The notes under the pieces were generated by a model. It made no database searches. It saw only the letters and a list, made by a program, of their open reading frames with translations, and was not told the origin of the DNA. Below, piece by piece: positions 1 through 64,000 of a stretch of 64,000 nt of DNA. Position 1 is the stretch's first letter, and the number at the start of each line of letters is the position of its first letter. The translations under genes and the position numbers were made by a program. The DNA is from Bacteroidota bacterium (GTDB lineage Bacteria; Bacteroidota; Bacteroidia; Bacteroidales; F082): contig JAHLLA010000009.1 of NCBI GenBank assembly GCA_020444415.1, positions 1 through 64,000 on the forward strand, given 5' to 3'.

Positions 1-1
1 C

Positions 2-3000
2 CTTATATCGTTTGGCCAAAACGCCTGGATCAATGAGTTTCATTATGATAATGCAAGCACAGATGTAAATGAATTTGTTGAGGTTGTAGTTGAAGATCCA
101 GGGAGTTATACACTATCACTATTTCAATTAGATTTATACAATGGTAGCAATGGAGTTGTATATAACACAAAAACAGTGAACCTTTTTGCGGTTGGGAATA
201 CCGTTGGAAATTATACTTTTTACACATTTTCTTATCCTGAAAATGGAATTCAAAATGGTGCACCTGATGGACTTTGTTTGTCCTACAACGGAACAGTTAT
301 TCAGTTTTTGAGCTACGAAGGTTCTTTTACAGCCTCAGGTGGACCTGCCAATGGATTAACATCAATTGATATTGGTGTCGACGAAGATCCTGAACCTTCT
401 GAGGGTAATTCATTACAACTGTCTGGTTCTGGTTCTTCATACAGTGACTTCTCTTGGTTACCGCCGGATACAGAAACACCAGGAGCTTTAAACAATGGAC
501 AATCTTTTGGATTATCTCCAATGCCAGACAACCCTGATTATTTTTCAGCTACAGCGGTTTCTAGCGAACAAATCATTTTATTATGGGATGAAAACAGTGC
601 TAGCGATGATGTATTAGTTGCCTATTCTTTGGATGGAATCTTTGGTGCGCCACTTGTTGGGTCCAACTACAGTCCATCTGATATGATTCCCGGAGGCGGA
701 GAAGTAATTTATATTGGCGATGCTGAAACCTTTCAACATACAGGATTGGCCGCAAACACTCAATACTTCTATCGGGCCTGGTCTGTGGACGGTAGCATTG
801 CTTATTCAAGTGGTTTATCAGACGACGCAATGACATTTGCTGCTGTTAGTCCTAAATTGATTATTTCAGAGGTAGCTGACCCATATAATGCCACAGGTGA
901 CGATAATGAGAAATTCGTTGAAATCTTTAATGCTGGAACTGCAGGAATAAATTTCGCTTCGGACACATGGTATGTATCAAGGCAGGCGCATGGTGGTAGT
1001 TGGGGAGATGTTCAGTTAAGTGGAATTCTGAATTCGAATGAAACAATGGTTATAGCTTATAATCAAGCTGCCTTTGTTGCTGCTTTCGGTTTTGAAGCCC
1101 ATCAGTATAGTTCGTTTATAAGTGGTAATGGGGATGACACTTACGCTTTGTATAAAGATGGTGATCACACCACCGGAACTTTAGTTGATATATATGGGGA
1201 AATTAATGTAGACGGTACAAATACTTTGTGGGAGTATGAAGACAGTAAGGCGGTAAGAAAAAGATCTATAACTGGACCCAATTCCACCTGGGACGAATCA
1301 GAATGGGTGATTATTCCTGCAGATGTTGATCCATCAACAAACACCAATGAGTGTACTCCGGGTTGGCATAATTGGGAATTGACTTGGAATGGAGGAACTG
1401 ATGATTGGCATGAACCAGCTAACTGGGACAATAGTGTTGCTACCACAAGAGATTATCCACCAGATGCAGGCTGTTATGTTGTAATTCCAGCAGAAACAAA
1501 TGATCCGATTATTTCTGGCAGAGCTTCTTGCAATAATATGGTGATTAATACAGGTGCTGTAGTTACAGTAGAACCCCAGAGTTTTCTAGTTTCGGGCAGC
1601 AATATTACAAATACAAATACAGCAGGTTTAATTGTCGAATCAGATGACACTGGTGATGGTATGTTGTTGCTGGGTTCCGGAACAACTCAAGCTACGATTG
1701 AGCGTTACTTATCTGATGATATGTCACACTTCATCAGTGCCCCAACAATTAATGCGACTGCAGATGATCTTTTTCAAGACCATAATCCAGAAGTATACCT
1801 TTATGAATATCACGAATGGGATGATTCGTATAATTATTTGGTGCCTACTTCCACACCCATGCCCAGTGGCAAAGGTTTTTCAACCTGGGTTGATGATGCC
1901 AGTTCAGACTATATTATAGCTGGATTTGATGGGGAATTGACAAGCGCTGATTTTACTTTTAATAGTTCTACTAATCCTTCTATGACCTACTCTGGCGCTG
2001 GTTTGGGTTGGAATTTAATGGGTAATCCGTATCCTGTGCCTTTGAATTGGAGAAAGGGAAGTTGGAGTTCAAACAACCTTGATACGGAGCTAACAGTATA
2101 TATATGGAAGCCAGCAACAAATACTGATGATGATCCTGATGGAACTTGGTTATACAAACCAGCTTTTAGTAGTACAGGCAATTTCAATGGTATTATTCCA
2201 TCAGGTCAAGCCTTTTTTGTAAAGGCAATCGGTAATAGTCCTTCTATTACAATCCCTGCCAATGCCAGAACGGTTTATTACCCAGAAACCACGTATTACA
2301 AATCAAAAGAAATCGTTAATGATAGCACTGATCAAATCGCTGATTATGTAAAAGTTAATGCATCTAACCCATTGGATACGGAAGAAATCTACATCAGTTT
2401 TAATGATATTGGAACAGAAGAATTTGATAATGGCTGGGATGCATCTAAATTAAGAAATAGCTACAGCACGGTTTGCTTATACATCCCTAAAGAAAGCCGA
2501 GATCAATGTATCGAACACCTTCCAACCCTTTACCCCGATGAAGAACGTATTGTTGAAATTGGTTTTGAAACCACTACCGATGGGGAACACTCCATTATGA
2601 TCGATGCCACCTATTTGCCTGATACAGACATCACCCTCGAAGATATGAAGTACGATCAAATGCAAAATATGGATAGCGATTCCATCTACACCTTCGTGGC
2701 TTTTGCAGATGATGATCCCAACCGTTTCAGGATTCATTTTAACAAAACCACCACGGGTATTGAGTTTGATGATTTCAATGAGCAAACCGATCTTTCTGTT
2801 CAAATCTATTCCTACGGTAAAAATGTGTACATCAAGAAGGAGGATGCCAGTACTTCAGGATACGTGATGCTGTATGATATGTATGGCAGGGAAGTGCTCA
2901 CATTACCACTCGAACAAACCCACCTGATGAAAATTCCTGTTCAGGTCAGCAACAGCTACCTGGTTGCCAAAGTAATCAGTGACAGCAAAGTGTTCACTTC

Positions 3001-3019
3001 AAAAGTGTACATAAAATAA
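2..3019 (+). CDS. Lamin-tail / FnIII multidomain T9SS-secreted protein, 5' truncated by the window
   Basis: The frame is open from base 2, so the gene starts outside the window; at least 1005 residues are visible. The first codons read as a lamin-tail-like segment (AWINEFHYDNASTDVNEFVEV). A fibronectin type III-like segment follows at about nt 530-850, a second lamin-tail segment (ISEVADPYNATG...KFVEIFNAG) at about 855-1180, and a segment with TWNGGTDDWHEPANWDN from about 1375. The last 75 residues (YGKNVYIKKEDASTSG ... SKVFTSKVYIK) have the look of a T9SS type A sorting domain. It is probably an exported or surface-attached protein. No enzymatic motif was recognised. It converges on the next gene, with 13 bases between stop codons. 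Confidence 0.8.
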   Translation, partial: LISFGQNAWINEFHYDNASTDVNEFVEVVVEDPGSYTLSLFQLDLYNGSNGVVYNTKTVNLFAVGNTVGNYTFYTFSYPENGIQNGAPDGLCLSYNGTVIQFLSYEGSFTASGGPANGLTSIDIGVDEDPEPSEGNSLQLSGSGSSYSDFSWLPPDTETPGALNNGQSFGLSPMPDNPDYFSATAVSSEQIILLWDENSASDDVLVAYSLDGIFGAPLVGSNYSPSDMIPGGGEVIYIGDAETFQHTGLAANTQYFYRAWSVDGSIAYSSGLSDDAMTFAAVSPKLIISEVADPYNATGDDNEKFVEIFNAGTAGINFASDTWYVSRQAHGGSWGDVQLSGILNSNETMVIAYNQAAFVAAFGFEAHQYSSFISGNGDDTYALYKDGDHTTGTLVDIYGEINVDGTNTLWEYEDSKAVRKRSITGPNSTWDESEWVIIPADVDPSTNTNECTPGWHNWELTWNGGTDDWHEPANWDNSVATTRDYPPDAGCYVVIPAETNDPIISGRASCNNMVINTGAVVTVEPQSFLVSGSNITNTNTAGLIVESDDTGDGMLLLGSGTTQATIERYLSDDMSHFISAPTINATADDLFQDHNPEVYLYEYHEWDDSYNYLVPTSTPMPSGKGFSTWVDDASSDYIIAGFDGELTSADFTFNSSTNPSMTYSGAGLGWNLMGNPYPVPLNWRKGSWSSNNLDTELTVYIWKPATNTDDDPDGTWLYKPAFSSTGNFNGIIPSGQAFFVKAIGNSPSITIPANARTVYYPETTYYKSKEIVNDSTDQIADYVKVNASNPLDTEEIYISFNDIGTEEFDNGWDASKLRNSYSTVCLYIPKESRDQCIEHLPTLYPDEERIVEIGFETTTDGEHSIMIDATYLPDTDITLEDMKYDQMQNMDSDSIYTFVAFADDDPNRFRIHFNKTTTGIEFDDFNEQTDLSVQIYSYGKNVYIKKEDASTSGYVMLYDMYGREVLTLPLEQTHLMKIPVQVSNSYLVAKVISDSKVFTSKVYIK

Positions 3020-3032
3020 ACTTGATTCCTGC

Positions 3033-3956
3033 TTACCTTAGGGTGAAAGTGGTTTCACCAATCAGGTTATCTCCATCGAAAACATCTACATTGTATGTGC
3101 CTTCCTGCAATTCAAGTGAAGGTCTGCGGTTCCAATACATGCACACTTCCTGAGCCACATTCTGGTAATCAACCTCCTCCATTATAGAATATTGAATAAG
3201 TTCACCTTGGTGCATGAAGGTATATTCTTCACCCCTGCCTTTCACAAGGATTTCTTCGTCAGGTTGTGCAATGCGGACATAAATGGTTCTGATGCCGGGC
3301 TCCAGGATGGAGTTTTTACCCAGGGTAAAACAAATCTTTACGCGGTCGGTGCGTTTTGTTTTATCGGTTTCTGATTCTTTACCACTACCTCGCACATGCA
3401 CGGGAACGCTGCTAAGGTTATACGTACTCAAAATAGCGGCTTCTTCAACAATGGTAACAAGTTCTTCCTTGTCTTGCTCCAGGTCGCGGTTTTTGCGTTT
3501 TTCCTGCTGTATTTCCTCCTTAATTTGAAGATTCTCCTCCGTCAGGGCTTCGTTAACAACCACAATGGAATCCATTTTCCTGACATATCCCTGCGAAATC
3601 ACCTGCAGGCGATCCAGTTTTTTCTTTACCTTAAAATAATCCCATTTGTAATTCAACAGTTGTTTGATTTCAGCTGCATTGGCCTGGATAATGCTGTCAA
3701 CGGCTACCAATGAATCTGATAAATCGCCATACAATTCCTTAATTTGTGCATGCTCAAGCATCAGCGAATCCAATTCACTTACCAGTTCAATACGCTGCAT
3801 TTCTTTCTCGGTAAGCAATTCGCTCATATTTCTTTTCACGGATATTAACCAGATGGACAGCCCGATAATTCCAAGAGCCAAAACGATTAATAAAATGTAC
3901 ATCCAGAGATTGCTGTTTTTAGGAGCTGCTGAATTTGAAAGATTTGAATTTTCCAT
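3033..3956 (-). CDS. Membrane-anchored coiled-coil protein of unknown function
   Basis: 307 residues. A single hydrophobic helix (about residues 18-40, LWMYILLIVLALGIIGLSIW) is followed by a long charged heptad-like region (about 45-175, rich in E, K, L and Q) that should form a coiled coil. The C-terminal 120 residues are beta-rich (VKICFTLGKNSILEPGIRTIYVRI, ending in YNVDVFDGDNLIGETTFTLR) and may be an extracytoplasmic beta-sandwich. The topology suggests an inner-membrane anchor with a periplasmic stalk. I do not recognise a named family. It is monocistronic, with about 250 bp to the divergent gene upstream. Confidence 0.7.
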   Translation of the reverse strand: MENSNLSNSAAPKNSNLWMYILLIVLALGIIGLSIWLISVKRNMSELLTEKEMQRIELVSELDSLMLEHAQIKELYGDLSDSLVAVDSIIQANAAEIKQLLNYKWDYFKVKKKLDRLQVISQGYVRKMDSIVVVNEALTEENLQIKEEIQQEKRKNRDLEQDKEELVTIVEEAAILSTYNLSSVPVHVRGSGKESETDKTKRTDRVKICFTLGKNSILEPGIRTIYVRIAQPDEEILVKGRGEEYTFMHQGELIQYSIMEEVDYQNVAQEVCMYWNRRPSLELQEGTYNVDVFDGDNLIGETTFTLR

Positions 3957-4207
3957 GACCTGTTGTTTTATTTAGCAAAAGTAATGACTATCAATACCAA
4001 AAGCAAGATAATGAATTCTCTTCAATTAAAAACGTATCATAAGAAAAACTATTATCAAAACGGCTTAAGTTTCTAACCCCCTTTTGTGTTTCTTAATCAT
4101 CAAAAATTCAGTAATTTAAGAAACATTAATAAATATTTCAATCTGTTATGACTTGAGAAACAGCGTTTTTTATAGATTTATAACCTGTTCAACTAATTTT
4201 TATTGAT

Positions 4208-4798
4208 ATGACAAAATTTACCTTTTTTATGTTGCTTTCTTTATTGGTGTTATCTCCTTTCATTTCACAGGGTCAGGAGGCTGAAGCGAATGAAGGCATC
4301 AAACCGGCACTTTTGGTTATTGACGTGCAGAATGTGTATTTACCCATGATGGATCAGGATGCCATAGATCGGCCCATTGAAATGATCAATGCGTCCGTTT
4401 GGGTATTTAACGAATTTAAGCTCCCTATTATTTATGTGTATCACCAGGATATAGAAGGAGGTCCTCCTGCAGACTCAAAGGAATTTGAATTTACTGACAA
4501 GATTCCTGTACCCGAAGACGCAACAAAAGTGATCAAACATTACGGAAATGCATTTAATAATACGGAACTCGATCAGGTATTAAAAGATTTAGGATGTAAT
4601 ACATTATTCCTTTGTGGTTTGAGTGCCACAGGTTGTGTGATGCATACCTATGTAGGCGCCAACGATTTAGATTACCATACTTTTATAATCAAAGATGCTG
4701 TAATGAGTGATGATCAGGAAAAAACGAAAATGATGGAAGATATTCTGGAAACGATGCGTCTTCAGGCTTTGTATTTTTTCCTTCCGAATTTGAAATAA
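4208..4798 (+). CDS. Exported isochorismatase-family cysteine hydrolase
   Basis: 196 residues. A signal peptide (about 1-22, ending SQG) precedes an isochorismatase-like alpha/beta hydrolase. The expected catalytic triad is visible: Asp39 in LLVIDVQN, Lys110 in VIKHYGNAF and Cys143 in GLSATGCVMHT. The family hydrolyses amide or vinyl-ether bonds (nicotinamide, N-carbamoyl compounds, isochorismate). The substrate cannot be read here, and the genes on either side give no clue. An exported member is less common than cytosolic ones. The stop lies 9 bases from the convergent M28 peptidase gene. Confidence 0.85.
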   Translation: MTKFTFFMLLSLLVLSPFISQGQEAEANEGIKPALLVIDVQNVYLPMMDQDAIDRPIEMINASVWVFNEFKLPIIYVYHQDIEGGPPADSKEFEFTDKIPVPEDATKVIKHYGNAFNNTELDQVLKDLGCNTLFLCGLSATGCVMHTYVGANDLDYHTFIIKDAVMSDDQEKTKMMEDILETMRLQALYFFLPNLK

Positions 4799-4807
4799 AG
4801 GAAAGTA

Positions 4808-6181
4808 TTATTCCTGATCAGCCAGATTGTATGTATCAATCAGGTAAACCAAACTGGCCATAGCGCCGCTGCCCAATTGCATTTCCCTGAAATGGATCTG
4901 GTCGAAAGTATCGTTTGCACTGTGGTGCATATCAAAATAGCGCTGCCAGTCGGTTCGGTAACCTGATAAGGGTACGCCTAACTCTTTCATAGGTCCAATA
5001 TCAACACCACTTCCTCCTGCAGTTATTTCTTCGATGCCATAGGGTTTTAGAAAGGATTCGTATTTCTTAATTTTTTCAAGAATCCTATCAGGTGCATCAA
5101 CACTAAAGAAACGCGGAGAAAAACCACCGGCATCCGATTCAATAGCAAAATAATTAATTACTTGTTGCTCCTTTGAATAGGCGACATAAGCATTTCCTCC
5201 TGATTGATACAATTCTTCGTCCATATATAAAATCACGCGGATGCTTCTTTTGTTGTTAAGCCCTACTTCCTTAAACAAGCGCAGTACTTCGGTCGACTGC
5301 AGGCAGCCAACACCATCATCATGGGCACCTTCTGTATTATGCCAGGCGTCAAGATGGCCGGCGACTATGATAAATTCATTTGGTTTCTCACTTCCTTTTA
5401 AGTCGGCTATTAAATTATACGACTGGGTAGTTATATCTTCAGCATCAACCCGAATTTTAACTTTTAATCGAGGATTTGATTTTAAAGCTTTGCTCAGTTT
5501 TTCGGCATCATTTGTTGAAATAGCAACAGCAGGAATTTTGTTTCCCTCCATCCGGCAACTGCCGGTATGCGGAAAGTCGTCCATGTTTGGATTTGCAGAA
5601 CGGGTTATCGAACCAAGGGCGCCATATTCCTGTGCTAAAGAAGGGCCCCAGTAGCGCTGATCGACAGCTTCACTATAGGCTTTAAACACATTGAAATAGG
5701 TTGTATTCATCGGGCGATTATAGAAGACAATTTTGCCTTCAATTTTCTCTTTTCCTAATTCACGGACTTCATCCAGGCTCATTACCTCAATTATTTCTGC
5801 ACTCACGCCCTGTTTGGATGTTGAGCCGCATGGTCCCAGGGCATCCACTTTTAAAGGAACTTGTTTTCCATCAACAATCATTGATAAAGAGGCCGAGTTA
5901 AAGATCCAGGCCGGTGATGTAAAGCTTTGTAAAAACACGGTATCAGCACCTATTTCTGTCAGATATTCTTTCATTAATTCAACTGCTTTAAACGAATTGG
6001 GGCTGCCAATTAATCTGCCGGGAGCTTCTTTACATAATCTTTCCAATTGCTTGTAAGCAAAGTCTGTCGAAAGGGCATTGTCGTATATACTTTGAATGAC
6101 AGCAAGGTTTTCTTCCTGTGCTCCTACACCTGGAGAAAAGATAAAACTAAAAATGACTAGATAGATTATTATATTTTTCAT
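4808..6181 (-). CDS. Secreted M28-family zinc aminopeptidase/carboxypeptidase
   Basis: 457 residues with a signal peptide (about 1-21, ending GVGA). The M28 di-zinc ligands are all in place: His276 and Asp278 in VAGHLDAW, the bridging Asp288 in GAHDDGVG, the catalytic Glu322/323 in YMDEEL, Asp350 in ESDAGG and a His at 419/420 in DMHHSANDTFD. A protease-associated-like insert lies at about 130-230. The family removes N-terminal residues (some members act as carboxypeptidases). It is probably periplasmic or secreted and takes part in peptide scavenging. The next gene upstream on this strand is also a peptidase (C69), but a terminator-like hairpin separates them. Confidence 0.88.
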   Translation of the reverse strand: MKNIIIYLVIFSFIFSPGVGAQEENLAVIQSIYDNALSTDFAYKQLERLCKEAPGRLIGSPNSFKAVELMKEYLTEIGADTVFLQSFTSPAWIFNSASLSMIVDGKQVPLKVDALGPCGSTSKQGVSAEIIEVMSLDEVRELGKEKIEGKIVFYNRPMNTTYFNVFKAYSEAVDQRYWGPSLAQEYGALGSITRSANPNMDDFPHTGSCRMEGNKIPAVAISTNDAEKLSKALKSNPRLKVKIRVDAEDITTQSYNLIADLKGSEKPNEFIIVAGHLDAWHNTEGAHDDGVGCLQSTEVLRLFKEVGLNNKRSIRVILYMDEELYQSGGNAYVAYSKEQQVINYFAIESDAGGFSPRFFSVDAPDRILEKIKKYESFLKPYGIEEITAGGSGVDIGPMKELGVPLSGYRTDWQRYFDMHHSANDTFDQIHFREMQLGSGAMASLVYLIDTYNLADQE

Positions 6182-6191
6182 GTATGATGTT

Positions 6192-6223
6192 AAAAAAAGA
6201 AAGGCGCATTAAATACGCCTTCC
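6192..6223 (-). terminator. Rho-independent terminator of the C69 dipeptidase gene
   Basis: On the minus strand, a stem AAGGCG/CGCCTT (6216-6221 with 6201-6206) closes a 9-nt loop and is followed by a run of T (the A tract at 6192-6198). It sits between the stop of the C69 gene and the start of the M28 gene, so the two peptidase genes are probably separate transcripts. Confidence 0.7.
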
Positions 6224-6250
6224 AAATTACATAATTTTTAGATCGAAAGA

Positions 6251-8005
6251 TTAATGTGCCGGTCCAATCACCTTAAATTGATCACCTGTTTCTTCAATAA
6301 TTTTCCTGTAGAAATCTTCACTGTAACCCGGTTGTTTTACTTCGGGGGTAGTGTATTTATATCCTTCAGGGATTTCTTTAGCCGTTTTGATATTACCATC
6401 CATATACTTTACAAAAAGATGTGCATACAAATTTTTCCAGGTTTTAAAAACCCTTTCAGCCACACTGTTTGAATAGTCTGTTAGGTAAGCAACCGCCATA
6501 TCTTTGTTTGTTGCCATTAAAGATTCTGCCGCAGCATCAATAGCCGGCGTAAAGGCGATGAATTCTTTTTCCAGTTTTTGCTGGATAGCTTCAATTTCAG
6601 GATGAATATCGCTATAGCGTGTATAGGCCAGGTTCTGAACCTGGTTGAATACCCAGAAACCTGAAGTTTCTGACCATTCCATCATCGAACCATTGCCTAC
6701 TGCAAAATTGTAAGGTGTGCTTGTAATGCTAGCATACATAGGCATGTAAACACTACCCGAAGCATCATCAACACCAAACCAAAAAATACCACCAATTTCG
6801 TCGGGTAACCAACTGCGTGATTGGGTTACAAATGAAAACCCGGTTTGCTGGGTAGCTGTGGCACGTTCGTTACAATACATAACATCGTCAACTTCCCATG
6901 TGAGTGGACGCCAGCGATATGGAACCCCATAAGGGCCTGCTCCGGCATCTTTACTCATATCCAGTTCGGTATTCTCAAGATGGTCGCGCATGAAATTCAT
7001 CATATCATGAACGCTAACTTTTGCATCTGGTTTTACCCATAAAGGCATCCGGTTTGAAGCGTAATTTTTTGGGGTCATGGGTTCTCCTTCTTCATGGGCT
7101 TTGGGATGTTCAATATTCCCTTTTACATAATCCCAGTATTGGTCCATGCCATCAGTCACTTTATTGAACATGCTCCAAACCCTGATTTCACAAAATCTGG
7201 CACCACCAAAATCAACCGGGGCATATACATCGGAGAATGAAAAATCTTTGTCTTTGCCTTTATAAAAACCTTTGTCTTTTGCAAAAGAAATCACATCATC
7301 GGCATAAACGCACGTAACACCTTTATTGTAAACATCTTCCAGGTTTTTTGATGAGATAGCACTTTTATTATCATTTAAAGGAAAAGTTGTGATTCGAGCC
7401 TGGTTGGCGTGTCCTGAAACATAACCGTCAGGGATCATCAAAGCCACCCATACAGCACCTTTTTCACCTTCGCCTTTACCGATCAGGTCCATGATCCAAA
7501 CTTCATCTTTATCGGCTATCGAAAAAGATTCACCGCTACTGGCATAACCATATTGTTCAACAAGCTCAGCCATAATTCTGATGGCATCACGGGCTGATTT
7601 GGCACGTTGTAGTGTCACATATATCAAACTGCCATAATCCATGATGGCGCCTTCCTGCGATCCAAGTTCAGAAAGTCCTCCATAAGTGGTTTCGCCTATC
7701 GCTACCTGGTGCTCATTCATATTTCCAACCACATTATAGGTTTCTGATGCCTGGGCAATCTGTCCGAGGTATTTACCGGTATCCCACTCATACACATCCA
7801 TCATGGTACCTTCTTCCCATATTCCAGCTGGCCAGTGATATAATTCACCATAGAGAACATGTGAATCTGCCGCGTAGGAGATCATGGTGGATCCATCTAC
7901 CGAGGCGCCTTTGGTAATCAGATAATTGGTACACGCGGTGGCTGGGTTTATCAGGCCCGCTATCATAATCACGATTAGGGCAATGCTTAAAAAATGATGT
8001 TTCAT
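6251..8005 (-). CDS. C69-family dipeptidase (PepD/U34 type), exported
   Basis: 584 residues. A signal peptide (about 1-24, ending NPATA) is followed at once by Cys25 in CTNYLITKGASVDGSTM. Cys25 is the expected N-terminal nucleophile of this Ntn-hydrolase family once the leader is removed. Conserved stretches such as IGETTYGG, DEVWIMDLIG and SGHANQARI agree with C69 dipeptidases, which cleave a broad range of dipeptides. Export of a peptidase that ends peptide breakdown fits with the M28, S46 and M1 enzymes elsewhere in the window. Confidence 0.88.
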   Translation of the reverse strand: MKHHFLSIALIVIMIAGLINPATACTNYLITKGASVDGSTMISYAADSHVLYGELYHWPAGIWEEGTMMDVYEWDTGKYLGQIAQASETYNVVGNMNEHQVAIGETTYGGLSELGSQEGAIMDYGSLIYVTLQRAKSARDAIRIMAELVEQYGYASSGESFSIADKDEVWIMDLIGKGEGEKGAVWVALMIPDGYVSGHANQARITTFPLNDNKSAISSKNLEDVYNKGVTCVYADDVISFAKDKGFYKGKDKDFSFSDVYAPVDFGGARFCEIRVWSMFNKVTDGMDQYWDYVKGNIEHPKAHEEGEPMTPKNYASNRMPLWVKPDAKVSVHDMMNFMRDHLENTELDMSKDAGAGPYGVPYRWRPLTWEVDDVMYCNERATATQQTGFSFVTQSRSWLPDEIGGIFWFGVDDASGSVYMPMYASITSTPYNFAVGNGSMMEWSETSGFWVFNQVQNLAYTRYSDIHPEIEAIQQKLEKEFIAFTPAIDAAAESLMATNKDMAVAYLTDYSNSVAERVFKTWKNLYAHLFVKYMDGNIKTAKEIPEGYKYTTPEVKQPGYSEDFYRKIIEETGDQFKVIGPAH

Positions 8006-8116
8006 AAAGAATTATTTTTTTGATTTAATGATTGAATTTTTAAGAGAAGTACAAAAATAATAGAATTGTTGATTTGGAGGCTGCTAAAGCGCGAATATCA
8101 TGAGAAATAAGATGGC

Positions 8117-9043
8117 TTAAGAAAGGATTTTCAAAGCGTGTTCCTTATCCTGCATCAATTGATTTGATAGTTCTTCAAGGCTATTGAATTTGCGTTCATC
8201 CCGCATTCTGTCAACAAAAATGATGGTAATTTCCTCTCCGTAGATTTGTTGGTCGAAATCAAAAACATGTACTTCGATGGTCAGATCCCCATGGTTTACC
8301 GTGGGCCGGTAACCAATATTGCACATGCCTTTATACAACTGGCCCATGTATTCCACACGGCAGGCATACACACCCACAGCGGCTATGAGTTTAAATTCAT
8401 CAGCTACTGCAATGTTGGCGGTTGGGAATCCAATATTGCGACCAATGGATTTGCCTTTCACTACCTTTCCTGTAATGGAGTATTCGTACCCCAGGAAATT
8501 ATTGGCGGCAAGAACAGCCCCATTATTGAGCAGTTTCCGGATTTTAGTGGAGCTCACCGGTACATCATTCACATATTGTGCAGCTACTTTAATTACTTTA
8601 AAGCCTTTCTCTTTTCCGATTTTTGATAACATTTCAAAACTGCCGCCCCTGTCTTTTCCAAAATGATGATCAAAACCAGTCACAATTATTTTTGGATGGA
8701 TCTTTTCCACCACCAGGTCGTTAATGAATTCTTCGGAAGAAATACCGGCAAACTCTTTATTGAATGGTACGATGATCAGATGGTCAATACCAGCTTCTTC
8801 CAGGCGGTTGATCTTTTTTTCCTGGGTATTGATGAACCTCAGGTGTTCACTATCGAGACCGAGTACAATACGGGGATGCGGATAAAAAGTGATCACCACG
8901 GTTTCACCGCCAATAGTTTCAGCTTCTTGTTTCATGATGTTGAAAATCGCCTGATGTCCCAGGTGAACACCATCAAAAGTGCCAACGGTGACCACGGTAT
9001 TGCGTATCGGCTTAAAATCTTTTATGCAGTTGTATATTTTCAC
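8117..9043 (-). CDS. ribF: Bifunctional riboflavin kinase / FAD synthetase
   Basis: 308 residues. The N-terminal adenylyltransferase half has VGTFDGVHLGHQ (residues 20-31), TGFDHHFGKDRGG and SSTKIR. The C-terminal flavokinase half has GKSIGRNIGFPTANI (about 200-213) with the GxPTAN signature. The enzyme phosphorylates riboflavin to FMN and adenylates FMN to FAD in the cytosol. The start is GTG: it shares one base with the TAG stop of asd (reading TAGTG), so translation is probably coupled to asd. Length is normal for the family. Confidence 0.95.
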   Translation of the reverse strand: MKIYNCIKDFKPIRNTVVTVGTFDGVHLGHQAIFNIMKQEAETIGGETVVITFYPHPRIVLGLDSEHLRFINTQEKKINRLEEAGIDHLIIVPFNKEFAGISSEEFINDLVVEKIHPKIIVTGFDHHFGKDRGGSFEMLSKIGKEKGFKVIKVAAQYVNDVPVSSTKIRKLLNNGAVLAANNFLGYEYSITGKVVKGKSIGRNIGFPTANIAVADEFKLIAAVGVYACRVEYMGQLYKGMCNIGYRPTVNHGDLTIEVHVFDFDQQIYGEEITIIFVDRMRDERKFNSLEELSNQLMQDKEHALKILS

Positions 9044-10029
9044 TAAATGAGTTTGTTTTTAGTAATATACCCGGCGATTTGTACGGCATTGGTGGCGGCA
9101 CCTTTCCGCAGGTTGTCACTTACCACCCACATATTAAGCGTGTTGGCTTGTGAATGATCGCGCCTGAGCCGGCCAACAAAAACCTCATCTTTGCCTGCTG
9201 CTAAGATAGGCATCGGGTACATATTGCTTTCAGGGAAATCAAAAATGACAACACCAGGCATGGTTCCCAGCAATCGTTTTACTTCGTCCAGAATGAAATC
9301 ATTTTTAAATTCAACATTCACGGCTTCCGAATGCCCTCCGATCACTGGTACACGCACAACAGTGGCAGTAACTTTTACATCTGATTGAAGTATTTTTTGG
9401 GTTTCATTCACCAATTTCACCTCTTCAGTCGTATACCCGTCTTCCAAAAAATCACCCCCCTGCGGAATCACATTCAGGTCAATTTGATGCGGATAGAATT
9501 TTTCACTTTTAATGTTGTTTCTTTCATTCATGAGTTGTTCAACACCTTTGGCACCGCTGCCGCTTACTGACTGATATGTTGAAACCACAACCCTTTTCAA
9601 TCCATACTTATTATTAAGGGGATGCAACGCCATCACAAGCTGAATAGTTGAACAATTCGGATTGGCAATAATTTTATCTTTTGCTGTAAGCACACTTCCG
9701 TTAATCTCAGGAACAATAAGCGGTACATTTTTATCCATCCGCCATGCTGATGAATTATCAATAACGGTTGTTCCAATCTCCTTAAATTTTGGCGCCCATT
9801 GCAATGATATACCAGCCCCTGCTGAGAATATGGCAATATCGGGTTTTTTAGAAACGGCCGTTTCCAAAGAGATAACCTGATTTTCCTTACCTGAAAATGT
9901 AATATTTTTTCCAACGGACTTTTCTGAAGCAACAGCTAACAATTCTGAGACCTCAATAGATGATGCTTCCAGCACTTTAAGAATTTCTCTACCTACAAGT
10001 CCGGTAGCTCCGACAACGGCGATCTTCAT
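9043..10029 (-). CDS. asd: Aspartate-semialdehyde dehydrogenase
   Basis: 328 residues. NADP-binding GATGLVG lies at residues 7-13, the catalytic Cys126 in NPNCSTIQ, the SVSGSGAKG phosphate-binding loop follows, and GGHSEAV carries the general-base His. The enzyme makes aspartate semialdehyde for lysine, diaminopimelate, threonine and methionine synthesis. It is first in a two-gene operon with ribF. A TAnnTTTG promoter box lies about 36 nt upstream of the ATG, in the short divergent region shared with the next gene. Confidence 0.95.
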   Translation of the reverse strand: MKIAVVGATGLVGREILKVLEASSIEVSELLAVASEKSVGKNITFSGKENQVISLETAVSKKPDIAIFSAGAGISLQWAPKFKEIGTTVIDNSSAWRMDKNVPLIVPEINGSVLTAKDKIIANPNCSTIQLVMALHPLNNKYGLKRVVVSTYQSVSGSGAKGVEQLMNERNNIKSEKFYPHQIDLNVIPQGGDFLEDGYTTEEVKLVNETQKILQSDVKVTATVVRVPVIGGHSEAVNVEFKNDFILDEVKRLLGTMPGVVIFDFPESNMYPMPILAAGKDEVFVGRLRRDHSQANTLNMWVVSDNLRKGAATNAVQIAGYITKNKLI

Positions 10030-10065
10030 TTTTTGCTAAATTTACCCCATGAAATAAACGAGCTG

Positions 10066-10073
10066 CAAAATTA
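10066..10073 (-). promoter_or_regulatory. asd: Bacteroidota -7 box upstream of asd
   Basis: On the minus strand the bases read TAATTTTG, matching the TAnnTTTG -7 consensus of the Bacteroidota primary sigma factor, 36 nt before the asd ATG. No clear -33 TTTG was seen. Confidence 0.45.
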
Positions 10074-10081
10074 TTAAAAAA

Positions 10082-12673
10082 ATGAGATATTTTTTTGTAC
10101 TGCTTTTATGCCTTCCCTTGTTTGTTTGGTCGCAGGTTTTTGATGATTTTGAAGACGGTGATTTTACTAACAACCCACAATGGACAGGCACCACTGATAA
10201 ATTCATTATAAACACCAACAACCGGCTGCAACTGGATGATACGGATGCAGGCCTGTCGTTCCTGAGCACTTCAAATACAACAGCAATTGATGTCGAATGG
10301 CGTTTATGGATAAAACTTTCATTCAGTCCTTCCGATAATAACAATGCCAGGTTTTATCTGATCAGTGATCAGCAGGATGTAACCCAGGCTTTAAACGGGT
10401 ATTTTTTGCAGTTTGGCGAAGGCGGTAGCGATGATGCCATTGAACTGTTCAGGCAGGATGGGAGCAGCACACAGTCGGTTTGCAGAGGTACGGATGGCTT
10501 ACTTGCTTCGTCTTTCGAAATACGCATAAGAGTGACCAGGGATGATTCGGGAAATTGGCAGGTTTTTACCGATCCAACAGGTAGCGATAACTTCCGGCTG
10601 GAATGTGAAGGCAACGATCCCACCTATGCTTCAACTAACTATATTGGATTGTATTGTAAATACACGGTAAGCAACAGTACCAAATTTTATTTTGATGATG
10701 TATATGCCGGAGAGATTATCGTGGATAATGATCCTCCGGTGCTTCTCTCTGTAAGCCCTGGAACCAATACCTCCTTGCTACTTATTTTTAACGAATCGCT
10801 GGAAGCACAAAGCGCTGAAAATGTGGAAAATTATGTGGTAGATAATGAAATTGGAACACCGGTTAGCGCCACTTTGGTAGAAGGAAATGCCTCACAGGTA
10901 GTACTGGAGTTCGATGATGTATTTGTAAACGGCTTCAATTATACCTTATCAGTATCAGGCATTAAAGACCTGGCAGAAAACATAATGGCACCCCAACAAA
11001 TTTCATTTTCATATGTTGTGACAACAGCATCTGATCTGGTGATCAACGAAATTATGGCAGATCCATCGCCCCAGGTCGGACTACCGAATTTTGAATACCT
11101 CGAACTGTTTAATCAAACAGATGCCAACATCAATCTGAATGACTGGACGCTTACGATCGGTACAAGTGATAAAATATTTGAAAATGTTTCTATCGAACCT
11201 AATGGATACCTGATTGTGGCAAAGGATGATGCCGAGCCGGAATTATCAGTTTATGGAAGTTTTTATGGTTTCAGCAGTTTTTCATTAACCAACAGCGGAC
11301 AAATACTGGAACTGAAAAACAAGGACGGCGTCCTCATTTCATCGGTTACCTATGATGATAATTGGTACAAGGATCCTGATAAAGAAGACGGTGGCTGGTC
11401 GCTGGAACAGATCAATCCTTCCAATATTTGTTCTGGCGGTGATAACTGGCTTGCTTCAAATGATCCGAGAGGCGGCACCCCCGGAACGGAAAATTCAGTA
11501 TATGACGATATTATTCTTCTGCCGGGCGTGGAAAGGTTTGAAGTTTTCGCCAATAATATTCTGCACCTGTATTTTAACCAGGCAATGGACCTGCAAAGTC
11601 TTGAAGAGGCTGAGCATTACTCCGTGGACAAAGGCATAGAAAATCCTTCAATCGTGTTTATAAATGAGAATGAATCCAATTTCACGGAACTCTACTTTTC
11701 TGATGCTTTTCAGCCGGGTGAAGTTTACAACCTGACTGTAAAAAGTGGTGTTACCAATTGCCTGGGATTGCAAATGCCAAATGACACGACCATTGGTTTC
11801 GGCTTGGCTGAAACAGCTGATTCATTGGATATTGTAATCAACGAAGTACTGTTTAATCCATGGACAAATGGGGTTGATTATGTAGAAATATATAATCGGT
11901 CATCAAAGATCATTGACCTGAGCTCGCTGCAATTGGGTACAATCAGATACAGCCCGCCAAATCCACCTGATACTTCTTTTTATAGCATCAGCTATCAGCA
12001 ACACATCCTTATTCCAGAGGCCTATGCTTTGCTTACATCTTCACCTGAGTCCGTTATGAAGCAGTATTATACTTCCAATGCGGATGCGTTTGTCAAGGTG
12101 GATCCGTTTCCCGCTTATAATAACGACGAGGGAACGGTCATGCTAACAACCGTTACTTCACAGGTGCTTGATCTTTTTAATTATTCAGAAGACATGCATT
12201 ATCCTTTATTGAATTACGTGGATGGTGTATCACTTGAGAGAGTAAATGTTCATACGGCTACGTCTGATCAGAATAACTGGCATTCGGCAGCTGAAAGTGT
12301 GGGCTTTGGTACACCGGCATACCTGAATTCACAATATATACACACGGAATCTACTGACGAACCTGTTGTATTGGAACCCGAGATATTTTCTCCGGACAAT
12401 GATGGCTACAATGATTTGATCAGTATTAAATATACTTTTGACCAGCCAGGCTATAATATGACTACCCAAATTTATAATGCAAAAGGTCAGTTGGTGAGGG
12501 AGCTGGTAAATAACGAGTATCTTGGTACCGCCGGTTCGGTAAACTGGGATGGCATAAAAGATGACAATTCAAAGGCTTCAATCGGCATTTATGTTTTTTA
12601 TATCCAGATATTTGACCTGGAAGGAAATGTAAAACATTATAAAAAAACGGGCGTGCTGGCCACAAAATTATAG
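10082..12673 (+). CDS. Secreted lamin-tail / Ig-like multidomain protein with FlgD/CHU_C-like C-terminus
   Basis: 863 residues with a signal peptide (1-18, ending VWSQ). About 25-205 is a beta-jelly-roll-like region. An Ig-like domain follows (about 215-310, PPVLLSVSPGTNTSLLLIF), then a lamin-tail domain (about 312-420, DLVINEIMADPSP), a second Ig-like domain (about 480-580) and a second lamin-tail domain (from about 588, DIVINEVLFNPW). The C-terminal 95 residues (PEIFSPDNDGYNDLISIKYTF to the end) look like a FlgD-Ig or gliding-associated C-terminal domain, which often serves as a T9SS signal. It is probably a surface protein without a catalytic domain. Confidence 0.78.
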   Translation: MRYFFVLLLCLPLFVWSQVFDDFEDGDFTNNPQWTGTTDKFIINTNNRLQLDDTDAGLSFLSTSNTTAIDVEWRLWIKLSFSPSDNNNARFYLISDQQDVTQALNGYFLQFGEGGSDDAIELFRQDGSSTQSVCRGTDGLLASSFEIRIRVTRDDSGNWQVFTDPTGSDNFRLECEGNDPTYASTNYIGLYCKYTVSNSTKFYFDDVYAGEIIVDNDPPVLLSVSPGTNTSLLLIFNESLEAQSAENVENYVVDNEIGTPVSATLVEGNASQVVLEFDDVFVNGFNYTLSVSGIKDLAENIMAPQQISFSYVVTTASDLVINEIMADPSPQVGLPNFEYLELFNQTDANINLNDWTLTIGTSDKIFENVSIEPNGYLIVAKDDAEPELSVYGSFYGFSSFSLTNSGQILELKNKDGVLISSVTYDDNWYKDPDKEDGGWSLEQINPSNICSGGDNWLASNDPRGGTPGTENSVYDDIILLPGVERFEVFANNILHLYFNQAMDLQSLEEAEHYSVDKGIENPSIVFINENESNFTELYFSDAFQPGEVYNLTVKSGVTNCLGLQMPNDTTIGFGLAETADSLDIVINEVLFNPWTNGVDYVEIYNRSSKIIDLSSLQLGTIRYSPPNPPDTSFYSISYQQHILIPEAYALLTSSPESVMKQYYTSNADAFVKVDPFPAYNNDEGTVMLTTVTSQVLDLFNYSEDMHYPLLNYVDGVSLERVNVHTATSDQNNWHSAAESVGFGTPAYLNSQYIHTESTDEPVVLEPEIFSPDNDGYNDLISIKYTFDQPGYNMTTQIYNAKGQLVRELVNNEYLGTAGSVNWDGIKDDNSKASIGIYVFYIQIFDLEGNVKHYKKTGVLATKL

Positions 12674-12705
12674 GCTTAAAATAAATTTTACCCCAAAGAA
12701 AATAT

Positions 12706-14049
12706 ATGACCATCTTCATTATTTCGTTGCTAATATTTTATTTGCTGATTCCCCTTATCATAAATTATATGGTCTATAAAAGTTCTTTTTTGAGAAGACT
12801 TGGTGCCATTATGATTGCTTATGGAATAGGCCTGATTATTGGAAATATGGGTATGTTTCCGCAACCAAGTAAAACTATGGTGGAACTGGTAAACCACAAG
12901 GAAGTGGTACTCACTGAAGAACTTGTGAATGAAGTTTACCCGGATAAAGAGGAGCTGGTCATAAAAAAAATGAAGGTAAACAAGCAGTTGGTAAGTGATC
13001 TTTATGAACATGGTACGCTGACGGAAGATGATGTGGAATATTTTAATGTTTTTAAACTGCAGGACACTCTCACCGGACTTATGATCTTACTCGCGTTTCC
13101 ACTTCTATTATTTTCGTTGAATGTACGGAGTTGGTTTAAAGTAGCTGGTAAAACCTTTCTCTCATTGGTATTGGGGTTGGTTTCGGTAATCATACCCATA
13201 CTTATCGGTTATATCCTATTTCAGGATACCGTAAAGGAAGCATGGAAAGTGGCCGGGATGATGACAGGTGTTTATTCAGGAGGTACGCCTAACCTGGCCG
13301 CCATTCAAAGAGCCTTAGGCGTGAACAACCTCACCTACATTATGACCCACACATACGACCTGATCATAGGGGCAGTATTTCTGCTTTTCGTCATGTCGTT
13401 CGGACAACGTCTGCTGTTGAAATTTCTGCCTGCTTATAAAGTCCAGGGCATTGCCGAAAGCGAAAATTCGAATTTTCTTGACAGCACCGATGATGGAAAT
13501 TTTTTCGACGTATTACAAAAAAAGCATATTCTGCCCTTACTTGGGGCTCTTGGCATTACCTTGTTGATTGTGGGAATCAGCGTGGGGCTTGGAGAATTTG
13601 TTACAGGCGAACAAAAAACGGTGGTTATTATTTTAGCAACAACAACCCTCGGCATCCTTGCTTCGCTTATTGGTAAGGTGAATAGGATCGAAAGGACATT
13701 TGAATTTGGTATGTATTTTATCCTGGTGTTTAGCGTTGTGGTGGCTTCCATGGCAGATCTGCGGAATTTTGATATGTCATATATCCACATTTTTTACTGG
13801 GTTGCCATAGTATATGCCGGTTCATTGGCTATTCATGTGGCTCTTGCAGCTTTATTTAAGATAGATGCAGATAATGTAATTATTGTATCAACAGCACTCT
13901 CCTGCTCACCGCCATTTGTTCCTGTAGTGGCAGGTGCATTAAATAATAAAGAGATCATCCTTTCAGGACTCACGGTAGGTATTATCGGTTATGCCATCGG
14001 CAATTACCTGGGCATTCTGGTAGCAGAAGTGTTACTTTATTTCGGCTAG
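12706..14049 (+). CDS. DUF819-family polytopic membrane protein
   Basis: 447 residues with about ten hydrophobic segments. The signature MTGVYSGGTPNLAAIQRALG (about 183-202) matches the DUF819 (YjcL-like) permease-fold family, as does the C-terminal TALSCSPPFVPVVAGALNNKE region. A charged loop of about 55 residues between the second and third segments (about 52-115) is conspicuous. The family resembles secondary transporters, but the substrate is unknown. It follows the lamin-tail gene by 32 bp. Its stop is one base from that of the convergent outer-membrane gene. Confidence 0.8.
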   Translation: MTIFIISLLIFYLLIPLIINYMVYKSSFLRRLGAIMIAYGIGLIIGNMGMFPQPSKTMVELVNHKEVVLTEELVNEVYPDKEELVIKKMKVNKQLVSDLYEHGTLTEDDVEYFNVFKLQDTLTGLMILLAFPLLLFSLNVRSWFKVAGKTFLSLVLGLVSVIIPILIGYILFQDTVKEAWKVAGMMTGVYSGGTPNLAAIQRALGVNNLTYIMTHTYDLIIGAVFLLFVMSFGQRLLLKFLPAYKVQGIAESENSNFLDSTDDGNFFDVLQKKHILPLLGALGITLLIVGISVGLGEFVTGEQKTVVIILATTTLGILASLIGKVNRIERTFEFGMYFILVFSVVVASMADLRNFDMSYIHIFYWVAIVYAGSLAIHVALAALFKIDADNVIIVSTALSCSPPFVPVVAGALNNKEIILSGLTVGIIGYAIGNYLGILVAEVLLYFG

Positions 14050-14050
14050 C

Positions 14051-15430
14051 CTAAAACAAGAAGTTTAACCCGATATACAATCCGGAGGTGCCATCCTTAG
14101 CGCTAAGTGCCTTGCCGTAATCCACTGCAATAATGAAATTCTGGTTCATACCAATGTGCAATCCACCACCAAAACCACTGTGGAAACCATCTGAATATGG
14201 ATCAAGATATTCTTTATCAAAGAAATCTGGATTGTCAAATATAGTTTGATCTTCAACTCCATCTTGAATTTGAATATACTGGATCACCCTTCCGGTGTCA
14301 AAAAATCCGCTGAGGGCCATGTACCAGTTTTGATTAATGAAACTAAAATACCAGAATTGCCATCTTAACTCAAAATTACCATATACGATTCCGTCTCCAA
14401 CTACCCGGTTTCGCTCGATACCACGGATGGTTTTAGCACCTCCCAGACCTTCGTTATAAGCCCCTTTCATGGTTACAAAATACATTAACCCTTGTGCGTA
14501 ATAGGGTGTATGTCCGGCTACATTTACCTGCATGCCCAAACGGTAGGCAAACGAAAGCCTGTTTTTTACCAGTGTAAAATACTGGCGATGCGTGACAGCG
14601 AATTTGATAAACCCCTCATCCATATCTGAAGTAAACTTAGGAGCCATCGCCAGTATGGCTTCTGTCCAGATTCCTTTAGTTGGCAAGGCATCATTATTAC
14701 GGCTGTCATATACCAAACCGACTTTAAAAACGGTGAATAATCCGCCGTTTCTTTCATTAGCTGGAATAATACCCCATGAATTATATTTCTGAAACAGCCC
14801 GGCAGAATCTGGTAACATTTGATCTTCATCTTTACCCTTATTTAGTTTGCTGATATTTACCGTATCCATTTTGATACTGTAAAAGTCGGCACCTGCCATC
14901 CAGCGGAATTTATCACTTGTGATCTTCCCCTGGAAATCAAGTTTTGCCCTGAAAAATTTACGATCAGTTCTGTAAAAAGCCCTGGATACATAACCAATAT
15001 TTTCGTCATCGGCCCAATCAGGATTGTAAACGGCTTCGTAACCGTTAAAGCCATAAAATTTAAACACACGGTCGGGTAAATAACTTAGGTCGAATGATGT
15101 TCTGATGCCTTTTATAAGCTTGTCCGAATCATAATAGAACCTGAAAATACCGCTTCCTTTCAAATACCATGAGCCTTCTACATAAATAGAGTGGTCGTAT
15201 TTAGGATAACGGGATCCGTCACCATAATGGTACATATTGACCAAAGCTCCTAACTGCAGGCCGAGGTCGGAGTCGTAGGAAATGACGGGCAATCCGCCAA
15301 AATTCCATCCTTTCTTAATCTTTTCTTCTTTTTCTTTTTTCTGATAGGTCGAATCAATTTGTGCCATCGAGTTGAAAGGGCATAATATGGCCGTGACCAA
15401 AACAAGCAAGCTGAAGTAAAATTTTCTCAT
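14051..15430 (-). CDS. Omp85/BamA-type outer-membrane beta-barrel protein without POTRA domains
   Basis: 459 residues with a signal peptide (about 1-23, ending SMAQ). The rest alternates as amphipathic beta strands, rich in Tyr, Phe and Trp. GGAKTIRGIERNRVVGDG corresponds to the conserved loop-6 RG motif of the Omp85 'surface antigen' barrel. The N-terminal periplasmic part is too short for POTRA domains. It ends in a hydrophobic residue (GLYIGLNFLF), as outer-membrane barrels do. Similar stand-alone barrels occur in Bacteroidota next to patatin or phosphoesterase genes, but none is seen here. The function is not known. Confidence 0.8.
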   Translation of the reverse strand: MRKFYFSLLVLVTAILCPFNSMAQIDSTYQKKEKEEKIKKGWNFGGLPVISYDSDLGLQLGALVNMYHYGDGSRYPKYDHSIYVEGSWYLKGSGIFRFYYDSDKLIKGIRTSFDLSYLPDRVFKFYGFNGYEAVYNPDWADDENIGYVSRAFYRTDRKFFRAKLDFQGKITSDKFRWMAGADFYSIKMDTVNISKLNKGKDEDQMLPDSAGLFQKYNSWGIIPANERNGGLFTVFKVGLVYDSRNNDALPTKGIWTEAILAMAPKFTSDMDEGFIKFAVTHRQYFTLVKNRLSFAYRLGMQVNVAGHTPYYAQGLMYFVTMKGAYNEGLGGAKTIRGIERNRVVGDGIVYGNFELRWQFWYFSFINQNWYMALSGFFDTGRVIQYIQIQDGVEDQTIFDNPDFFDKEYLDPYSDGFHSGFGGGLHIGMNQNFIIAVDYGKALSAKDGTSGLYIGLNFLF

Positions 15431-15448
15431 AAATGATGATTTAGGTTT

Positions 15449-16354
15449 TTATTCTTTTAAAAATGAACCACTGTTGATTATTTTTTCTGATTCTACAACT
15501 GCATAGGTATAGAATCCGGATGCATATTCAGAAATATCAAGGGAAATTATTTTATCATTAAATGTAGTTATCGCCATCAGCTTGCCTTCCTGGTTATAAA
15601 CGTTCAGTTTCCTTTGTTTACCGGTTTTTTCTGTTTCAAAATTGATAACGTTAGATGATGGATTAGGATATACGTGGAGCGATGTGGGTTTCTCCCATAA
15701 ATTAATAATGCCCGTATTGGTTGAAATGCTCAGGCTGTCAACGAGAAGCACAGATCCGCCATGCGACAGATCCTGCAGACCTTCGTCGGTGGTTGACATG
15801 ATCAGCACATTAAAGGTATCGGGTACATGTCCATTTAAATATTTCATTTTTACAGTAAAAGGGGTCCATTCTTCGGCATCATTCAGGTAGGTATAGCCGC
15901 GGCCAATGGTATCGTAATCTTCATTGGGACGGTTTCGGAAGTTGTACATCAAAATTACGGCCGAATCGTTACCAACACCCCTGTATTTATACATGCCGTT
16001 AAGCTCATATACATTCTGCTGAAGGAATTGTCCCCCCGAATATGAAAAATCCTGTGTCAGGATATCAATTTTGAATTTCGCTAGCGTAATCACACCGGGA
16101 GCCAAAAAATTCTGGTCAAAAAAGTTGATTACTTTTGATTCCAGTTTTGCTGAAAACTGACCGCTGTATGCATCTTCGCTTTTTTCAACTACCGTTTCCT
16201 GGGCCAGTTGTGTATAAACGTTGGGGGTGCTCCACTTTTCAGGATTTTCGTAATTACCGGTTTGAACCCATGATTCAAAGCTATTATTATTAATTTGACC
16301 AAAAGTGAATGTGGCGGAAAGTAATAGTATAATGGAGAGGAACTTGTTTTTCAT
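15449..16354 (-). CDS. T9SS type A sorted secreted protein with N-terminal carbohydrate-binding-like domain
   Basis: 301 residues with a signal peptide (1-19, ending TFG). NSFESWVQTGNYENPEKWSTPN starts a beta-sandwich that resembles the PCMD/carbohydrate-binding-like domains common in this phylum. The C-terminal 75 residues (LHVYPNPSSNVINFET ... IINSGSFLKE) are a typical T9SS type A sorting domain with the YPNPSS motif. It lies 18 bp downstream... in reading order it precedes the Omp85-like gene, so the two may be co-transcribed. Confidence 0.75.
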   Translation of the reverse strand: MKNKFLSIILLLSATFTFGQINNNSFESWVQTGNYENPEKWSTPNVYTQLAQETVVEKSEDAYSGQFSAKLESKVINFFDQNFLAPGVITLAKFKIDILTQDFSYSGGQFLQQNVYELNGMYKYRGVGNDSAVILMYNFRNRPNEDYDTIGRGYTYLNDAEEWTPFTVKMKYLNGHVPDTFNVLIMSTTDEGLQDLSHGGSVLLVDSLSISTNTGIINLWEKPTSLHVYPNPSSNVINFETEKTGKQRKLNVYNQEGKLMAITTFNDKIISLDISEYASGFYTYAVVESEKIINSGSFLKE

Positions 16355-16456
16355 AATTTTTAACTTTTACCCGTTTATCAATTATGCATCTTTGTGATTT
16401 GGTTGCTAATTTATAGTTTATATTCGTTATCTCAAATTATTTTTAATTTCCATAAA

Positions 16457-17113
16457 GTGATTCCCATCATAAAATATTCAATTCTGGTAGTATTCGTTTC
16501 GGTAATTACTTTAAAATGGCAGGCCGTTCAGGCACAACAATTACCCGACAGCGTTTTTATTTTTACCGGGAAAGTAGTAAGCGATGACAGCCTTATTGCA
16601 ATACCAAACGCACATATTATATCTAAATTTAATCATTGGGGAACCATTAGCAACAATGAAGGTGTTTTTAAAATGTATGCCAGCGCAAACGATTCTTTGC
16701 TTATAACTTCAATAGGCTACAGGCCCCTTATACTTGGTATTGAAAAGTCGATGGTGAAGGAGGGTGAAGCTTATCGTGTATTGATGGAGGCTGATACCAT
16801 TAAAATTAATGAAGTGATCATACGGGCTTTTTGGGACTACCAAACGTTTAAGCTGATCATTTCGCAAATGGAACCACTTGATTTCGATTATGAACGGATC
16901 AACTTTGAAGAAAATTTAATGCTATCGCTGCCAACAACCGGTACAGGCCTGAGCCCGATACAGGCATTATACAACCGTTTTAATAAAAACGAGCGTTTAA
17001 AACGCAAGTTGTTAAAAATCAGAAGGGAATACAACGAACTGATGATGCAAATGGGCCGTCCAAATGATACGGTTCCTTCTAAGCCTGAGCATATGCAAGA
17101 GTTGCCACGCTAA
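16457..17113 (+). CDS. Exported carboxypeptidase-regulatory-like domain protein
   Basis: With the GTG at 16457 the protein has 218 residues and a proper signal peptide (about 1-30, ending AVQAQ). An upstream in-frame GTG at 16394 would add 21 hydrophobic residues and overlaps a possible -7 box (CATCTTTG), so the shorter form is preferred. The domain FTGKVVSDDSLIAIPNAHIISKFNHWGTISNNEG is the CarboxypepD_reg-like beta-sandwich found at the N-terminus of TonB-dependent receptors. Here it stands alone with a charged helical tail (about 165-218). The 3' end overlaps the convergent comF gene by 35 bp. Confidence 0.65.
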   Translation: MIPIIKYSILVVFVSVITLKWQAVQAQQLPDSVFIFTGKVVSDDSLIAIPNAHIISKFNHWGTISNNEGVFKMYASANDSLLITSIGYRPLILGIEKSMVKEGEAYRVLMEADTIKINEVIIRAFWDYQTFKLIISQMEPLDFDYERINFEENLMLSLPTTGTGLSPIQALYNRFNKNERLKRKLLKIRREYNELMMQMGRPNDTVPSKPEHMQELPR

Positions 17114-17795
17114 CTTTTGTGCCTGGTATTTCAAGCAATGGTAGCGAACAGGCTTCAAGTGTGGCTCCGGTTGTTAACACGTCATCAACCAATATCAAAT
17201 GTTTAGCTTTAAATGCATTTGCGTCCTTCACTTTAAACACGCCCTTCACATTTTCCCACCTGTTGTAACGTGCTTTTTTTGTCTGAGAAGAAGTGTATGA
17301 TAACCTGACGAGGTTATCTGTTGAAACCGGGATACCCAACGATGCTTCCATGCCCTTTGCAATGACTTCGCTCTGGTTAAAGCCTCGCCTGTATTGTTTT
17401 TTAGGATGCAAAGGTACCGGTACAATCATGTCTGCCTTATTAAACAATTCGCTTTCTTTTAGCGCCTGGCCAAATAATTTGCCCAGATATACACCCACCT
17501 GTTTATGTCCTTTATACTTGAGTGCATGCATCAGTCTTTGAACATTTCCTCCTTTGTTGAAGAATAAAAAAGAGGTAGCAGAATGAAGCAGGACCCTTCC
17601 CCAGAAGATCTGTGAAATCATATTTTCCTGATGTGTGTGGAAACCCGTTCTGGGAAGTTTAAAATGGCAGTCGAGGCATATTACTTCTTCCTGTTCCATC
17701 AGTGCTTCACCGCAGGCATAGCATACGTTTGGAAAAAACAACCGAATAATATCACTTATCCATAGCCGGTCCGAAATGGTCTTCTTTTTAGTCAT
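17079..17795 (-). CDS. comF: ComF-family phosphoribosyltransferase-like protein
   Basis: 238 residues. The N-terminal zinc ribbon (CYACGEALMEQEEVICLDC, about 21-40) is followed by a type I PRTase fold with a PRPP loop (LILVDDVLTTGATLEAC, about 200-216). ComF proteins are linked to DNA uptake in competent bacteria, but most family members have no proven role. It is the last gene of the wza-wzc-wlbA-upxY run, 25 bp after upxY, which may be only positional. The start chosen gives a normal length. Confidence 0.85.
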   Translation of the reverse strand: MTKKKTISDRLWISDIIRLFFPNVCYACGEALMEQEEVICLDCHFKLPRTGFHTHQENMISQIFWGRVLLHSATSFLFFNKGGNVQRLMHALKYKGHKQVGVYLGKLFGQALKESELFNKADMIVPVPLHPKKQYRRGFNQSEVIAKGMEASLGIPVSTDNLVRLSYTSSQTKKARYNRWENVKGVFKVKDANAFKAKHLILVDDVLTTGATLEACSLPLLEIPGTKVSVATLAYAQA

Positions 17796-17820
17796 CTTAC
17801 AAAGGAAACTGAAGACTAAA

Positions 17821-18318
17821 TTAATAAATTATACGCAATTTGTTTTTAGGTATCTGGATAAATATGACCTGGTTGATGGCTTCGATTTTGATTCGCACCT
17901 TGTGTTTCTTTTTTACTTCAACAAGTTCACCAGCTAAACCGGTCATATGGCCCGAAATTACTTCAACGAGTTGTCCTTTTTCCCATGATTCACTGGTTAC
18001 TTCTTCCGGTTCGGCATCTTCAAGGAAATATTTGATGGCTTCAATTTGTTGTGGGGGAATCGCCACCGCTTTTCCCTCAAAAGAAATGTATCGAACCACA
18101 TTGTATGCTTTTAAAACCTCATAGTATTGGGAGGGACTGATATGTACAAATATGTAGGATTTAAATAAGGGTTCAACCACCCATTTTTTTCGATCGCTCC
18201 ATTGTTTCAGTACTTTCAGCAAGGGCAGATAATGGTCAATTCCCAGCTTGTCGAGTTCAGCAGAAACTTTTTTCTCCGTCCTCGATTTCACATAAATAGC
18301 AAACCAGGATTTGTCCAT
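17821..18318 (-). CDS. UpxY/NusG-like transcription antiterminator
   Basis: 165 residues. The NusG N-terminal domain is clear (WFAIYVKSRTEKKVSAELDKLGIDHYLPL and FKSYIFVHISPSQYYEVL). A KOW-like C-terminal part follows (KGQLVEVISGHMTGLAGELVEVKK, about 115-140). Specialised NusG paralogues of this type (UpxY) in Bacteroides promote read-through of capsule operons, where they are normally the first gene. Here it is the fourth gene, downstream of the export and kinase genes and 17 bp after the oxidoreductase gene. Confidence 0.88.
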   Translation of the reverse strand: MDKSWFAIYVKSRTEKKVSAELDKLGIDHYLPLLKVLKQWSDRKKWVVEPLFKSYIFVHISPSQYYEVLKAYNVVRYISFEGKAVAIPPQQIEAIKYFLEDAEPEEVTSESWEKGQLVEVISGHMTGLAGELVEVKKKHKVRIKIEAINQVIFIQIPKNKLRIIY

Positions 18319-18335
18319 TTTAAAAACTTAATAAG

Positions 18336-19271
18336 TTATTTGAAAAAGGAATGTCGCTCGCCTTTTATGCCGGGTACCTGGTTACGGATTTTATGGGCAA
18401 TCTCAATACTATTCCGGGCTTCGGCAATACCGTATCCTCTGCCGTTAATGATCTGCTGATAACTTACTGTGTGCAAATCTGTAAAACCACCGCTGAATTC
18501 TATTTCTTCTTCGTTAATTTTAATGGAGCGGAACGTGGTTTGCCCTTTTTCAGTCGCCTTTTGAGGTAGGTCATCCCTGTCGATACTTAAAAACCATTTT
18601 ACGTTTGCTTTTTCAAGCTGCAGCAAACCGGAAGCTTTATTATCGTCCATGAGGTGTACATGACTTTCTTTCATCTCCCCGAAAATCCAACTGAGCATAT
18701 CGAAAAAATGGATGCCAATATTGGTGACAACCCCACCAGATTTCTTTACATCTCCTTTCCATGAATAATGATACCATTTACCCCGGGATGTTATATATGT
18801 TAGTTCAATATCATGTACTTTTCCGGTTTTTTCCGCATCAAATTTATTTTTTAATTCGATGATGGAAGAATGGTGCCTCAGTTGAAGAATATTATATATT
18901 TTCTTACCGGTTTCCTTTTCAATATCCTCAAGGCCTTTTAAATTCCAGGGATTCAGTAAAAGAGGTTTTTCGCAAATAGCGTGGGCATCATTTCTTAATG
19001 CCAAACGGATATGCGCATCATGAAGATAATTTGGTGAACATATTGACACATAATCAACTTTTCGCTCACCAGACTTTCGAAGTTTATCCAAATGGCGATC
19101 GAAACGCTCCGGTTCAATGAAAAAATCCGCATCAGGAAAATAGCTGTCAATTATACCTACACTGTCAAATGGATCTAATGCAGCAATAAGCTCATTACCG
19201 GTTTCTTTTATGGCTTTCATATGTCTGGGTGCAATGTATCCTGCTGCACCGATCAACGCAAATTTTTTCAT
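18336..19271 (-). CDS. wlbA: UDP-N-acetyl-2-amino-2-deoxyglucuronate 3-dehydrogenase (Gfo/Idh/MocA family)
   Basis: 311 residues. The start FALIGAAGYIAPRHMKAIKETGN, the substrate-binding CSPNYLHDAHIRLALR and EKPLLLNPWN, and YNILQLRHHSSIIELK follow the WlbA/WbpB pattern closely over the whole length. The enzyme oxidises UDP-GlcNAc uronate at C3, the step before transamination to 2,3-diacetamido sugars in O-antigens and capsules. No partner aminotransferase or acetyltransferase (WbpE/WbpD type) and no sugar 6-dehydrogenase occur in the window, so they must be elsewhere. It follows wzc by 30 bp. The exact substrate is inferred from family resemblance. Confidence 0.82.
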   Translation of the reverse strand: MKKFALIGAAGYIAPRHMKAIKETGNELIAALDPFDSVGIIDSYFPDADFFIEPERFDRHLDKLRKSGERKVDYVSICSPNYLHDAHIRLALRNDAHAICEKPLLLNPWNLKGLEDIEKETGKKIYNILQLRHHSSIIELKNKFDAEKTGKVHDIELTYITSRGKWYHYSWKGDVKKSGGVVTNIGIHFFDMLSWIFGEMKESHVHLMDDNKASGLLQLEKANVKWFLSIDRDDLPQKATEKGQTTFRSIKINEEEIEFSGGFTDLHTVSYQQIINGRGYGIAEARNSIEIAHKIRNQVPGIKGERHSFFK

Positions 19272-19301
19272 CAGGTTCTTCGTCTTTTTTTATTCCTGAA
19301 A

Positions 19302-21770
19302 TCAGTCTTCATTGAATAACCGTTTCAAAAATGATTTCTTCTTATCGGGTTTATCATCTGTATAATACCCGTATCCGTATCCATAACCATATCCGTACCC
19401 ATAACCGTATCCATAACCCCTGCCATAACCATATTGATAGCCATATACACCGCTGGTAGCAATATCATTTACGGCAATGCTCATTTTCATGCCGCGGTCT
19501 TCAATTTCGTTAATGATGGAGCCAAAAACTTTTTTATGTGTATAGCGCTGTCGTACAATAAACAGGTTTACATCAGAATGGTCCATCAGCAGGTAAGCGT
19601 CGGTAACAAGCCCGATAGGTGGTGTATCCAGGATGATATAATCATATCTTTTACGCAATTCCTCAATGAGGATTTTGGTTTTGTCAGAGGCTATCAGCTC
19701 GGCAGGATTGGGAGGTACGGGTCCCGCCATGATGATATCGAGGTGTTTTAATTTGCCTGATGGTTGAATAATATCGTCCAATTCCTTTTCATCGATCAGG
19801 TAGGAAGTTAAACCTGCATCATTGGAGAGGCCGAAATCCTGGTAAATTTTGGGTTTTCTCAGGTCAAATCCCAATAAAACAGTCTTTTTATCGTATTGAG
19901 CATAAACACTGGCCAGGTTGATGGAGATAAACGTTTTTCCGGCGCCCACCATATCTGAAGTTACCATGATCACATTAGAATCTTTTCCTTTGGTCAGGTA
20001 CTGGATATTGGTTCGCATGGAACGGAATGATTCAGAAATACTAGATTTTGGAAAAGTTCCAACCACCATATTGGTTTCTTTATTGGAATGATTGATTTGT
20101 CCGACAATAGGGAAATTCGTTAGTTTTTCAATATCTTTTCTTTCGATAATAGTATCGTTCAGGTAATCTTTACCCAACACATAAACCACTGGAAATACAA
20201 GGCCTAAAATGAGGGCGATCATATAATTCATGGTTTTATTGGGGGCTACGCCTCTGCGTAAATCGTACCTGGCTTCGTCAATTACCTCGTTATCTGGCAC
20301 ATTGGAAGCTTTAGTAATTTGTGCTTCCGACCTCTTTTTAAGCAAGAATGTATAAATACTGTTGGCCAGGTCGAAACGGCTCTGGTAACCAAATAATTCG
20401 TATTGTGTTACCGGAAGGCGAGAGGCTTCATTATCGAGTGTTGCCAGCAGTTTATCAATTTTTTGGTCCGTTTCTTCAAGGTTTTGCAGATTGTTTTTGA
20501 TGTTTTCGAGGATGGCTTGTTTGGCGCTGTTGATTTTGGTGTTGATCACTTTGATAGAAGGGCTGCTTTCCGTTGCAAACAATAAAGCATCCTCTCTTTC
20601 GCTATATAAGCTTAGCAGTGTGCCAAACAAGGAACCCAGCACAGGGTCTTCGATACCCATTGAAGAAGGTGCAATCAAACTTTCAGGATTGTTAATATTA
20701 CTTCTGACATAATTTTCTAGGTTTTTATAATACGAAGTCGTAACAACAATCATGGCTTTTTCTTTTTCAAGCTCAGAGGCTTGTTGCATGATCTGTTCAG
20801 TTTCGAAAGCGATATTCATAATTTTATTGCTTGCCTGGAACTGTTGCAGGTCTTCGGCTGCCCGAAGCACCGAATCAGAAATAATTCCTAACTGGTCTTC
20901 AATAAAATCAATGGTATTTTGAACAATTTGGTTCTTTTTCTCAAGACTTTGGCTCAGGTAAACATCTGTGAGTGTGTTGATAAAACTAACGGCTTTGCGG
21001 GCATTTTTGCTTCGCATTTTGATGCTTAAGATGGATGATCCTTCACTGATGGGAGCTACGGTAAATCCCCTGAAAGCGCCAGTTAAGCTGAAATAATCCC
21101 TGAAAACAAAATCATAAGTTCTGTTGATATGGGCTTTCGGTCTGAAACGGTTGTTGATGATTACTTTAAACGTATTATGTGGTGTGCTTATTTGTTCACC
21201 GAATTTGAAATTCTGGTTGATTTCAAATTTTCCTCCCTTACTTTCCAAGTATTTAGCTTCACCATAATCGTACATTCTTACATATTCACCTTCGGCTTCC
21301 AGCAAATATTCGTTTGTATTGAGCAATGTAATAGTGTAATTAAGTCCTATTGCCTGCGGAGTGGCCGTGTCAAAAACGATTTTAAAAGGTGCCTCATGAT
21401 ACAACTCCCTCCGGATCATACCTTTATCTTCAAAATAGGAAACCTCAAAATCGAGATGCTGGATTACTTTGAAGACATGCGAAAACGATCTGAGCTTTAC
21501 AATCTCATTCTCAATACTTTTATTTTGACTGTATAAGCCGATACCAATAGCTCGTGACGGATCGGCCATAGACTGATCCTGTTTGATCAGCAGGGTGGCA
21601 TCCACTTCGTATACCGGAGCCGTATAGTTGTTGAATAAAAAGGCGACTACAATGGCAACAAATACAGTGAGGACAAACAAGTACCAGTGCTTAACGAACT
21701 TAAATATAAGGACTTTAAAATCTACGCTTTCTTCCTGCAGATGTATGCCTTCTATGGGGTCTGTATTCAT
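19302..21770 (-). CDS. wzc: Wzc-type polysaccharide co-polymerase / tyrosine autokinase
   Basis: 822 residues. The N-terminal Wzz domain has a first membrane helix (about 30-50), a long periplasmic coiled-coil region (about 270-460) and a second helix (MIALILGLVFPVVYVLG, about 515-535). The cytoplasmic BY-kinase has Walker A SDMVGAGKTFISIN, Walker A' KKTVLLGFDLRKPK and Walker B DYIILDTPP. The tail is a Tyr/Gly run with 14 Tyr in about 31 residues, then a basic end. In this family the tail Tyr residues are autophosphorylated and control chain length and export. It starts 11 bp after wza. Confidence 0.93.
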   Translation of the reverse strand: MNTDPIEGIHLQEESVDFKVLIFKFVKHWYLFVLTVFVAIVVAFLFNNYTAPVYEVDATLLIKQDQSMADPSRAIGIGLYSQNKSIENEIVKLRSFSHVFKVIQHLDFEVSYFEDKGMIRRELYHEAPFKIVFDTATPQAIGLNYTITLLNTNEYLLEAEGEYVRMYDYGEAKYLESKGGKFEINQNFKFGEQISTPHNTFKVIINNRFRPKAHINRTYDFVFRDYFSLTGAFRGFTVAPISEGSSILSIKMRSKNARKAVSFINTLTDVYLSQSLEKKNQIVQNTIDFIEDQLGIISDSVLRAAEDLQQFQASNKIMNIAFETEQIMQQASELEKEKAMIVVTTSYYKNLENYVRSNINNPESLIAPSSMGIEDPVLGSLFGTLLSLYSEREDALLFATESSPSIKVINTKINSAKQAILENIKNNLQNLEETDQKIDKLLATLDNEASRLPVTQYELFGYQSRFDLANSIYTFLLKKRSEAQITKASNVPDNEVIDEARYDLRRGVAPNKTMNYMIALILGLVFPVVYVLGKDYLNDTIIERKDIEKLTNFPIVGQINHSNKETNMVVGTFPKSSISESFRSMRTNIQYLTKGKDSNVIMVTSDMVGAGKTFISINLASVYAQYDKKTVLLGFDLRKPKIYQDFGLSNDAGLTSYLIDEKELDDIIQPSGKLKHLDIIMAGPVPPNPAELIASDKTKILIEELRKRYDYIILDTPPIGLVTDAYLLMDHSDVNLFIVRQRYTHKKVFGSIINEIEDRGMKMSIAVNDIATSGVYGYQYGYGRGYGYGYGYGYGYGYGYGYYTDDKPDKKKSFLKRLFNED
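19365..19446 (-). repeat. Imperfect hexanucleotide tandem repeat encoding the Gly-Tyr tail of Wzc
   Basis: Alternating GGN-TAY codons give nine uninterrupted GY units plus neighbouring variants (VYGYQYGYGRG). The wobble bases vary (GGT/GGA/GGG, TAT/TAC), so the array is not a perfect microsatellite, but a hexamer period is clear. Confidence 0.8.
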
Positions 21771-21781
21771 TGCTGTTTAAT

Positions 21782-22570
21782 TTATTTCAACAAAGCAACC
21801 ATGGCTATTATAAACGAAATGGTTCCCATTACCATACCGTAAGGGAAGGTCGTAAAAGCAAATTGCTTCATTTTAATAGGTTTAATGTAAACAATATCAT
21901 CCGGTTGCAGGTAAAAATAATCCGATGAAAGAAATGACCTGCTTGACATATCTACTTCATGCACACTTGAACCGTTTTTTGTTTTTCTGATGACAGTTAC
22001 CTGATCCCTGATTGAAAAATCAGTCATATCTCCCGCCATGGCAATGGCTTCAAATAAGTTAATATCCGTCTGGTAAATGTTATACTGACCCGGTGAGCTT
22101 ACTTCACCAAGTATGGTTATATTGAAATTCACCAGTTTAACTATGACCACAAATTCTTTGATAAATCCACCCAAATGCTCTGTAAGCAGGTTGGTAATTT
22201 CTTCAATGGTAAGGTTTTTAACGTGTATTTTACCCACCAACGGGAACTCAAGATAACCTTCTTCAGAAATGGTATAGCTATTTAAGTAGTTACCTCCGCC
22301 GGCACTTGAACCTCCACCTCCGCCCGATCCCATAGGATTCAGAATATCGTTGGTTGTTTCGTCCATGCTGACAATTTTAATATATAGGTTATCCCCATTT
22401 TGGACCTTGTATGTAACTTCTCTGTCGTTTACAAATTCAGTTAATGTATCGGCATCTGATTTTATTCGCATGTACAACATCTTCTTTTGCGGTATACATG
22501 ACGAAATAATGAGCAAGATCAAACTGAGCCAGACGAGTGTTTTGACATTAAACCAGGAGGCGTTTTTCAT
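21782..22570 (-). CDS. wza: Wza-type polysaccharide export lipoprotein
   Basis: With the ATG at 22570 the protein has 262 residues. It has a lipoprotein signal (LILLIISSCIPQ; the Cys is the predicted lipidation site), then the polysaccharide-export domain (YKVQNGDNLYIKIVSMD) and an SLBB-like domain (FNITILGEVSSPGQYNIYQ), and ends in a hydrophobic helix (TISFIIAMVALL) that may cross the outer membrane. An upstream ATG at 22666 is rejected because a TAnnTTTG promoter box lies between it and the gene. A Gly/Ser-rich loop (GSGGGGGSSAGGG) is unusual. It is first in the polysaccharide operon. Confidence 0.88.
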   Translation of the reverse strand: MKNASWFNVKTLVWLSLILLIISSCIPQKKMLYMRIKSDADTLTEFVNDREVTYKVQNGDNLYIKIVSMDETTNDILNPMGSGGGGGSSAGGGNYLNSYTISEEGYLEFPLVGKIHVKNLTIEEITNLLTEHLGGFIKEFVVIVKLVNFNITILGEVSSPGQYNIYQTDINLFEAIAMAGDMTDFSIRDQVTVIRKTKNGSSVHEVDMSSRSFLSSDYFYLQPDDIVYIKPIKMKQFAFTTFPYGMVMGTISFIIAMVALLK

Positions 22571-22605
22571 TGACATGTAGCTTAGGCTTCTTTTGTTTAT
22601 GGTTA

Positions 22606-22613
22606 TATGCAAA
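22606..22613 (-). promoter_or_regulatory. Putative -7 box of the wza operon
   Basis: The minus strand reads TAAATTTG, fitting TAnnTTTG, about 36 nt upstream of the chosen ATG at 22570. It supports the shorter wza start and marks the likely promoter for the five-gene polysaccharide run. Confidence 0.45.
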
Positions 22614-22727
22614 TTTAGTCCTTTTTTGTAATTAGAAATACTATGCCCTAAATACAATCTTTGCACAAATGATTCTTAATAACAATGGATTAGATTTAGG
22701 GCGGGTGGAATACAAATGAATATTGAA

Positions 22728-22735
22728 TAACTTTG
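22728..22735 (+). promoter_or_regulatory. ppa: -7 box of the pyrophosphatase gene
   Basis: TAACTTTG matches the TAnnTTTG consensus exactly and lies 16 nt before the ATG, giving a very short leader. No clear -33 TTTG was seen. Confidence 0.6.
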
Positions 22736-22751
22736 CAAAAAAACTTGCATT

Positions 22752-23423
22752 ATGGCAAATAGATTAATGGATCCAATTGGAAAACTGATGGGGTTGCGTT
22801 ATAAATCACATCCCTGGCATGGTGTTGATATCGGACCGGGAGCTCCCGAAGTAATTGTCTGTTTTATTGAGATGGTACCCACAGATACGGTTAAATATGA
22901 GGTGGATAAAGATTCGGGTTATTTGCGAATTGACAGACCACAGAAATATTCCAACGTGGTGCCGGCATTGTATGGTTTCATACCGCAAACATACAGTGCT
23001 GATTCGGTGGCAGCATATTGCAATGAAAAAACCGGGAGAAAAGATGTGGTAGGCGACGAGGATCCTATTGATATTTGCGTATTGACAGAAAAAGAAATTA
23101 CCCATGGCGATATTCTGGTAAGAGCGAGGCCTATTGGCGGTTTTCGAATGATTGACGGCAATGAAGCTGATGACAAACTGGTAGCTGTTTTAAACAATGA
23201 TGCGATGTACAGCAAGTTTAGAAATATCAATGACCTGCCTGACATAGTGATCGAACGCCTGAAACACTATTTCCTTACTTACAAAGATTTGCCAGGTGAA
23301 GAAAGCAATGTGGAAATCCCTCATGTGTATGGAGTTGAGGAGGCTTATGAGGTGATTAAAAGATCGATGAAAGATTACAGCGATAAATTTGAAAGACTCG
23401 AATCTCTCCTTTCAAATGTTTAA
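22752..23423 (+). CDS. ppa: Family I inorganic pyrophosphatase
   Basis: 223 residues. The family signature DEDPIDICVL (DxDPxDxxVL metal-binding motif) is present, with VPALYGFIPQTY and RPIGGFRMIDGNEADDKLVAV. It hydrolyses pyrophosphate to two phosphates in the cytosol and so drives biosynthetic reactions. The N-terminal extension before the core (MDPIGKLMGLRYKSHPWHGVDIGPGAPE) matches the longer Bacteroidota type. It has its own promoter and is divergent from wza. Confidence 0.93.
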   Translation: MANRLMDPIGKLMGLRYKSHPWHGVDIGPGAPEVIVCFIEMVPTDTVKYEVDKDSGYLRIDRPQKYSNVVPALYGFIPQTYSADSVAAYCNEKTGRKDVVGDEDPIDICVLTEKEITHGDILVRARPIGGFRMIDGNEADDKLVAVLNNDAMYSKFRNINDLPDIVIERLKHYFLTYKDLPGEESNVEIPHVYGVEEAYEVIKRSMKDYSDKFERLESLLSNV

Positions 23424-23496
23424 GATTTCTTCTTGATTCATTTTAGTTCCATTTCTCTGTTTACCTTTCAAAATAAACCGAGTTATGGAATTATAT

Positions 23497-23504
23497 TACT
23501 TTTG
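23497..23504 (+). promoter_or_regulatory. topA: -7 box of topA
   Basis: TACTTTTG fits TAnnTTTG and lies about 35 nt before the topA ATG. Position is accurate to about one base. Confidence 0.5.
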
Positions 23505-23538
23505 CCCCGCTTAATAAAACTACTGAAATAAAAAATAT

Positions 23539-25857
23539 ATGGCTAAGAATTTGGTAATCGTTGAGTCACCTGCAAAAGCAAAAACCATTGAAGGTTTTTT
23601 AGGTGAGGATTTTGTGGTTCGCTCCAGTTTCGGGCATGTAATGGATTTAAATAAAACCAAACTCAGTGTTGATGTTGAAAATGATTTTCAACCCGAGTAT
23701 GAAATAAGCCCAGATAAAAAGAAAGTAGTTAAAGATCTGAAAAAAATGGCTAAAGATGCCGAGATGGTATGGTTGGCATCTGATGAAGACCGCGAAGGAG
23801 AAGCCATTTCTTGGCACCTGTTCAAAGCGCTTGATTTGAAAGATTCAACAACGAAGCGTATTGTTTTTCACGAAATAACTAAGAATGCCATCACCGAAGC
23901 CATTCAATCACCCAGGGATATTGACAGGAACCTGGTTTCTGCCCAGCAGGCACGACGGGTTCTCGACCGTTTGGTAGGTTACGAACTGTCACCATTACTA
24001 TGGAAAAAGGTAAAACCATCCTTATCAGCAGGCCGTGTGCAATCAGTAGCGGTAAGGCTGATCGCTGAGCGGGAAGAAGAGATCAAGAATTTTAAAAGTA
24101 CGTCAGCATTTCGTATTGTGGTTGATTTAAAACCAGCGAATAAAGAAAGCGGGATTTTCACAGCTGAATACCCAAGTCGTTTTACCCAACTCGACGAAGC
24201 CAAACAATTTCTGGAGGATCACATTGACGCCAACTATAAAGTAGCATCTATCGAAAAGAAACCCGGTAAAAGATCACCGGCTGCGCCTTTCACTACTTCA
24301 ACATTGCAGCAGGAAGCATCGCGGAAACTGGGCTTTTCAGTGGCCAACACCATGCGCATTGCACAACAGCTTTACGAATCGGGACGAATTACCTATATGA
24401 GAACTGACTCGGTGAATCTTTCAAAAATGGCAATTTCCATGGCCAAAGACGAAATTACAAAGTTGTACGGTGAAAACTATGTAAAAACACGCCGTTTCTC
24501 TACCAAAACAAAAGGTGCCCAGGAAGCACACGAGGCGATCAGGCCAACTTATCTGAATAATAGTTCTGTTGATGGGACTTCAGATCAAAAAAGATTATAC
24601 GATCTGATCTGGAAAAGAACGATTGCCTCACAAATGAGTGAAGCAAAACTTGAAAAAACAAATATCAGCATTGAGTCGTCAAAAGCTAAAGAACTTTTTA
24701 TGGCCAGCGGCGAGGTGGTAAAATTTGATGGATTCCTGAAAGTATACATGGAAGGTACCGATGATGAAAACGGAGAAACACCGGGCTTACTTCCAGCGTT
24801 AAAAAATGGCGAAGCACTTGAATTTATTGAGATGAGAGCCCGCGAAAAATATACGCGACCGTTGCCACGATACACCGAGGCAAGCTTAGTGAAGAAAATG
24901 GAGGAGCTCGGAATAGGAAGGCCATCCACATATGCGCCTACTATTTCAACCATTCAGAAAAGAGAGTATGTGGTAAAAGAAAACCGCGACCAGGGAAAAC
25001 GATCCATTAATCTGTTATCACTGAAAAAAGGACGGGTGGAAAAAACAGAAGTGAGTGAAAATGTTGGCAATGAAAAATCTAAATTATTTCCAACGGATAT
25101 TGGTGTCCTGGTCAACAAATTCCTAATGGAATATTTTGACAACATCATCGATTTTCATTTTACGGCTAAAGTTGAAAAGGAATTTGATGAAATTGCCCTC
25201 GGTAAGAAAGAGTGGAACAAAATGATCAAAAGCTTTTATGGTCCCTTCCACAACAAGATTGAAGATACACTTGAGAATGCAGGCCGGTTCAGTGGTGAAA
25301 AGTTACTCGGCACCGACCCCGATTCGGGTAAAAACGTGTACGTGAAAATTGGCCGTTTCGGACCCATGGTGCAGATTGGTGATTCCGACACGGAAGAAAA
25401 ACCCAAATTTGCAGGCTTGCGGAAAAATCAAAGTGTCGAAACCATCACACTAAAAGAAGCTTTAAAACTATTTGATTTCCCACGGTCAATTGGTACCTTT
25501 GAAGATGAAGAAGTAACGGTAGCTATAGGCCGTTTCGGACCCTATGTAAAGCACAACAACAAGTTTGTTTCGCTTAAAAAAGAAGATGACCCCGCCACCA
25601 TTGGGTTGGAAAGGGCTATTGAATTGATTGAAGATAAACGGCAGGCAGATCAGAAGAAGATCATCAAGGAGTTCAAAAAAGATGCATCTGTTCAAGTGTT
25701 ACAGGGACGTTACGGACCATACCTAGTCATTGATAAGCAGAATTATAAAATTCCAAAAGATGTTGAACCTGAGAGTTTAACGTTGGAACAATGCTACGAA
25801 ATTTCAAAGGACCCGAAAAATATGCCCAAGAAAAGATTTTCACGAAAGAAAAAGTAA
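23539..25857 (+). CDS. topA: DNA topoisomerase I (type IA)
   Basis: 772 residues. The Toprim domain begins LVIVESPAKAKTIEGFL and contains ASDEDREGEAISWHL. The active-site Tyr is in RITYMRTDSVNLS (about residue 291). GRVQSVAVRLI and EELGIGRPSTYAPTISTIQ are conserved. After about 590 the protein has three IGRFGP/GRYGPY repeats in place of Cys4 zinc ribbons, as is normal in this phylum. It relaxes negative supercoils in the cytosol. The basic end (KKRFSRKKK) is typical. The next gene starts 47 bp later. Confidence 0.95.
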   Translation: MAKNLVIVESPAKAKTIEGFLGEDFVVRSSFGHVMDLNKTKLSVDVENDFQPEYEISPDKKKVVKDLKKMAKDAEMVWLASDEDREGEAISWHLFKALDLKDSTTKRIVFHEITKNAITEAIQSPRDIDRNLVSAQQARRVLDRLVGYELSPLLWKKVKPSLSAGRVQSVAVRLIAEREEEIKNFKSTSAFRIVVDLKPANKESGIFTAEYPSRFTQLDEAKQFLEDHIDANYKVASIEKKPGKRSPAAPFTTSTLQQEASRKLGFSVANTMRIAQQLYESGRITYMRTDSVNLSKMAISMAKDEITKLYGENYVKTRRFSTKTKGAQEAHEAIRPTYLNNSSVDGTSDQKRLYDLIWKRTIASQMSEAKLEKTNISIESSKAKELFMASGEVVKFDGFLKVYMEGTDDENGETPGLLPALKNGEALEFIEMRAREKYTRPLPRYTEASLVKKMEELGIGRPSTYAPTISTIQKREYVVKENRDQGKRSINLLSLKKGRVEKTEVSENVGNEKSKLFPTDIGVLVNKFLMEYFDNIIDFHFTAKVEKEFDEIALGKKEWNKMIKSFYGPFHNKIEDTLENAGRFSGEKLLGTDPDSGKNVYVKIGRFGPMVQIGDSDTEEKPKFAGLRKNQSVETITLKEALKLFDFPRSIGTFEDEEVTVAIGRFGPYVKHNNKFVSLKKEDDPATIGLERAIELIEDKRQADQKKIIKEFKKDASVQVLQGRYGPYLVIDKQNYKIPKDVEPESLTLEQCYEISKDPKNMPKKRFSRKKK

Positions 25858-25904
25858 TCTCATAATTCATTAGTTTCGTTTCTGAAAAACATAGAACAAC
25901 ATTA

Positions 25905-27089
25905 ATGGATATTAGCCTTTATTTTGATCCTGTAAGCCCTGAAGTTTTTGAATTTTCTTCGCCCACTGATCACGAACGTATATTTGATGTTATAAAAACA
26001 TACCAGGAAGAAGGAAATTTTCCCGACCTGGATTATATCAAACTCGCTATTGTCGGTATTAATGAGGATCGTGTTGCACATTTAAATAAGGGTTGTGCCA
26101 AAGGTCCGGATCATGTAAGAAGGTATTTTTACAACTTATTCTCGCACTGGAAAAACCTGGCCATTGCCGACCTAGGAAATATCAAAAGAGGACATGCTGT
26201 TGAAGACACCTATTTTGCAGCCAAAGAAGCTATTGCCTTTTTACTTTCAAACAATATAACCCCTATTATTATCGGCGGCAGCCAGGACCTCACCTACGCA
26301 AATTACCTGGCTTATGAAGATATCGGAAGAGTCATCAACATTGCGGCGGTCGATCCTTTATTTGATCTGGGAAGCGATGAACATGAATTAAATTCCAGGT
26401 CTTATTTAAGCCGGATTATCCTGCACCAGCCCAACTTTTTATTTGCTTATACAAATATTGGCTATCAAACTTATTTTGTGGATAAAGATGCGGTTGGACT
26501 GATGAGAAACCTCCTTTTTGATGTGCATCGCCTGGGTAAAGTCAACATGGATATAGAAGAAGCCGAACCGATGATCCGCAATGCAGATATTTTAAGTATT
26601 GATATTTCCGCTATCAGGGCTTCTGATGCCCCGGGTAACTTTAACGCGGGACCCAACGGTTTTTATGGCGAAGAGGTATGCCGCATCTGTCGTTATGCAG
26701 GCATCAGCGACAAAATGAGCAGCATCGGGTTCTATGAATTCAATCCTGAATACGACAATAAAGGTCAGACGGCGCACCTGATCGCGCAGATGATCTGGTA
26801 TTTTATTGATGGTTTTATGAATCGTAAAGATGATTTCCCGGAAGACAATAAAGACTTCATGGAAAATTATGTGCGATTTATCGTGAAAGTAGATGATTTT
26901 GAAGACGAACTGATTTTTCTAAAAAGTAAAAAAACCGATCGCTGGTGGATGCAGGTGACTATTAAAAATAATGTTCATAAAAAATACAAACGCCACCAGT
27001 TCGTTCCCTGTTCCTATAACGATTATAAAGCCGCTTTAAACCAGGAAATCCCTGATCGCTGGTGGAAAGTGCAGCAAAAGTTACTGTAA
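25905..27089 (+). CDS. Arginase/ureohydrolase-fold protein with degenerate metal sites
   Basis: 394 residues. The order of blocks follows the arginase/formimidoylglutamase fold: a KGPDHVRRYFYNL region near 65, TPIIIGGSQDLTYANYL (about 123-139), AAVDPLFDLGSDEHE (about 148-162), LSIDISAIRASDAPG (about 230-244) and GEEVCRICRYAG. Canonical metal ligands are largely replaced: GGDHS reads GGSQD, the DAHxD motif is not recognisable, and the second Asp of SxDxD is Ser. Catalysis by the usual di-manganese mechanism looks unlikely. The C-terminal 90 residues (about 300-394) go beyond the usual fold. It may belong to the topA transcript. Confidence 0.7.
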   Translation: MDISLYFDPVSPEVFEFSSPTDHERIFDVIKTYQEEGNFPDLDYIKLAIVGINEDRVAHLNKGCAKGPDHVRRYFYNLFSHWKNLAIADLGNIKRGHAVEDTYFAAKEAIAFLLSNNITPIIIGGSQDLTYANYLAYEDIGRVINIAAVDPLFDLGSDEHELNSRSYLSRIILHQPNFLFAYTNIGYQTYFVDKDAVGLMRNLLFDVHRLGKVNMDIEEAEPMIRNADILSIDISAIRASDAPGNFNAGPNGFYGEEVCRICRYAGISDKMSSIGFYEFNPEYDNKGQTAHLIAQMIWYFIDGFMNRKDDFPEDNKDFMENYVRFIVKVDDFEDELIFLKSKKTDRWWMQVTIKNNVHKKYKRHQFVPCSYNDYKAALNQEIPDRWWKVQQKLL

Positions 27090-27145
27090 TTCGAATCTGC
27101 GGCATTTTATTTCATAAATATATTGCCTATGGTCTGGCAACCTGC

Positions 27146-27270
27146 TCCCCTCCCTGGAGGGGCTGGGGGTGGGTCAATAACTGGTTTAAATACTTAAAGT
27201 AGAGAGTGTATCTTATAAAAACAGGATTGGTGCGAAAACAACCCACCTCTGAATCCCACTAGGGAGGGGA
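27146..27270. repeat. MITE-like intergenic inverted repeat
   Basis: Arm 1 (27146-27174) begins TCCCCTCCCTGGAGGGG and ends GGGTGGGT. Arm 2 (27241-27270) is its imperfect reverse complement, starting ACCCACCTCTG and ending AGGGAGGGGA. The arms are about 30 bp with both outer ends matching best, around a 66-bp AT-rich centre. There is no room for a gene. Its G-rich composition differs sharply from the AT-rich surroundings. Confidence 0.6.
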
Positions 27271-27312
27271 CTTTCATCAAAACATACATTTTGTCTTAAT
27301 AAACCGGTTTCT

Positions 27313-28374
27313 TTATTTCAAAGTAACCTTAACAAATACCGGGTTGTGATCGCTGTTTTCAAATTCGAGGTCGATGGAGGTGGCCTGCAGCAACTCAACA
27401 TTGGGAGAAACAATGAAATAATCCAGGATGGTCGTTCCGTTTTCCCCTTTTACAAACGATTTATAATTCTTCCGGTTGGTAGGTGCTGAAGCATCATAAG
27501 CCCATATCCAGTTGCCCGGAAAAGTATCCTCATTCATGATCACTTCAGAGGGAACAAAGCGGTGGCCATTGTAATTATTTATCGGAATAAAATTCGGAGG
27601 ATTCGCGTTCCAATCGCCCCCGGCAATCACATAGTTTCCTTTTTCATATTCTTCCAGCATTTTATCTTTAATGATATTGAGCTCTTTAATTCGTAAGGCG
27701 CTATCGTAAACATAAGCCGAATTATGGGTATTTAAAACCACCAGATCCTTGCCTGAAATGAGCGGGAATCGCAGCAGTATAAAACAACGATCCAATAAAA
27801 ATAGTTTGTTTGGCCAGGAAGCAATCAATGGATAGGCATAACGGGTGGCTTCGGAAAATGGGAATTCCGAAAATGACATCATTCCACCTTTAACAAATCC
27901 CAAAGGTTCGTACAACGGAACCGGCACAAAAGGCACATCATAATTTTTGGCAAACACATAATTGCTTTCTGGTTTAAGATCAGAAATTTCTCTGACTTCA
28001 TCATTATAGTGACTTCTCCGGGCTTCAAAATCCACTTCCTGGAAGAGCCAGAAATCAATGCTGTCCGTTTGGCGAATAAACTGTTTGATACCGTCGAGGT
28101 ATTTCCTGCCCATTTCTTTTGTCGGGCGCACTTTTTCACCTTCATCATAAAAAAAGTCCATTTCGGCACCCAAACCGGCATATCCGATATTCCAGCTTAC
28201 TAGGTTAAAGGTATCAGGTTGCAGAGGCGAAATGTTTTGATTAGCTCCTGCTTCCGTCAGCGATTCAACCTTATTTGGTGCATAATCTACAATCGTTATA
28301 TACAGCAGGAATCCGGCGAAGATCAAAATAGCAGCAATAATGATCCACATGATTGTTTTTAGGAATTTCTTCAT
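27313..28374 (-). CDS. Endonuclease/exonuclease/phosphatase (EEP) family protein, membrane-anchored
   Basis: 353 residues. A hydrophobic N-terminus (about 7-28) works as a signal anchor. The EEP fold is seen in FNLVSWNIGYAG (about 56-67), DFWLFQEVDFEARRS (Glu ligand), VVLNTHNSAY, YVIAGGDWNANP (about 250-261) and a final FENSDHNPVFVKV with the catalytic Asp-His pair. Family members hydrolyse phosphodiesters in nucleic acids or phospholipids. This one faces the periplasm, so a lipid or nucleotide-sugar substrate is as likely as DNA. Confidence 0.8.
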   Translation of the reverse strand: MKKFLKTIMWIIIAAILIFAGFLLYITIVDYAPNKVESLTEAGANQNISPLQPDTFNLVSWNIGYAGLGAEMDFFYDEGEKVRPTKEMGRKYLDGIKQFIRQTDSIDFWLFQEVDFEARRSHYNDEVREISDLKPESNYVFAKNYDVPFVPVPLYEPLGFVKGGMMSFSEFPFSEATRYAYPLIASWPNKLFLLDRCFILLRFPLISGKDLVVLNTHNSAYVYDSALRIKELNIIKDKMLEEYEKGNYVIAGGDWNANPPNFIPINNYNGHRFVPSEVIMNEDTFPGNWIWAYDASAPTNRKNYKSFVKGENGTTILDYFIVSPNVELLQATSIDLEFENSDHNPVFVKVTLK

Positions 28375-28431
28375 GATTTAATTTTTTGTCAAGGTACATA
28401 TTTTTTAAAAATTCCAGAATCTAAATTTTAA

Positions 28432-28439
28432 TAACTTTG
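28432..28439 (+). promoter_or_regulatory. -7 box of the GH3-like gene
   Basis: TAACTTTG is an exact TAnnTTTG match. It overlaps a TTG codon in frame with the gene at 28437, so that codon cannot be the start; the ATG at 28464 lies 24 nt downstream. Confidence 0.6.
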
Positions 28440-28463
28440 TTCGCGAGTGAAAAACTGTTCATT

Positions 28464-30005
28464 ATGCCGTTATTGGGAAGTATTATAAAACGGGCCTATC
28501 AATTGAGAAACGCCCCGGAAGAAAGGAAGCTGAAAACAATAAGCCCGGTAAAGGCACAAAAACAGCAGTTGATCAAACTGATGCGTAAAGCGCAATTCAC
28601 TGCTTTTGGAGAACACTATAAATTTCATAAATTATTATCGGCACCTGACCCTGAAAAGGCATTCAGAGAAACCATACCGGTTCACGATTACAAATCAATA
28701 TACAAGCGTTGGTGGTACAGGTCCTTAAATGGAGAAACTTATGTTACCTGGCCTGGCAAGGTAAAATATTTTGCTTTGAGTTCAGGCACCTCTGAATCTT
28801 CAAGCAAGTACATCCCTGTTACCAGCGAAATGCTTCGTGCTATAAAATCAGCCAGCTTGCGACAATTGGTCTCCATGGTGAAATACGATTTTCCACTTGG
28901 ATTTTATGAAAAAGGAATTTTAATGATCGGCGGAAGTACACATTTGCAATACAATGGTCGATATTATGAAGGTGATCTTTCCGGCATTACGGCAGGGAAC
29001 ATTCCATTCTGGTTTCAGCATTTTTATAAACCGGGCCGAAAAATATCCCGTGCTGCCGACTGGGGAACAAAGCTGGATGAAATGGTAAGAAAAGCACCCG
29101 AATGGGATATAGGCATAATTGTTGGCGTTCCGGCGTGGGTGCAAATTCTGATGGAACGGATTATTGAAGAGCATAATGTAAGAACCATTCACGATGTATG
29201 GCCTAATTTAAAGGTGTATGTGCACAGTGGTGTATCATTCAAGCCCTATATGAAAAGCTTTGAAAAGCTGGTGGAAAAACCATTGATCTATAATGAATCA
29301 TATTTGGCTTCAGAAGGGTATATTGCCTTTCAGAATAACCCGCAATCAGTTGGGATGGAACTGGTATTGGATAATGGCATCTATTACGAATTTGTACCAT
29401 TCAACGACTACAATTTTGATGAAGATGGCAACCTAAGTGAGGATTTGACAGTTCTCAGTATTTCTGAAATAGAAGAAGATGTAGATTACGCCTTGTTGTT
29501 AACAACCAATTCAGGCGCATGGCGATATCTTATTGGCGATGTAGTTAAATTTATTAATAAAAGCCGTTGCGAGCTTGTAATTACGGGCAGAACCAAACAT
29601 TATATCAGCATTTGCGGTGAGCACCTGTCGGTTGATAATATGAACCGCGCTATTGAGTTGCTGGAAGAGGAATTGAACATCGGAATTAAAGAGTTTACGC
29701 TGATGGGTATCCACCACGACAATTTGTTTGCCCATAAATGGTACCTGGGCACAAATGACACGCTCGATCCGAAAGTGGCTGCTAAAAAACTGGATGCCTT
29801 TTTATGTAATCTGAATGACGATTATCGTGTTGAACGACTCGAAGCCATCAGGGATGTGATTGTTGAGGTACTACCGACAGAGGTATTTTATGATTACATG
29901 AAATTAAAAGGAAAAGAGGGCAGTGCCAATAAATTTCCGAGGGTATTGAAAAACTCAAGGATCACAGAATGGGAAGATTTCCTGAAAAGTGAAAACTACA
30001 TTTAA
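28464..30005 (+). CDS. GH3 auxin-responsive-promoter family acyl-adenylating protein
   Basis: 513 residues from the ATG at 28464. The pattern FALSSGTSESSSKYIPVTSEML (P-loop-like ATP motif), YNESYLASEGYIAFQ, YEFVPF and YLIGDVVKF...ELVITGRTKHYISICGEHLS matches the GH3 adenylate-forming family (plant JAR1-like enzymes and bacterial relatives). Such enzymes adenylate a carboxylic acid and couple it to an amino acid or another nucleophile. The bacterial substrate is unknown. The next gene (LysE type exporter) starts 9 bp after the stop, so the pair may make and export a conjugate or an amino acid. Confidence 0.85.
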   Translation: MPLLGSIIKRAYQLRNAPEERKLKTISPVKAQKQQLIKLMRKAQFTAFGEHYKFHKLLSAPDPEKAFRETIPVHDYKSIYKRWWYRSLNGETYVTWPGKVKYFALSSGTSESSSKYIPVTSEMLRAIKSASLRQLVSMVKYDFPLGFYEKGILMIGGSTHLQYNGRYYEGDLSGITAGNIPFWFQHFYKPGRKISRAADWGTKLDEMVRKAPEWDIGIIVGVPAWVQILMERIIEEHNVRTIHDVWPNLKVYVHSGVSFKPYMKSFEKLVEKPLIYNESYLASEGYIAFQNNPQSVGMELVLDNGIYYEFVPFNDYNFDEDGNLSEDLTVLSISEIEEDVDYALLLTTNSGAWRYLIGDVVKFINKSRCELVITGRTKHYISICGEHLSVDNMNRAIELLEEELNIGIKEFTLMGIHHDNLFAHKWYLGTNDTLDPKVAAKKLDAFLCNLNDDYRVERLEAIRDVIVEVLPTEVFYDYMKLKGKEGSANKFPRVLKNSRITEWEDFLKSENYI

Positions 30006-30014
30006 AATGAACCA

Positions 30015-30644
30015 ATGAATGCCATCATTGAAGGAGCCATACTCGGACTCTCGCTTGCATTTTTATTTGGTTTCGGTCCCGCTTTTTTTGCCTTAATTCA
30101 AACGGGCATATACAGGGGGTTCTGGGCGGGGTTTTTACTTGCCGTGGGCATTATCATCAACGATCTCGTTATTGTTGTGCTGTCGCTACTGGGGACAACA
30201 CAGGCGATGGTAAATATGGGCAGCTATATATGGGTAGCGATCATAGGCGGTGGCCTTTTAATTGCATTTGGGATATTTACTTATGGCAGGAAAACTGCCG
30301 TTAATAACTTTGAAGAGGAACAAAACAATAAAAAACCGCATCCGATGGAATTTATCGGCAAAGGATTTCTGCTCAATTTTGTAAATCCTTTCGTCTGGAT
30401 TTTTTGGCTGGGAATCGTTGTTGGTTTAACTGCCCGTTTTCAGGCAGACACACCGTCTTTAATCAGATTTTTTGGTACTGCACTATCCATAGTTTTTATA
30501 ACGGACGTTTTTAAAACCTATGCAGCTTCCAGGTTCAGAGAGCTTATCAACCCGAAATTCCTGGGATGGATCAATAAAATTGCCGGTATCGGGCTGATCG
30601 CATTTGGTATATTTTTGATCATCAGGTCATTTTTTGAAGTATAA
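30015..30644 (+). CDS. LysE-family amino-acid exporter
   Basis: 209 residues with six hydrophobic segments. The start AIIEGAILGLSLAFLFGFGPAFFALIQTGIYRGFWAGF is the LysE/RhtB hallmark, and GFLLNFVNPFVWIFWLGIV contains the conserved NP motif. The family exports amino acids or small metabolites from the cytosol. It is translationally close (9 bp) to the GH3-like gene, which suggests a shared metabolite. It ends at a bidirectional hairpin. Confidence 0.88.
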   Translation: MNAIIEGAILGLSLAFLFGFGPAFFALIQTGIYRGFWAGFLLAVGIIINDLVIVVLSLLGTTQAMVNMGSYIWVAIIGGGLLIAFGIFTYGRKTAVNNFEEEQNNKKPHPMEFIGKGFLLNFVNPFVWIFWLGIVVGLTARFQADTPSLIRFFGTALSIVFITDVFKTYAASRFRELINPKFLGWINKIAGIGLIAFGIFLIIRSFFEV

Positions 30645-30677
30645 AAAAGCGGCTTAAAGAAGATTCCTTAAGCCGCT
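30643..30677 (-). terminator. Terminator between the LysE-type and S46 peptidase genes
   Basis: Perfect stem AGCGGCTTAA/TTAAGCCGCT (30648-30657 with 30668-30677). On the minus strand it is followed by six T, so it best serves the S46 gene. It may also stop rightward transcripts from the LysE gene, although the T run on that side is poor. Confidence 0.75.
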
Positions 30678-30694
30678 CTATATTTCAGTTATTT

Positions 30695-32998
30695 CTAATT
30701 TTCGCTTACCACTTCAATGGTAACTTCATCTACTTCATCTGCAACATCAAGTTCTACTGTTTCGACTACTTCAGTTCTGCTGGGCTGTGGCACTGTTTTA
30801 TGGATGGTAAGTTCATCAACCAGGTGACCGGCTCCGGCAAATTTGTCAATAATAAACAATACATATCTCGTATCAACAACGATGGTGCGCTGCATGTTGG
30901 GGGCAAATGCAATATCGCTGCTCATTGCTTCCCAGTTGCCGTCAAACGCCAAACCTATTAATTCGCCTTTTCCATTCACAACAGGTGAGCCGGAGTTACC
31001 GCCGGTGATATCGTTGTTGGTAAGGAAGCAAACCACCAGGGTGCCGTCCTCATTGGCATATGGACCATAATCTTTAAGTTCGTAAAGCTCTTTAAGCCTT
31101 TCCGGAACGTTGAATTCATCGTTGTCAGGATCTTCCTTGTCGATCAATCCGCTCAGGTGCGTAACATAATCATAGCTGACCGCATCTTTTGGATCATAGT
31201 CCTGAACGGTTCCGTATGAAAAGCGTAAAGTAGAATTGGCATCGGGGTAAAATACTTTATCACTTTCCATTTTTCTGACGCCTTCCATATAGAGTCTTTC
31301 TGCTGTTTCCATTTCATCGCCGCTTTTTTCATAACCGGCAGACGCTTCCATCATTTCCTGCATAAATCCCTGCATCAATGTAAAAGCTGGGTCTTTATTA
31401 ATTTGCTTCAGGTCTGGATCTTCAAGATAAGCCATCACTTTATCCTGATCGGCAAGAAAAGATTCGTTGAAAACATATTCGGAAAGAGCATAATAATCAT
31501 TGTCGAACCTGGAGACCATTTTGGTCAGATATTCCGGTTGATATTCTGCGGCCAGTTTATTTTGATACATTTGGGTCATTACAGCGAAAACTTCCTGATC
31601 AGTTGCTTTGTCATAATTTTTAAAATGCTCAGGTGCCGAAGCCATCAAACCCGCAGCAGCCTCGTTAATTTGTTCCAATTTTTTGGCTTTTTTGTCTTTA
31701 TCTTTTTCTTCTTTGTATTGTTGCAATAACGATTGTAAGCCTGAGAATTCCTGGGCATAAGAGATAATTTCAGCACCGCCAATTCCTGTTAAACTGGCAT
31801 AAATGAGTGGTTGAATACCTTTTTCCCGTTGTTTATAAATGGATTGTATATCTGCTAACAATGAACCGTATCTTTCTTTTCTGTCATCATTTTCATTTAC
31901 CCAGTCTGTAAACCTTGTTTCAAATGCCTGTTTTTCACCAATCACATCCAGATCACTTACACCTTGTACCTGGCCAATCAAATATTTCCAGCTATTGGCT
32001 ATTTGTGCGTAGTTGGATGCATATTTGATTTTTACTTCTTTGTTTTCGTCCATGTGTAGTCTCCAGGCGTCCAGTTTTTCGCCAAAAGCTTCGATGAGGG
32101 GTGGATAATAGTAATCCATCTTGAATTGAACACCGTAAGACGTTTGTGCTCTTTCGGTTCCTCCGGGAAATCCCCATATCATAGCAAAATCTCCTTTTTC
32201 AACGCCATCAAGCGAAATAGGCAAGTAATGTTTTGGTTTGAGAGGAATATTTTCTTTTGAGTATTCAGCAGGAGAACCGTCGGGGGCCGTGTAAATCCTG
32301 AAAATAGAAAAGTCACCTGTATGGCGCGGCCACATCCAGTTATCGGTATCGCCGCCATATTTTCCTATAGACGAAGGAGGTGCACCTACCAAACGCACAT
32401 CTTTATAAACCTGGTAAATGAACATATAATATTCATTGCCTTCAAAAAAGCTTTTAATGACTACATTGTATTTGCCGTCTTCTGAATTTGCTTTGGTCAT
32501 TCTTTTAATAATCCTACCGGCAAGATCATTTCTTTCCGAATAGCTCATCGAATCGCTTAACTGTGGGATGATGCTATCTGTAATGTCTTCCATTCGTACA
32601 AGTATGGAAGCTGTGAGTTCTTCATTTGGCAGTTCTTCTTCGCGGCTCATTGCCCAGAATCCGTCAGCCAGGTAGTCGTGTTCTATTGAGCTGTGCTTCT
32701 GAATGGCATCATATCCGCAGTGGTGGTTGGTAAATAAAAGCCCTTCTGATGATACGATTTCGGCCGTACAGAAGTATCCTCTTGGTTTGGGACTGTTCGA
32801 TAAGCCAACGATGGCATCTTTAAGGCTTGAATTGTTGACACTGTAAACTTCCTCAGCCGTCAACTGTAAACCGAGTTTTTGCATATCAGTATAGTTCAGG
32901 CGATCAATAAACATGGGCAACCACATACCTTCATCGGCCTTCACCTGCATGCCCTGCATCGTAAATAATACAACAAATAAAATAGCAATCTTTTTCAT
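30695..32998 (-). CDS. S46-family dipeptidyl-peptidase, DPP7-like
   Basis: 767 residues from the ATG at 32998; an upstream in-frame ATG is ignored because the chosen start gives a clean signal peptide (MKKIAILFVVLFTMQGMQVKA). The chymotrypsin-like triad is visible: His in LLFTNHHCGYDAIQKHS (about 93), Asp in PRHTGDFSIFR and Ser in GGNSGSPVVNGKG. The specificity position 18 residues after the catalytic Ser is Gly (FDGNWEA), as in DPP7 (hydrophobic residues), not Arg as in DPP11 (acidic residues). The enzyme removes N-terminal dipeptides in the periplasm. Confidence 0.92.
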   Translation of the reverse strand: MKKIAILFVVLFTMQGMQVKADEGMWLPMFIDRLNYTDMQKLGLQLTAEEVYSVNNSSLKDAIVGLSNSPKPRGYFCTAEIVSSEGLLFTNHHCGYDAIQKHSSIEHDYLADGFWAMSREEELPNEELTASILVRMEDITDSIIPQLSDSMSYSERNDLAGRIIKRMTKANSEDGKYNVVIKSFFEGNEYYMFIYQVYKDVRLVGAPPSSIGKYGGDTDNWMWPRHTGDFSIFRIYTAPDGSPAEYSKENIPLKPKHYLPISLDGVEKGDFAMIWGFPGGTERAQTSYGVQFKMDYYYPPLIEAFGEKLDAWRLHMDENKEVKIKYASNYAQIANSWKYLIGQVQGVSDLDVIGEKQAFETRFTDWVNENDDRKERYGSLLADIQSIYKQREKGIQPLIYASLTGIGGAEIISYAQEFSGLQSLLQQYKEEKDKDKKAKKLEQINEAAAGLMASAPEHFKNYDKATDQEVFAVMTQMYQNKLAAEYQPEYLTKMVSRFDNDYYALSEYVFNESFLADQDKVMAYLEDPDLKQINKDPAFTLMQGFMQEMMEASAGYEKSGDEMETAERLYMEGVRKMESDKVFYPDANSTLRFSYGTVQDYDPKDAVSYDYVTHLSGLIDKEDPDNDEFNVPERLKELYELKDYGPYANEDGTLVVCFLTNNDITGGNSGSPVVNGKGELIGLAFDGNWEAMSSDIAFAPNMQRTIVVDTRYVLFIIDKFAGAGHLVDELTIHKTVPQPSRTEVVETVELDVADEVDEVTIEVVSEN

Positions 32999-33001
32999 CA
33001 T

Positions 33002-33559
33002 TTCTTTTTTAAAAATTAATTCGCATTTATTTAACATAAAACATACCAAAAATTATAAAAACAACATATACAATATATTGATAAAGAATAATTTAAACAT
33101 ATTATTCGGTTGTGTTCAGTTTTGAACATCCGGGATTTAAAAATGAACACCATTGAAAGGGCGAAAATAGAAGAATATTCAACTTGTTTTGAACTTGGGT
33201 TTAAAAAGTATGTCAAAAGCGTTTTATTAACCGTGATTTGTTAACTACTTATTAAATAAGGTTCAATAATTTGAAGATTAGAGAACTATCTTTACGGGTG
33301 TTAAAAATAACCATTTGTGTTATTTTCTCAGGGAAATTGATTAAGTATCTTCTTTACGCCAAACAAGTCTCTTTAGCATTGCTACACGAGGGGGCATCGT
33401 ACCCGGGCTGAATAGTATTTTCAAATCAAGGTAAACAATGACAGGCTGTAGGGGCCTCGATTTGAAAGAGCACAAAGCAAGCGGCAGGTAGGCATTCATT
33501 TGTTTGCCTGTTTTTGTTTTTATAGATGTAGTATTTTAGCCCGCCTAATCATATATTGT
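33002..33559. other. Long intergenic region upstream of the MFS gene
   Basis: 558 bp without a credible gene. The left half is AT-rich and holds the S46 leader. The right half (from about 33360) is richer in GC and has several complementary segments, described as a separate candidate structured RNA. Confidence 0.6.
33361..33521 (+). ncRNA. Candidate structured leader or small RNA (class unknown)
   Basis: A stem TCAAATCAAGG (33421-33431) pairs with CCTCGATTTGA (33455-33465) with one mismatch. Inside or beside it AGGC (33443-33446) can pair with GCCT (33454-33457), CGAGG (33387-33391) with CCTCG, and CTCTTT (33369-33374) with AAAGAG (33465-33470). The region ends in a weak hairpin AGGCA/TGCCT followed by T5GT5 (33490-33521), which could be a terminator or attenuator. 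The MFS ATG lies 39 nt further on. No known riboswitch class was recognised. Confidence 0.3.
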
Positions 33560-34918
33560 ATGGACACGATAAAAAGAACACTGAACGATTCTCCGGTCGC
33601 CCGCTGGGGGGTGCTCATCCTGGTTGGATTCATTCTTTCTGTGAATTATTATTTCTACGATGCCTTTTCCACTTTAAAAGACTTAATGACCAAAGAGTTT
33701 GGTTTTTCCAACACCGACTACGGACTGTTTGTGTCTTTTTATTCCATTCCAAATACCTTCCTGCTGATGGCTGTTATTGGCGGAATTATTCTGGATAAAC
33801 TGGGCATACGCCGAACCGGATTTATATTTGTTTTTTTTATGGCGTTCGGGGCATTGTTAACGGCTTATGGCGCATCCGATGGCTACCGGGCCGGCGGATG
33901 GGGATACTCATTTATGCAATCCATTCTTCCTAATTATTCACCCGAACTTAAAATGATGCTGCTGGGCAGGTTCTTTTTCGGGCTGGGAGCCGAAACATCC
34001 ATTGTTGTTATTAGTAAAATTCTTGTAAAATGGTTTAAAGGGAAAGATCTCGCGCTTGCGTTCGGATTAAAAGTAGGCTTTGGACGACTCGGAACCTTTG
34101 CTGCTCTGCAGATATCGCCGGTACTGGCCGATGGTGGTACGCACCTCACAACGGCTATCTGGTTAGCTGCCATATTGGTGCTTACAGGTCTGCTGGCTTT
34201 TATGGTGTATTTGTTACTCGATCTCAAATTCGACAGAAACGCCGCCAAAACAACTGTAGCAGCTAAAATAGAGCCATTCAGAATGAAAGATGTGCTTGAT
34301 TTGTTTACCAACCGGGCATATATTTATATTGCATTAATATGCGTAACCTTCTATTCAGCGGTATTTCCATTTATGGCTTTTGCACCCGATTTCTTTTATC
34401 ATAAATTTGGAATGACATATGAAAAAAGCGGACAAATAGCATCCCTCCTGCCACTTGGAACCCTCCTATTCACACCATTATTTGGCTTTTTAATTGATAG
34501 AATTGGAAAAGCTGCAACGGCTATGATCTTTGGTTCGCTGGTTCTTTTTATAGTTCACCTGGTATTTACTTTTACAGGCTTTCCACCCTATTTGCCCATG
34601 TTGCTGCTCGGAATTGCATTCTCACTGGTGCCGGCAGCTATGTGGCCTTCCATGGTAAAACTTGTAAAAGATAAAGAAATCGGTACAGCCTATGGGTTGA
34701 TGTATTCTATTCAAAACCTGGGGCTATGGGGCATTCCAATCCTGGCAGGGATCATTCTTGATAAAACGAATCCAGGAAATCCCGAAACACTTAATTATAC
34801 AGGAACGATGATCATGTTTACCGCCCTGGGGCTCATCGGGCTATTGTTCGCCCTGCTGCTTAAAAGAGAAAATAAAAAGAACCATTACGGTGTCGAATTG
34901 CCGCTCAACAAAAAATAA
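33560..34918 (+). CDS. Major facilitator superfamily transporter
   Basis: 452 residues with twelve hydrophobic segments. The N-half has GLFVSFYSIPNTFLLMAVIGGIILDKLGIRRTGF (the conserved loop 2-3 GxxxDxxGxR) and LLGRFFFGLGAETSIVV. The C-half has PLGTLLFTPLFGFLIDRIGKAATA. It is a secondary transporter of the inner membrane; the substrate is unknown. The ATG at 33560 gives a normal N-terminus; the 20 extra residues possible from a start at 33500 would cover the candidate terminator. It is preceded by an unusually long, structured region. Confidence 0.85.
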   Translation: MDTIKRTLNDSPVARWGVLILVGFILSVNYYFYDAFSTLKDLMTKEFGFSNTDYGLFVSFYSIPNTFLLMAVIGGIILDKLGIRRTGFIFVFFMAFGALLTAYGASDGYRAGGWGYSFMQSILPNYSPELKMMLLGRFFFGLGAETSIVVISKILVKWFKGKDLALAFGLKVGFGRLGTFAALQISPVLADGGTHLTTAIWLAAILVLTGLLAFMVYLLLDLKFDRNAAKTTVAAKIEPFRMKDVLDLFTNRAYIYIALICVTFYSAVFPFMAFAPDFFYHKFGMTYEKSGQIASLLPLGTLLFTPLFGFLIDRIGKAATAMIFGSLVLFIVHLVFTFTGFPPYLPMLLLGIAFSLVPAAMWPSMVKLVKDKEIGTAYGLMYSIQNLGLWGIPILAGIILDKTNPGNPETLNYTGTMIMFTALGLIGLLFALLLKRENKKNHYGVELPLNKK

Positions 34919-34941
34919 TGGCTGTTTCATGATTTCCTGGT

Positions 34942-34949
34942 TATCTTTG
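34942..34949 (+). promoter_or_regulatory. -7 box upstream of the NTF2-like gene
   Basis: TATCTTTG is an exact TAnnTTTG match, 26 nt before the ATG at 34976. It rules out the in-frame ATG at 34952, which would sit at the transcription start. Confidence 0.5.
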
Positions 34950-34975
34950 ATATGCTTATTTTAAAACCTAAAAGA

Positions 34976-35455
34976 ATGAAAGTATTGATTGTAATTTTAT
35001 CGTTAAGCTGTGGTTTCTTATTTTCAAACCTAAGCCAGGCACAGGAGTTCATTTCTGAAAACCAGCAAGTCATTATGGATGTCATCCAGACGGCTTATGT
35101 AGAGGGACTGCAAAACGAAGGGAACCTCGAAAAAGTGGATAGCGGATTCCATCCGGGATTTGAGTTATTGGGCATAGGTAAAGGTGATCAGATGTGGAAA
35201 CTGCCGATCTATAACTGGAAAGAAACAACAGCCGATGCCGTGGAAGAAGGCAAAAAACCAAGAAAAGAAGAAGAATTGGTGCGTGTGAATTTTCTTTCAG
35301 TGGATGTTAGCGGAACGGCAGCATCCGTTAAACTGGAGTTTTATGTAGCCGAAAAGCTAACCTATATCGATTACCTGTCGCTTTATAAATTTGAGGACAG
35401 CTGGAAAATCGTCAGTAAGATTTTTTACAGATTTCCTGAGAAGGAAGAGAAATAA
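34976..35455 (+). CDS. Exported NTF2-like (putative lumazine-binding family) protein
   Basis: 159 residues with a signal peptide (about 1-22, ending LSQAQ). VIMDVIQTAYVEGLQNEGNLEKVDSGFHPGFELLGIG and the final LSLYKFEDSWKIVSKIFYRFP fit the cone-shaped NTF2/SnoaL fold, closest to the 'putative lumazine-binding' subgroup. Such domains bind small hydrophobic ligands or act as enzymes. No catalytic residues can be assigned. It follows the MFS gene by 57 bp but has its own promoter box. Confidence 0.7.
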   Translation: MKVLIVILSLSCGFLFSNLSQAQEFISENQQVIMDVIQTAYVEGLQNEGNLEKVDSGFHPGFELLGIGKGDQMWKLPIYNWKETTADAVEEGKKPRKEEELVRVNFLSVDVSGTAASVKLEFYVAEKLTYIDYLSLYKFEDSWKIVSKIFYRFPEKEEK

Positions 35456-35457
35456 AT

Positions 35458-35808
35458 TTAATACAGGAGGTAAATCCTTTCTTTATTTCTCCAACCGGCA
35501 TCGTATCTGCTATCAACAAAATAGATCAGCAAATCTGCATCATATTTTGAATCGGTAAAATAGACCTTTTTATCAGCATCATACCTGCTTTCAACGAAAT
35601 GCCACAGCCCTTCGTTGCCGGTAGCATTGTATTTACTTTCTTCTTTGTAAACCAGTAAATCAGCATCATACCTGCTGTCGACCACATGTATTAATACATC
35701 CGCATCATAGCGGCTATCGCAGGAGTAAATCTTTTGTGCATTTGTTTGGAGCACTAGCGTAAAGAAGCAGAAAATGGTTAGTGCATATTTGAAATAGTGT
35801 GGTTTCAT
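35458..35808 (-). CDS. Small secreted YDAD-repeat protein (DUF6150-like)
   Basis: 116 residues from the ATG at 35808, with a signal peptide (about 1-25, ending LQTNAQ). The mature part is almost only repeats of about 13-16 residues built on SRYDADLLVYxxD: six units, the third and sixth degenerate (SKYNATGNEGLWHFVE and SRYDAGWRNKERIY). Alternation of polar and hydrophobic residues suggests a small beta structure. The resemblance to DUF6150 is from memory. The stop is two bases from that of the convergent NTF2-like gene. Its upstream region is shared with the first IDDIPFNTE gene. Confidence 0.65.
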   Translation of the reverse strand: MKPHYFKYALTIFCFFTLVLQTNAQKIYSCDSRYDADVLIHVVDSRYDADLLVYKEESKYNATGNEGLWHFVESRYDADKKVYFTDSKYDADLLIYFVDSRYDAGWRNKERIYLLY

Positions 35809-35886
35809 ATAACCGGATTTTAAGGAATTGCTTGCAAAAATTGTGCTGTTTGCTAAAAATACGCACAAATTCTTTATATAAAGAAA

Positions 35887-35918
35887 AATTTCCGCCATTC
35901 ACCGACAGGGTATTGCCA
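35887..35918 (+). promoter_or_regulatory. Conserved 32-nt upstream element, copy 1
   Basis: All 32 bases are identical to 40530-40561. It starts AATTTCCGCCATTCACC and ends GGTATTGCCA, with a short inverted motif ACC-N5-GGT inside. It lies about 39-70 nt upstream of the -7 box of the first repeat-protein gene, as expected for an activator site. It also sits in the divergent region of the YDAD-repeat gene. Confidence 0.6.
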
Positions 35919-35933
35919 GTCATCGATTTTATA

Positions 35934-35964
35934 TTTACACGAGGGCCTTTTCACTATAGTTTTG
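35934..35964 (+). promoter_or_regulatory. Promoter of the first IDDIPFNTE-repeat gene
   Basis: TTTAC at 35934-35938 and TAGTTTTG at 35957-35964 fit the Bacteroidota -33/-7 boxes. The spacing (23 nt between starts) is identical in the paralogous copy. Confidence 0.6.
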
Positions 35965-36004
35965 CTCACAGAAAATGAAACTAAAACTAAAAAACTATCA
36001 TACC

Positions 36005-36436
36005 ATGAAAGCAATAATAAAATCAACCGCCATCATCGTTATCGCCACCTTCCTTTTCTCATTCAGTGCAAGAGCCGATGTAAATTTTAATGAAGAAGCC
36101 TATATTGATGACATTCCTTTTAACACGGAAGCCATTTACAGTAAAGTGGTAATTAAAAGAAACATATTGGATTTCGAAATGCAAGATGAAGCTTATATCA
36201 ACGACATTCCTTTTAGTACTGAAACCATAGCCGAAGTTAAATTATACGATTTAGCAATGACCGAAACATTTGCATTTGACGAGGAAACTTATATTGACGA
36301 CATCCCTTTTAATACGGAAGAGGTTTGCCAGAAACAAAATGATACTTCTGAATCAGATAAATTAACTTGCGATATGCATGAAATGGCGAATAGAAGTAAT
36401 CCTGAAAAAGTATTTGAAATAGAACATTTTAATTAG
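36005..36436 (+). CDS. Small secreted protein with three IDDIPFNTE-type repeats, copy 1
   Basis: 143 residues from the ATG at 36005; an in-frame ATG at 35975 adds ten charged residues before the signal peptide and is less likely. The signal peptide (about 1-24) ends SARA. The mature protein is acidic and carries three copies of a 12-residue motif, EAYIDDIPFNTE, EAYINDIPFSTE and ETYIDDIPFNTE, 31-32 residues apart. Two Cys near the C-terminus (EVCQ and LTCD) are conserved in copy 2 and may form a disulfide. No function is known. It is a paralogue of the gene at 40642. Confidence 0.75.
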   Translation: MKAIIKSTAIIVIATFLFSFSARADVNFNEEAYIDDIPFNTEAIYSKVVIKRNILDFEMQDEAYINDIPFSTETIAEVKLYDLAMTETFAFDEETYIDDIPFNTEEVCQKQNDTSESDKLTCDMHEMANRSNPEKVFEIEHFN

Positions 36437-36472
36437 AACACTTGTATTGGCGTTCAATATTGATATAAAATT

Positions 36473-38383
36473 TTATTTTTTAATAAGCACTGCTTTTGTA
36501 TTATCTGCTTTAACAATATCCTCATAAAAATCTACAAGCAATCCGTATTTCTCATTGGAATATAATCCCTCATTAATTTCCAGTTTCCTAACAAATAGAA
36601 TAGTCGTATCGGTTGCTATGATCTCTGAATAGTATTCTCCAAATTCAACACTAAACGACATATTCTCTGGAATTTTATAGACTTTGTATTCAAGAGGTAA
36701 CTTAAATTGAATTGAATCAATTACAGTAAAGGATCTTCGTACATAAATATCCGACATTCTATCTTCTTTAAAACCAGGTATATTCTCAAGCACACTTATT
36801 GGATTAAGCTGTAATAAATATCTATTCCCCATTAAAACTCCATAATCTGAAAATGAAACATCTAAATTTTCCTTAATAAAGGGGACCAGATCTTTGATTT
36901 CTTCATGCGTAAAACTATTTATTTTTATTCCTGCTCCGTGTAACTTTTCATAGAGTTTTTGTTCTCTTCCTTTAAAATCATCTCTTAGAATAGTTTGATA
37001 GTCGTCATAGAAACTGCCTTTAATTGTTGTTAAAAAAAATGATGTTGCTGTACCATCATTGTTTAATTGTACTTCTCCTGAACAAATTTTCTGATTATCA
37101 TTTTTTGAATACGAAATTGTATTAATCAGCTTTCCTCCGGAATCGTCAATTAAAAGGACTTCTCTATTATCTGTAAATTGACCTATGTATCCGAAAGGCA
37201 TGTTTTGACTTGTACATTCCAACCAGATAGTGTCATTGTCAATAGGAACACAAACAATAACATGGTTAAATTGATTTGAAGGAAAATCTGCAACAATATC
37301 CTTTTCCATTTTTCCAGCCCTGACCAAAGTATAGTATCCTTTAATACCTGCTATATCAAGTAATGCGATCATATAATTTGACAATGCTTTACAATCTCCA
37401 AATTTTAGATTATCTACTGTTTCAGCATCAAAGGGTTCCCAGCCGCCAAGTCCGGCCTGTATGCTCACGTATCGCGTGTTATTTTGCATATATGAATACA
37501 ATGCCTTTGCAACATCAGTTTTGTTATTTATGCCTGAGATTTCATTAATTATTTTTTGCTTTGTTTCGTCGCTCAAATTGAGCTTATTCTCATTCAGTTG
37601 ATATATAAATAGACCAAAGTTTTCCCATGTGTCACTATATCCAACATGTGAGGCAATCTCAAAATAGATTGGAGCAATATATACAACAGGGGTTAAATCG
37701 GTAATCGGTAAGCTAAATGGTTCTTTTTCTATTGCTTTGTAATTTTCTAATAACCATTTATAGATTGTGTTTTCATCTACTTCATATCTGTTTAATTCTG
37801 GAGCAAAATCATTTTCGTAATACTTGAAATACTGATTTTTAGCATGTGTGACGGTAAAACTTGATCTCTCAACCGCAATACCATAATCAATTACAGGAAT
37901 CCAATCAGGGTAGTTTATAATACCATTATATACAATATCAAATGAATATTCAACTGTAAACGGAATTTCAAGATATTCCGGATTAATTAATTTAACACGA
38001 TTGTCATTGTAAATCGAAAATCCTGATATAGCGCTTAAATCTCTGATGTCTTCATTTGGGATTCTTTTCACCTTCCTGCCTTCAGAATCGTAAACAATAG
38101 CCTTGATGCTTGTAATATTCGAAAATTTATCATAAAATTGAAAAAGCAATGCTTTATCTACTCCATTTTTATTTAAAATAGTTATTGCAAATTCAACTCT
38201 TTTAATCGCTTTACGTGGCGATTTTATTTCAAATTGAATATCACTATATCGAATAACCGCTTTTGAATTAATGAGTAATTCAGCAGGGATGCTATCTACA
38301 TGATAATTTGTTGCAGAGACTGTCAAATAATTTCCTAAAATTATAAAAGTGAACAAAGCCACTTTTAAAATGAACATTCTCAT
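36473..38383 (-). CDS. DUF3857 / transglutaminase-like protein with intact catalytic Cys
   Basis: 636 residues with a signal peptide (about 1-24). The N-terminal DUF3857 beta domain spans about 45-250. The transglutaminase-like core has YMQNNTRYVSIQAGLGGWEPF, then FGDCKALSNYMIALLDIAG (catalytic Cys) and SNQFNHVIVCVP (catalytic His), with an acidic residue in TIWLECTS. The C-terminal part (about 420-636) is a beta-rich DUF3858-like domain. These exported proteins are thought to act on peptides or cell-wall material, but no substrate is known. It starts 2 bp after the related upstream gene, so the two form an operon. Confidence 0.82.
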   Translation of the reverse strand: MRMFILKVALFTFIILGNYLTVSATNYHVDSIPAELLINSKAVIRYSDIQFEIKSPRKAIKRVEFAITILNKNGVDKALLFQFYDKFSNITSIKAIVYDSEGRKVKRIPNEDIRDLSAISGFSIYNDNRVKLINPEYLEIPFTVEYSFDIVYNGIINYPDWIPVIDYGIAVERSSFTVTHAKNQYFKYYENDFAPELNRYEVDENTIYKWLLENYKAIEKEPFSLPITDLTPVVYIAPIYFEIASHVGYSDTWENFGLFIYQLNENKLNLSDETKQKIINEISGINNKTDVAKALYSYMQNNTRYVSIQAGLGGWEPFDAETVDNLKFGDCKALSNYMIALLDIAGIKGYYTLVRAGKMEKDIVADFPSNQFNHVIVCVPIDNDTIWLECTSQNMPFGYIGQFTDNREVLLIDDSGGKLINTISYSKNDNQKICSGEVQLNNDGTATSFFLTTIKGSFYDDYQTILRDDFKGREQKLYEKLHGAGIKINSFTHEEIKDLVPFIKENLDVSFSDYGVLMGNRYLLQLNPISVLENIPGFKEDRMSDIYVRRSFTVIDSIQFKLPLEYKVYKIPENMSFSVEFGEYYSEIIATDTTILFVRKLEINEGLYSNEKYGLLVDFYEDIVKADNTKAVLIKK

Positions 38384-38385
38384 GA

Positions 38386-40266
38386 TTAATTCTGTTTAAT
38401 AATTAAAGGCTCCGACATTTTTTCTATTACTTTACTATAAAATTGTTGTAGAATCGGATATTCATCGGGTATGAATAGCGGTTTATTCCTGCCATATTTA
38501 CAATTTAATTGCAATATCTGTCCGAGTTGTTTTATTTGGTATGAGAAATATGCTTTATCTTCTGGCATCACTAGATTTATAGATTGAGGTAATTCAATTA
38601 CCTGGCAATTATCAGGTAGCTTGATCATGATCGTAATTGATTTCTCATTGCAGTATCCAAAATCGATGGGGTACTTTCTTTCGGAAGTGTTGAAAGGATT
38701 TTCTTCTATCCTTTCATACAATATAGGTGTAATATATATTTCATCATCTATAACAGTAACCTGATTTTCAATCTGTACCTCTAATGATTCGGTGACGGGT
38801 AAATAAATACTGTCAATGTTATTAACTACCGAATTTCTGATTCGGAGACCATAATGTTTATCAGCCAATTTTTCAATATACTCATCAACACTATTGAAGT
38901 TTTCTATATTTTTCCTATAATTATATGCAGCATAGTCATACTTTTTGGAACTGATTGTTCCGTATAAACTATAGTCAGATGCATCTAAATCCAAATTATA
39001 AAATACAACTTCTTTGTCTTTTTTATTAGTTTCTACTAAAACACTTTCAATTTCCCGCTTGTTAAGTATCGCTTGTCCTTGCCAATTTAAAGTTCGCATA
39101 GGTAACAACTGAAATGGTAATAGTTCTTCTGATGCGTCCAGAAGGTAATTTTTATTGTCTGATTTTACATATGCAATAACATAATTGAGTTTGTTAATAC
39201 TGGGTTTAATAATTGAGAGCATACCATTGTCTCGTGTACTCATCACAATGGGATATGCCTCAATATCACATGCATTTAAAAGTTGGATAAGCGCAAAGTT
39301 GATATCAGCAGAGTTTCCATACTTTTCACCATAAGCTTTTGCTACTGAATAATTTTCAGGATAAAGAGACTCATATCCATTCCATTTAATTTCTTTAACC
39401 TTTTCAAAAACAATACGTATTTTTTCTTCTACGGTTTTTTCGTCTAAATTTAAATCTTTGGCGATACCTTTTGAGCTGAAATTGCTTCTTAAGATATCTC
39501 CAAAATAACTTAAGTCCCATAAATAAGCTGAAACGTCATTCCAATCGGCAGCATAATCCTTTTGAAAATACGGGTGGTTAATACGGAGCACATCGAATTC
39601 TATTCTTGAGATATAGTTTTTATAAGAATTCATATAAGGTTCTGTATCAAATGATGGTACATTTTCAGTAACCCATCTAATACCAGTATTTATTTTAAAT
39701 GGTATAAAACCAAAATAATTCTTTCTAAATGTTACATAGGGTGAATCCGGTAATAAAAGTTCGCTATGCAGAACTGGAATTCTATCCTGAAAAGTCCATT
39801 CCAAAGGAAATCCTTCTGAGATAAATTCAATATCAATGACCGAACCGACTTTAACATTTGGCATAGCAACCCTGGTTCGTCGATAACCTGCTATCACTTT
39901 TTCTTTAAAAATGGATTCATTCTTTAACTTTGTTTCTACAATCTCTCCATTCTCAAGATTAAAAGTCTTACCTCTAATGTTTGTTTTCTCTTGGATATTA
40001 AATACGTGGTTTCCATACGAGAGTCCTTCCTTTTTGAGAATTTTTATTCTAAGTATTCTTGTTAATCTGAATTCTTTATTGTAGAAAAAGCCATAATTGC
40101 ATAAAACAATAGCCGGAGCACTAGAATCAATTTCATAAACGGTTTTTTTAAGATCGTTAATATCGATTTTACCAAACTTAATTGGGGGTTTTTGTCCACA
40201 TGTATCAATTGTAATAATTAAGCTAAAAATAAAAAAGAGACATGCTGTTTTGAATAGGAATTTCAT
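38386..40266 (-). CDS. DUF3857 / transglutaminase-like protein lacking the catalytic Cys
   Basis: 626 residues with a signal peptide (about 1-24, ending DTCG). It has the same architecture as the downstream gene: DUF3857 (about 40-250), transglutaminase-like core and C-terminal beta domain. In the core the nucleophile position reads YGNSADINFALIQLL instead of GDCKA, and the His position reads KLNYVIAYV. The fold is kept but thiol catalysis is not possible. Relatives with this GNSADIN motif are common in Bacteroidota, so this is an established subtype and not decay. It is first in the pair and has 375 bp of upstream sequence. Confidence 0.82.
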   Translation of the reverse strand: MKFLFKTACLFFIFSLIITIDTCGQKPPIKFGKIDINDLKKTVYEIDSSAPAIVLCNYGFFYNKEFRLTRILRIKILKKEGLSYGNHVFNIQEKTNIRGKTFNLENGEIVETKLKNESIFKEKVIAGYRRTRVAMPNVKVGSVIDIEFISEGFPLEWTFQDRIPVLHSELLLPDSPYVTFRKNYFGFIPFKINTGIRWVTENVPSFDTEPYMNSYKNYISRIEFDVLRINHPYFQKDYAADWNDVSAYLWDLSYFGDILRSNFSSKGIAKDLNLDEKTVEEKIRIVFEKVKEIKWNGYESLYPENYSVAKAYGEKYGNSADINFALIQLLNACDIEAYPIVMSTRDNGMLSIIKPSINKLNYVIAYVKSDNKNYLLDASEELLPFQLLPMRTLNWQGQAILNKREIESVLVETNKKDKEVVFYNLDLDASDYSLYGTISSKKYDYAAYNYRKNIENFNSVDEYIEKLADKHYGLRIRNSVVNNIDSIYLPVTESLEVQIENQVTVIDDEIYITPILYERIEENPFNTSERKYPIDFGYCNEKSITIMIKLPDNCQVIELPQSINLVMPEDKAYFSYQIKQLGQILQLNCKYGRNKPLFIPDEYPILQQFYSKVIEKMSEPLIIKQN

Positions 40267-40529
40267 ATTACTTTAATTAAATATATAAATTCTATACGAA
40301 TGATTATCAATAATATAAAAGCAATATAAGTGTGGGTCAAGGTAACAGAGCAAGGCCAAGTATGTTTTATGCATCAATAACCACAGTGTTAATCCGGTAT
40401 GCAAAGTTAAGTTTCTAATATGGGTTAAAAAACTTAAATTAAAATTTATAATAACTATAAACAATAATTACTATTCTTTCATCTCTATTTATTAAATATA
40501 GAAGACTACTCCAGCACATAATACTGATT

Positions 40530-40561
40530 AATTTCCGCCATTCACCGACAGGGTATTGCCA
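40530..40561 (+). promoter_or_regulatory. Conserved 32-nt upstream element, copy 2
   Basis: Identical to 35887-35918 over 32 bases. It lies at the same distance from the -7 box (TAGTTTTG) as in copy 1. Downstream of it identity falls to about 80-85 percent until the start codon, so the element is better conserved than the sequence around it. Confidence 0.6.
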
Positions 40562-40576
40562 CTCGTCGATTATGTA

Positions 40577-40607
40577 TTTACACGGAGGCTATTTCACTAT
40601 AGTTTTG
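40577..40607 (+). promoter_or_regulatory. Promoter of the second IDDIPFNTE-repeat gene
   Basis: TTTAC at 40577-40581 and TAGTTTTG at 40600-40607 have exactly the spacing seen in copy 1. Confidence 0.6.
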
Positions 40608-40641
40608 TTCTCAGAAAATGAAACTAAAAAACAATTATACC

Positions 40642-41100
40642 ATGAAATCAATTTTAAAATCAACCGCGATCACAACTATCTTCACCCTTCTTTTCTCATT
40701 TAACATGATGGCCGATATAAGTTTTAATGACGAAGCATATATTGAGGATATTCCTTTTAATACGGAAGCCATATACAGCGAAGTGGTTATCGAGAGAAAC
40801 ATTATCGATTACGAACTAAATGAAGAAGCCTACATCAACGACATACCTTTTAGTACCGAAACCATAGCCGAAAATACGTTATATGAATTGGCAATAACAG
40901 AGGAATTTACATTTGACGAGGAAACATACATTGATGATATTCCTTTCAATACGGAAGATATATGCCAACAACTGAATGCAACAACTGAGTCAGATACCTT
41001 AACCTGCCATGTGAATGAATCCCTGAATAGCCATTTGCAGGAGGAGTCAGTAGAATTAAAGTATTTTGAACAGAACAGCCATATCCTGGTGCGTTTTTAA
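40642..41100 (+). CDS. Small secreted protein with three IDDIPFNTE-type repeats, copy 2
   Basis: 152 residues from the ATG at 40642. The signal peptide (about 1-24) ends NMMA. The three repeat motifs are EAYIEDIPFNTE, EAYINDIPFSTE and ETYIDDIPFNTE, with the same 31-32-residue period as copy 1, and the two C-terminal Cys are kept (DICQ, LTCH). It is about 65-70 percent identical to copy 1 by eye, with a longer C-terminus (ending SHILVRF). It ends at a strong terminator. The function is unknown. Confidence 0.75.
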   Translation: MKSILKSTAITTIFTLLFSFNMMADISFNDEAYIEDIPFNTEAIYSEVVIERNIIDYELNEEAYINDIPFSTETIAENTLYELAITEEFTFDEETYIDDIPFNTEDICQQLNATTESDTLTCHVNESLNSHLQEESVELKYFEQNSHILVRF

Positions 41101-41143
41101 AACGCCCGAAAAGTGATTTTCATAGTTATATTTAAGAAAAGAA

Positions 41144-41171
41144 ATCCTGCCTGATGGCGGGATTTTTTTTT
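41144..41171 (+). terminator. Terminator of the second IDDIPFNTE-repeat gene
   Basis: Stem ATCCTGCC/GGCGGGAT (one G-T pair) with a TGAT loop, followed by nine T. Confidence 0.85.
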
Positions 41172-41396
41172 GTAAAACCTGAAATTAGGTATTGTATTAT
41201 ACACTGATTGTGGAATTTCTTTCCCGTTTGTTACAGTTTTAAATACTGTGGATTTTAGTATAAAAAGCTGTAAATAATTGGCATATAACAATATATGTAG
41301 ATATGGGGATAAAGCGGGATACTTTGGAATGATATTGTAATATGAATTATTAGAGAAATAAAAGGGTTCAAATTAGAACCCTCCAAAAACAAAGAC

Positions 41397-41675
41397 ATGA
41401 ATACTGAAAAATTTAAAATTCTGGTTGGAGTGCTTTCCGGAATGGCCGTTGGTGCTGTTGCGGGTTTAATGAGTTCAATAATTAGCGGGAATAGCGCGCA
41501 AAGAAAACTGGAAAAGGAAACAGACCGCATGAAAAAAGAAATGAGCAAAACGCTGAACGAGCGGGTTGAAGGCTTGGTAAAATCGTATGAGAAAACTATA
41601 CGACAAGTAACAACCGAGTTAAAAAACAATGCCGAAAAGAACAAACAGCAGAAGAAAGATCAAATTGCTGATTGA
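41397..41675 (+). CDS. YtxH-domain protein, copy 1
   Basis: 92 residues. One N-terminal membrane segment with the YtxH pattern (KILVGVLSGMAVGAVAGLMSS) is followed by a charged helix (RKLEKETDRMKKEMSKTLNERVEG). YtxH proteins are small stress-induced envelope proteins of unknown mechanism. A hairpin AGGGTTC/GAACCCT (41363-41382) lies 14 nt before the ATG and may affect translation. It is the first gene of a cluster of small stress-type proteins. Confidence 0.75.
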   Translation: MNTEKFKILVGVLSGMAVGAVAGLMSSIISGNSAQRKLEKETDRMKKEMSKTLNERVEGLVKSYEKTIRQVTTELKNNAEKNKQQKKDQIAD

Positions 41676-41732
41676 GAAATGCTCTTGGGCAATGATAATT
41701 AAATTAAATATGAACTTTAAAAACATAAAACG

Positions 41733-41918
41733 ATGAACGAATTACAACTTAAAGGAAACTGGAATGAGGTAAAAGGTAAACTGAAACAAAAGTATGCCAA
41801 CCTCACTGATGATGACCTTCAATATTCAGAAGGTAAAACAGATGAATTATTAGGACGGTTACAGCAAAAAACCGGAAAAGCAAAAGAAGATTTAAAGAAA
41901 GAAATCGAAAATTTGTAA
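41733..41918 (+). CDS. CsbD-family stress protein, copy 1
   Basis: 61 residues. [44 protein letters not shown] is the full CsbD domain. CsbD proteins are small, hydrophilic and general-stress-induced (sigma-B regulon in Bacillus); the molecular role is unknown. A second copy lies at 45296. It is followed directly by a strong terminator. Confidence 0.88.
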
Positions 41919-41937
41919 AAACAACTAAATGAAGCAT

Positions 41938-41970
41938 ATCACCCGGAGTTTTCCTCCGGGTGATTTTTTA
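41938..41970 (+). terminator. Terminator after csbD copy 1
   Basis: Perfect 11-bp stem ATCACCCGGAG/CTCCGGGTGAT with a 5-nt loop, followed by six T. Confidence 0.92.
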
Positions 41971-41981
41971 ATTTGAAGCAT

Positions 41982-42929
41982 ATGGACTTAAATTTGGATA
42001 AAGCGCTGGAGATGATCATTGACAAGATAAAAAACTGGTTTGATGTATTTGTCAGCATGCTGCCCAATATGGCTGCTGCAGTTATATTACTGATCGTTTT
42101 TATCGTATTGGCGAAACTGGGAGCGATGATGGTCAAAAAAATATTTTCAAAAACGTCAGATAATGTGGCGTTAAAAAATTTATTTTCTACCACCGTTCAA
42201 TATACGATTATCGGTCTTGGCATCTTCATCATTCTGGGAATATTGAAATTAGACAAAGCGGTTACATCCTTGCTGGCGGGGGTTGGTATAATCGGTTTGG
42301 CTTTGGGATTCGCATTTCAGGATATCACGGCCAATTTTGTTTCAGGTATCATTATAGCCTTCAGAAGGCCTTTTATGCTGGGCGATATCGTCGAGGTAAA
42401 TGATATCATGGGTATAGCCTCAAGAACCAACCTGAGGGTAACCGTAATTAAAACATTCCAGGGGCAGGAAGTATACATACCCAATAAAGATGTATTGCAA
42501 AGTCCAATTTATAATTTTACAACACTTGGAAAAAGACGGATCGATCTGACGGTGGGTGTATCTTATGGTGATGATCTTGAAAAAGTGGAATCGCTGGTAA
42601 AGGAAGCCATTAAAAAGCTGGATGGAATAATTGATCCAGAAAATACAATTTTTGATTATGAAGAATTCGGATCCAGTTCCATTAATTTTAATATCCGCTT
42701 CTGGATCGAGTATCCTGATCAACCCGGTTTTTTGCAATTGCGTAACCAGGCAATCAAAGCAATTAAACAAGCATTTGACGAGAACGATATTACTATCCCA
42801 TTTCCAATTCGCACACTCGATTTTGGAATAAAAGGGGGGCAAAAATTATCGGATATGCAGCTTTCAACGGGCAAAGAGAACAGGTCCAAAACTAATACTG
42901 AAGATGATCACCAACAAAAGAAAAACTAA
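41982..42929 (+). CDS. MscS-family mechanosensitive channel, first of a tandem pair
   Basis: 315 residues from the ATG at 41982, 11 nt after a terminator, so the promoter overlaps the hairpin region or read-through occurs. Three hydrophobic segments are followed by the pore helix GVGIIGLALGFAFQDITANFVSG and the beta domain (DIVEVNDIMGIASRTNLRVTVIKT ... YIPNKDVLQSPIYNFT). MscS channels release solutes on hypo-osmotic shock from the inner membrane. The C-terminal 25 residues are charged and probably disordered. The next gene is a paralogue 64 bp away. Confidence 0.9.
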   Translation: MDLNLDKALEMIIDKIKNWFDVFVSMLPNMAAAVILLIVFIVLAKLGAMMVKKIFSKTSDNVALKNLFSTTVQYTIIGLGIFIILGILKLDKAVTSLLAGVGIIGLALGFAFQDITANFVSGIIIAFRRPFMLGDIVEVNDIMGIASRTNLRVTVIKTFQGQEVYIPNKDVLQSPIYNFTTLGKRRIDLTVGVSYGDDLEKVESLVKEAIKKLDGIIDPENTIFDYEEFGSSSINFNIRFWIEYPDQPGFLQLRNQAIKAIKQAFDENDITIPFPIRTLDFGIKGGQKLSDMQLSTGKENRSKTNTEDDHQQKKN

Positions 42930-42993
42930 TTTACCTTCGTGGAAAAGATAATACCACTCAGAGTGTATTGGTCTGATGTAGAAGAGTGGATTA

Positions 42994-43908
42994 ATGATCA
43001 AGTTAAATTTAGCCATAAGTGCCATGTTAGAAAAGCTGAATCAAGCCTTCAGTAATCTGTGGGATTCAATAATTTTAAATATCCCTAATTTGATTATTGG
43101 AAGTTTATTTCTTACCATATTCATTATTTTGGGATATTTTTTAAGATTACTTACCCGGAGGCGATTGTTTAGACGCATACAGGATCGCCTGTTGGTGAAC
43201 TTTATCGGGAGGCTAATTTTTATAATTTTCCTTATGATTGGCATGGTTTTATTCCTGAATCAAATGGGACTCGGAGGAGCAGTTGGTGGAATACTTGCAG
43301 GTGCTGGTGTTTCAGCGATCATCCTTGGTTTTGCTTTTAAAGACATTGGCGAGAACTTCATTGCGGGTTTTTTTCTTGCATTAAGCCGTCCCTTTAATAT
43401 TGGTGATGTGGTTGAAATTGAAGGAATAAAAGGTTCCGTCATAGCGCTTCATTTTAGAAACACCCACATCCGTACTTTCGACGGGAGGGATGTGTTTATG
43501 CCAAACGCTATACTCATTAAAAATCCGGTGCAAAATTTTACCCGCGATGGTTTGTTACGCTATGACTTTGTGGTGGGCCTCGATTATGGCGACGACATAG
43601 CCGAAGCAGGAAAAGTGATAATGGATACCCTGCGCTCAGAATCACAAATTGAACACTCTGGCGAGCTGGCACCTTTTATACTATTGGATAAATTCGGCGC
43701 CAGCACCATTAACATCCGTATTTTCTATTGGGTAAGTTCGGTAGGCTTCAATAGCCCCATCGCTTTTTTGCAAACCGCATTAATGAATAAAGTAGTGGTT
43801 GAATTGGTAAAAGCAGGATTTACATTGCCCGCTGATATTATTGAATTGAAAATATACCAGGAAGGTAAACCCATTCCGGTAAGTCTATCCGGGTCTGGAA
43901 AAAAATGA
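42994..43908 (+). CDS. MscS-family mechanosensitive channel, second of a tandem pair
   Basis: 304 residues; an internal ATG at 43024 would give 294 and cannot be excluded. The pore-lining motif GAGVSAIILGFAFKDIGENFIAG and the beta domain (DVVEIEGIKGSVIALHFRNTHIRT, VFMPNAILIKNPVQNFT) are intact. It is only moderately similar to the first copy, so the pair is old or they were acquired separately. It may have a different gating threshold; that is inference. Confidence 0.9.
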   Translation: MIKLNLAISAMLEKLNQAFSNLWDSIILNIPNLIIGSLFLTIFIILGYFLRLLTRRRLFRRIQDRLLVNFIGRLIFIIFLMIGMVLFLNQMGLGGAVGGILAGAGVSAIILGFAFKDIGENFIAGFFLALSRPFNIGDVVEIEGIKGSVIALHFRNTHIRTFDGRDVFMPNAILIKNPVQNFTRDGLLRYDFVVGLDYGDDIAEAGKVIMDTLRSESQIEHSGELAPFILLDKFGASTINIRIFYWVSSVGFNSPIAFLQTALMNKVVVELVKAGFTLPADIIELKIYQEGKPIPVSLSGSGKK

Positions 43909-43986
43909 AAAAATGAATTAAAAATTGCGAATGACTTATTAATGTTAAGATAACTTTAGAAAACACAACAATATAAACTACTTATT

Positions 43987-44316
43987 ATGAAAAAAACGAT
44001 AGAACCTGTCAATATAGAAGTTAGCGATGAACTTATCGGGTTTGTAAATAATGTATTTGATAAGCTTCCCAAGTATTATGATCGCATTACCTCTGCCGAT
44101 ATATACCTCAAATCGTTTAACGAAAAATCCGGTATTGAAAATGAGGTAGAAGTCAAAGTATTTCTTCCCGGACGTGAAGTTTTTGCAAGCGCGAAAGCTG
44201 ATAGTTTTGAAGAAGCGTCAAACAAGGTTTTCTCAAAATTAAAGCGTCAGTTGGTAGAAGCAAAGGATATGGATCGCCGTAAAAACCAACCCGGAGCAGG
44301 GATAAAAGACAGGTGA
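43987..44316 (+). CDS. HPF/RaiA-family ribosome-associated protein
   Basis: 109 residues. VNIEVSDELIGFVNNVFDKLPKYYDRITSADIYLK and ENEVEVKVFLPGREVFASAKADSFEEASNKVFSKLKRQL follow the ribosome hibernation / sigma-54 modulation fold (beta-alpha-beta-beta-beta-alpha). Such proteins bind the small ribosomal subunit in starvation or stress and block translation. It lacks the long HPF C-terminal domain. A box TAACTTTA about 30 nt upstream is close to the -7 consensus. Confidence 0.85.
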   Translation: MKKTIEPVNIEVSDELIGFVNNVFDKLPKYYDRITSADIYLKSFNEKSGIENEVEVKVFLPGREVFASAKADSFEEASNKVFSKLKRQLVEAKDMDRRKNQPGAGIKDR

Positions 44317-44594
44317 ACCACATGACGATCTGTATTATAGTGATTTGAATTTATCTATGGTAGATCAGTATCATAAACGAATAAGAATCGCAGGTCAACT
44401 GAATAATAAAGCGTGAAAAATATACCCAGGTAAAATAGGTTTGAAAACTTGTTGTGGAATCATTGTTTTAACGCGTAACAACCTTAAGAAGCAGACAAAC
44501 AGACTGTTAGAAAAAATATTCGATCGTCACCGGAAAATTGGCACAGTTTTATCTGAAGTAAATAATAGTAGTAACCAAAATTAAAAAATATCAC

Positions 44595-44798
44595 ATGAGA
44601 ACAGCAGGAATAATTATTATGATCATAGGATTAATTGGAGTTGTCGTTTTTGGCATTCAAGCATTTAATGATACCGAATCATTCAATCTATTTGGTTTGG
44701 ATATAGCTCTTAGTAGCGCTAACTGGACACCTTTGATCCTAAGTGGTCTGGTAACGGTTGTGGGTATCATTATGGCTTCAATTAAAAAAAGCCACTAA
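44595..44798 (+). CDS. Small two-helix membrane protein (DUF3185-like)
   Basis: 67 residues: two hydrophobic segments (about 4-24 and 45-62) joined by a polar stretch (NDTESFNLFGLDIALSSANWTP), with a basic end. The pattern is like small envelope stress proteins such as DUF3185, but the assignment is weak. It lies 13 bp before the next gene, so the two are probably co-transcribed. The 278 bp upstream hold no other gene. Confidence 0.55.
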   Translation: MRTAGIIIMIIGLIGVVVFGIQAFNDTESFNLFGLDIALSSANWTPLILSGLVTVVGIIMASIKKSH

Positions 44799-44811
44799 AA
44801 TATTACCGGGT

Positions 44812-45111
44812 ATGAAAAGCTATAATACATTAAGTGAAGCAGTTGAGGACTTGAAAAAAAGAGGATATCAGCTTGATTTTAATTTAAAACCGGATGGTTT
44901 GGAAAGCAAAGATCCTGAAATGATACTCAGGCCGGAAGAGTTTATGGTAGATGAATTCCATCGCTTCGAGGGGGATAGCAATCCTTCCGATGCAAGCGTG
45001 GTATATGCCATATCCGCCAGCAACAACCTCAAAGGCGTAATTATTGATGCTTACGGCGCTTATGCCGAAAGCTTATCGTTTGAGATGCTTCAAAAACTCA
45101 AAATGAAATAA
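44812..45111 (+). CDS. Small conserved protein often named 'phosphoribosylpyrophosphate synthetase' in Bacteroidota
   Basis: 99 residues from the ATG at 44812. YNTLSEAVEDLKKRGYQLDFNLKPDGLE, PEEFMVDEFHRFEGDSNPSDASVVYAI and GVIIDAYGAYAESLSFEMLQKL are conserved in a short Bacteroidota family. By memory it carries the name phosphoribosylpyrophosphate synthetase in databases. It has no PRPP-synthetase domains or PRPP loop and is far too short (about 310 residues expected), so that name should not be trusted. It is soluble and acidic; the function is unknown. It sits in the stress cluster. Confidence 0.65.
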   Translation: MKSYNTLSEAVEDLKKRGYQLDFNLKPDGLESKDPEMILRPEEFMVDEFHRFEGDSNPSDASVVYAISASNNLKGVIIDAYGAYAESLSFEMLQKLKMK

Positions 45112-45295
45112 TCGATAAAGGTATCCTGATAAATTAGAACACATTAACGACATTTTTACATGTTAGAGAACAGTTGTATGGGTATCATTATGTGGCTAAA
45201 TACCACACCCTAAACAATTGATTTAGCTAAAAACGCACACGAAAAGTTTTTTTATCACAGAATCAAAACGAGTATAAACATATAAAACGAATACT

Positions 45296-45481
45296 ATGAA
45301 CAAACTTGAAATTAAAGGTAACTGGAATGTTATCAAAGGAAAATTGAAACAAAAATATGGCAACCTGACCGACAATGACCTGACTTTTATTGAAGGCAAG
45401 GAAGATGAACTTATCGGCAGGCTGCAGGCTAGAACAGGCCGAGAGAAGCAAGAGTTGATTGACGAAATAAACAAAATTTAA
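45296..45481 (+). CDS. CsbD-family stress protein, copy 2
   Basis: 61 residues, starting MNKLEIKGNWNVIKGKLKQ and with NLTDNDLTFIEGKEDELIGRLQARTGREKQEL. It is about 70 percent identical to the copy at 41733. It is likely a paralogue produced within the cluster. The disrupted lmo0937-like gene begins 5 bp after its stop. Confidence 0.88.
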   Translation: MNKLEIKGNWNVIKGKLKQKYGNLTDNDLTFIEGKEDELIGRLQARTGREKQELIDEINKI

Positions 45482-45485
45482 ACCC

Positions 45486-45631
45486 ATGAGATCCATATTG
45501 TATTGGATCGCGGTAGTATTTATGAAGTAGGATGGCTCACGGGATCTTTTGGCTTCTCACTGGGCTATCTCATTCATGTGTTACTGGTGTTTGCTGTTAT
45601 TTCCATCCTAGTTTCGATTATCAGGGGATGA
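45486..45631 (+). pseudogene. Frame-disrupted lmo0937-family small membrane protein
   Basis: Reading from the ATG at 45486 gives MRSILYWIAVVFMK and then a TAG stop (45528-45530). Switching frame at about 45525-45527 gives VGWLTGSFGFSLGYLIHVLLVFAVISILVSIIRG and a TGA at 45629. Together they restore the whole lmo0937-type pattern (about 48 residues, two helices). Removing two bases (AA at 45525-45526) would join the frames with the expected spacing. It is either a recent frameshift, a sequencing error, or a programmed shift; the first two are more likely. The terminator at 45661 follows it. Confidence 0.6.
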
Positions 45632-45660
45632 CGATCTGAATACCAAAGAAAATAATATTG

Positions 45661-45686
45661 AACGGGCTTCTGAAGCCCGTTTTTTT
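45661..45686 (+). terminator. Terminator at the end of the csbD / lmo0937-like unit
   Basis: Stem AACGGGCTTC/GAAGCCCGTT followed by a run of T on the plus strand. It lies between this unit and the convergent YihY gene. Confidence 0.88.
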
Positions 45687-45743
45687 GTGATCATAAATTA
45701 GAAATCTATACCCGGCCATTTTGGAAGGAATGCCTGTTCCTAT

Positions 45744-46694
45744 CTATTTTTCTGCAGTTACCTCTGATTGCTCAACAGTGGTTATTTTAAAAGGTTCTGC
45801 AAGACTGGTTGGTTTTGAATCATGCTTATAAAACAAGGAAAATTGCCGGCTTAGTTCAACGCCGAAATAAAAAATGAAAGACGCATAATAAATCCAAAGC
45901 AATATACCGATGAACGCGCCAATGGTTCCATATACCATTCCCACATTGCTGTTGCCTATAACCAGGCCAATCAAATACTTTCCTAAAGAAAACAAAACAG
46001 CCGTAAACAAAGCGCCAAACCAGCTTGCACTCCACTTTACATGCACATCGGGGAGAAAGCGGTATATGGTTGCAAAAACAGCACTTACAACACCTATAGA
46101 GACAGCCAGGTTGATCAGTTGTGCAAGAATCACAAAATCAGGGCTAAAATATGTGGAAAGAAAGCTCTTCAATGAACCCACCAATGTATCAATAATCAGT
46201 GATATCAGCAGAACAAAGCCGAGGCTTAAAATCATTCCGAACGAAAAAACACGGTCTTTTAACATTTTGAGTATGCCTGTTTTAAAAGAGGATTTGGCCT
46301 TTACCCGCCAAATAAAGTTGATGGAGTTCTGCATAATGCTGAAAAGCGTGGTAGCTGCCACTAAAAAAAAGATGAGTCCTAAAATAGTCCCAAATGTACT
46401 TTCGTCGGCAATCTGGTAATTCTGTATCGCATTTCTCAACACTTCGGTACTTTCCTGGCCTAACAGAGCATTTACTTCTTCAAATAACTTCTCGCGCATC
46501 GTGTAATTACCTACTACAAATCCAAAAATGGAAATTATAATAATAATGATGGGCGCCATCGAAAAAGTTGCGAAAAAGGCTGTTGTACCTGACAATTCAA
46601 CGGGGTTGTTGCTACCGAAATTTGATATGGCCTTTTTAAAAACCTGAAAGGTATTCGAGAGTTTCTTCAAGGCTTTATATTTTTTCATATTCAA
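45744..46694 (-). CDS. YihY/BrkB-family inner-membrane protein
   Basis: 316 residues with six hydrophobic segments. PVELSGTTAFFATFSMAPIIIIIISIFGFVVG, INFIWRVKAKSS and WSASWFGALFTAVLFSLGKYLIGLVIGNSNVGMVYGTIGAFIGILLWIYYASFIFYFGVEL are the typical YihY/BrkB signature. The family was once called ribonuclease BN, wrongly; its members are membrane proteins of unclear transport function. It is the only leftward gene in the stress cluster. Confidence 0.9.
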   Translation of the reverse strand: MNMKKYKALKKLSNTFQVFKKAISNFGSNNPVELSGTTAFFATFSMAPIIIIIISIFGFVVGNYTMREKLFEEVNALLGQESTEVLRNAIQNYQIADESTFGTILGLIFFLVAATTLFSIMQNSINFIWRVKAKSSFKTGILKMLKDRVFSFGMILSLGFVLLISLIIDTLVGSLKSFLSTYFSPDFVILAQLINLAVSIGVVSAVFATIYRFLPDVHVKWSASWFGALFTAVLFSLGKYLIGLVIGNSNVGMVYGTIGAFIGILLWIYYASFIFYFGVELSRQFSLFYKHDSKPTSLAEPFKITTVEQSEVTAEK

Positions 46695-47162
46695 GTTTAT
46701 TTGTATGGAAGCAATTTGAAATAACTATGCCATTAAGAATATAATGCGGCATTTTGGTTCCTCTCCAATAAGTACAGTCCATCTTTTAAAGCATTTCATT
46801 ATATAAAAAACGATCCAATAAAACACGGCATCATACTGTGAAACAGCCTTTTCTTTACTGAACCCAAAAATGAAAATAATAACAAAGGACCCTTTCTGAA
46901 CGATCTCAAATGTCTGTAGGGATCCTCGTTATTCATGTAAATGCTTATCGCCTTTGTGGATTAATACCTCAATCTGTGGATGAATATAATCAACAAATCT
47001 GGTATGTAAATGGGATATTGAATTATTCATAAGAACGCTTAAGTCACTTAAAAACAGTAACTAGTAGGTGAAAAACGATCTGAATGCCAGTTGTGGCATC
47101 ATTTTTTTAGTACGGAATATCAGTTTTTTAAATGAAAACAATTTTTAGAAAAAACAAAAACG
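46695..47162. other. Intergenic region between YihY and the DUF1328 gene
   Basis: 468 bp with no credible gene. The only clear element is an intrinsic terminator near its right end (47084-47108) that has no gene before it on the plus strand. Confidence 0.55.
47084..47108 (+). terminator. Orphan intrinsic terminator
   Basis: Stem ATGCCA (47084-47089) / TGGCAT (47094-47099) with a GTTG loop, then CA and seven T. No plus-strand gene lies between it and the divergent YihY start about 390 bp upstream. Confidence 0.5.
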
Positions 47163-47333
47163 ATGTTACGTTTAGCACTTGTATTTTTAATTGTTGCACT
47201 GGTGGCAGCCCTGTTTGGATTCGGTGGCATTGCGGCCGGAGCAGCAGGTATTGCAAAAATAATCTTCTTTATTTTTCTTGTTCTTCTGGTGATCTCACTC
47301 ATCGTGGGTGGTGTCAGGGGAAACTGGAAATGA
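47163..47333 (+). CDS. DUF1328-family small membrane protein
   Basis: 56 residues: [39 protein letters not shown] followed by [17 protein letters not shown]. Two hydrophobic helices with the [15 protein letters not shown] motif are typical of DUF1328 (YtjA-like), a family of small stress-associated membrane proteins. It is read in a frame different from a longer, spurious one at the same place. It is 33 bp before the second YtxH gene and probably co-transcribed with it. Confidence 0.85.
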
Positions 47334-47366
47334 CGATAAAAAAATAACTTTTAAATAAAAATTAAT

Positions 47367-47660
47367 ATGAATAAGACAGTGAAAAGAATATCCGGATTTT
47401 TGGCCGGAGCTGTGGAAGGGGTTGTGACCGGTTTACTGGTTGCACCCGCTAAAGGCTCCGAAACCCAAAAGAAAGTGAAAGACACGATGAAAGATGTGTC
47501 GAAAAACATTTCGGATAAAGTAGAAGAAAAAGCAACACAGGCAGAAAGCCAATTGAACAAATTAAAAAATGAAGCCATAAAGGAAGTTGACAGGATTAAA
47601 AAAACCGATCCTAAAAAAGTAGAAACTGAAGGCAAGAAAAAATTGGCGAATGTCAAATAA
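47367..47660 (+). CDS. YtxH-domain protein, copy 2
   Basis: 97 residues. An N-terminal hydrophobic segment (ISGFLAGAVEGVVTGLLVAPAKGSETQ) has the YtxH 'GLLxAPxxG' motif. A long Lys/Glu-rich helix follows (about 30-97) and resembles LEA-like or apolipoprotein-like stress proteins. It closes the stress cluster. Confidence 0.8.
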   Translation: MNKTVKRISGFLAGAVEGVVTGLLVAPAKGSETQKKVKDTMKDVSKNISDKVEEKATQAESQLNKLKNEAIKEVDRIKKTDPKKVETEGKKKLANVK

Positions 47661-47801
47661 GGAATGTAAAAATTCCTTTAAGAGGAACACTTTCAAATCG
47701 TGCTAAAGCCATCAGGCAACAAGCATGATACATTGAAAGCTCCATGAGCAGTTCAAATCTTTCGGAAATGTGGTTTCGTTTCCGTAGGGTTTGGACTTTT
47801 T

Positions 47802-49112
47802 TTAGTCATTAAATGAAGCAACCCACCTGGTGATTTGAGTGACGCCTTCCAGTATTTTGGCGCAATATTTTTTATTGAAGCCTTCTGGAAGTGGTTCCGA
47901 AAGTGGTATCGCTTTCGCTGCAGCAAGCGCTCTGGCCCCGTCAAAATCTACATAGGCCATCCGGGCAGAAAACTCCTTCCTAGGCCGGCTGAACGAGCTG
48001 CCGTGCAGAATGGCTACACCCGTTTCATCCAATAGTTTGGAGCACAACCCTTTTGAAGATTCAATGCCCGCCTCATGCAGTTTTTCGGCGAAATTTGAAA
48101 AATCAAGAAACAAGTAAAAGCCCCCCACAGGGTCGTGTACCCTGATACCCGATTTCTGAAGCATTTTGGCGCTTTCATTCCCAATCGAGAAGAGTATTTT
48201 GCGCACATTCCAAAGATATTCTTCAATTTTTAACCCACCCTTAAAAGCTGCAATGGCGGCATATTGAATGGGTGCGCTTACCGAGGTGTAAGTTTCGCTG
48301 GCCACTATCGCCATCTTATCGCACAACCAATACAATTCTTTTGGAAAAGTAAAAGTGCCAAGGCGCCATCCGCCTGCCCCACACCATTTTGAAAGACCGG
48401 AACTGATAATGGTTCCCTCGGGATAATATTTGCTGATGGATAGGTGATTTCCTTTGTGATTTAACTGCCCGTAAATCTCATCTGACAAGATGAAAATGTC
48501 ATTTTTTCTGGCAATGGCTGCTATCTCGCGAAGTTCGTCTTCATGAAATGAAACCCCATCCGGATTTCCGGGATAATTAAGAATCATAAGTGCCGGCCTG
48601 TTTTTATCAATTCTTTTATCCAGGTATTCACGGAACAAAGTGGGCGTTAGCTGCCATTTGTGTTCATATGAACTACGAATGATCGAAATTTTCTTACCCA
48701 ATATCCGTGCCTGCGGAATGTAGGAAACCCAACACGGACTCACAACAATTATATCGCCCCTGAACACCATTTGCAGCAGGAATACCAGTTCCTTTGAACC
48801 CGGACCGATCAGAACACCATCTGCCTGTACACTGACCCCGTCTTTTTTCCTGTGAAATTCAGCTACCGTTTCCCGCAATATCGGCAAACCTTTTACGGGC
48901 AAATAATCTTTCTGGGGTGCATGCAGTCTGAGGGCCTCCACAACCCTTTCGGGAACCGGAAAAGGCGATTGTCCCAAACCAAACTTATAGACTTTTTTGC
49001 CCGCTGCAATCAGCGCTTTCGATCGCTCATTAATGGCAAGTGTATCTGATTCGCCCAGGCCTTTTAGGAGTGGATTGGTCAGATGATTATGTGTGGATTC
49101 GGTATCACTCAT
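47802..49112 (-). CDS. Class I/II PLP-dependent aminotransferase
   Basis: 436 residues from the ATG at 49112; longer in-frame starts exist but add a non-conserved segment. KVYKFGLGQSPFPVPERVVEALR, the NYPGNPDG motif, LSDEIYGQL and the Schiff-base Lys in SSGLSKWCGAGGWRLG are all present, with the phosphate-binding Arg. It is a fold-type I enzyme of the aspartate aminotransferase group; the amino-acid substrate cannot be assigned. It is monocistronic and convergent with the stress cluster. Confidence 0.88.
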   Translation of the reverse strand: MSDTESTHNHLTNPLLKGLGESDTLAINERSKALIAAGKKVYKFGLGQSPFPVPERVVEALRLHAPQKDYLPVKGLPILRETVAEFHRKKDGVSVQADGVLIGPGSKELVFLLQMVFRGDIIVVSPCWVSYIPQARILGKKISIIRSSYEHKWQLTPTLFREYLDKRIDKNRPALMILNYPGNPDGVSFHEDELREIAAIARKNDIFILSDEIYGQLNHKGNHLSISKYYPEGTIISSGLSKWCGAGGWRLGTFTFPKELYWLCDKMAIVASETYTSVSAPIQYAAIAAFKGGLKIEEYLWNVRKILFSIGNESAKMLQKSGIRVHDPVGGFYLFLDFSNFAEKLHEAGIESSKGLCSKLLDETGVAILHGSSFSRPRKEFSARMAYVDFDGARALAAAKAIPLSEPLPEGFNKKYCAKILEGVTQITRWVASFND

Positions 49113-49447
49113 GGTTAAAATATGTTTTACTATTGCAGAGAAGTTTTTCCTCATGCAAAGTAGCAAATTTTCGCATAGATGGCAAGATCCTGGTATTAAA
49201 AGCTCACAGTAAGGGCCTCTAAACAAATAAATATACCATTGTGGAATCAGCGGAGATTTCCGATATCAATAGTCCAATATTAGCCTGATCATTCAGATAG
49301 CATGCTGAAACAAACGGTTATTCAGCTAAGGGCGTTATGGATTATTTTAAAATAATTGGAACAAAATGTCCGTATTAGATTAAAGCTTACTGGGTTATAA
49401 GAAAAATATATCTTAAATTAGCTTCATGAAAATATAAATTAAATACC
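49113..49447. other. Intergenic region, nothing recognised
   Basis: 335 bp divergent region between the aminotransferase and the WG-repeat gene. AT-rich; no clear hairpin, operator or gene was seen. Confidence 0.5.
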
Positions 49448-50539
49448 ATGAAAAAAATTATTTTGTCTTTTGTTGTTCTTTTCTTGTCAGTAACCGTTTT
49501 CTCACAACAGTATATTGCCTGCGCCCGCAAGGAAAAGGAGTGGGGGTATATTGACGAATCAGGAAAATGGGCTGTTAATCCGCAATTTGAGCATGTACAT
49601 AGCATCAGCGAGGGACTGGCCGCTTTTCGCAGCAATGGCGAATGGGGTTTTGTTGACAAAACCGGGAAAATAGTCGTCAATCCCCAGTTTGAGAATGTCC
49701 GTGATTTTCACGAGGGACTGGCAGCCGTTCAGAAAGGCAAAGAGTGGGGATACATTGATAAAGAAGGTAAATGGATCGTGAATCCACAATTTGAAAAAGC
49801 GATGGACTTTTCGGAAGGACTGGCAGCCATAAGCTACCATGGTGAGTGGGGATTTATTGATAAGAATGGAATCTACGTCATCAACCCGCAATTCAACCGG
49901 GCGGCTGACTTTTCGGAAGCTCTTGCGGCAGTATCGATGGGCCGCGAATGGGGCTACGTAGACAAAGAAGGCTCCTGGATAGTTAATCCGCAATTTGAAG
50001 ACGCCGAAGCCTTTAAGGATGGTCTGGCAAAGGTAAGGAAGGCGGGTGAATGGGGATTTATCATTAACAGCGGAAAATACGAGATTAACCCACAATTTGA
50101 TGTAGCACATGATTTCAGTGAAGGTCTGGCAGCCGTGAGAAAAGGAAGAGACTGGGGTTTTATCGATAACAAAGGAACATATATCATCAATCCGCAATTT
50201 GTTGATGCCGGTGATTTCAGTGAAGGCCTGGCCCCCATCAGAAAGGGAAAAGACTGGGGATATATTGATAAAGAGGGCAAATATGTGATCAACCCGCAAT
50301 TTGTGAATGCCAGTGAATTTACAGGTGGGCTGGCAGCCGTGCAGATACTGAAGGAATGGGGATATGTTGATAAAAACGGAAGCTGGGTGATCAACCCGCA
50401 ATTTGAAAGAGCTTATGATTTCGACAATAACAGGGCGATGGTGCAAAAAGCCGGCGAAATTGGCTGGATCGACAAAACGGGAACCTATATTATTAATCCG
50501 CAATTTGCGAATGCTTTCGACTTTTTTATAGCGGATTGA
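49448..50539 (+). CDS. Exported WG-repeat protein, ten units
   Basis: 363 residues with a signal peptide (about 1-20, ending VFSQ). The rest is ten tandem units of 34 residues, consensus KEWGYIDKEGKWVINPQFExAxDFSEGLAAV; the tenth is cut at 28 residues (ends FDFFIAD). The sixth unit is changed in the WG-x-ID segment (GEWGFIINSGKYEINPQF) and the tenth has GEIGWID. WG repeats form beta-hairpin arrays, likely for binding proteins or glycans. The DNA repeat unit is 102 bp from 49535 to 50536. It is monocistronic. Confidence 0.9.
   Translation: MKKIILSFVVLFLSVTVFSQQYIACARKEKEWGYIDESGKWAVNPQFEHVHSISEGLAAFRSNGEWGFVDKTGKIVVNPQFENVRDFHEGLAAVQKGKEWGYIDKEGKWIVNPQFEKAMDFSEGLAAISYHGEWGFIDKNGIYVINPQFNRAADFSEALAAVSMGREWGYVDKEGSWIVNPQFEDAEAFKDGLAKVRKAGEWGFIINSGKYEINPQFDVAHDFSEGLAAVRKGRDWGFIDNKGTYIINPQFVDAGDFSEGLAPIRKGKDWGYIDKEGKYVINPQFVNASEFTGGLAAVQILKEWGYVDKNGSWVINPQFERAYDFDNNRAMVQKAGEIGWIDKTGTYIINPQFANAFDFFIAD
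49535..50536 (+). repeat. 102-bp tandem repeat encoding the WG units
   Basis: Nine full units and one partial unit, with the strongest DNA conservation around the AACCCGCAATTTG (NPQF) segment. Units are diverged by eye, so the array is not fresh. Confidence 0.75.
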
Positions 50540-50699
50540 TCATTGCATATGAGTTCAGTTACCAGATGAAAACGTGTAACAGTAACAGAGATAAAACAAT
50601 GATAGACTACCGATTTCACCCAATTATTAGCCCTCATTCAGTACTTTTATGATGTATAAAAGAAGTTATGGGCAATGCAATTAAAACACAACAATCAAT

Positions 50700-51122
50700 A
50701 TGTCTGAATTCGAGAACAAATTAATTATTCGTAGATTTATTGAAGAAATCGAGAATACAGGAGTCGTAACAAATATACATGAATTCATATCAGAAAATTA
50801 TGTGGAAGTGTCTGAAGGCGAACGCCATCCTATTGGAATTAAAGGAGCTATTGAACACGTACTTGGTATAAGAAAGGTGTATCCGGATCTAAAACTAACC
50901 ATTAAAAATCAAATATCAGAAGGCGAATGGGTTGTGACCATTTATTCCGTTACTGGGACTTTTAAGAAGGAGTGGTTCGACATGAAGCCAACTGGAAAAC
51001 CAATTACTTTTACAGGAGTCAATGTGGATCGAATCAAGAATGGTAAAATTATTGAACATGGGGGTGCTGCCAATCTTTTAGAACCGTTATTGAAAGCTGG
51101 AGTTATAATAAAGAAAAAATGA
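50700..51122 (+). CDS. SnoaL-like / ester-cyclase family protein
   Basis: 140 residues without a signal peptide. NKLIIRRFIEEIENTG...HEFISENYVEV, GIKGAIEHVLGIRKVYPDLKLTIKNQISEGEWVVTIYSVTGTF and VDRIKNGKIIEHGGAANLLEPLLKAG are the SnoaL-like polyketide-cyclase pattern. The predicted fold is a cytosolic alpha+beta barrel that binds a small hydrophobic ligand. The real substrate is unknown. It stands alone, between the WG-repeat gene and a lipoprotein gene. Confidence 0.8.
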   Translation: MSEFENKLIIRRFIEEIENTGVVTNIHEFISENYVEVSEGERHPIGIKGAIEHVLGIRKVYPDLKLTIKNQISEGEWVVTIYSVTGTFKKEWFDMKPTGKPITFTGVNVDRIKNGKIIEHGGAANLLEPLLKAGVIIKKK

Positions 51123-51301
51123 AGCACAGCTCATAACAGCAACTCATATTGCATGCCGCACAATGTGGTAATCAAGACAAGAAACTGTATTTTAGAGCAT
51201 CGTGAACATCAACAAACATAAAGATAAAAATGCGACACGCAACATAGCTGCAAACCGTTAGACGCATTAAAGTAATATCGTTAGTTCATAAAATTACTAC
51301 C

Positions 51302-51907
51302 ATGAGAACATTAACTAAAATTTATATTATGCTGTTATCATTTATGTTGATAACAGCTTGTGCAAAGGAAAAACTAGAGGAAGTTGTTTATGAAATTCCG
51401 GCTGAAGACAGATGTGTTTTTACAGAAGGCGACGTCTTGTTATATAGTTGTAGCAATGGATCAACTGATACAGTCGTGGTAAGAAATGTTGATTTCATAA
51501 CGGAAAGCGGAACCTATACGGTTTGGGGTGCAGATATGCACAACTATATCACCGAAACTCAAAATATGTTGATTGAAACGACGCATGACAACTGGAAATA
51601 TGAAAAGATTGATTCAAGGTGTTTCAGTATGAATTCACTTCCCAAGTACGATGATATTAACACTGAAAAATTTCCCTGGTGTCTATTACTTAATGGTTGT
51701 GAATATACTGGATCGAAAGTTATTGCACAAAATCTTGCCGTCTATGACGAAATACCGTTAAACGATAAGAGCTATAAAAAAGTATATTATCAATCAAGCG
51801 GTGACATGAACAATGGTTACGAGATATATTGGAACTTAAAATATGGAATTATCAGGTTTGTGGGAATGTCCAGTGGAACGAATTTAATCTGGCAACTCGA
51901 AGATTAG
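51302..51907 (+). CDS. Predicted lipoprotein of unknown function
   Basis: 201 residues. The signal ends in a lipobox-like LLSFMLITACAKEK, with Cys20 or so as the lipidation site. The mature part has several Cys (EDRCVFTEG, LYSCSNGS, DSRCFSMN, PWCLLLNGC) and is rich in aromatic and polar residues, perhaps a small beta barrel. No family was recognised. It has no operon partner. Confidence 0.65.
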   Translation: MRTLTKIYIMLLSFMLITACAKEKLEEVVYEIPAEDRCVFTEGDVLLYSCSNGSTDTVVVRNVDFITESGTYTVWGADMHNYITETQNMLIETTHDNWKYEKIDSRCFSMNSLPKYDDINTEKFPWCLLLNGCEYTGSKVIAQNLAVYDEIPLNDKSYKKVYYQSSGDMNNGYEIYWNLKYGIIRFVGMSSGTNLIWQLED

Positions 51908-52087
51908 GTTTGATAGATACAAGAATAAACCGCTGCCTGACACGAATTTAAAATATAGATTTGAAAGTGCTATATTTGAGCTACATAATATTTAATTATC
52001 GGGTGGGTCATATAGAAGTTAAGGGCTATAGATTGCCCTGCATTAATTATTTTCAGCCGTCGTTCTGTATGCTTTGAAAGAAACTGA

Positions 52088-52450
52088 ATGATGAAACCTA
52101 AAGAATTAATAATAAAGTGGGTAGATATTTTCAATGCTGGAAATGCAGACAAAATTGCTGAACTTTACCACGATGATGCTATAAATCATCAAGTGGCAAA
52201 CGAACCAATTATAGGTCGCGATTCAATAAACGATATGTTTAAAAATGAATTTGCTCGGGCTAAAATGGTTTGTATAGTGGAGAACATATTTGAAGATGGA
52301 GATTGGGCAATCCTTGAATGGAAGGACCCGCTTGGATTAAGAGGATGTGGTTTTTTTCATGTAGTTGAAGGAAGGATTAAATTACAAAGAGGATACTGGG
52401 ATAAATTATCGTTTTTACGTCAACATCAGTTACCGATACCTGACAAATAA
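52088..52450 (+). CDS. NTF2/SnoaL-like protein
   Basis: 120 residues; starts at either of two adjacent ATG codons (52088 or 52091). PKELIIKWVDIFNAGNADKIAELYHDDAINHQVANEPIIGRDSINDMFKNEF is a clear SnoaL-like opening, and WAILEWKDPLGLRGCGFFHVVEGRIKLQRGYWDKLSF closes the fold. It is cytosolic, and the ligand is unknown. Its 3' end meets the hairpin shared with the convergent methyltransferase gene. Confidence 0.8.
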   Translation: MMKPKELIIKWVDIFNAGNADKIAELYHDDAINHQVANEPIIGRDSINDMFKNEFARAKMVCIVENIFEDGDWAILEWKDPLGLRGCGFFHVVEGRIKLQRGYWDKLSFLRQHQLPIPDK

Positions 52451-52479
52451 AACTGACACCCTTCGCAAGGGCGTCAGTT
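52445..52479 (-). terminator. Terminator of the methyltransferase gene, shared hairpin
   Basis: Hairpin AACTGAC-A-CCCTT / AAGGG-C-GTCAGTT (52451-52479) with one mismatch and a CGC loop. The minus strand continues with TTTTATTTG, so it mainly ends the leftward methyltransferase transcript; on the plus strand the T run is poor. Confidence 0.7.
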
Positions 52480-52495
52480 GCATATGAAAATCTTG

Positions 52496-53269
52496 TTAAA
52501 TTTTCCTGCCAATATAAAATGCATAGCCATAATAGGCCTTATATTTTTCATATAATCGCGCTTCATGGCGTTGGTTTTCTATAAATTCTCTAGCAGTTTG
52601 ATTTCCTTCGTATTGTTTTAAAAAAGTTTCCTGTACCGATTTCTGAGGTGCGAAGAAATGTTCTGTCCAGCAGTTTTCAGGCAGGATAAAAGTGGCCACG
52701 GGAATAAACCCGGCTTTTTGCAAGAGGGCCAGATTATTATAAACTGTTTCTATTTCAGGATAAGCATCCTGCCAAAATTCATTGATTTCATCTGGTCGTT
52801 TTTCTGTAAACCAAGACGCCTCTGAAACAGCTATGTAACCATTCGGTTTTAGAAATTTTCTCCATTCGTTAAGGCCACGCTCGAAACCGATATTATAAAT
52901 GGCTCCTTCGGCCCAGATCAGGTCTAATTCACCATCCCTAAAGGGTAGATCCTCCATATTACCAACGGTACCCTGAACCCTGTTTTGAAGGTTTAATTTC
53001 CTTGCATTTGAGTTGAACAGGTCAATAAAAGTGGGAAATAAGTCGATGCCTGTTATATGCCCCGGGGCGGTCTGTGCTATAACCATCGTTTGTCCTCCTG
53101 TGCCGCAACCAATATCAGCTATGTGAGATTCACCCGTAATGTGATCTATAAAGCTTAATGCCCTTTTGGTAACTTCAGGGCTACCCGGACCTTGTCGTTC
53201 TACTTTTGAATAATATTCACAAATTAAATTCAGGTCAAAGTCGTGAATTGATTTTATATCGTCACTCAT
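52496..53269 (-). CDS. Class I SAM-dependent methyltransferase
   Basis: 257 residues. Motif [19 protein letters not shown] is clear (about residues 53-70), followed by [15 protein letters not shown] and [23 protein letters not shown]. The fold is the Rossmann-like SAM domain of the UbiE/Coq5 type. The C-terminal third (about 150-257) is specific and substrate-defining. The substrate is unknown; no operon partner gives a hint. Confidence 0.85.
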
Positions 53270-53648
53270 GTTGTTTAAATATTATGGTTAGATAGCTGCC
53301 GAATGAAAATTATTTGCCAAGCTAAGCTATTTCTAAAATATAAAAATGATTTTAACCCTGACAAGAATTAGCCAGATTATAAATTAAGGGATAACTTTAG
53401 TTAACTAACTAAGGTTATTTACTTCACCCAATCCTTTTTAAGTTGATACATCCACGCGTATTAGTACGAATCAAAATTAAGTTTTTTGGTGAAATGCAAT
53501 ATGGCAATATGTAATATTCGTAATTGAAAGGAGCGCTAATACGACATAAAGAATAATAAAGCAAACATAAAATATATAAAAACAGCATAAGGAGAGTTAG
53601 AGTCTTCACAATATAAAATTATGATTACATTTGAATAAAAATTTAGCG
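53270..53648. other. Intergenic region, little recognised
   Basis: 379 bp, very AT-rich, divergent between the methyltransferase and the zinc-ribbon gene. Apart from the promoter box at 53626, nothing was seen. Confidence 0.5.
53626..53633 (+). promoter_or_regulatory. -7 box of the zinc-ribbon protein gene
   Basis: TACATTTG is an exact TAnnTTTG match 15 nt before the ATG. It overlaps an in-frame TTG at 53631, which argues that the true start is the ATG at 53649. Confidence 0.55.
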
Positions 53649-54083
53649 ATGAATTATCAGGATAAAAAAAAGCAGTGCGCCTATTGCGGTAAAGAATTCG
53701 TGTTTCAAAGAGTTTCGGCCAAGTATTGTTCAAAATCCTGCGCATCAATGGACGTACGGCGGAAAAAGAATCCTACAGCGTATCGACATTACAACCCGGT
53801 CCACCTCGAGTTTACGGATGAAGCATACAAAGCCCTGGGATTGATAGCAAAACAGCAGAATATTCAAGGTCCGGATAAATACCTGGAGTGGATGGCGGAT
53901 GAAATGATCACAAAGAACATGTATCCCTTATTATTTTCTGAAGAAGAAGAAAATATTTTAAAATATGTTCTCAAAGCCTATTACCCAGAGATGGATCTTC
54001 ATGTGGCCCTGACGGAATGGATTAAAAGCAGAAGCGAAGAAGAAGCCATTGAACTTAAAAAGGGCAAAGGAAGGAAGAGTTAA
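53649..54083 (+). CDS. Small zinc-ribbon protein of unknown function
   Basis: 144 residues from the ATG at 53649. An N-terminal Cys4 ribbon is visible: QCAYCGKEFVFQRVSAKYCSKSC (about 10-32), with C-x2-C and C-x3-C pairs, of the kind found in DNA-binding or RNA-binding proteins. The rest is helical (EFTDEAYKALGLIAKQQNIQG, then EEENILKYVLKAYYPEMDL) with a basic tail. I know no named family. The ribbon plus a helical domain suggests nucleic-acid binding, but this is inference. The stop is 34 bp from the convergent beta-helix gene. Confidence 0.6.
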   Translation: MNYQDKKKQCAYCGKEFVFQRVSAKYCSKSCASMDVRRKKNPTAYRHYNPVHLEFTDEAYKALGLIAKQQNIQGPDKYLEWMADEMITKNMYPLLFSEEEENILKYVLKAYYPEMDLHVALTEWIKSRSEEEAIELKKGKGRKS

Positions 54084-54117
54084 CTATTCAAATTAGGGCT
54101 TGCTTATCTTTTAGGTA

Positions 54118-55788
54118 CTACCTAATTTTCACAAGCTGACCATGAGCCATAGCATCACCAACTTTCAAGTTGAAATAGTAAATCCCATCAGCAAAGTCTG
54201 CGGCATGCCAAATAAGTTGCTGTTTTCCCTGTTGCTGGCTTTCTTGTTTTTGATAGATTAATTGGCCAAGATGATTATAAATAAGTAGAGATATATTTTC
54301 AGCTTGCTGAAGCTCGTATGAGAGTGTAATTGAAGTGGTAAAAGGATTAGGACGGGGTGAAATATTTAATCCGTTGCTTAAAGGCATTAAATCATGAAAT
54401 CCTAAGGGGCTTGAACCAAACTCATAGGCGCCCATATCTACAAATGCTTCTCCATCATTATTTCCATCCCAAACCCGGTTATTTCCCAGGATGTCTGTTT
54501 CTGGTAAAGGAAAATCGCTGATTAACAGCGTTTGAATACCATTATCAATACACTGGGAATTACTACTAAGAGCGCAATCGTGTTCCCCACCGGAATCAAA
54601 TTGTGGATCCATATCAAAATTTCCATCCATTTCGTTTAGGTCTCCAACAACTCCATTTCCGTCGAGTCCTTCAATGTTGTTGTGCCACACTGTGGGCATA
54701 TTTCCCGGATTTGAATAAATAGATGGCCCTTCATCTGCAATATTCTCATAGATAATATTATTAGCTGTTAAAGGATCACTGTAAATAACAATTCCGGCCA
54801 CCGCTGAAGTATTGATCATACCACCACCATTATCGTAAGCAGTATTTTGTATAATGGTATTGTTGAAAATATTTGGACTGGATCCCTGGTTCCAGAGTCC
54901 TGCTCCTTTCTGGGCCGTATTATCATTTATCAGGTTGTTGTATATTTTTGGATCGGATAAGTAACAGGCCACTGCGCCGCCTTCGCCTGCATTGTTATTG
55001 GAGATTATATTGCTTTGGATCAGTGAATTTCCCCCCGATTGATAAATACCTCCTCCAATTGCATCAGCATGATTGTCAGTTATTTCATTATCAATTATAT
55101 CAGGTGATGCGAAACTGAATGTTGCAATACCCCCGCCACGGGATGAAGCTTCATTTCCTATTAGTCTGTTATTATAAATTTGAGGGCTGCTGTAACCGCA
55201 GTATATACCACCACCATCATGACCGGAATAATTGTTGATAATCAGGTTATCATGAATCTCCGGGGTTCCAAACTCAACATAGATTCCACCACCTCCCCAT
55301 TCGGCAGCCCCATTAACAGCGCTGTTATTTCGAATGGTACTGTTTGAGATTAACGGATTCGCATGCCCTGCATAAATTCCACCTCCACTATTATCGGGGC
55401 AGGTACCGAATGATTTTCCGTACTCAACAATACACCAACAAATTCTTGATAGTGGCTGACTGTTAGATTGTGTATCTACAAACCTCAAACCATGCCAGCC
55501 TGTTTCCTGGTCGTCGGTTGTAAAAGTAATACTGTCTCCTGGCGCACCTTCGGCCAGTAAACACCCATAAATGATAAACTTGTAATGACCGTTGAATGTA
55601 ACCGTAACCCCGGGCTCAATGATCAGTGTTTCATTTAATGGAATGTTGATTTCACCTTCCACCAGGTATGGAGAGCCGGAAAGTAACCACTCGCCAGAGA
55701 CTTCTCCCCCGGGAATGCCTGTTTGACTAAATACATTAGAAATTGACAGAAATAGGACAGCAGAGAATAAGCATATTATCTTTTTCAT
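54118..55788 (-). CDS. Parallel beta-helix T9SS protein
   Basis: 556 residues with a signal peptide (1-21, ending VFSQ). The body is a right-handed parallel beta-helix: repeated patterns such as GGGIYAGHANPLISNSTIRNN, GGGIYVEFGTPEIHDNLIINN and GGGIYCGYSSPQIYNNRL with an Asn/Gly-rich 21-23-residue period (about 100-360). A LamG- or pectate-lyase-like function cannot be read. The C-terminal 80 residues (NGLNISPRPNPFTTSITLSYELQ ... GQLVKIR) are a T9SS type A sorting domain. It is probably secreted and surface-bound, possibly polysaccharide-acting. Confidence 0.82.
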   Translation of the reverse strand: MKKIICLFSAVLFLSISNVFSQTGIPGGEVSGEWLLSGSPYLVEGEINIPLNETLIIEPGVTVTFNGHYKFIIYGCLLAEGAPGDSITFTTDDQETGWHGLRFVDTQSNSQPLSRICWCIVEYGKSFGTCPDNSGGGIYAGHANPLISNSTIRNNSAVNGAAEWGGGGIYVEFGTPEIHDNLIINNYSGHDGGGIYCGYSSPQIYNNRLIGNEASSRGGGIATFSFASPDIIDNEITDNHADAIGGGIYQSGGNSLIQSNIISNNNAGEGGAVACYLSDPKIYNNLINDNTAQKGAGLWNQGSSPNIFNNTIIQNTAYDNGGGMINTSAVAGIVIYSDPLTANNIIYENIADEGPSIYSNPGNMPTVWHNNIEGLDGNGVVGDLNEMDGNFDMDPQFDSGGEHDCALSSNSQCIDNGIQTLLISDFPLPETDILGNNRVWDGNNDGEAFVDMGAYEFGSSPLGFHDLMPLSNGLNISPRPNPFTTSITLSYELQQAENISLLIYNHLGQLIYQKQESQQQGKQQLIWHAADFADGIYYFNLKVGDAMAHGQLVKIR

Positions 55789-56126
55789 GATAGCAATTTT
55801 AGTGATTATAAGTAAGGTGTAATATACAATAAAAACAGTTAATTGTCAAGTGTTTACCTCATTTTTAATATACAGATGTCAATGGGAGAAAAAACTGACT
55901 AAAATTCTAGGTGCGTCATAACCCTCCTATTTGAATTAAGATGTATGTATATTAAATACAATTAAAAAAGAGATGAAAAAGCTGAAAACGAGTTAAATAA
56001 CTGTTAAATGTTCTATAGGAAGTCCTGTGCGAGCGATTTCTTTATTTCTTTAAACAATAGATAAAAAATTTAACGGGGAAGCCGAAAACCGACCAGAGTA
56101 AGCACGAAATCAAACACCTTAAAAAA
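55789..56126. other. Intergenic region, nothing recognised
   Basis: 338 bp divergent region between the beta-helix gene and the 88-residue gene. AT-rich with no clear motif or hairpin. Confidence 0.5.
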
Positions 56127-56393
56127 ATGGCAACAGTAGTAACCCGTCATAAAGTTGGCGATATTAACAAGTGGATAAAAGGTCAGCAGGATCGTTTAGA
56201 TATATTTAGAACGGCAATATCAAGTTTAAAAGCATTTCAGGATGTAGATGACCCCAATTCAGTAGCTTTGGTAATTGAAGTTACCAACATGGAATTATTT
56301 AATAAGATTTTAAATGACCCAAAAACCCAGATGGCAAAAGACAAACACACAGTTATAGATCCCATTACCGTGTCTATGGAAATAAAATTTTAG
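56127..56393 (+). CDS. Small hypothetical protein, possible ferredoxin-like fold
   Basis: 88 residues, no signal peptide. VVTRHKVGDINKWIKGQQDRLDIFRTAISSLKAFQDVDDPNSVALVIEVTNMELFNKILNDPKTQMAK reads as a beta-alpha-beta-beta-alpha pattern like a dimeric alpha/beta barrel (ABM/YCII-like), with a final strand VDPITVSMEIKF-like. No active-site residues could be assigned. It sits alone before the tRNA-Cys gene, on the opposite strand. Weakly supported as a family member but well supported as a gene by its length and start. Confidence 0.6.
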   Translation: MATVVTRHKVGDINKWIKGQQDRLDIFRTAISSLKAFQDVDDPNSVALVIEVTNMELFNKILNDPKTQMAKDKHTVIDPITVSMEIKF

Positions 56394-56478
56394 TGTAATT
56401 TAATAAAAGTTAAAATCCAAATAGCCATAGAAAAACTGCTAGGTAATGGACTTAACCGTCCCCACTTTCGTTTTCTAA

Positions 56479-56518
56479 CAAAAAACCCGTCATTAAACGT
56501 TCTGTAAAACAACGGGTT
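56479..56518 (-). terminator. Terminator after tRNA-Cys
   Basis: On the minus strand AACCCGT (complement of 56512-56518) pairs with ACGGGTT (56484-56490), followed by a T run (A tract at 56479-56484). It is 15 nt downstream of the tRNA. Confidence 0.75.
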
Positions 56519-56532
56519 AAATATTTAGTTCG

Positions 56533-56603
56533 AGGTACCGAGCGGATTCGAACCGCTGTAGCTGGTTTTGCAGACCAGTGCCTAGCCGCTCGGCCACGGT
56601 ACC
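56533..56603 (-). tRNA. tRNA-Cys (GCA anticodon)
   Basis: 71 nt. Acceptor stem GGTACCG/CGGTACC, anticodon arm CTGGT-CTGCAAA-ACCAG with anticodon GCA, T arm AGCGG-TTCGAAT-CCGCT, and discriminator U73, all as expected for tRNA-Cys. The D arm is GCC...GGC. The CCA end is not encoded. It stands alone and is followed by its own terminator. Confidence 0.97.
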
Positions 56604-56647
56604 TTTTTCCTAAACGGACAGCAAATTTAAAAAATTATTGATATAAT

Positions 56648-57055
56648 TTACGCTGTTTTTCTAGATAACCTTATTAACCATATCCAGAAGAAAATAAACA
56701 GTAAACTGGTTATGACGACAATGAATCCATTTACAAATAATGAACGATAGGCATCATGCTTTACTTTTGAAATAGCATCTTGCCTAGCTGATTTATACAT
56801 TTCCTCCAATGTCGTATCATCCAATAAAAGGTTATGCTCAATATCTAATGACCTAATAATATCTAGCTTATAGTTGTTAAAAGAAGCCAGACTGGGAGCG
56901 TCTTTACCGTAAGTTCTATATGCATTAAAAGGGTCTGTTAGATCAATAAGGGAGTACACCATTGAAGAAATGCAGATTAAAAAAGCAATTATAGCAACAA
57001 GGCAGACAGCATAGCCAAATATCATTTGAATTTTTGTTGATTTTTCTTTTTCCAT
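56648..57055 (-). CDS. Two-helix membrane protein of unknown function
   Basis: 135 residues. Two hydrophobic helices (about 13-35 and 105-127) enclose a soluble loop of about 70 residues (DPFNAYRTYGKDAPSLASFNNYKLDIIRSLDIEHNLLLDD...). The tail is short and basic. The loop is probably extracytoplasmic. No family was recognised, though similar proteins are widespread in Bacteroidota. It has no clear operon partner. Confidence 0.65.
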   Translation of the reverse strand: MEKEKSTKIQMIFGYAVCLVAIIAFLICISSMVYSLIDLTDPFNAYRTYGKDAPSLASFNNYKLDIIRSLDIEHNLLLDDTTLEEMYKSARQDAISKVKHDAYRSLFVNGFIVVITSLLFIFFWIWLIRLSRKTA

Positions 57056-57168
57056 TGTCTTTGATTTGAGAGTACAACTAATAATTAGGTCTTATAAAGG
57101 TACAACACCAGTGGCGCTATGTCAATTTTATTAACTACCAAACTGATAAATTACTTAAAATGAAGTAT

Positions 57169-57199
57169 AAAAAGAGCCCGGAAGTTGAATGCCGGGCTC
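57169..57199 (-). terminator. Terminator of the duplicated-module T9SS gene
   Basis: Stem GAGCCCGG/CCGGGCTC (57174-57181 with 57192-57199) with a 10-nt loop; the minus strand then reads TTTTTATAC. It lies 50 bp after the stop of the 968-residue protein gene. Confidence 0.8.
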
Positions 57200-57248
57200 G
57201 TTGTAATCTTTCTATCAATACTAAAGATCTATCAGTTGAGTAATATAC

Positions 57249-60155
57249 TTACAAGGCTTTATTAAATTTCAGTTGCCGGATCCCTTTTTCTGTTGTTATA
57301 ATTACAACATAAGTTCCTGGAGTTAGGGCACTCACATCCATTAGCAAAGATTTTGTGCCATTCGCCTGTGAAGCGATCCTTTGGCCATTTAGGCTATAAA
57401 ATTCAGCTTTCAGGATTACACTTTCAGCTTCCATACTGAGATAATCTTTAACGGGATTCGGATACATTTTAACTGAATTATCTTTCACTTCATTTATACC
57501 ATCTGGTCCGACAATGATCATATTGGTTTTGGTTTCGGTTTTTGAAGCGCTTCCATCATTTACAGTAAGGCTCACCGTATATGTTCCGTTGCTGTTATAT
57601 GTATGAGAAGGGTTTTGCAATGTGCTGCTTGTGCCATCTCCAAAGTTCCAATCCCAGGAAATGATCTCCCTGTTTGCCTGAGTCATTTTAGGAGGCATCG
57701 GATCAAATGACCTGCCACCCGGTTCGGTATCCGTAATATGATTGATGACATTCACGGCACCGGTTGAACCGTTTACGGTACATACATCCCAATACAATCC
57801 TTCTCCAGCCGTAGGTATCTGAAGGTTATAGAGCAAGCCATTATCATTAAAAATCTGAACAACGGCGCCTGAAGTTGTAATTTCCGGTTCTTGATCATAA
57901 TTGTAAATGTAGTAATGATATTCTCCAGGGTACAATGTATAAATAGTAGTGGTTTCAGGTCCATAGCTATCTGTATCATCAATGTCGAGCACGGCATATG
58001 GCGGGCTGTCAGCAGATCCCTGACTGCTATAATACACATGATATGAATTACCATCAATAGGTGGTGTTTTAAGGTGTGAATCAATATCTTCAGGCAGTAC
58101 ACCCCATGTTAAAACAAACCTCATCTGGCCTGTTGCGAGGTTTGGTGATAAAGAAATGGCCAGTTCGAGCGAACCACCATCCGGAATAACGACTTGGCTG
58201 TTGGTATAGGTGGTGTAGCCCTCGTGCGATGCAGTAACTGTGTGTGTTCCTTCAGAAGATAGATCAGTAAACTGGACCGCCAAAGGAGCTGTACCTGTGG
58301 TGGGTGTACCAGTAAAGTTGGCATTAAGGGTTCCGGCCGGTATGCCTGTAATAGAATAATTACCATTGGCATCTGTATAATCTGATAATCCGGCCACTGA
58401 TACCAGGGCGTCCGGAACCGGTTCTCCTGTTATGGCATCTGTTACAAGTCCTGATAAAGTACTGGTTCCGCCACCGCCATCACCAACAATGATATATTGG
58501 GTTTTTGTCTCTGTATTGCTGCTTGTGCCATCGCTGATGGTCAGGCTTACAGTATAAGTTCCATCACTTGTATAGGTATGCGAAGGATTCTGCAGTGTAG
58601 TGGTTGTGCCATCACCAAAATTCCAATCCCAGGAAACGATATCCCTTTTATGCTGAGGTTTTTTAGGTGGCATTAAGTCAAATGATTTGTCACCAGGCTC
58701 AATGCTTGTAATGGTATTGATAATATTCACAGCGCCCGTGGCACCATTTACCGTACAAATATCCCAGTATCGTCCTTCTCCAACGGTTGGAATTTGAAGG
58801 TTGTGTAGCAGACCATTGTCGTTAAAAATCTGAACAACTGCACCTGAAGTAGTTATTTCGGGATTGCCTGAGTAATTGTAAATATAATAATGGTATTCTC
58901 CCGTAAACAGGTTATAAATGGTCGTTGTCTCCGGGCCATAGCTCGTAATGTCATCAATATCAAGTATAGCGTATGGGGGGCTGTCAGCAGAACCTTGCTG
59001 TGAATAAAAAACGTGGTATGTATTCCCTTCAATAGAAGGTGTTTTTAGATGAGAATCCAAATCACTAGGCGATTCTCCCCATGTAAGTACAAACCTCATT
59101 TGTCCGGTTGCCAGCGTAGGAGAAAGTGATATGGCTAGTTCAAGCGAACCACCATCAGGAATAACGACTTGGCTGTTGGTGTAGGTTACATAGCCTTCAT
59201 GAGAAGCCGTAACAGTTTGAGTTCCTTCGGAAGACAGGTCAGTAAATTGCACCGCTAAAGGAGCAGGTCCTGTAGTTGGTGTAGCGGTAAAATTGGCATT
59301 TAAAGTACCTGCCGGAATGCCTGTGATCGAATAGTTACCTTCGGCATCGCTGTAATCTGAAATGCCTGCTACGGTTACCAAAGCGTCCGGGATAGGATCA
59401 CCGGTCAAGGCATCGGTAACTTGTCCGTACAAAGTATTTTCAGTGGCGGCTTCGGAAGTAACCACAACATCATCGAGCATAAAAATAAACGCATCATTTG
59501 AAACGCATTGGATGCCAATATATACATCCATTCCATCATAGGCAGAAAGGTCAAATTGTTTTTGCTGCCAGGCAGTGGCAGGCGCTTCAAGATCATTGCT
59601 TCCGCTGATTATGGTAAAGCTGGCAGGATCATTATTGGTGGTTGAAACACCCACTTTGTATCTCTCCAGGCCATACTGAGCAGTGTATGATTTCACCCAG
59701 AAACTCAGATTTGAATTTGTTCCAAGGCTAATCGAGGGTGTAATGATCCAGTCATTATTCGGTGGGGAGATTGCTGCAAAACAAGCTGCAAATTTACTTC
59801 CACTATGGGGCTGAATCGCCGGATCGGCTCCCATTGATGGTTCTACTGTTGATGGATTAAATACGATATAAGCCATCGCAGCTTCACTATTCGGAAAGGT
59901 ATGATCGAGTATACCATATGTTGCACTGCCATCCACATCGGCAGTCGTCCAGGGGCTAAAATCGAGTGTAAAATCGGAATAGCCGTCAAAATTTTCTTCC
60001 AGTGAATTTAATAAACGGCTTTTTTCCAAAGAAGCCTTCCAGGCATATGGTACAGTTGCCTGCGTTTTTAATCCGGTGTTAATCCGGCTAAACTGCCCTA
60101 TACTCGTTTGAGTCATAATAAGGGCAAGAACAAAAAGTAAAACTTTTGATTTCAT
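57249..60155 (-). CDS. T9SS protein with choice-of-anchor J domain and a duplicated Cpd/PKD/YfaP module
   Basis: 968 residues with a signal peptide (about 1-20). About 51-235 is a cleaved-adhesin/choice-of-anchor-J-like jelly roll. Then a 315-residue module occurs twice (about 244-558 and 569-883), highly similar by eye. Within each module, reading from the N-terminus: a carboxypeptidase-regulatory-like start (GLVTDAITGEPVPDALVSV), a PKD-like first half (NANFTGTPTTGTAPLAVQFTDLSSEG), the rest of the regulatory domain (TASHEGYTTYTNSQVV), a YfaP-like domain (MRFVLTWG...DSHLKTP) and the PKD second half (IISWDWNFGDG...HTYNSNGTYTVSLTV). The end (VKMYPNPVKDYL...) is a T9SS type A signal. Confidence 0.82.
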   Translation of the reverse strand: MKSKVLLFVLALIMTQTSIGQFSRINTGLKTQATVPYAWKASLEKSRLLNSLEENFDGYSDFTLDFSPWTTADVDGSATYGILDHTFPNSEAAMAYIVFNPSTVEPSMGADPAIQPHSGSKFAACFAAISPPNNDWIITPSISLGTNSNLSFWVKSYTAQYGLERYKVGVSTTNNDPASFTIISGSNDLEAPATAWQQKQFDLSAYDGMDVYIGIQCVSNDAFIFMLDDVVVTSEAATENTLYGQVTDALTGDPIPDALVTVAGISDYSDAEGNYSITGIPAGTLNANFTATPTTGPAPLAVQFTDLSSEGTQTVTASHEGYVTYTNSQVVIPDGGSLELAISLSPTLATGQMRFVLTWGESPSDLDSHLKTPSIEGNTYHVFYSQQGSADSPPYAILDIDDITSYGPETTTIYNLFTGEYHYYIYNYSGNPEITTSGAVVQIFNDNGLLHNLQIPTVGEGRYWDICTVNGATGAVNIINTITSIEPGDKSFDLMPPKKPQHKRDIVSWDWNFGDGTTTTLQNPSHTYTSDGTYTVSLTISDGTSSNTETKTQYIIVGDGGGGTSTLSGLVTDAITGEPVPDALVSVAGLSDYTDANGNYSITGIPAGTLNANFTGTPTTGTAPLAVQFTDLSSEGTHTVTASHEGYTTYTNSQVVIPDGGSLELAISLSPNLATGQMRFVLTWGVLPEDIDSHLKTPPIDGNSYHVYYSSQGSADSPPYAVLDIDDTDSYGPETTTIYTLYPGEYHYYIYNYDQEPEITTSGAVVQIFNDNGLLYNLQIPTAGEGLYWDVCTVNGSTGAVNVINHITDTEPGGRSFDPMPPKMTQANREIISWDWNFGDGTSSTLQNPSHTYNSNGTYTVSLTVNDGSASKTETKTNMIIVGPDGINEVKDNSVKMYPNPVKDYLSMEAESVILKAEFYSLNGQRIASQANGTKSLLMDVSALTPGTYVVIITTEKGIRQLKFNKAL
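57507..58451 (-). repeat. Internal module duplication, second copy
   Basis: Encodes residues about 569-883. It matches the first copy (59426-58482) along its length; the linker between them includes the Gly-rich GDGGGGTSTLS. Confidence 0.8.
58482..59426 (-). repeat. Internal module duplication, first copy
   Basis: Encodes residues about 244-558. Conserved with the second copy in both protein and DNA, including the same order of the interleaved domain halves. Confidence 0.8.
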
Positions 60156-60481
60156 GATTCGGGTTTTAAGTTGAACACATTAAAAGATTGTATGATAGTA
60201 GGCTGGTCATCTTTATCGATTCGTTACTGAAAGGTGTAATTTAAAGATGAACAGCAAACATTACATTACACTGCCTGCTATGAATTTTTAATTCAACTCA
60301 AAAATATCAAGGCTTGATGAGGAAATGTGAGTCATACTGTACAAAAAAACGCTAAATGGTAAAAATTTACGATTTGCAACAATTGAAAAGGCTAAAATGA
60401 ACAAAAAGGGAAACTGTTGTATTTCTATTGTTAGTAGCGATTATTCAATAATAAAATACATCCTGTGGGTGACCTATCGCT
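60156..60481. other. Intergenic region, nothing recognised
   Basis: 326 bp between folB and the T9SS gene, both leftward. AT-rich; no hairpin with a T run and no exact -7 box was seen. Confidence 0.5.
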
Positions 60482-60832
60482 TCAGGTATTGAGTTCAAGG
60501 CTGACGAAATCCATTTTTCCGCCCAGCGGTGGGTTTAGCTTTCTGATCTTGATACGGACATGATCAACATTTGTGAATTCCTTTTTGATACGATCCAGAA
60601 TCCTTCGTGCTACATGCTCAAGTAATTTGGATGGTGTTTCCATTTCTTTTTTTACCAATAGAAATACGGATTGGTAGTTTACTGTATCCTTAAGATTATC
60701 AGATTTTTCTGCTGTCGATGTATCAACTTCCAGAAAAAGATCGATCCTGAATTTTGTACCGATCACCTGTTCTTCTTTAAAACAGCCATGATAGGCAAAA
60801 AACTCCATTCCTTCTATTGAAATAACTGACAT
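60482..60832 (-). CDS. folB: Dihydroneopterin aldolase
   Basis: 116 residues. VISIEGMEFFAYHGCFKEEQVIGTKFRIDLFLEVD is the FolB opening with the conserved Tyr/His pair and Glu, and IRKLNPPLGGKMDFVSLEL has the catalytic Lys and the closing strand. It splits dihydroneopterin to 6-hydroxymethyl-dihydropterin in folate synthesis, in the cytosol. It lies 8 bp after gltX, so the two are in one transcript. Confidence 0.92.
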   Translation of the reverse strand: MSVISIEGMEFFAYHGCFKEEQVIGTKFRIDLFLEVDTSTAEKSDNLKDTVNYQSVFLLVKKEMETPSKLLEHVARRILDRIKKEFTNVDHVRIKIRKLNPPLGGKMDFVSLELNT

Positions 60833-60840
60833 AGCAATAT

Positions 60841-62376
60841 TTAGTTGGCTTCTTTTTTACCAAGTACTTGCAATCCGCAATTTATACGATCCAGCGTATC
60901 TTCTTTTCCGATTACTTCGATAATATCAAACAGATGCGGCCCTTTGGCTTCGCCCACGATCAGCAATCGAAATGCATTCATAATGGTGCCCATTCCGTAT
61001 TCGTTTTCTTCGATCCATGCTTTCACTACCTTTTCAGTATTCTCTGAAGTAAAATCCTGTACCTCTCCTAGCATAATCTTGAGTTCTTTCATCTGGTCAA
61101 ATGAATCCGTTTTCCAGCGTTTTTTTACCGTTTGAGGGTCATATTCACTAGGCGCCTCGAAAAAGAAGGAGGATTGCTCCCAGAGCTCCGAAACGAAGTT
61201 GACACGTTCTTTCACTAATCCAACTATATAATTCAGATCTTTTTGTCCCGGATCAACGTTCTTTTCCTTTAAAACGTCCAAAAAAAGACTTACCAGCTCG
61301 TCATTGCTTTTTTCAACAAGGTAGTGATGGTTAAACCATTTCGCCTTTTCCTGGTCGAAACGCGAGCCCGACTTACCTACTTTGTCAATGGAGAAAGCCT
61401 CTACAAGTTCTGCAAGGCTGAAAAACTCGCGTTCATCGCCCGGATTCCAACCCAGTAAAGCCATCATGTTAATAAAAGCCTCTGGAAAGTATCCATCTTC
61501 ACGGTATCCGCGCGAAACTTCCCCAGTTACCGGGTCGGTCCATTGCAAAGGAAAAACAGGAAATCCCAGGCGGTCACCATCACGTTTGCTCAATTTTCCT
61601 TTTCCGTCGGGTTTTAACAATAATGGCAAATGGGCAAATTTGGGTTTGTCCCATCCAAACGCGTTATAAAGAGAAACATGTAATGGTAAAGAAGGAAGCC
61701 ACTCTTCACCCCTGATCACATGGGAAATTTTCATTAAATGATCATCCACCACATTGGCCAGGTGATAAGTAGGCATACCATCTGATTTGAAGAGAATTTT
61801 ATCATCCAGGACGTTCGTGTTAACCTCTACCCTTCCCCTGATCTCATCTTCCATAACAATAATTTGGTCTGCGGGCATTTTAAACCGGATTACAAAAGGC
61901 GTATCAGCCTCAAGTAATTCTTCCACCTCGGAGGCAGCTAAGGTCAACGAATTTTTCAGAAGCGTCCGCTGAACAGCATCGTAAGTAAATGTCTTTTTCT
62001 CTGCTTCTAATTGTTTCCTTATATTGTTCAGTTCTTCAGGTGTGTCAAAAGCATAATACGCATTCCCTGATTGGATGAGCATGTCGGCATATTCACTGTA
62101 CATTTCTTTCCGTTCTGATTGTCGGTAAGGGCCAAATTCGCCTCCTTTGGTAACACTTTCATCAAACTCAATACCGCACCAGTTGAAAGCTTCCACAATG
62201 TATTCTTCGGCACCCGCAACAAAACGGTTTTGGTCGGTGTCTTCAATTCTTAAAATAAAAGAACCACCGCTTTTCTTTGCGAAGAGATAATTGTATAAAG
62301 CCGTGCGTACACCACCGATATGTAACGGACCTGTAGGACTTGGAGCAAACCTGACACGAATTGAAGAATTTTCCAT
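60841..62376 (-). CDS. gltX: Glutamate-tRNA ligase
   Basis: 511 residues from the ATG at 62376; a longer in-frame start at 62457 overlaps the previous gene and is rejected. The class I signatures are [13 protein letters not shown] (HIGH variant) and [11 protein letters not shown] (KMSKS variant). The protein charges tRNA-Glu in the cytosol. The C-terminal anticodon-binding part has normal length. Whether it also charges tRNA-Gln cannot be read. It starts 26 bp after the small membrane-protein gene. Confidence 0.94.
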
Positions 62377-62402
62377 GAAATGAATTTTAGGCGGCAAAGG
62401 TA

Positions 62403-62813
62403 CTAATTTGACGGATGAATACGGCGCATTTGTTTTCTCTTTTGCGCTGCCCACCAAAGAAAACCAAGGGGTGCCAGAATCACTGTTGGTACGGTTGAGT
62501 TAAGCGGTTCTGGCGTACCTTTGATCGAATGCACAAAATACGTTAAGGAAATCGCAATAATTGAGGGGACAAAAACAGCCAGAAATATGGCCGAAAAACT
62601 ATTTTTAATGGTGGCGATGTTTTCACATAAACGGGTGATGAAACCTCCCACTAAAAAAGTGTAAAGAGCCTGCTTTGAAGCGGCAATCAAACCATTTACA
62701 ATGCCATGATCATAATTAATGAAGAATACGATCGTACCTAGAAACAACGCTCCGGCCAGCCCCATTCTTAGGTCGAAAAGTTTGTTATGTCCTAATCTGT
62801 TCTTAACTTTCAC
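62403..62813 (-). CDS. Small polytopic membrane protein
   Basis: 136 residues with four hydrophobic segments (about 18-36, 48-65, 72-92 and 107-122) and basic ends ([10 protein letters not shown] at the start, [15 protein letters not shown] at the end). No family was recognised. It is between the M1 peptidase gene (24 bp upstream) and gltX (26 bp downstream), so it may be a member of that transcript. The function is unknown. Confidence 0.7.
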
Positions 62814-62837
62814 GATGGTGAATTAAGAAATTTCGCT

Positions 62838-64000
62838 CTATTTAATAAACCTCTTTACCAACACATCTTTTCCGTCTGTTACAGATACAATATAAACCCC
62901 GTTATTTAACGAAGAAGTATTTAATTGCAACTGTTGATTATTGGTGTTTGTCTGAATGACGATCTTCCCGGAAACATCAGCTACGCTTATTTCTTTTATT
63001 TCATTTGAGGGGTTCAGAAAATAAATATTTAAATAATCTTTGGCTGGATTGGGACCAATTGTAAAGTACACTTGTCTTTCGGTTTTGTTCACGCCAACAA
63101 CCAGGCTGTTGGTATGCTCCATAGTCCATTGATTTGGGTCCACCTGCACGGAGGCTACCGTTTTTCCTGTAAATACATTGAAATCGTTCAGATTGTCTGA
63201 TTGGTACAAACTAATGATGGTATCTGTTGCATCAGTAAATATAAGTTTAAAATCCATGAGCATTTGAAAGAGGGGCGTAGTGGAAGATGTGGACTGTGTG
63301 GAGGTTAAGTGAAAATATCCATTATCGGTTGAATACCATTCAAAGTCATAAATCGGATATCCTTCTCCATAATACCACTGATCAAAAAATGAATCAAAAT
63401 CCATTCCGGTCACTGCTTCTGTAACTTCTTTAAAGTCATCTCCTGTAGCTGTGCTGTCGGAAAATTGAGTTTGAAAAGTTTCCATTACAGCGAAAAACAG
63501 TGAATCATCCTGTATTTCATGACGTAATATATGAATAATTGCTGCGCCTTTATCGTATGAAAGTCGTCCGCTAAAAATGCGCCATTCATTTCCAGGTATT
63601 ACCTCATCTTCGGGTACGTAAACACTGCCTCCGCTTGAACTCATGGCGCTGCTTTGTTTTTGAACCATGAAATTTTTACCGGCACTGATGCCATTGATGT
63701 AATACCTGCACAGGTAATCCGAGTAAGTAGCAAAACCCTCGTTTACCCATATATCGCTCCAGGTGGCACAGGTGACATTATCGCCAAACCACATATGACC
63801 CAATTCGTGTGCCACCAAACCAAATGAAAATCCACCTATAGTAGTCATGGTCTGGTGTTCCATACCGCCACCCAATTCGGTCAAACAGTGCCCATATTTT
63901 TCTTCGTGAAAAGGATAAAGCATGTAAAGCTCAGATAGTAATTCTACCATCCCAGGTGTGGCATCCATACCACCTTTTGTATCATTAAAGCAGTTTTGGC
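62838..64000 (-). CDS. M1-family metallo-aminopeptidase with T9SS sorting domain, 5' truncated by the window
   Basis: The frame is open to the window edge; an internal Met at 63968 is not the start. The zinc signature HELGHMWFGDNVTCATWSDIWVNEGFATYSDYL has the HExxH and the Glu ligand 18 residues on. The exopeptidase motif is GGMEHQT (usually GxMEN). The C-terminal 80 residues (YFTIGPNPAKDYLNIYFLNPSN ... DVLVKRFIK) are a T9SS type A signal. It removes N-terminal residues from peptides at the cell surface. It is first in the visible run leading to gltX and folB. Confidence 0.9.
   Translation of the reverse strand, partial: QNCFNDTKGGMDATPGMVELLSELYMLYPFHEEKYGHCLTELGGGMEHQTMTTIGGFSFGLVAHELGHMWFGDNVTCATWSDIWVNEGFATYSDYLCRYYINGISAGKNFMVQKQSSAMSSSGGSVYVPEDEVIPGNEWRIFSGRLSYDKGAAIIHILRHEIQDDSLFFAVMETFQTQFSDSTATGDDFKEVTEAVTGMDFDSFFDQWYYGEGYPIYDFEWYSTDNGYFHLTSTQSTSSTTPLFQMLMDFKLIFTDATDTIISLYQSDNLNDFNVFTGKTVASVQVDPNQWTMEHTNSLVVGVNKTERQVYFTIGPNPAKDYLNIYFLNPSNEIKEISVADVSGKIVIQTNTNNQQLQLNTSSLNNGVYIVSVTDGKDVLVKRFIK

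Follow-up and report, generated by a model that had tools for sequence, protein, structure and literature searches.

The two repeat-protein genes described here lie in the window—the whole analyzed stretch of 64,000 nucleotides from a Bacteroidota bacterium of the Bacteroidales family F082—and are each preceded by a tandem direct repeat. This repeat is the predicted target of a LytTR regulator that is encoded in one operon with a LiaF-type membrane protein and a histidine kinase and that would drive the repeat genes as part of an envelope-stress circuit, a reading to which a probability of roughly three in four is assigned. Envelope stress would be sensed by the LiaF/membrane branch, after which the LytTR protein, once phosphorylated, would bind the 21-bp direct repeats immediately preceding the −33 element and switch on the operon that encodes it, an operon of pspC and a LiaF-like gene, and five genes of exported repeat proteins, two of them in the window. 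Other members of the repeat family would be wired to a sigma54/enhancer circuit instead. The DNA shows directly where the site lies, that the sensor operon has it too, and that there are two classes of promoter. The LytTR-like geometry of the site, the presence of LiaF and PspC, and a flavobacterial sigma54 regulon together suggest that the repeat family consists of exported stress proteins on one of two envelope circuits; we infer binding of the site by the LytTR protein, an envelope-stress signal, and a periplasmic or surface role of the repeat proteins.

The first repeat gene occupies positions 35975–36436 of the forward strand, with a likely start at the ATG at 36005 (by eye), and its product features a signal-peptide-like start (by eye) followed by three (Y)I(D/N)DIPF(N/S)T repeats. 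The second occupies positions 40618–41100 of the forward strand, with a likely start at the ATG at 40642. The sequence-only reading of this DNA had taken the two genes for paralogs; their products are indeed 66% identical and carry three [IV]xDIPF motifs spaced 31 to 32 residues apart. The two conserved Cys residues of the same description are common to this pair but do not extend to the family: no Cys is invariant across 32 members, and a Cys beyond residue 24 is present in 64 of 94 family ORFs. Divergent from the first repeat gene lies, on the reverse strand at 35458–35898, the gene of the protein formerly described by its YDAD repeat, which is a DUF6150 protein (PF19647, E 9e-40) with a probable start, as inferred, near 35808. 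Between the repeat genes, and also on the reverse strand, lie the genes of two DUF3857 proteins, at 36473–38383 and 38386–40266; the assignment of both to DUF3857 is borne out by Pfam.

The stretch 35887–35918 is identical to 40530–40561 over 32 bases, as originally noticed, and sits inside a 109-nt block (35878–35986 versus 40521–40629) of 87% identity. The element was thereby drawn too short on its right side: the tandem unit is the 32-mer at 35895–35926 and 40538–40569, both on the forward strand and upstream of the first and the second repeat gene, respectively. As seen from the upstream regions of relatives, the element is a tandem direct repeat of CC(A/G)TTCACCGA with 21 bp from start to start; in front of the first repeat gene it reads CCATTCACCGA, with CCAGTCATCGA starting 21 bp further on. 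Both copies are followed by the same promoter with the same 23-nt spacing: a −33-like TTTAC at 35934–35938 and 40577–40581 and the −7 element TAnnTTTG, here TAGTTTTG, at 35957–35964 and 40600–40607. These promoters, at 35934–35964 and 40577–40607 of the forward strand, begin 7 nt past the end of the second repeat in both copies, and we take them to be of the Bacteroidota type.

The geometry of this element is that of a LytTR-type site. Published LytTR sites consist of two 9–11-nt repeats with 11 to 13 nt between them (PMC4847170), and LytTR operons are autoregulated via direct repeats just upstream of the −35 element (PMC6193735). The element features 21 bp from start to start and lies near the −35 position; counting the half-site as 11 nt leaves a gap of 10 nt, just below the quoted range. 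The 27-nt core of the element occurs, at up to three mismatches, at only the two window places in the 3.15-Mb genome and nowhere in the control, so that its occurrence is not due to chance. The tandem pattern has five matches in the genome at a spacing of 21 bp and none at 22 bp. A degenerate site pattern finds, at up to two mismatches, exactly seven places: five repeat genes, the operon of liaF, a PF06580 histidine kinase, and a LytTR response regulator (contig C5, 713 kb), and the operon of pspC plus a LiaF-like gene (C10, 55.9 kb). The three repeat genes with a site outside the window are at C5 622 kb, C10 236 kb, and C20 24.8 kb. At three mismatches, four more matches stand against six in the reversed control.

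The element is thus common to a sensor operon and to a second operon of membrane proteins, which gives substance to the earlier suggestion of a regulated envelope system. The proteins of the liaF operon comprise LiaF-TM (54 bits), LiaF-like_C (33 bits), His_kinase PF06580, and Response_reg plus LytTR (90 bits) by Pfam, and the best NCBIfam match of the regulator is BtsR, at 198 bits below the cut-off of 246. The PspC protein of the other operon is PF04024 at 85.5 bits (Pfam), with the site upstream of its gene. LiaF and PspC are both indicative of cell-envelope stress (PMC11237479, PMC9239133). The element is best read as the place where a LytTR regulator of envelope stress would bind and control its own operon.

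The site in front of liaF is conserved in relatives. A site matrix was trained on repeat genes only, with 13 sites in its first version and 39 distinct sites in its second. The best matrix site lies at −88 to −115 of liaF in all 30 of the best-matching liaF loci, all of which are within the family. The scores are at least 19.9 in 27 of these loci, 17.9 in two, and 12.9 in one; the three loci at 12.9 to 17.9 score about as high as reversed upstream DNA did with a previous, smaller matrix (up to 17.0). Downstream of liaF, a kinase motif is present in 29 of the 30 loci and a response-regulator motif in 27, the loci ending about 1.5 kb past liaF. Outside the family, where 23 genomes match, 20 loci from 20 other families were scored: seven reach at least 17.7 and 13 stay below. 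A motif-free comparison of the upstream DNA with itself at each spacing gives for these 20 loci a peak at exactly 21 bp (10.30 versus at most 8.65 at other spacings). The same peak is found for the 30 family liaF loci (12.63 versus at most 8.80) and for the repeat genes of the tandem-site class, class A (12.75 versus at most 9.43). Class B, which comprises the repeat genes with a sigma54-type element, features a smaller peak at 20 to 21 bp (9.31 and 9.27 versus at most 8.57), read as a result of enhancer-like half-sites.

A liaF match is present in 77 of 100 genomes and in 54 of 60 within the family, and 13 of these 54 are without a repeat-protein match; the repeat proteins are therefore not needed for the circuit. 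Repeat genes without a liaF match occur in two genomes, G024 and G099, both of which have only members of the sigma54 class; G024, which is 93% complete, has a single match of the strict pattern, at one mismatch. The five g14 genomes have no liaF match, no repeat-protein match, and no match of the strict pattern at zero to one mismatch. In G050, a g14 genome without a liaF match, the looser pattern gives 40 matches versus 3 in the control; these are not borne out by the strict pattern (1 versus 5) and are hence read as unrelated. In 1.92 Mb of locus DNA—a partly overlapping set chosen for these genes and sites and hence no fair sample—a score of at least 20 is reached by 119 distinct contexts and by none in the reversed control. 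The next gene encodes a repeat protein in 58 of these contexts, LiaF in 38, PspC in 12, TM2 in 4, and another protein in 4; in 3 no gene was found.

The predicted regulation of the repeat genes via the shared site is well supported by these sequence comparisons. The regulator itself is assigned by operon association, and another regulator could share the predicted site. In that case, the tandem site would be bound by a different LytTR protein or by an unrelated factor, and the liaF–kinase–LytTR operon would be just one target among others. The genome has seven LytTR matches and hence further candidates, but the loci of the other six carry no site at a threshold of 13. In addition, the site stands before liaF in all 30 family loci tested, and the 21-bp spacing persists before liaF in other families, where the letters have diverged. 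A different regulator is thus unlikely.

Assignment of the site to the LytTR protein of the liaF operon invites comparison with several known systems. The LiaFSR and VraTSR systems of Firmicutes, like the predicted system here, combine a LiaF-type membrane protein with a two-component pair and count PspC or LiaF-like genes among their targets. LiaR and VraR feature a LuxR-type DNA-binding domain. The kinase here is a PF06580 His_kinase, the regulator is a LytTR protein, and exported repeat proteins are an extra output. Since its regulator is not of the LuxR/NarL type, the liaF operon is not classed as a LiaFSR member; it may work like one. HdrRM, BrsRM, BtsR, and YpdB share with the present system two direct repeats at 21 bp from start to start, immediately upstream of the −35 or −33 element and before the own operon. 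The half-site letters TTCACCGA are own to the system described here, and, compared with the two-gene HdrRM type, it features a receiver domain and a kinase, with LiaF in the operon. The phage shock protein network likewise features PspC and LiaI–LiaF-like transmembrane domains, which here occur in an operon with the site; no Toastrack-type domain was scored by Pfam in the 308-residue protein. A survey suggests a role for Bacteroidota PspC in beta-lactam stress (PMC9239133). LytTR genes with Toastrack–LiaF-TM have been noted in Firmicutes, and the available part of that text does not mention the present regulon (PMC11237479). A kinase/LytTR pair of Flavobacterium johnsoniae is reported as mutated in coevolved lines (PMC10197871). 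Among the matches listed in a search of open-access titles and abstract beginnings, no LytTR binding site or regulon in Bacteroidota was found.

The repeat proteins belong to a family that looks restricted to one lineage. With protein 2 as the query, 44 of 100 genomes have a match, the own genome included: 42 of 60 in the same family and 2 of 40 in the order's other families. Six repeat genes are present in the own genome. Among 395 genomes across the phylum, it is the sole match at E 1e-6, which underlies the view of a lineage-restricted family (the share of near kin is given for the first entries only). A protein of 86% identity is found in a MAG labeled Marinilabiliales. Listing ORFs with at least two exact cores gives 94 repeat ORFs, with two to five core copies at a spacing of about 32 residues, and misses some loci; a profile search gives 116 ORFs and covers all 101 loci of the set, from which three matched places (in G020, G049, and G058) are excluded. 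A set of 32 diverse repeat proteins gives no Pfam match at E 0.01, and the one match of these 32 to NCBIfam is to an unrelated ferredoxin model (E 7e-4) and is read as chance. The family profile has no match among the PDB sequences, and an AlphaFold model of a repeat protein from three sequences gives no usable structure, with a mean pLDDT of 26.6. Open-access titles and abstract beginnings contain, among the matches listed, nothing on these proteins or their regulon.

The family is split between two promoter types. The promoter counts use 112 of the 116 repeat ORFs, namely those with enough upstream DNA, from 41 genomes; the tree, palindrome, and −12 counts given below rest on a smaller set of repeat genes. 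Class A consists of 55 of the 112 genes, which carry the tandem site: 54 score at least 22 and one scores 17.5, with the next score at 5.7, on a matrix that was itself drawn from the repeat-gene set it later scored for classes. Class B consists of 55 of the remaining 57 genes, whose upstream DNA contains the −24 element of a sigma54 promoter, of the TTGGCA or TGGCA(C/T)(A/G) type; two genes (L047 and L050) have neither element. The −24 test was TTGGCA(C/T)(G/A), with TGGCA(C/T)(A/G) accepted, and the count depends on the expression used: 25 of 49 with a strict one, which missed −12 variants, 43 of 49 with a looser one, and 55 of 57 in the full set. The −12 letters at the right spacing are TAG, TGG, TCG, TTG, or ATG, with TTG in 6 of 43. 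Among the 55 tandem-site genes, two have a TTGGCA-type match, in both cases at least 200 nt upstream of the matched region. A TGTNCG-N4-CGNACA-type palindrome lies upstream of 28 of 49 class B genes and of none of 44 class A genes, with shuffles averaging 0.05. In the genome, the enhancer triple finds one class B gene at zero mismatches and is otherwise below the control (24 versus 42).

Both classes are present in 19 of the 41 genomes. On a tree of 93 repeat proteins, the class changes nine times by parsimony, compared with 31 times in shuffles; the promoter class is thus inherited but has probably been swapped more than once. Well-supported branches force at least two changes, on a tree with few columns and many open forks whose bootstrap is not settled. 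Genes for envelope-stress functions belong to the sigma54 regulon of Flavobacterium psychrophilum, as do those of exported proteins whose function is unknown; the available text of that paper makes no mention of the repeat proteins described here (PMC9723704).

The repeat proteins would accordingly be acidic exported stress proteins of the periplasm or the surface. They may act there as Spy, CpxP, or ZraP do, with no homology claimed. The likeness is one of description: small exported proteins under an envelope-stress regulator, which is predicted in the present case. ZraP is sigma54 dependent; here, two promoter types serve one family. A bolder proposal, held only tentatively and on balance doubtful, is that the one repeat family is the common output—perhaps even an extracellular ligand that is fed back—of both the LiaF–kinase–LytTR and the sigma54/enhancer circuits. 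Members would have swapped promoter type, and the (Y)I(D/N)DIPF(D/N)T core would be what the sensors recognize or what is deposited at the envelope.

The repeat proteins could also be secreted signals or antagonistic peptides, similar to pheromones or bacteriocins. This idea arises because LytTR regulators elsewhere drive such genes, as for the bacteriocins of Streptococcus mutans (PMC6193735), and because the repeats vary around a fixed core. The proteins are small and multicopy, their two to five cores are regularly spaced, and in L044 and L048, both of one genus, genes resembling those of an ABC transporter, a TolC-like protein, and an adaptor follow the repeat gene (by eye). However, the site is shared with PspC and LiaF-like membrane genes, half of the readable repeat family is in the sigma54 class, and ABC_tran is found in 3 of the first 77 large neighbors scanned, with no family above 5 of 77 or 6 of 76. 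The proteins are therefore improbable as signals or toxins, and exported stress proteins remain the preferred reading.

The sequence-only reading had gone further and proposed that the transglutaminase-like DUF3857 proteins encoded between the two repeat genes have the repeat proteins as substrates or partners, which would make all of them one local system. Adjacency in the window speaks for it, as does the other DUF3857 pair of the genome (C5, 610.5–612.9 kb), which is about 9.5 kb from another repeat gene; the latter nearness is taken for chance. A profile of the four DUF3857 proteins of the genome was searched against 1601 ORFs of the 101 loci, window included, which mostly extend at least 5 kb to either side, contig ends permitting. 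DUF3857 occurs in one of these loci, the window itself, and near no repeat gene in the 100 others. Searches with single proteins agree with this outcome, which the sequence-only reading had itself named as one that would count against its proposal. The four proteins are diverse—a phmmer search at E 1e-3 with either window protein does not retrieve the other—so that a remote DUF3857 protein could be missed by their profile. By Pfam, at most three DUF3857 proteins (at most 2 of 77 and 1 of 76) are among 153 large neighbors, and the domain is not among the 25 families listed; these neighbors have at least 450 residues, of which the first 420 were scanned, and lie within 3.5 kb of the repeat genes in 85 of the 100 other loci. 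The Transglut_core matches of the window proteins, at 21.6 and 15.4 bits, are under the Pfam cut-off of 23. In an alignment of all four proteins, the first window protein keeps the Cys and the His (GDCK and NHV), whereas the second has lost both (GNSA and NYV) and is hence unlikely to be a working transglutaminase. Furthermore, the tandem site faces the repeat gene and not the DUF3857 genes. A partnership of the two protein kinds is therefore very improbable; both DUF3857 genes are neighbors that are not judged part of the system, and the window pair is a bystander. The DUF6150 gene is beside a repeat gene inside the genus only: in the window, in G001 (L046), and in G003 (L122). A further DUF6150 match in L179 is weak (E 7e-4) and was disregarded.

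That nothing general is at work, and that a recent tandem duplication simply carried the promoter along, is suggested by the confinement of the 27-nt core to the two window places but is hardly credible, since the conserved core is found family-wide and the diverged site stands before different gene families and before repeat genes of 24 other genomes. An element present here only through recent duplication, the second outcome that the sequence-only reading had named as contradicting it, is thereby not borne out.

Sequence alone was enough here to arrive at a site, a likely regulator, and a small regulon. Through this regulon, an exported protein family that has had no name is placed in a context, namely membrane stress, and the repeat genes become candidates for an envelope-stress reporter in this group. 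It is unusual for a single protein family to be divided between two promoter types, with 55 and 55 of 112 genes, and this division offers an entry to the question of why cells should require one kind of protein for two different alarms.

The tandem site, a putative LytTR regulator site of two direct repeats 21 bp apart, also occurs upstream of genes other than those of the repeat proteins. In other genomes, it precedes small TM2-domain-like membrane proteins (loci L078, L079, L081, and L155; the Pfam TM2 domain was scored for L081 only among these four), which on sequence grounds are predicted to be further members of the regulon. The site also precedes adaptor-like proteins in L087 and L090 and, in L108, a large protein resembling an outer-membrane receptor, the labels of both kinds being assigned by eye. 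In genome G050 of genus g14, which lacks a liaF match, the loose form of the tandem pattern gave 40 matches versus 3 in the control; the strict form gave 1 match versus 5 in the control.

The repeat genes preceded by the tandem site (class A) are followed directly in two loci of one genus, L044 and L048, by genes for an ABC ATPase, a large permease, a TolC-like protein, and an adaptor-like protein, as judged by eye. The class B repeat genes, which carry a sigma54-type TTGGCA element, have partly conserved surroundings across L033, L043, L044, and L051: an rsmI-like gene lies nearby in L033 (own genome, contig C5:657 kb), L043, and L044, and a Nudix-like gene in L033, L043, and L051—all gene names being given by eye.

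The DUF3857 protein encoded at 38386–40266 of the window has the transglutaminase Cys and His replaced; the adjoining DUF3857 protein retains both. A second DUF3857 pair is located at C5:610.5–612.9 kb of the same genome (L201 and L202); the repeat gene at C5:622.4 kb lies approximately 9.5 kb away.

In PMC10197871, five coevolved Flavobacterium johnsoniae lines each carry a mutation in a histidine kinase or its LytTR neighbor (FJOH_RS09515/FJOH_RS09520), and this might be a liaF-linked pair. In L095, positions 2–913 and 1224–4357, next to the liaF-kinase-LytTR operon, encode a sigma54-activator response regulator and ABC-transporter-like proteins, the latter named by eye. Given this adjacency, there may be a link between the LiaF-kinase-LytTR and sigma54 circuits in that genome.
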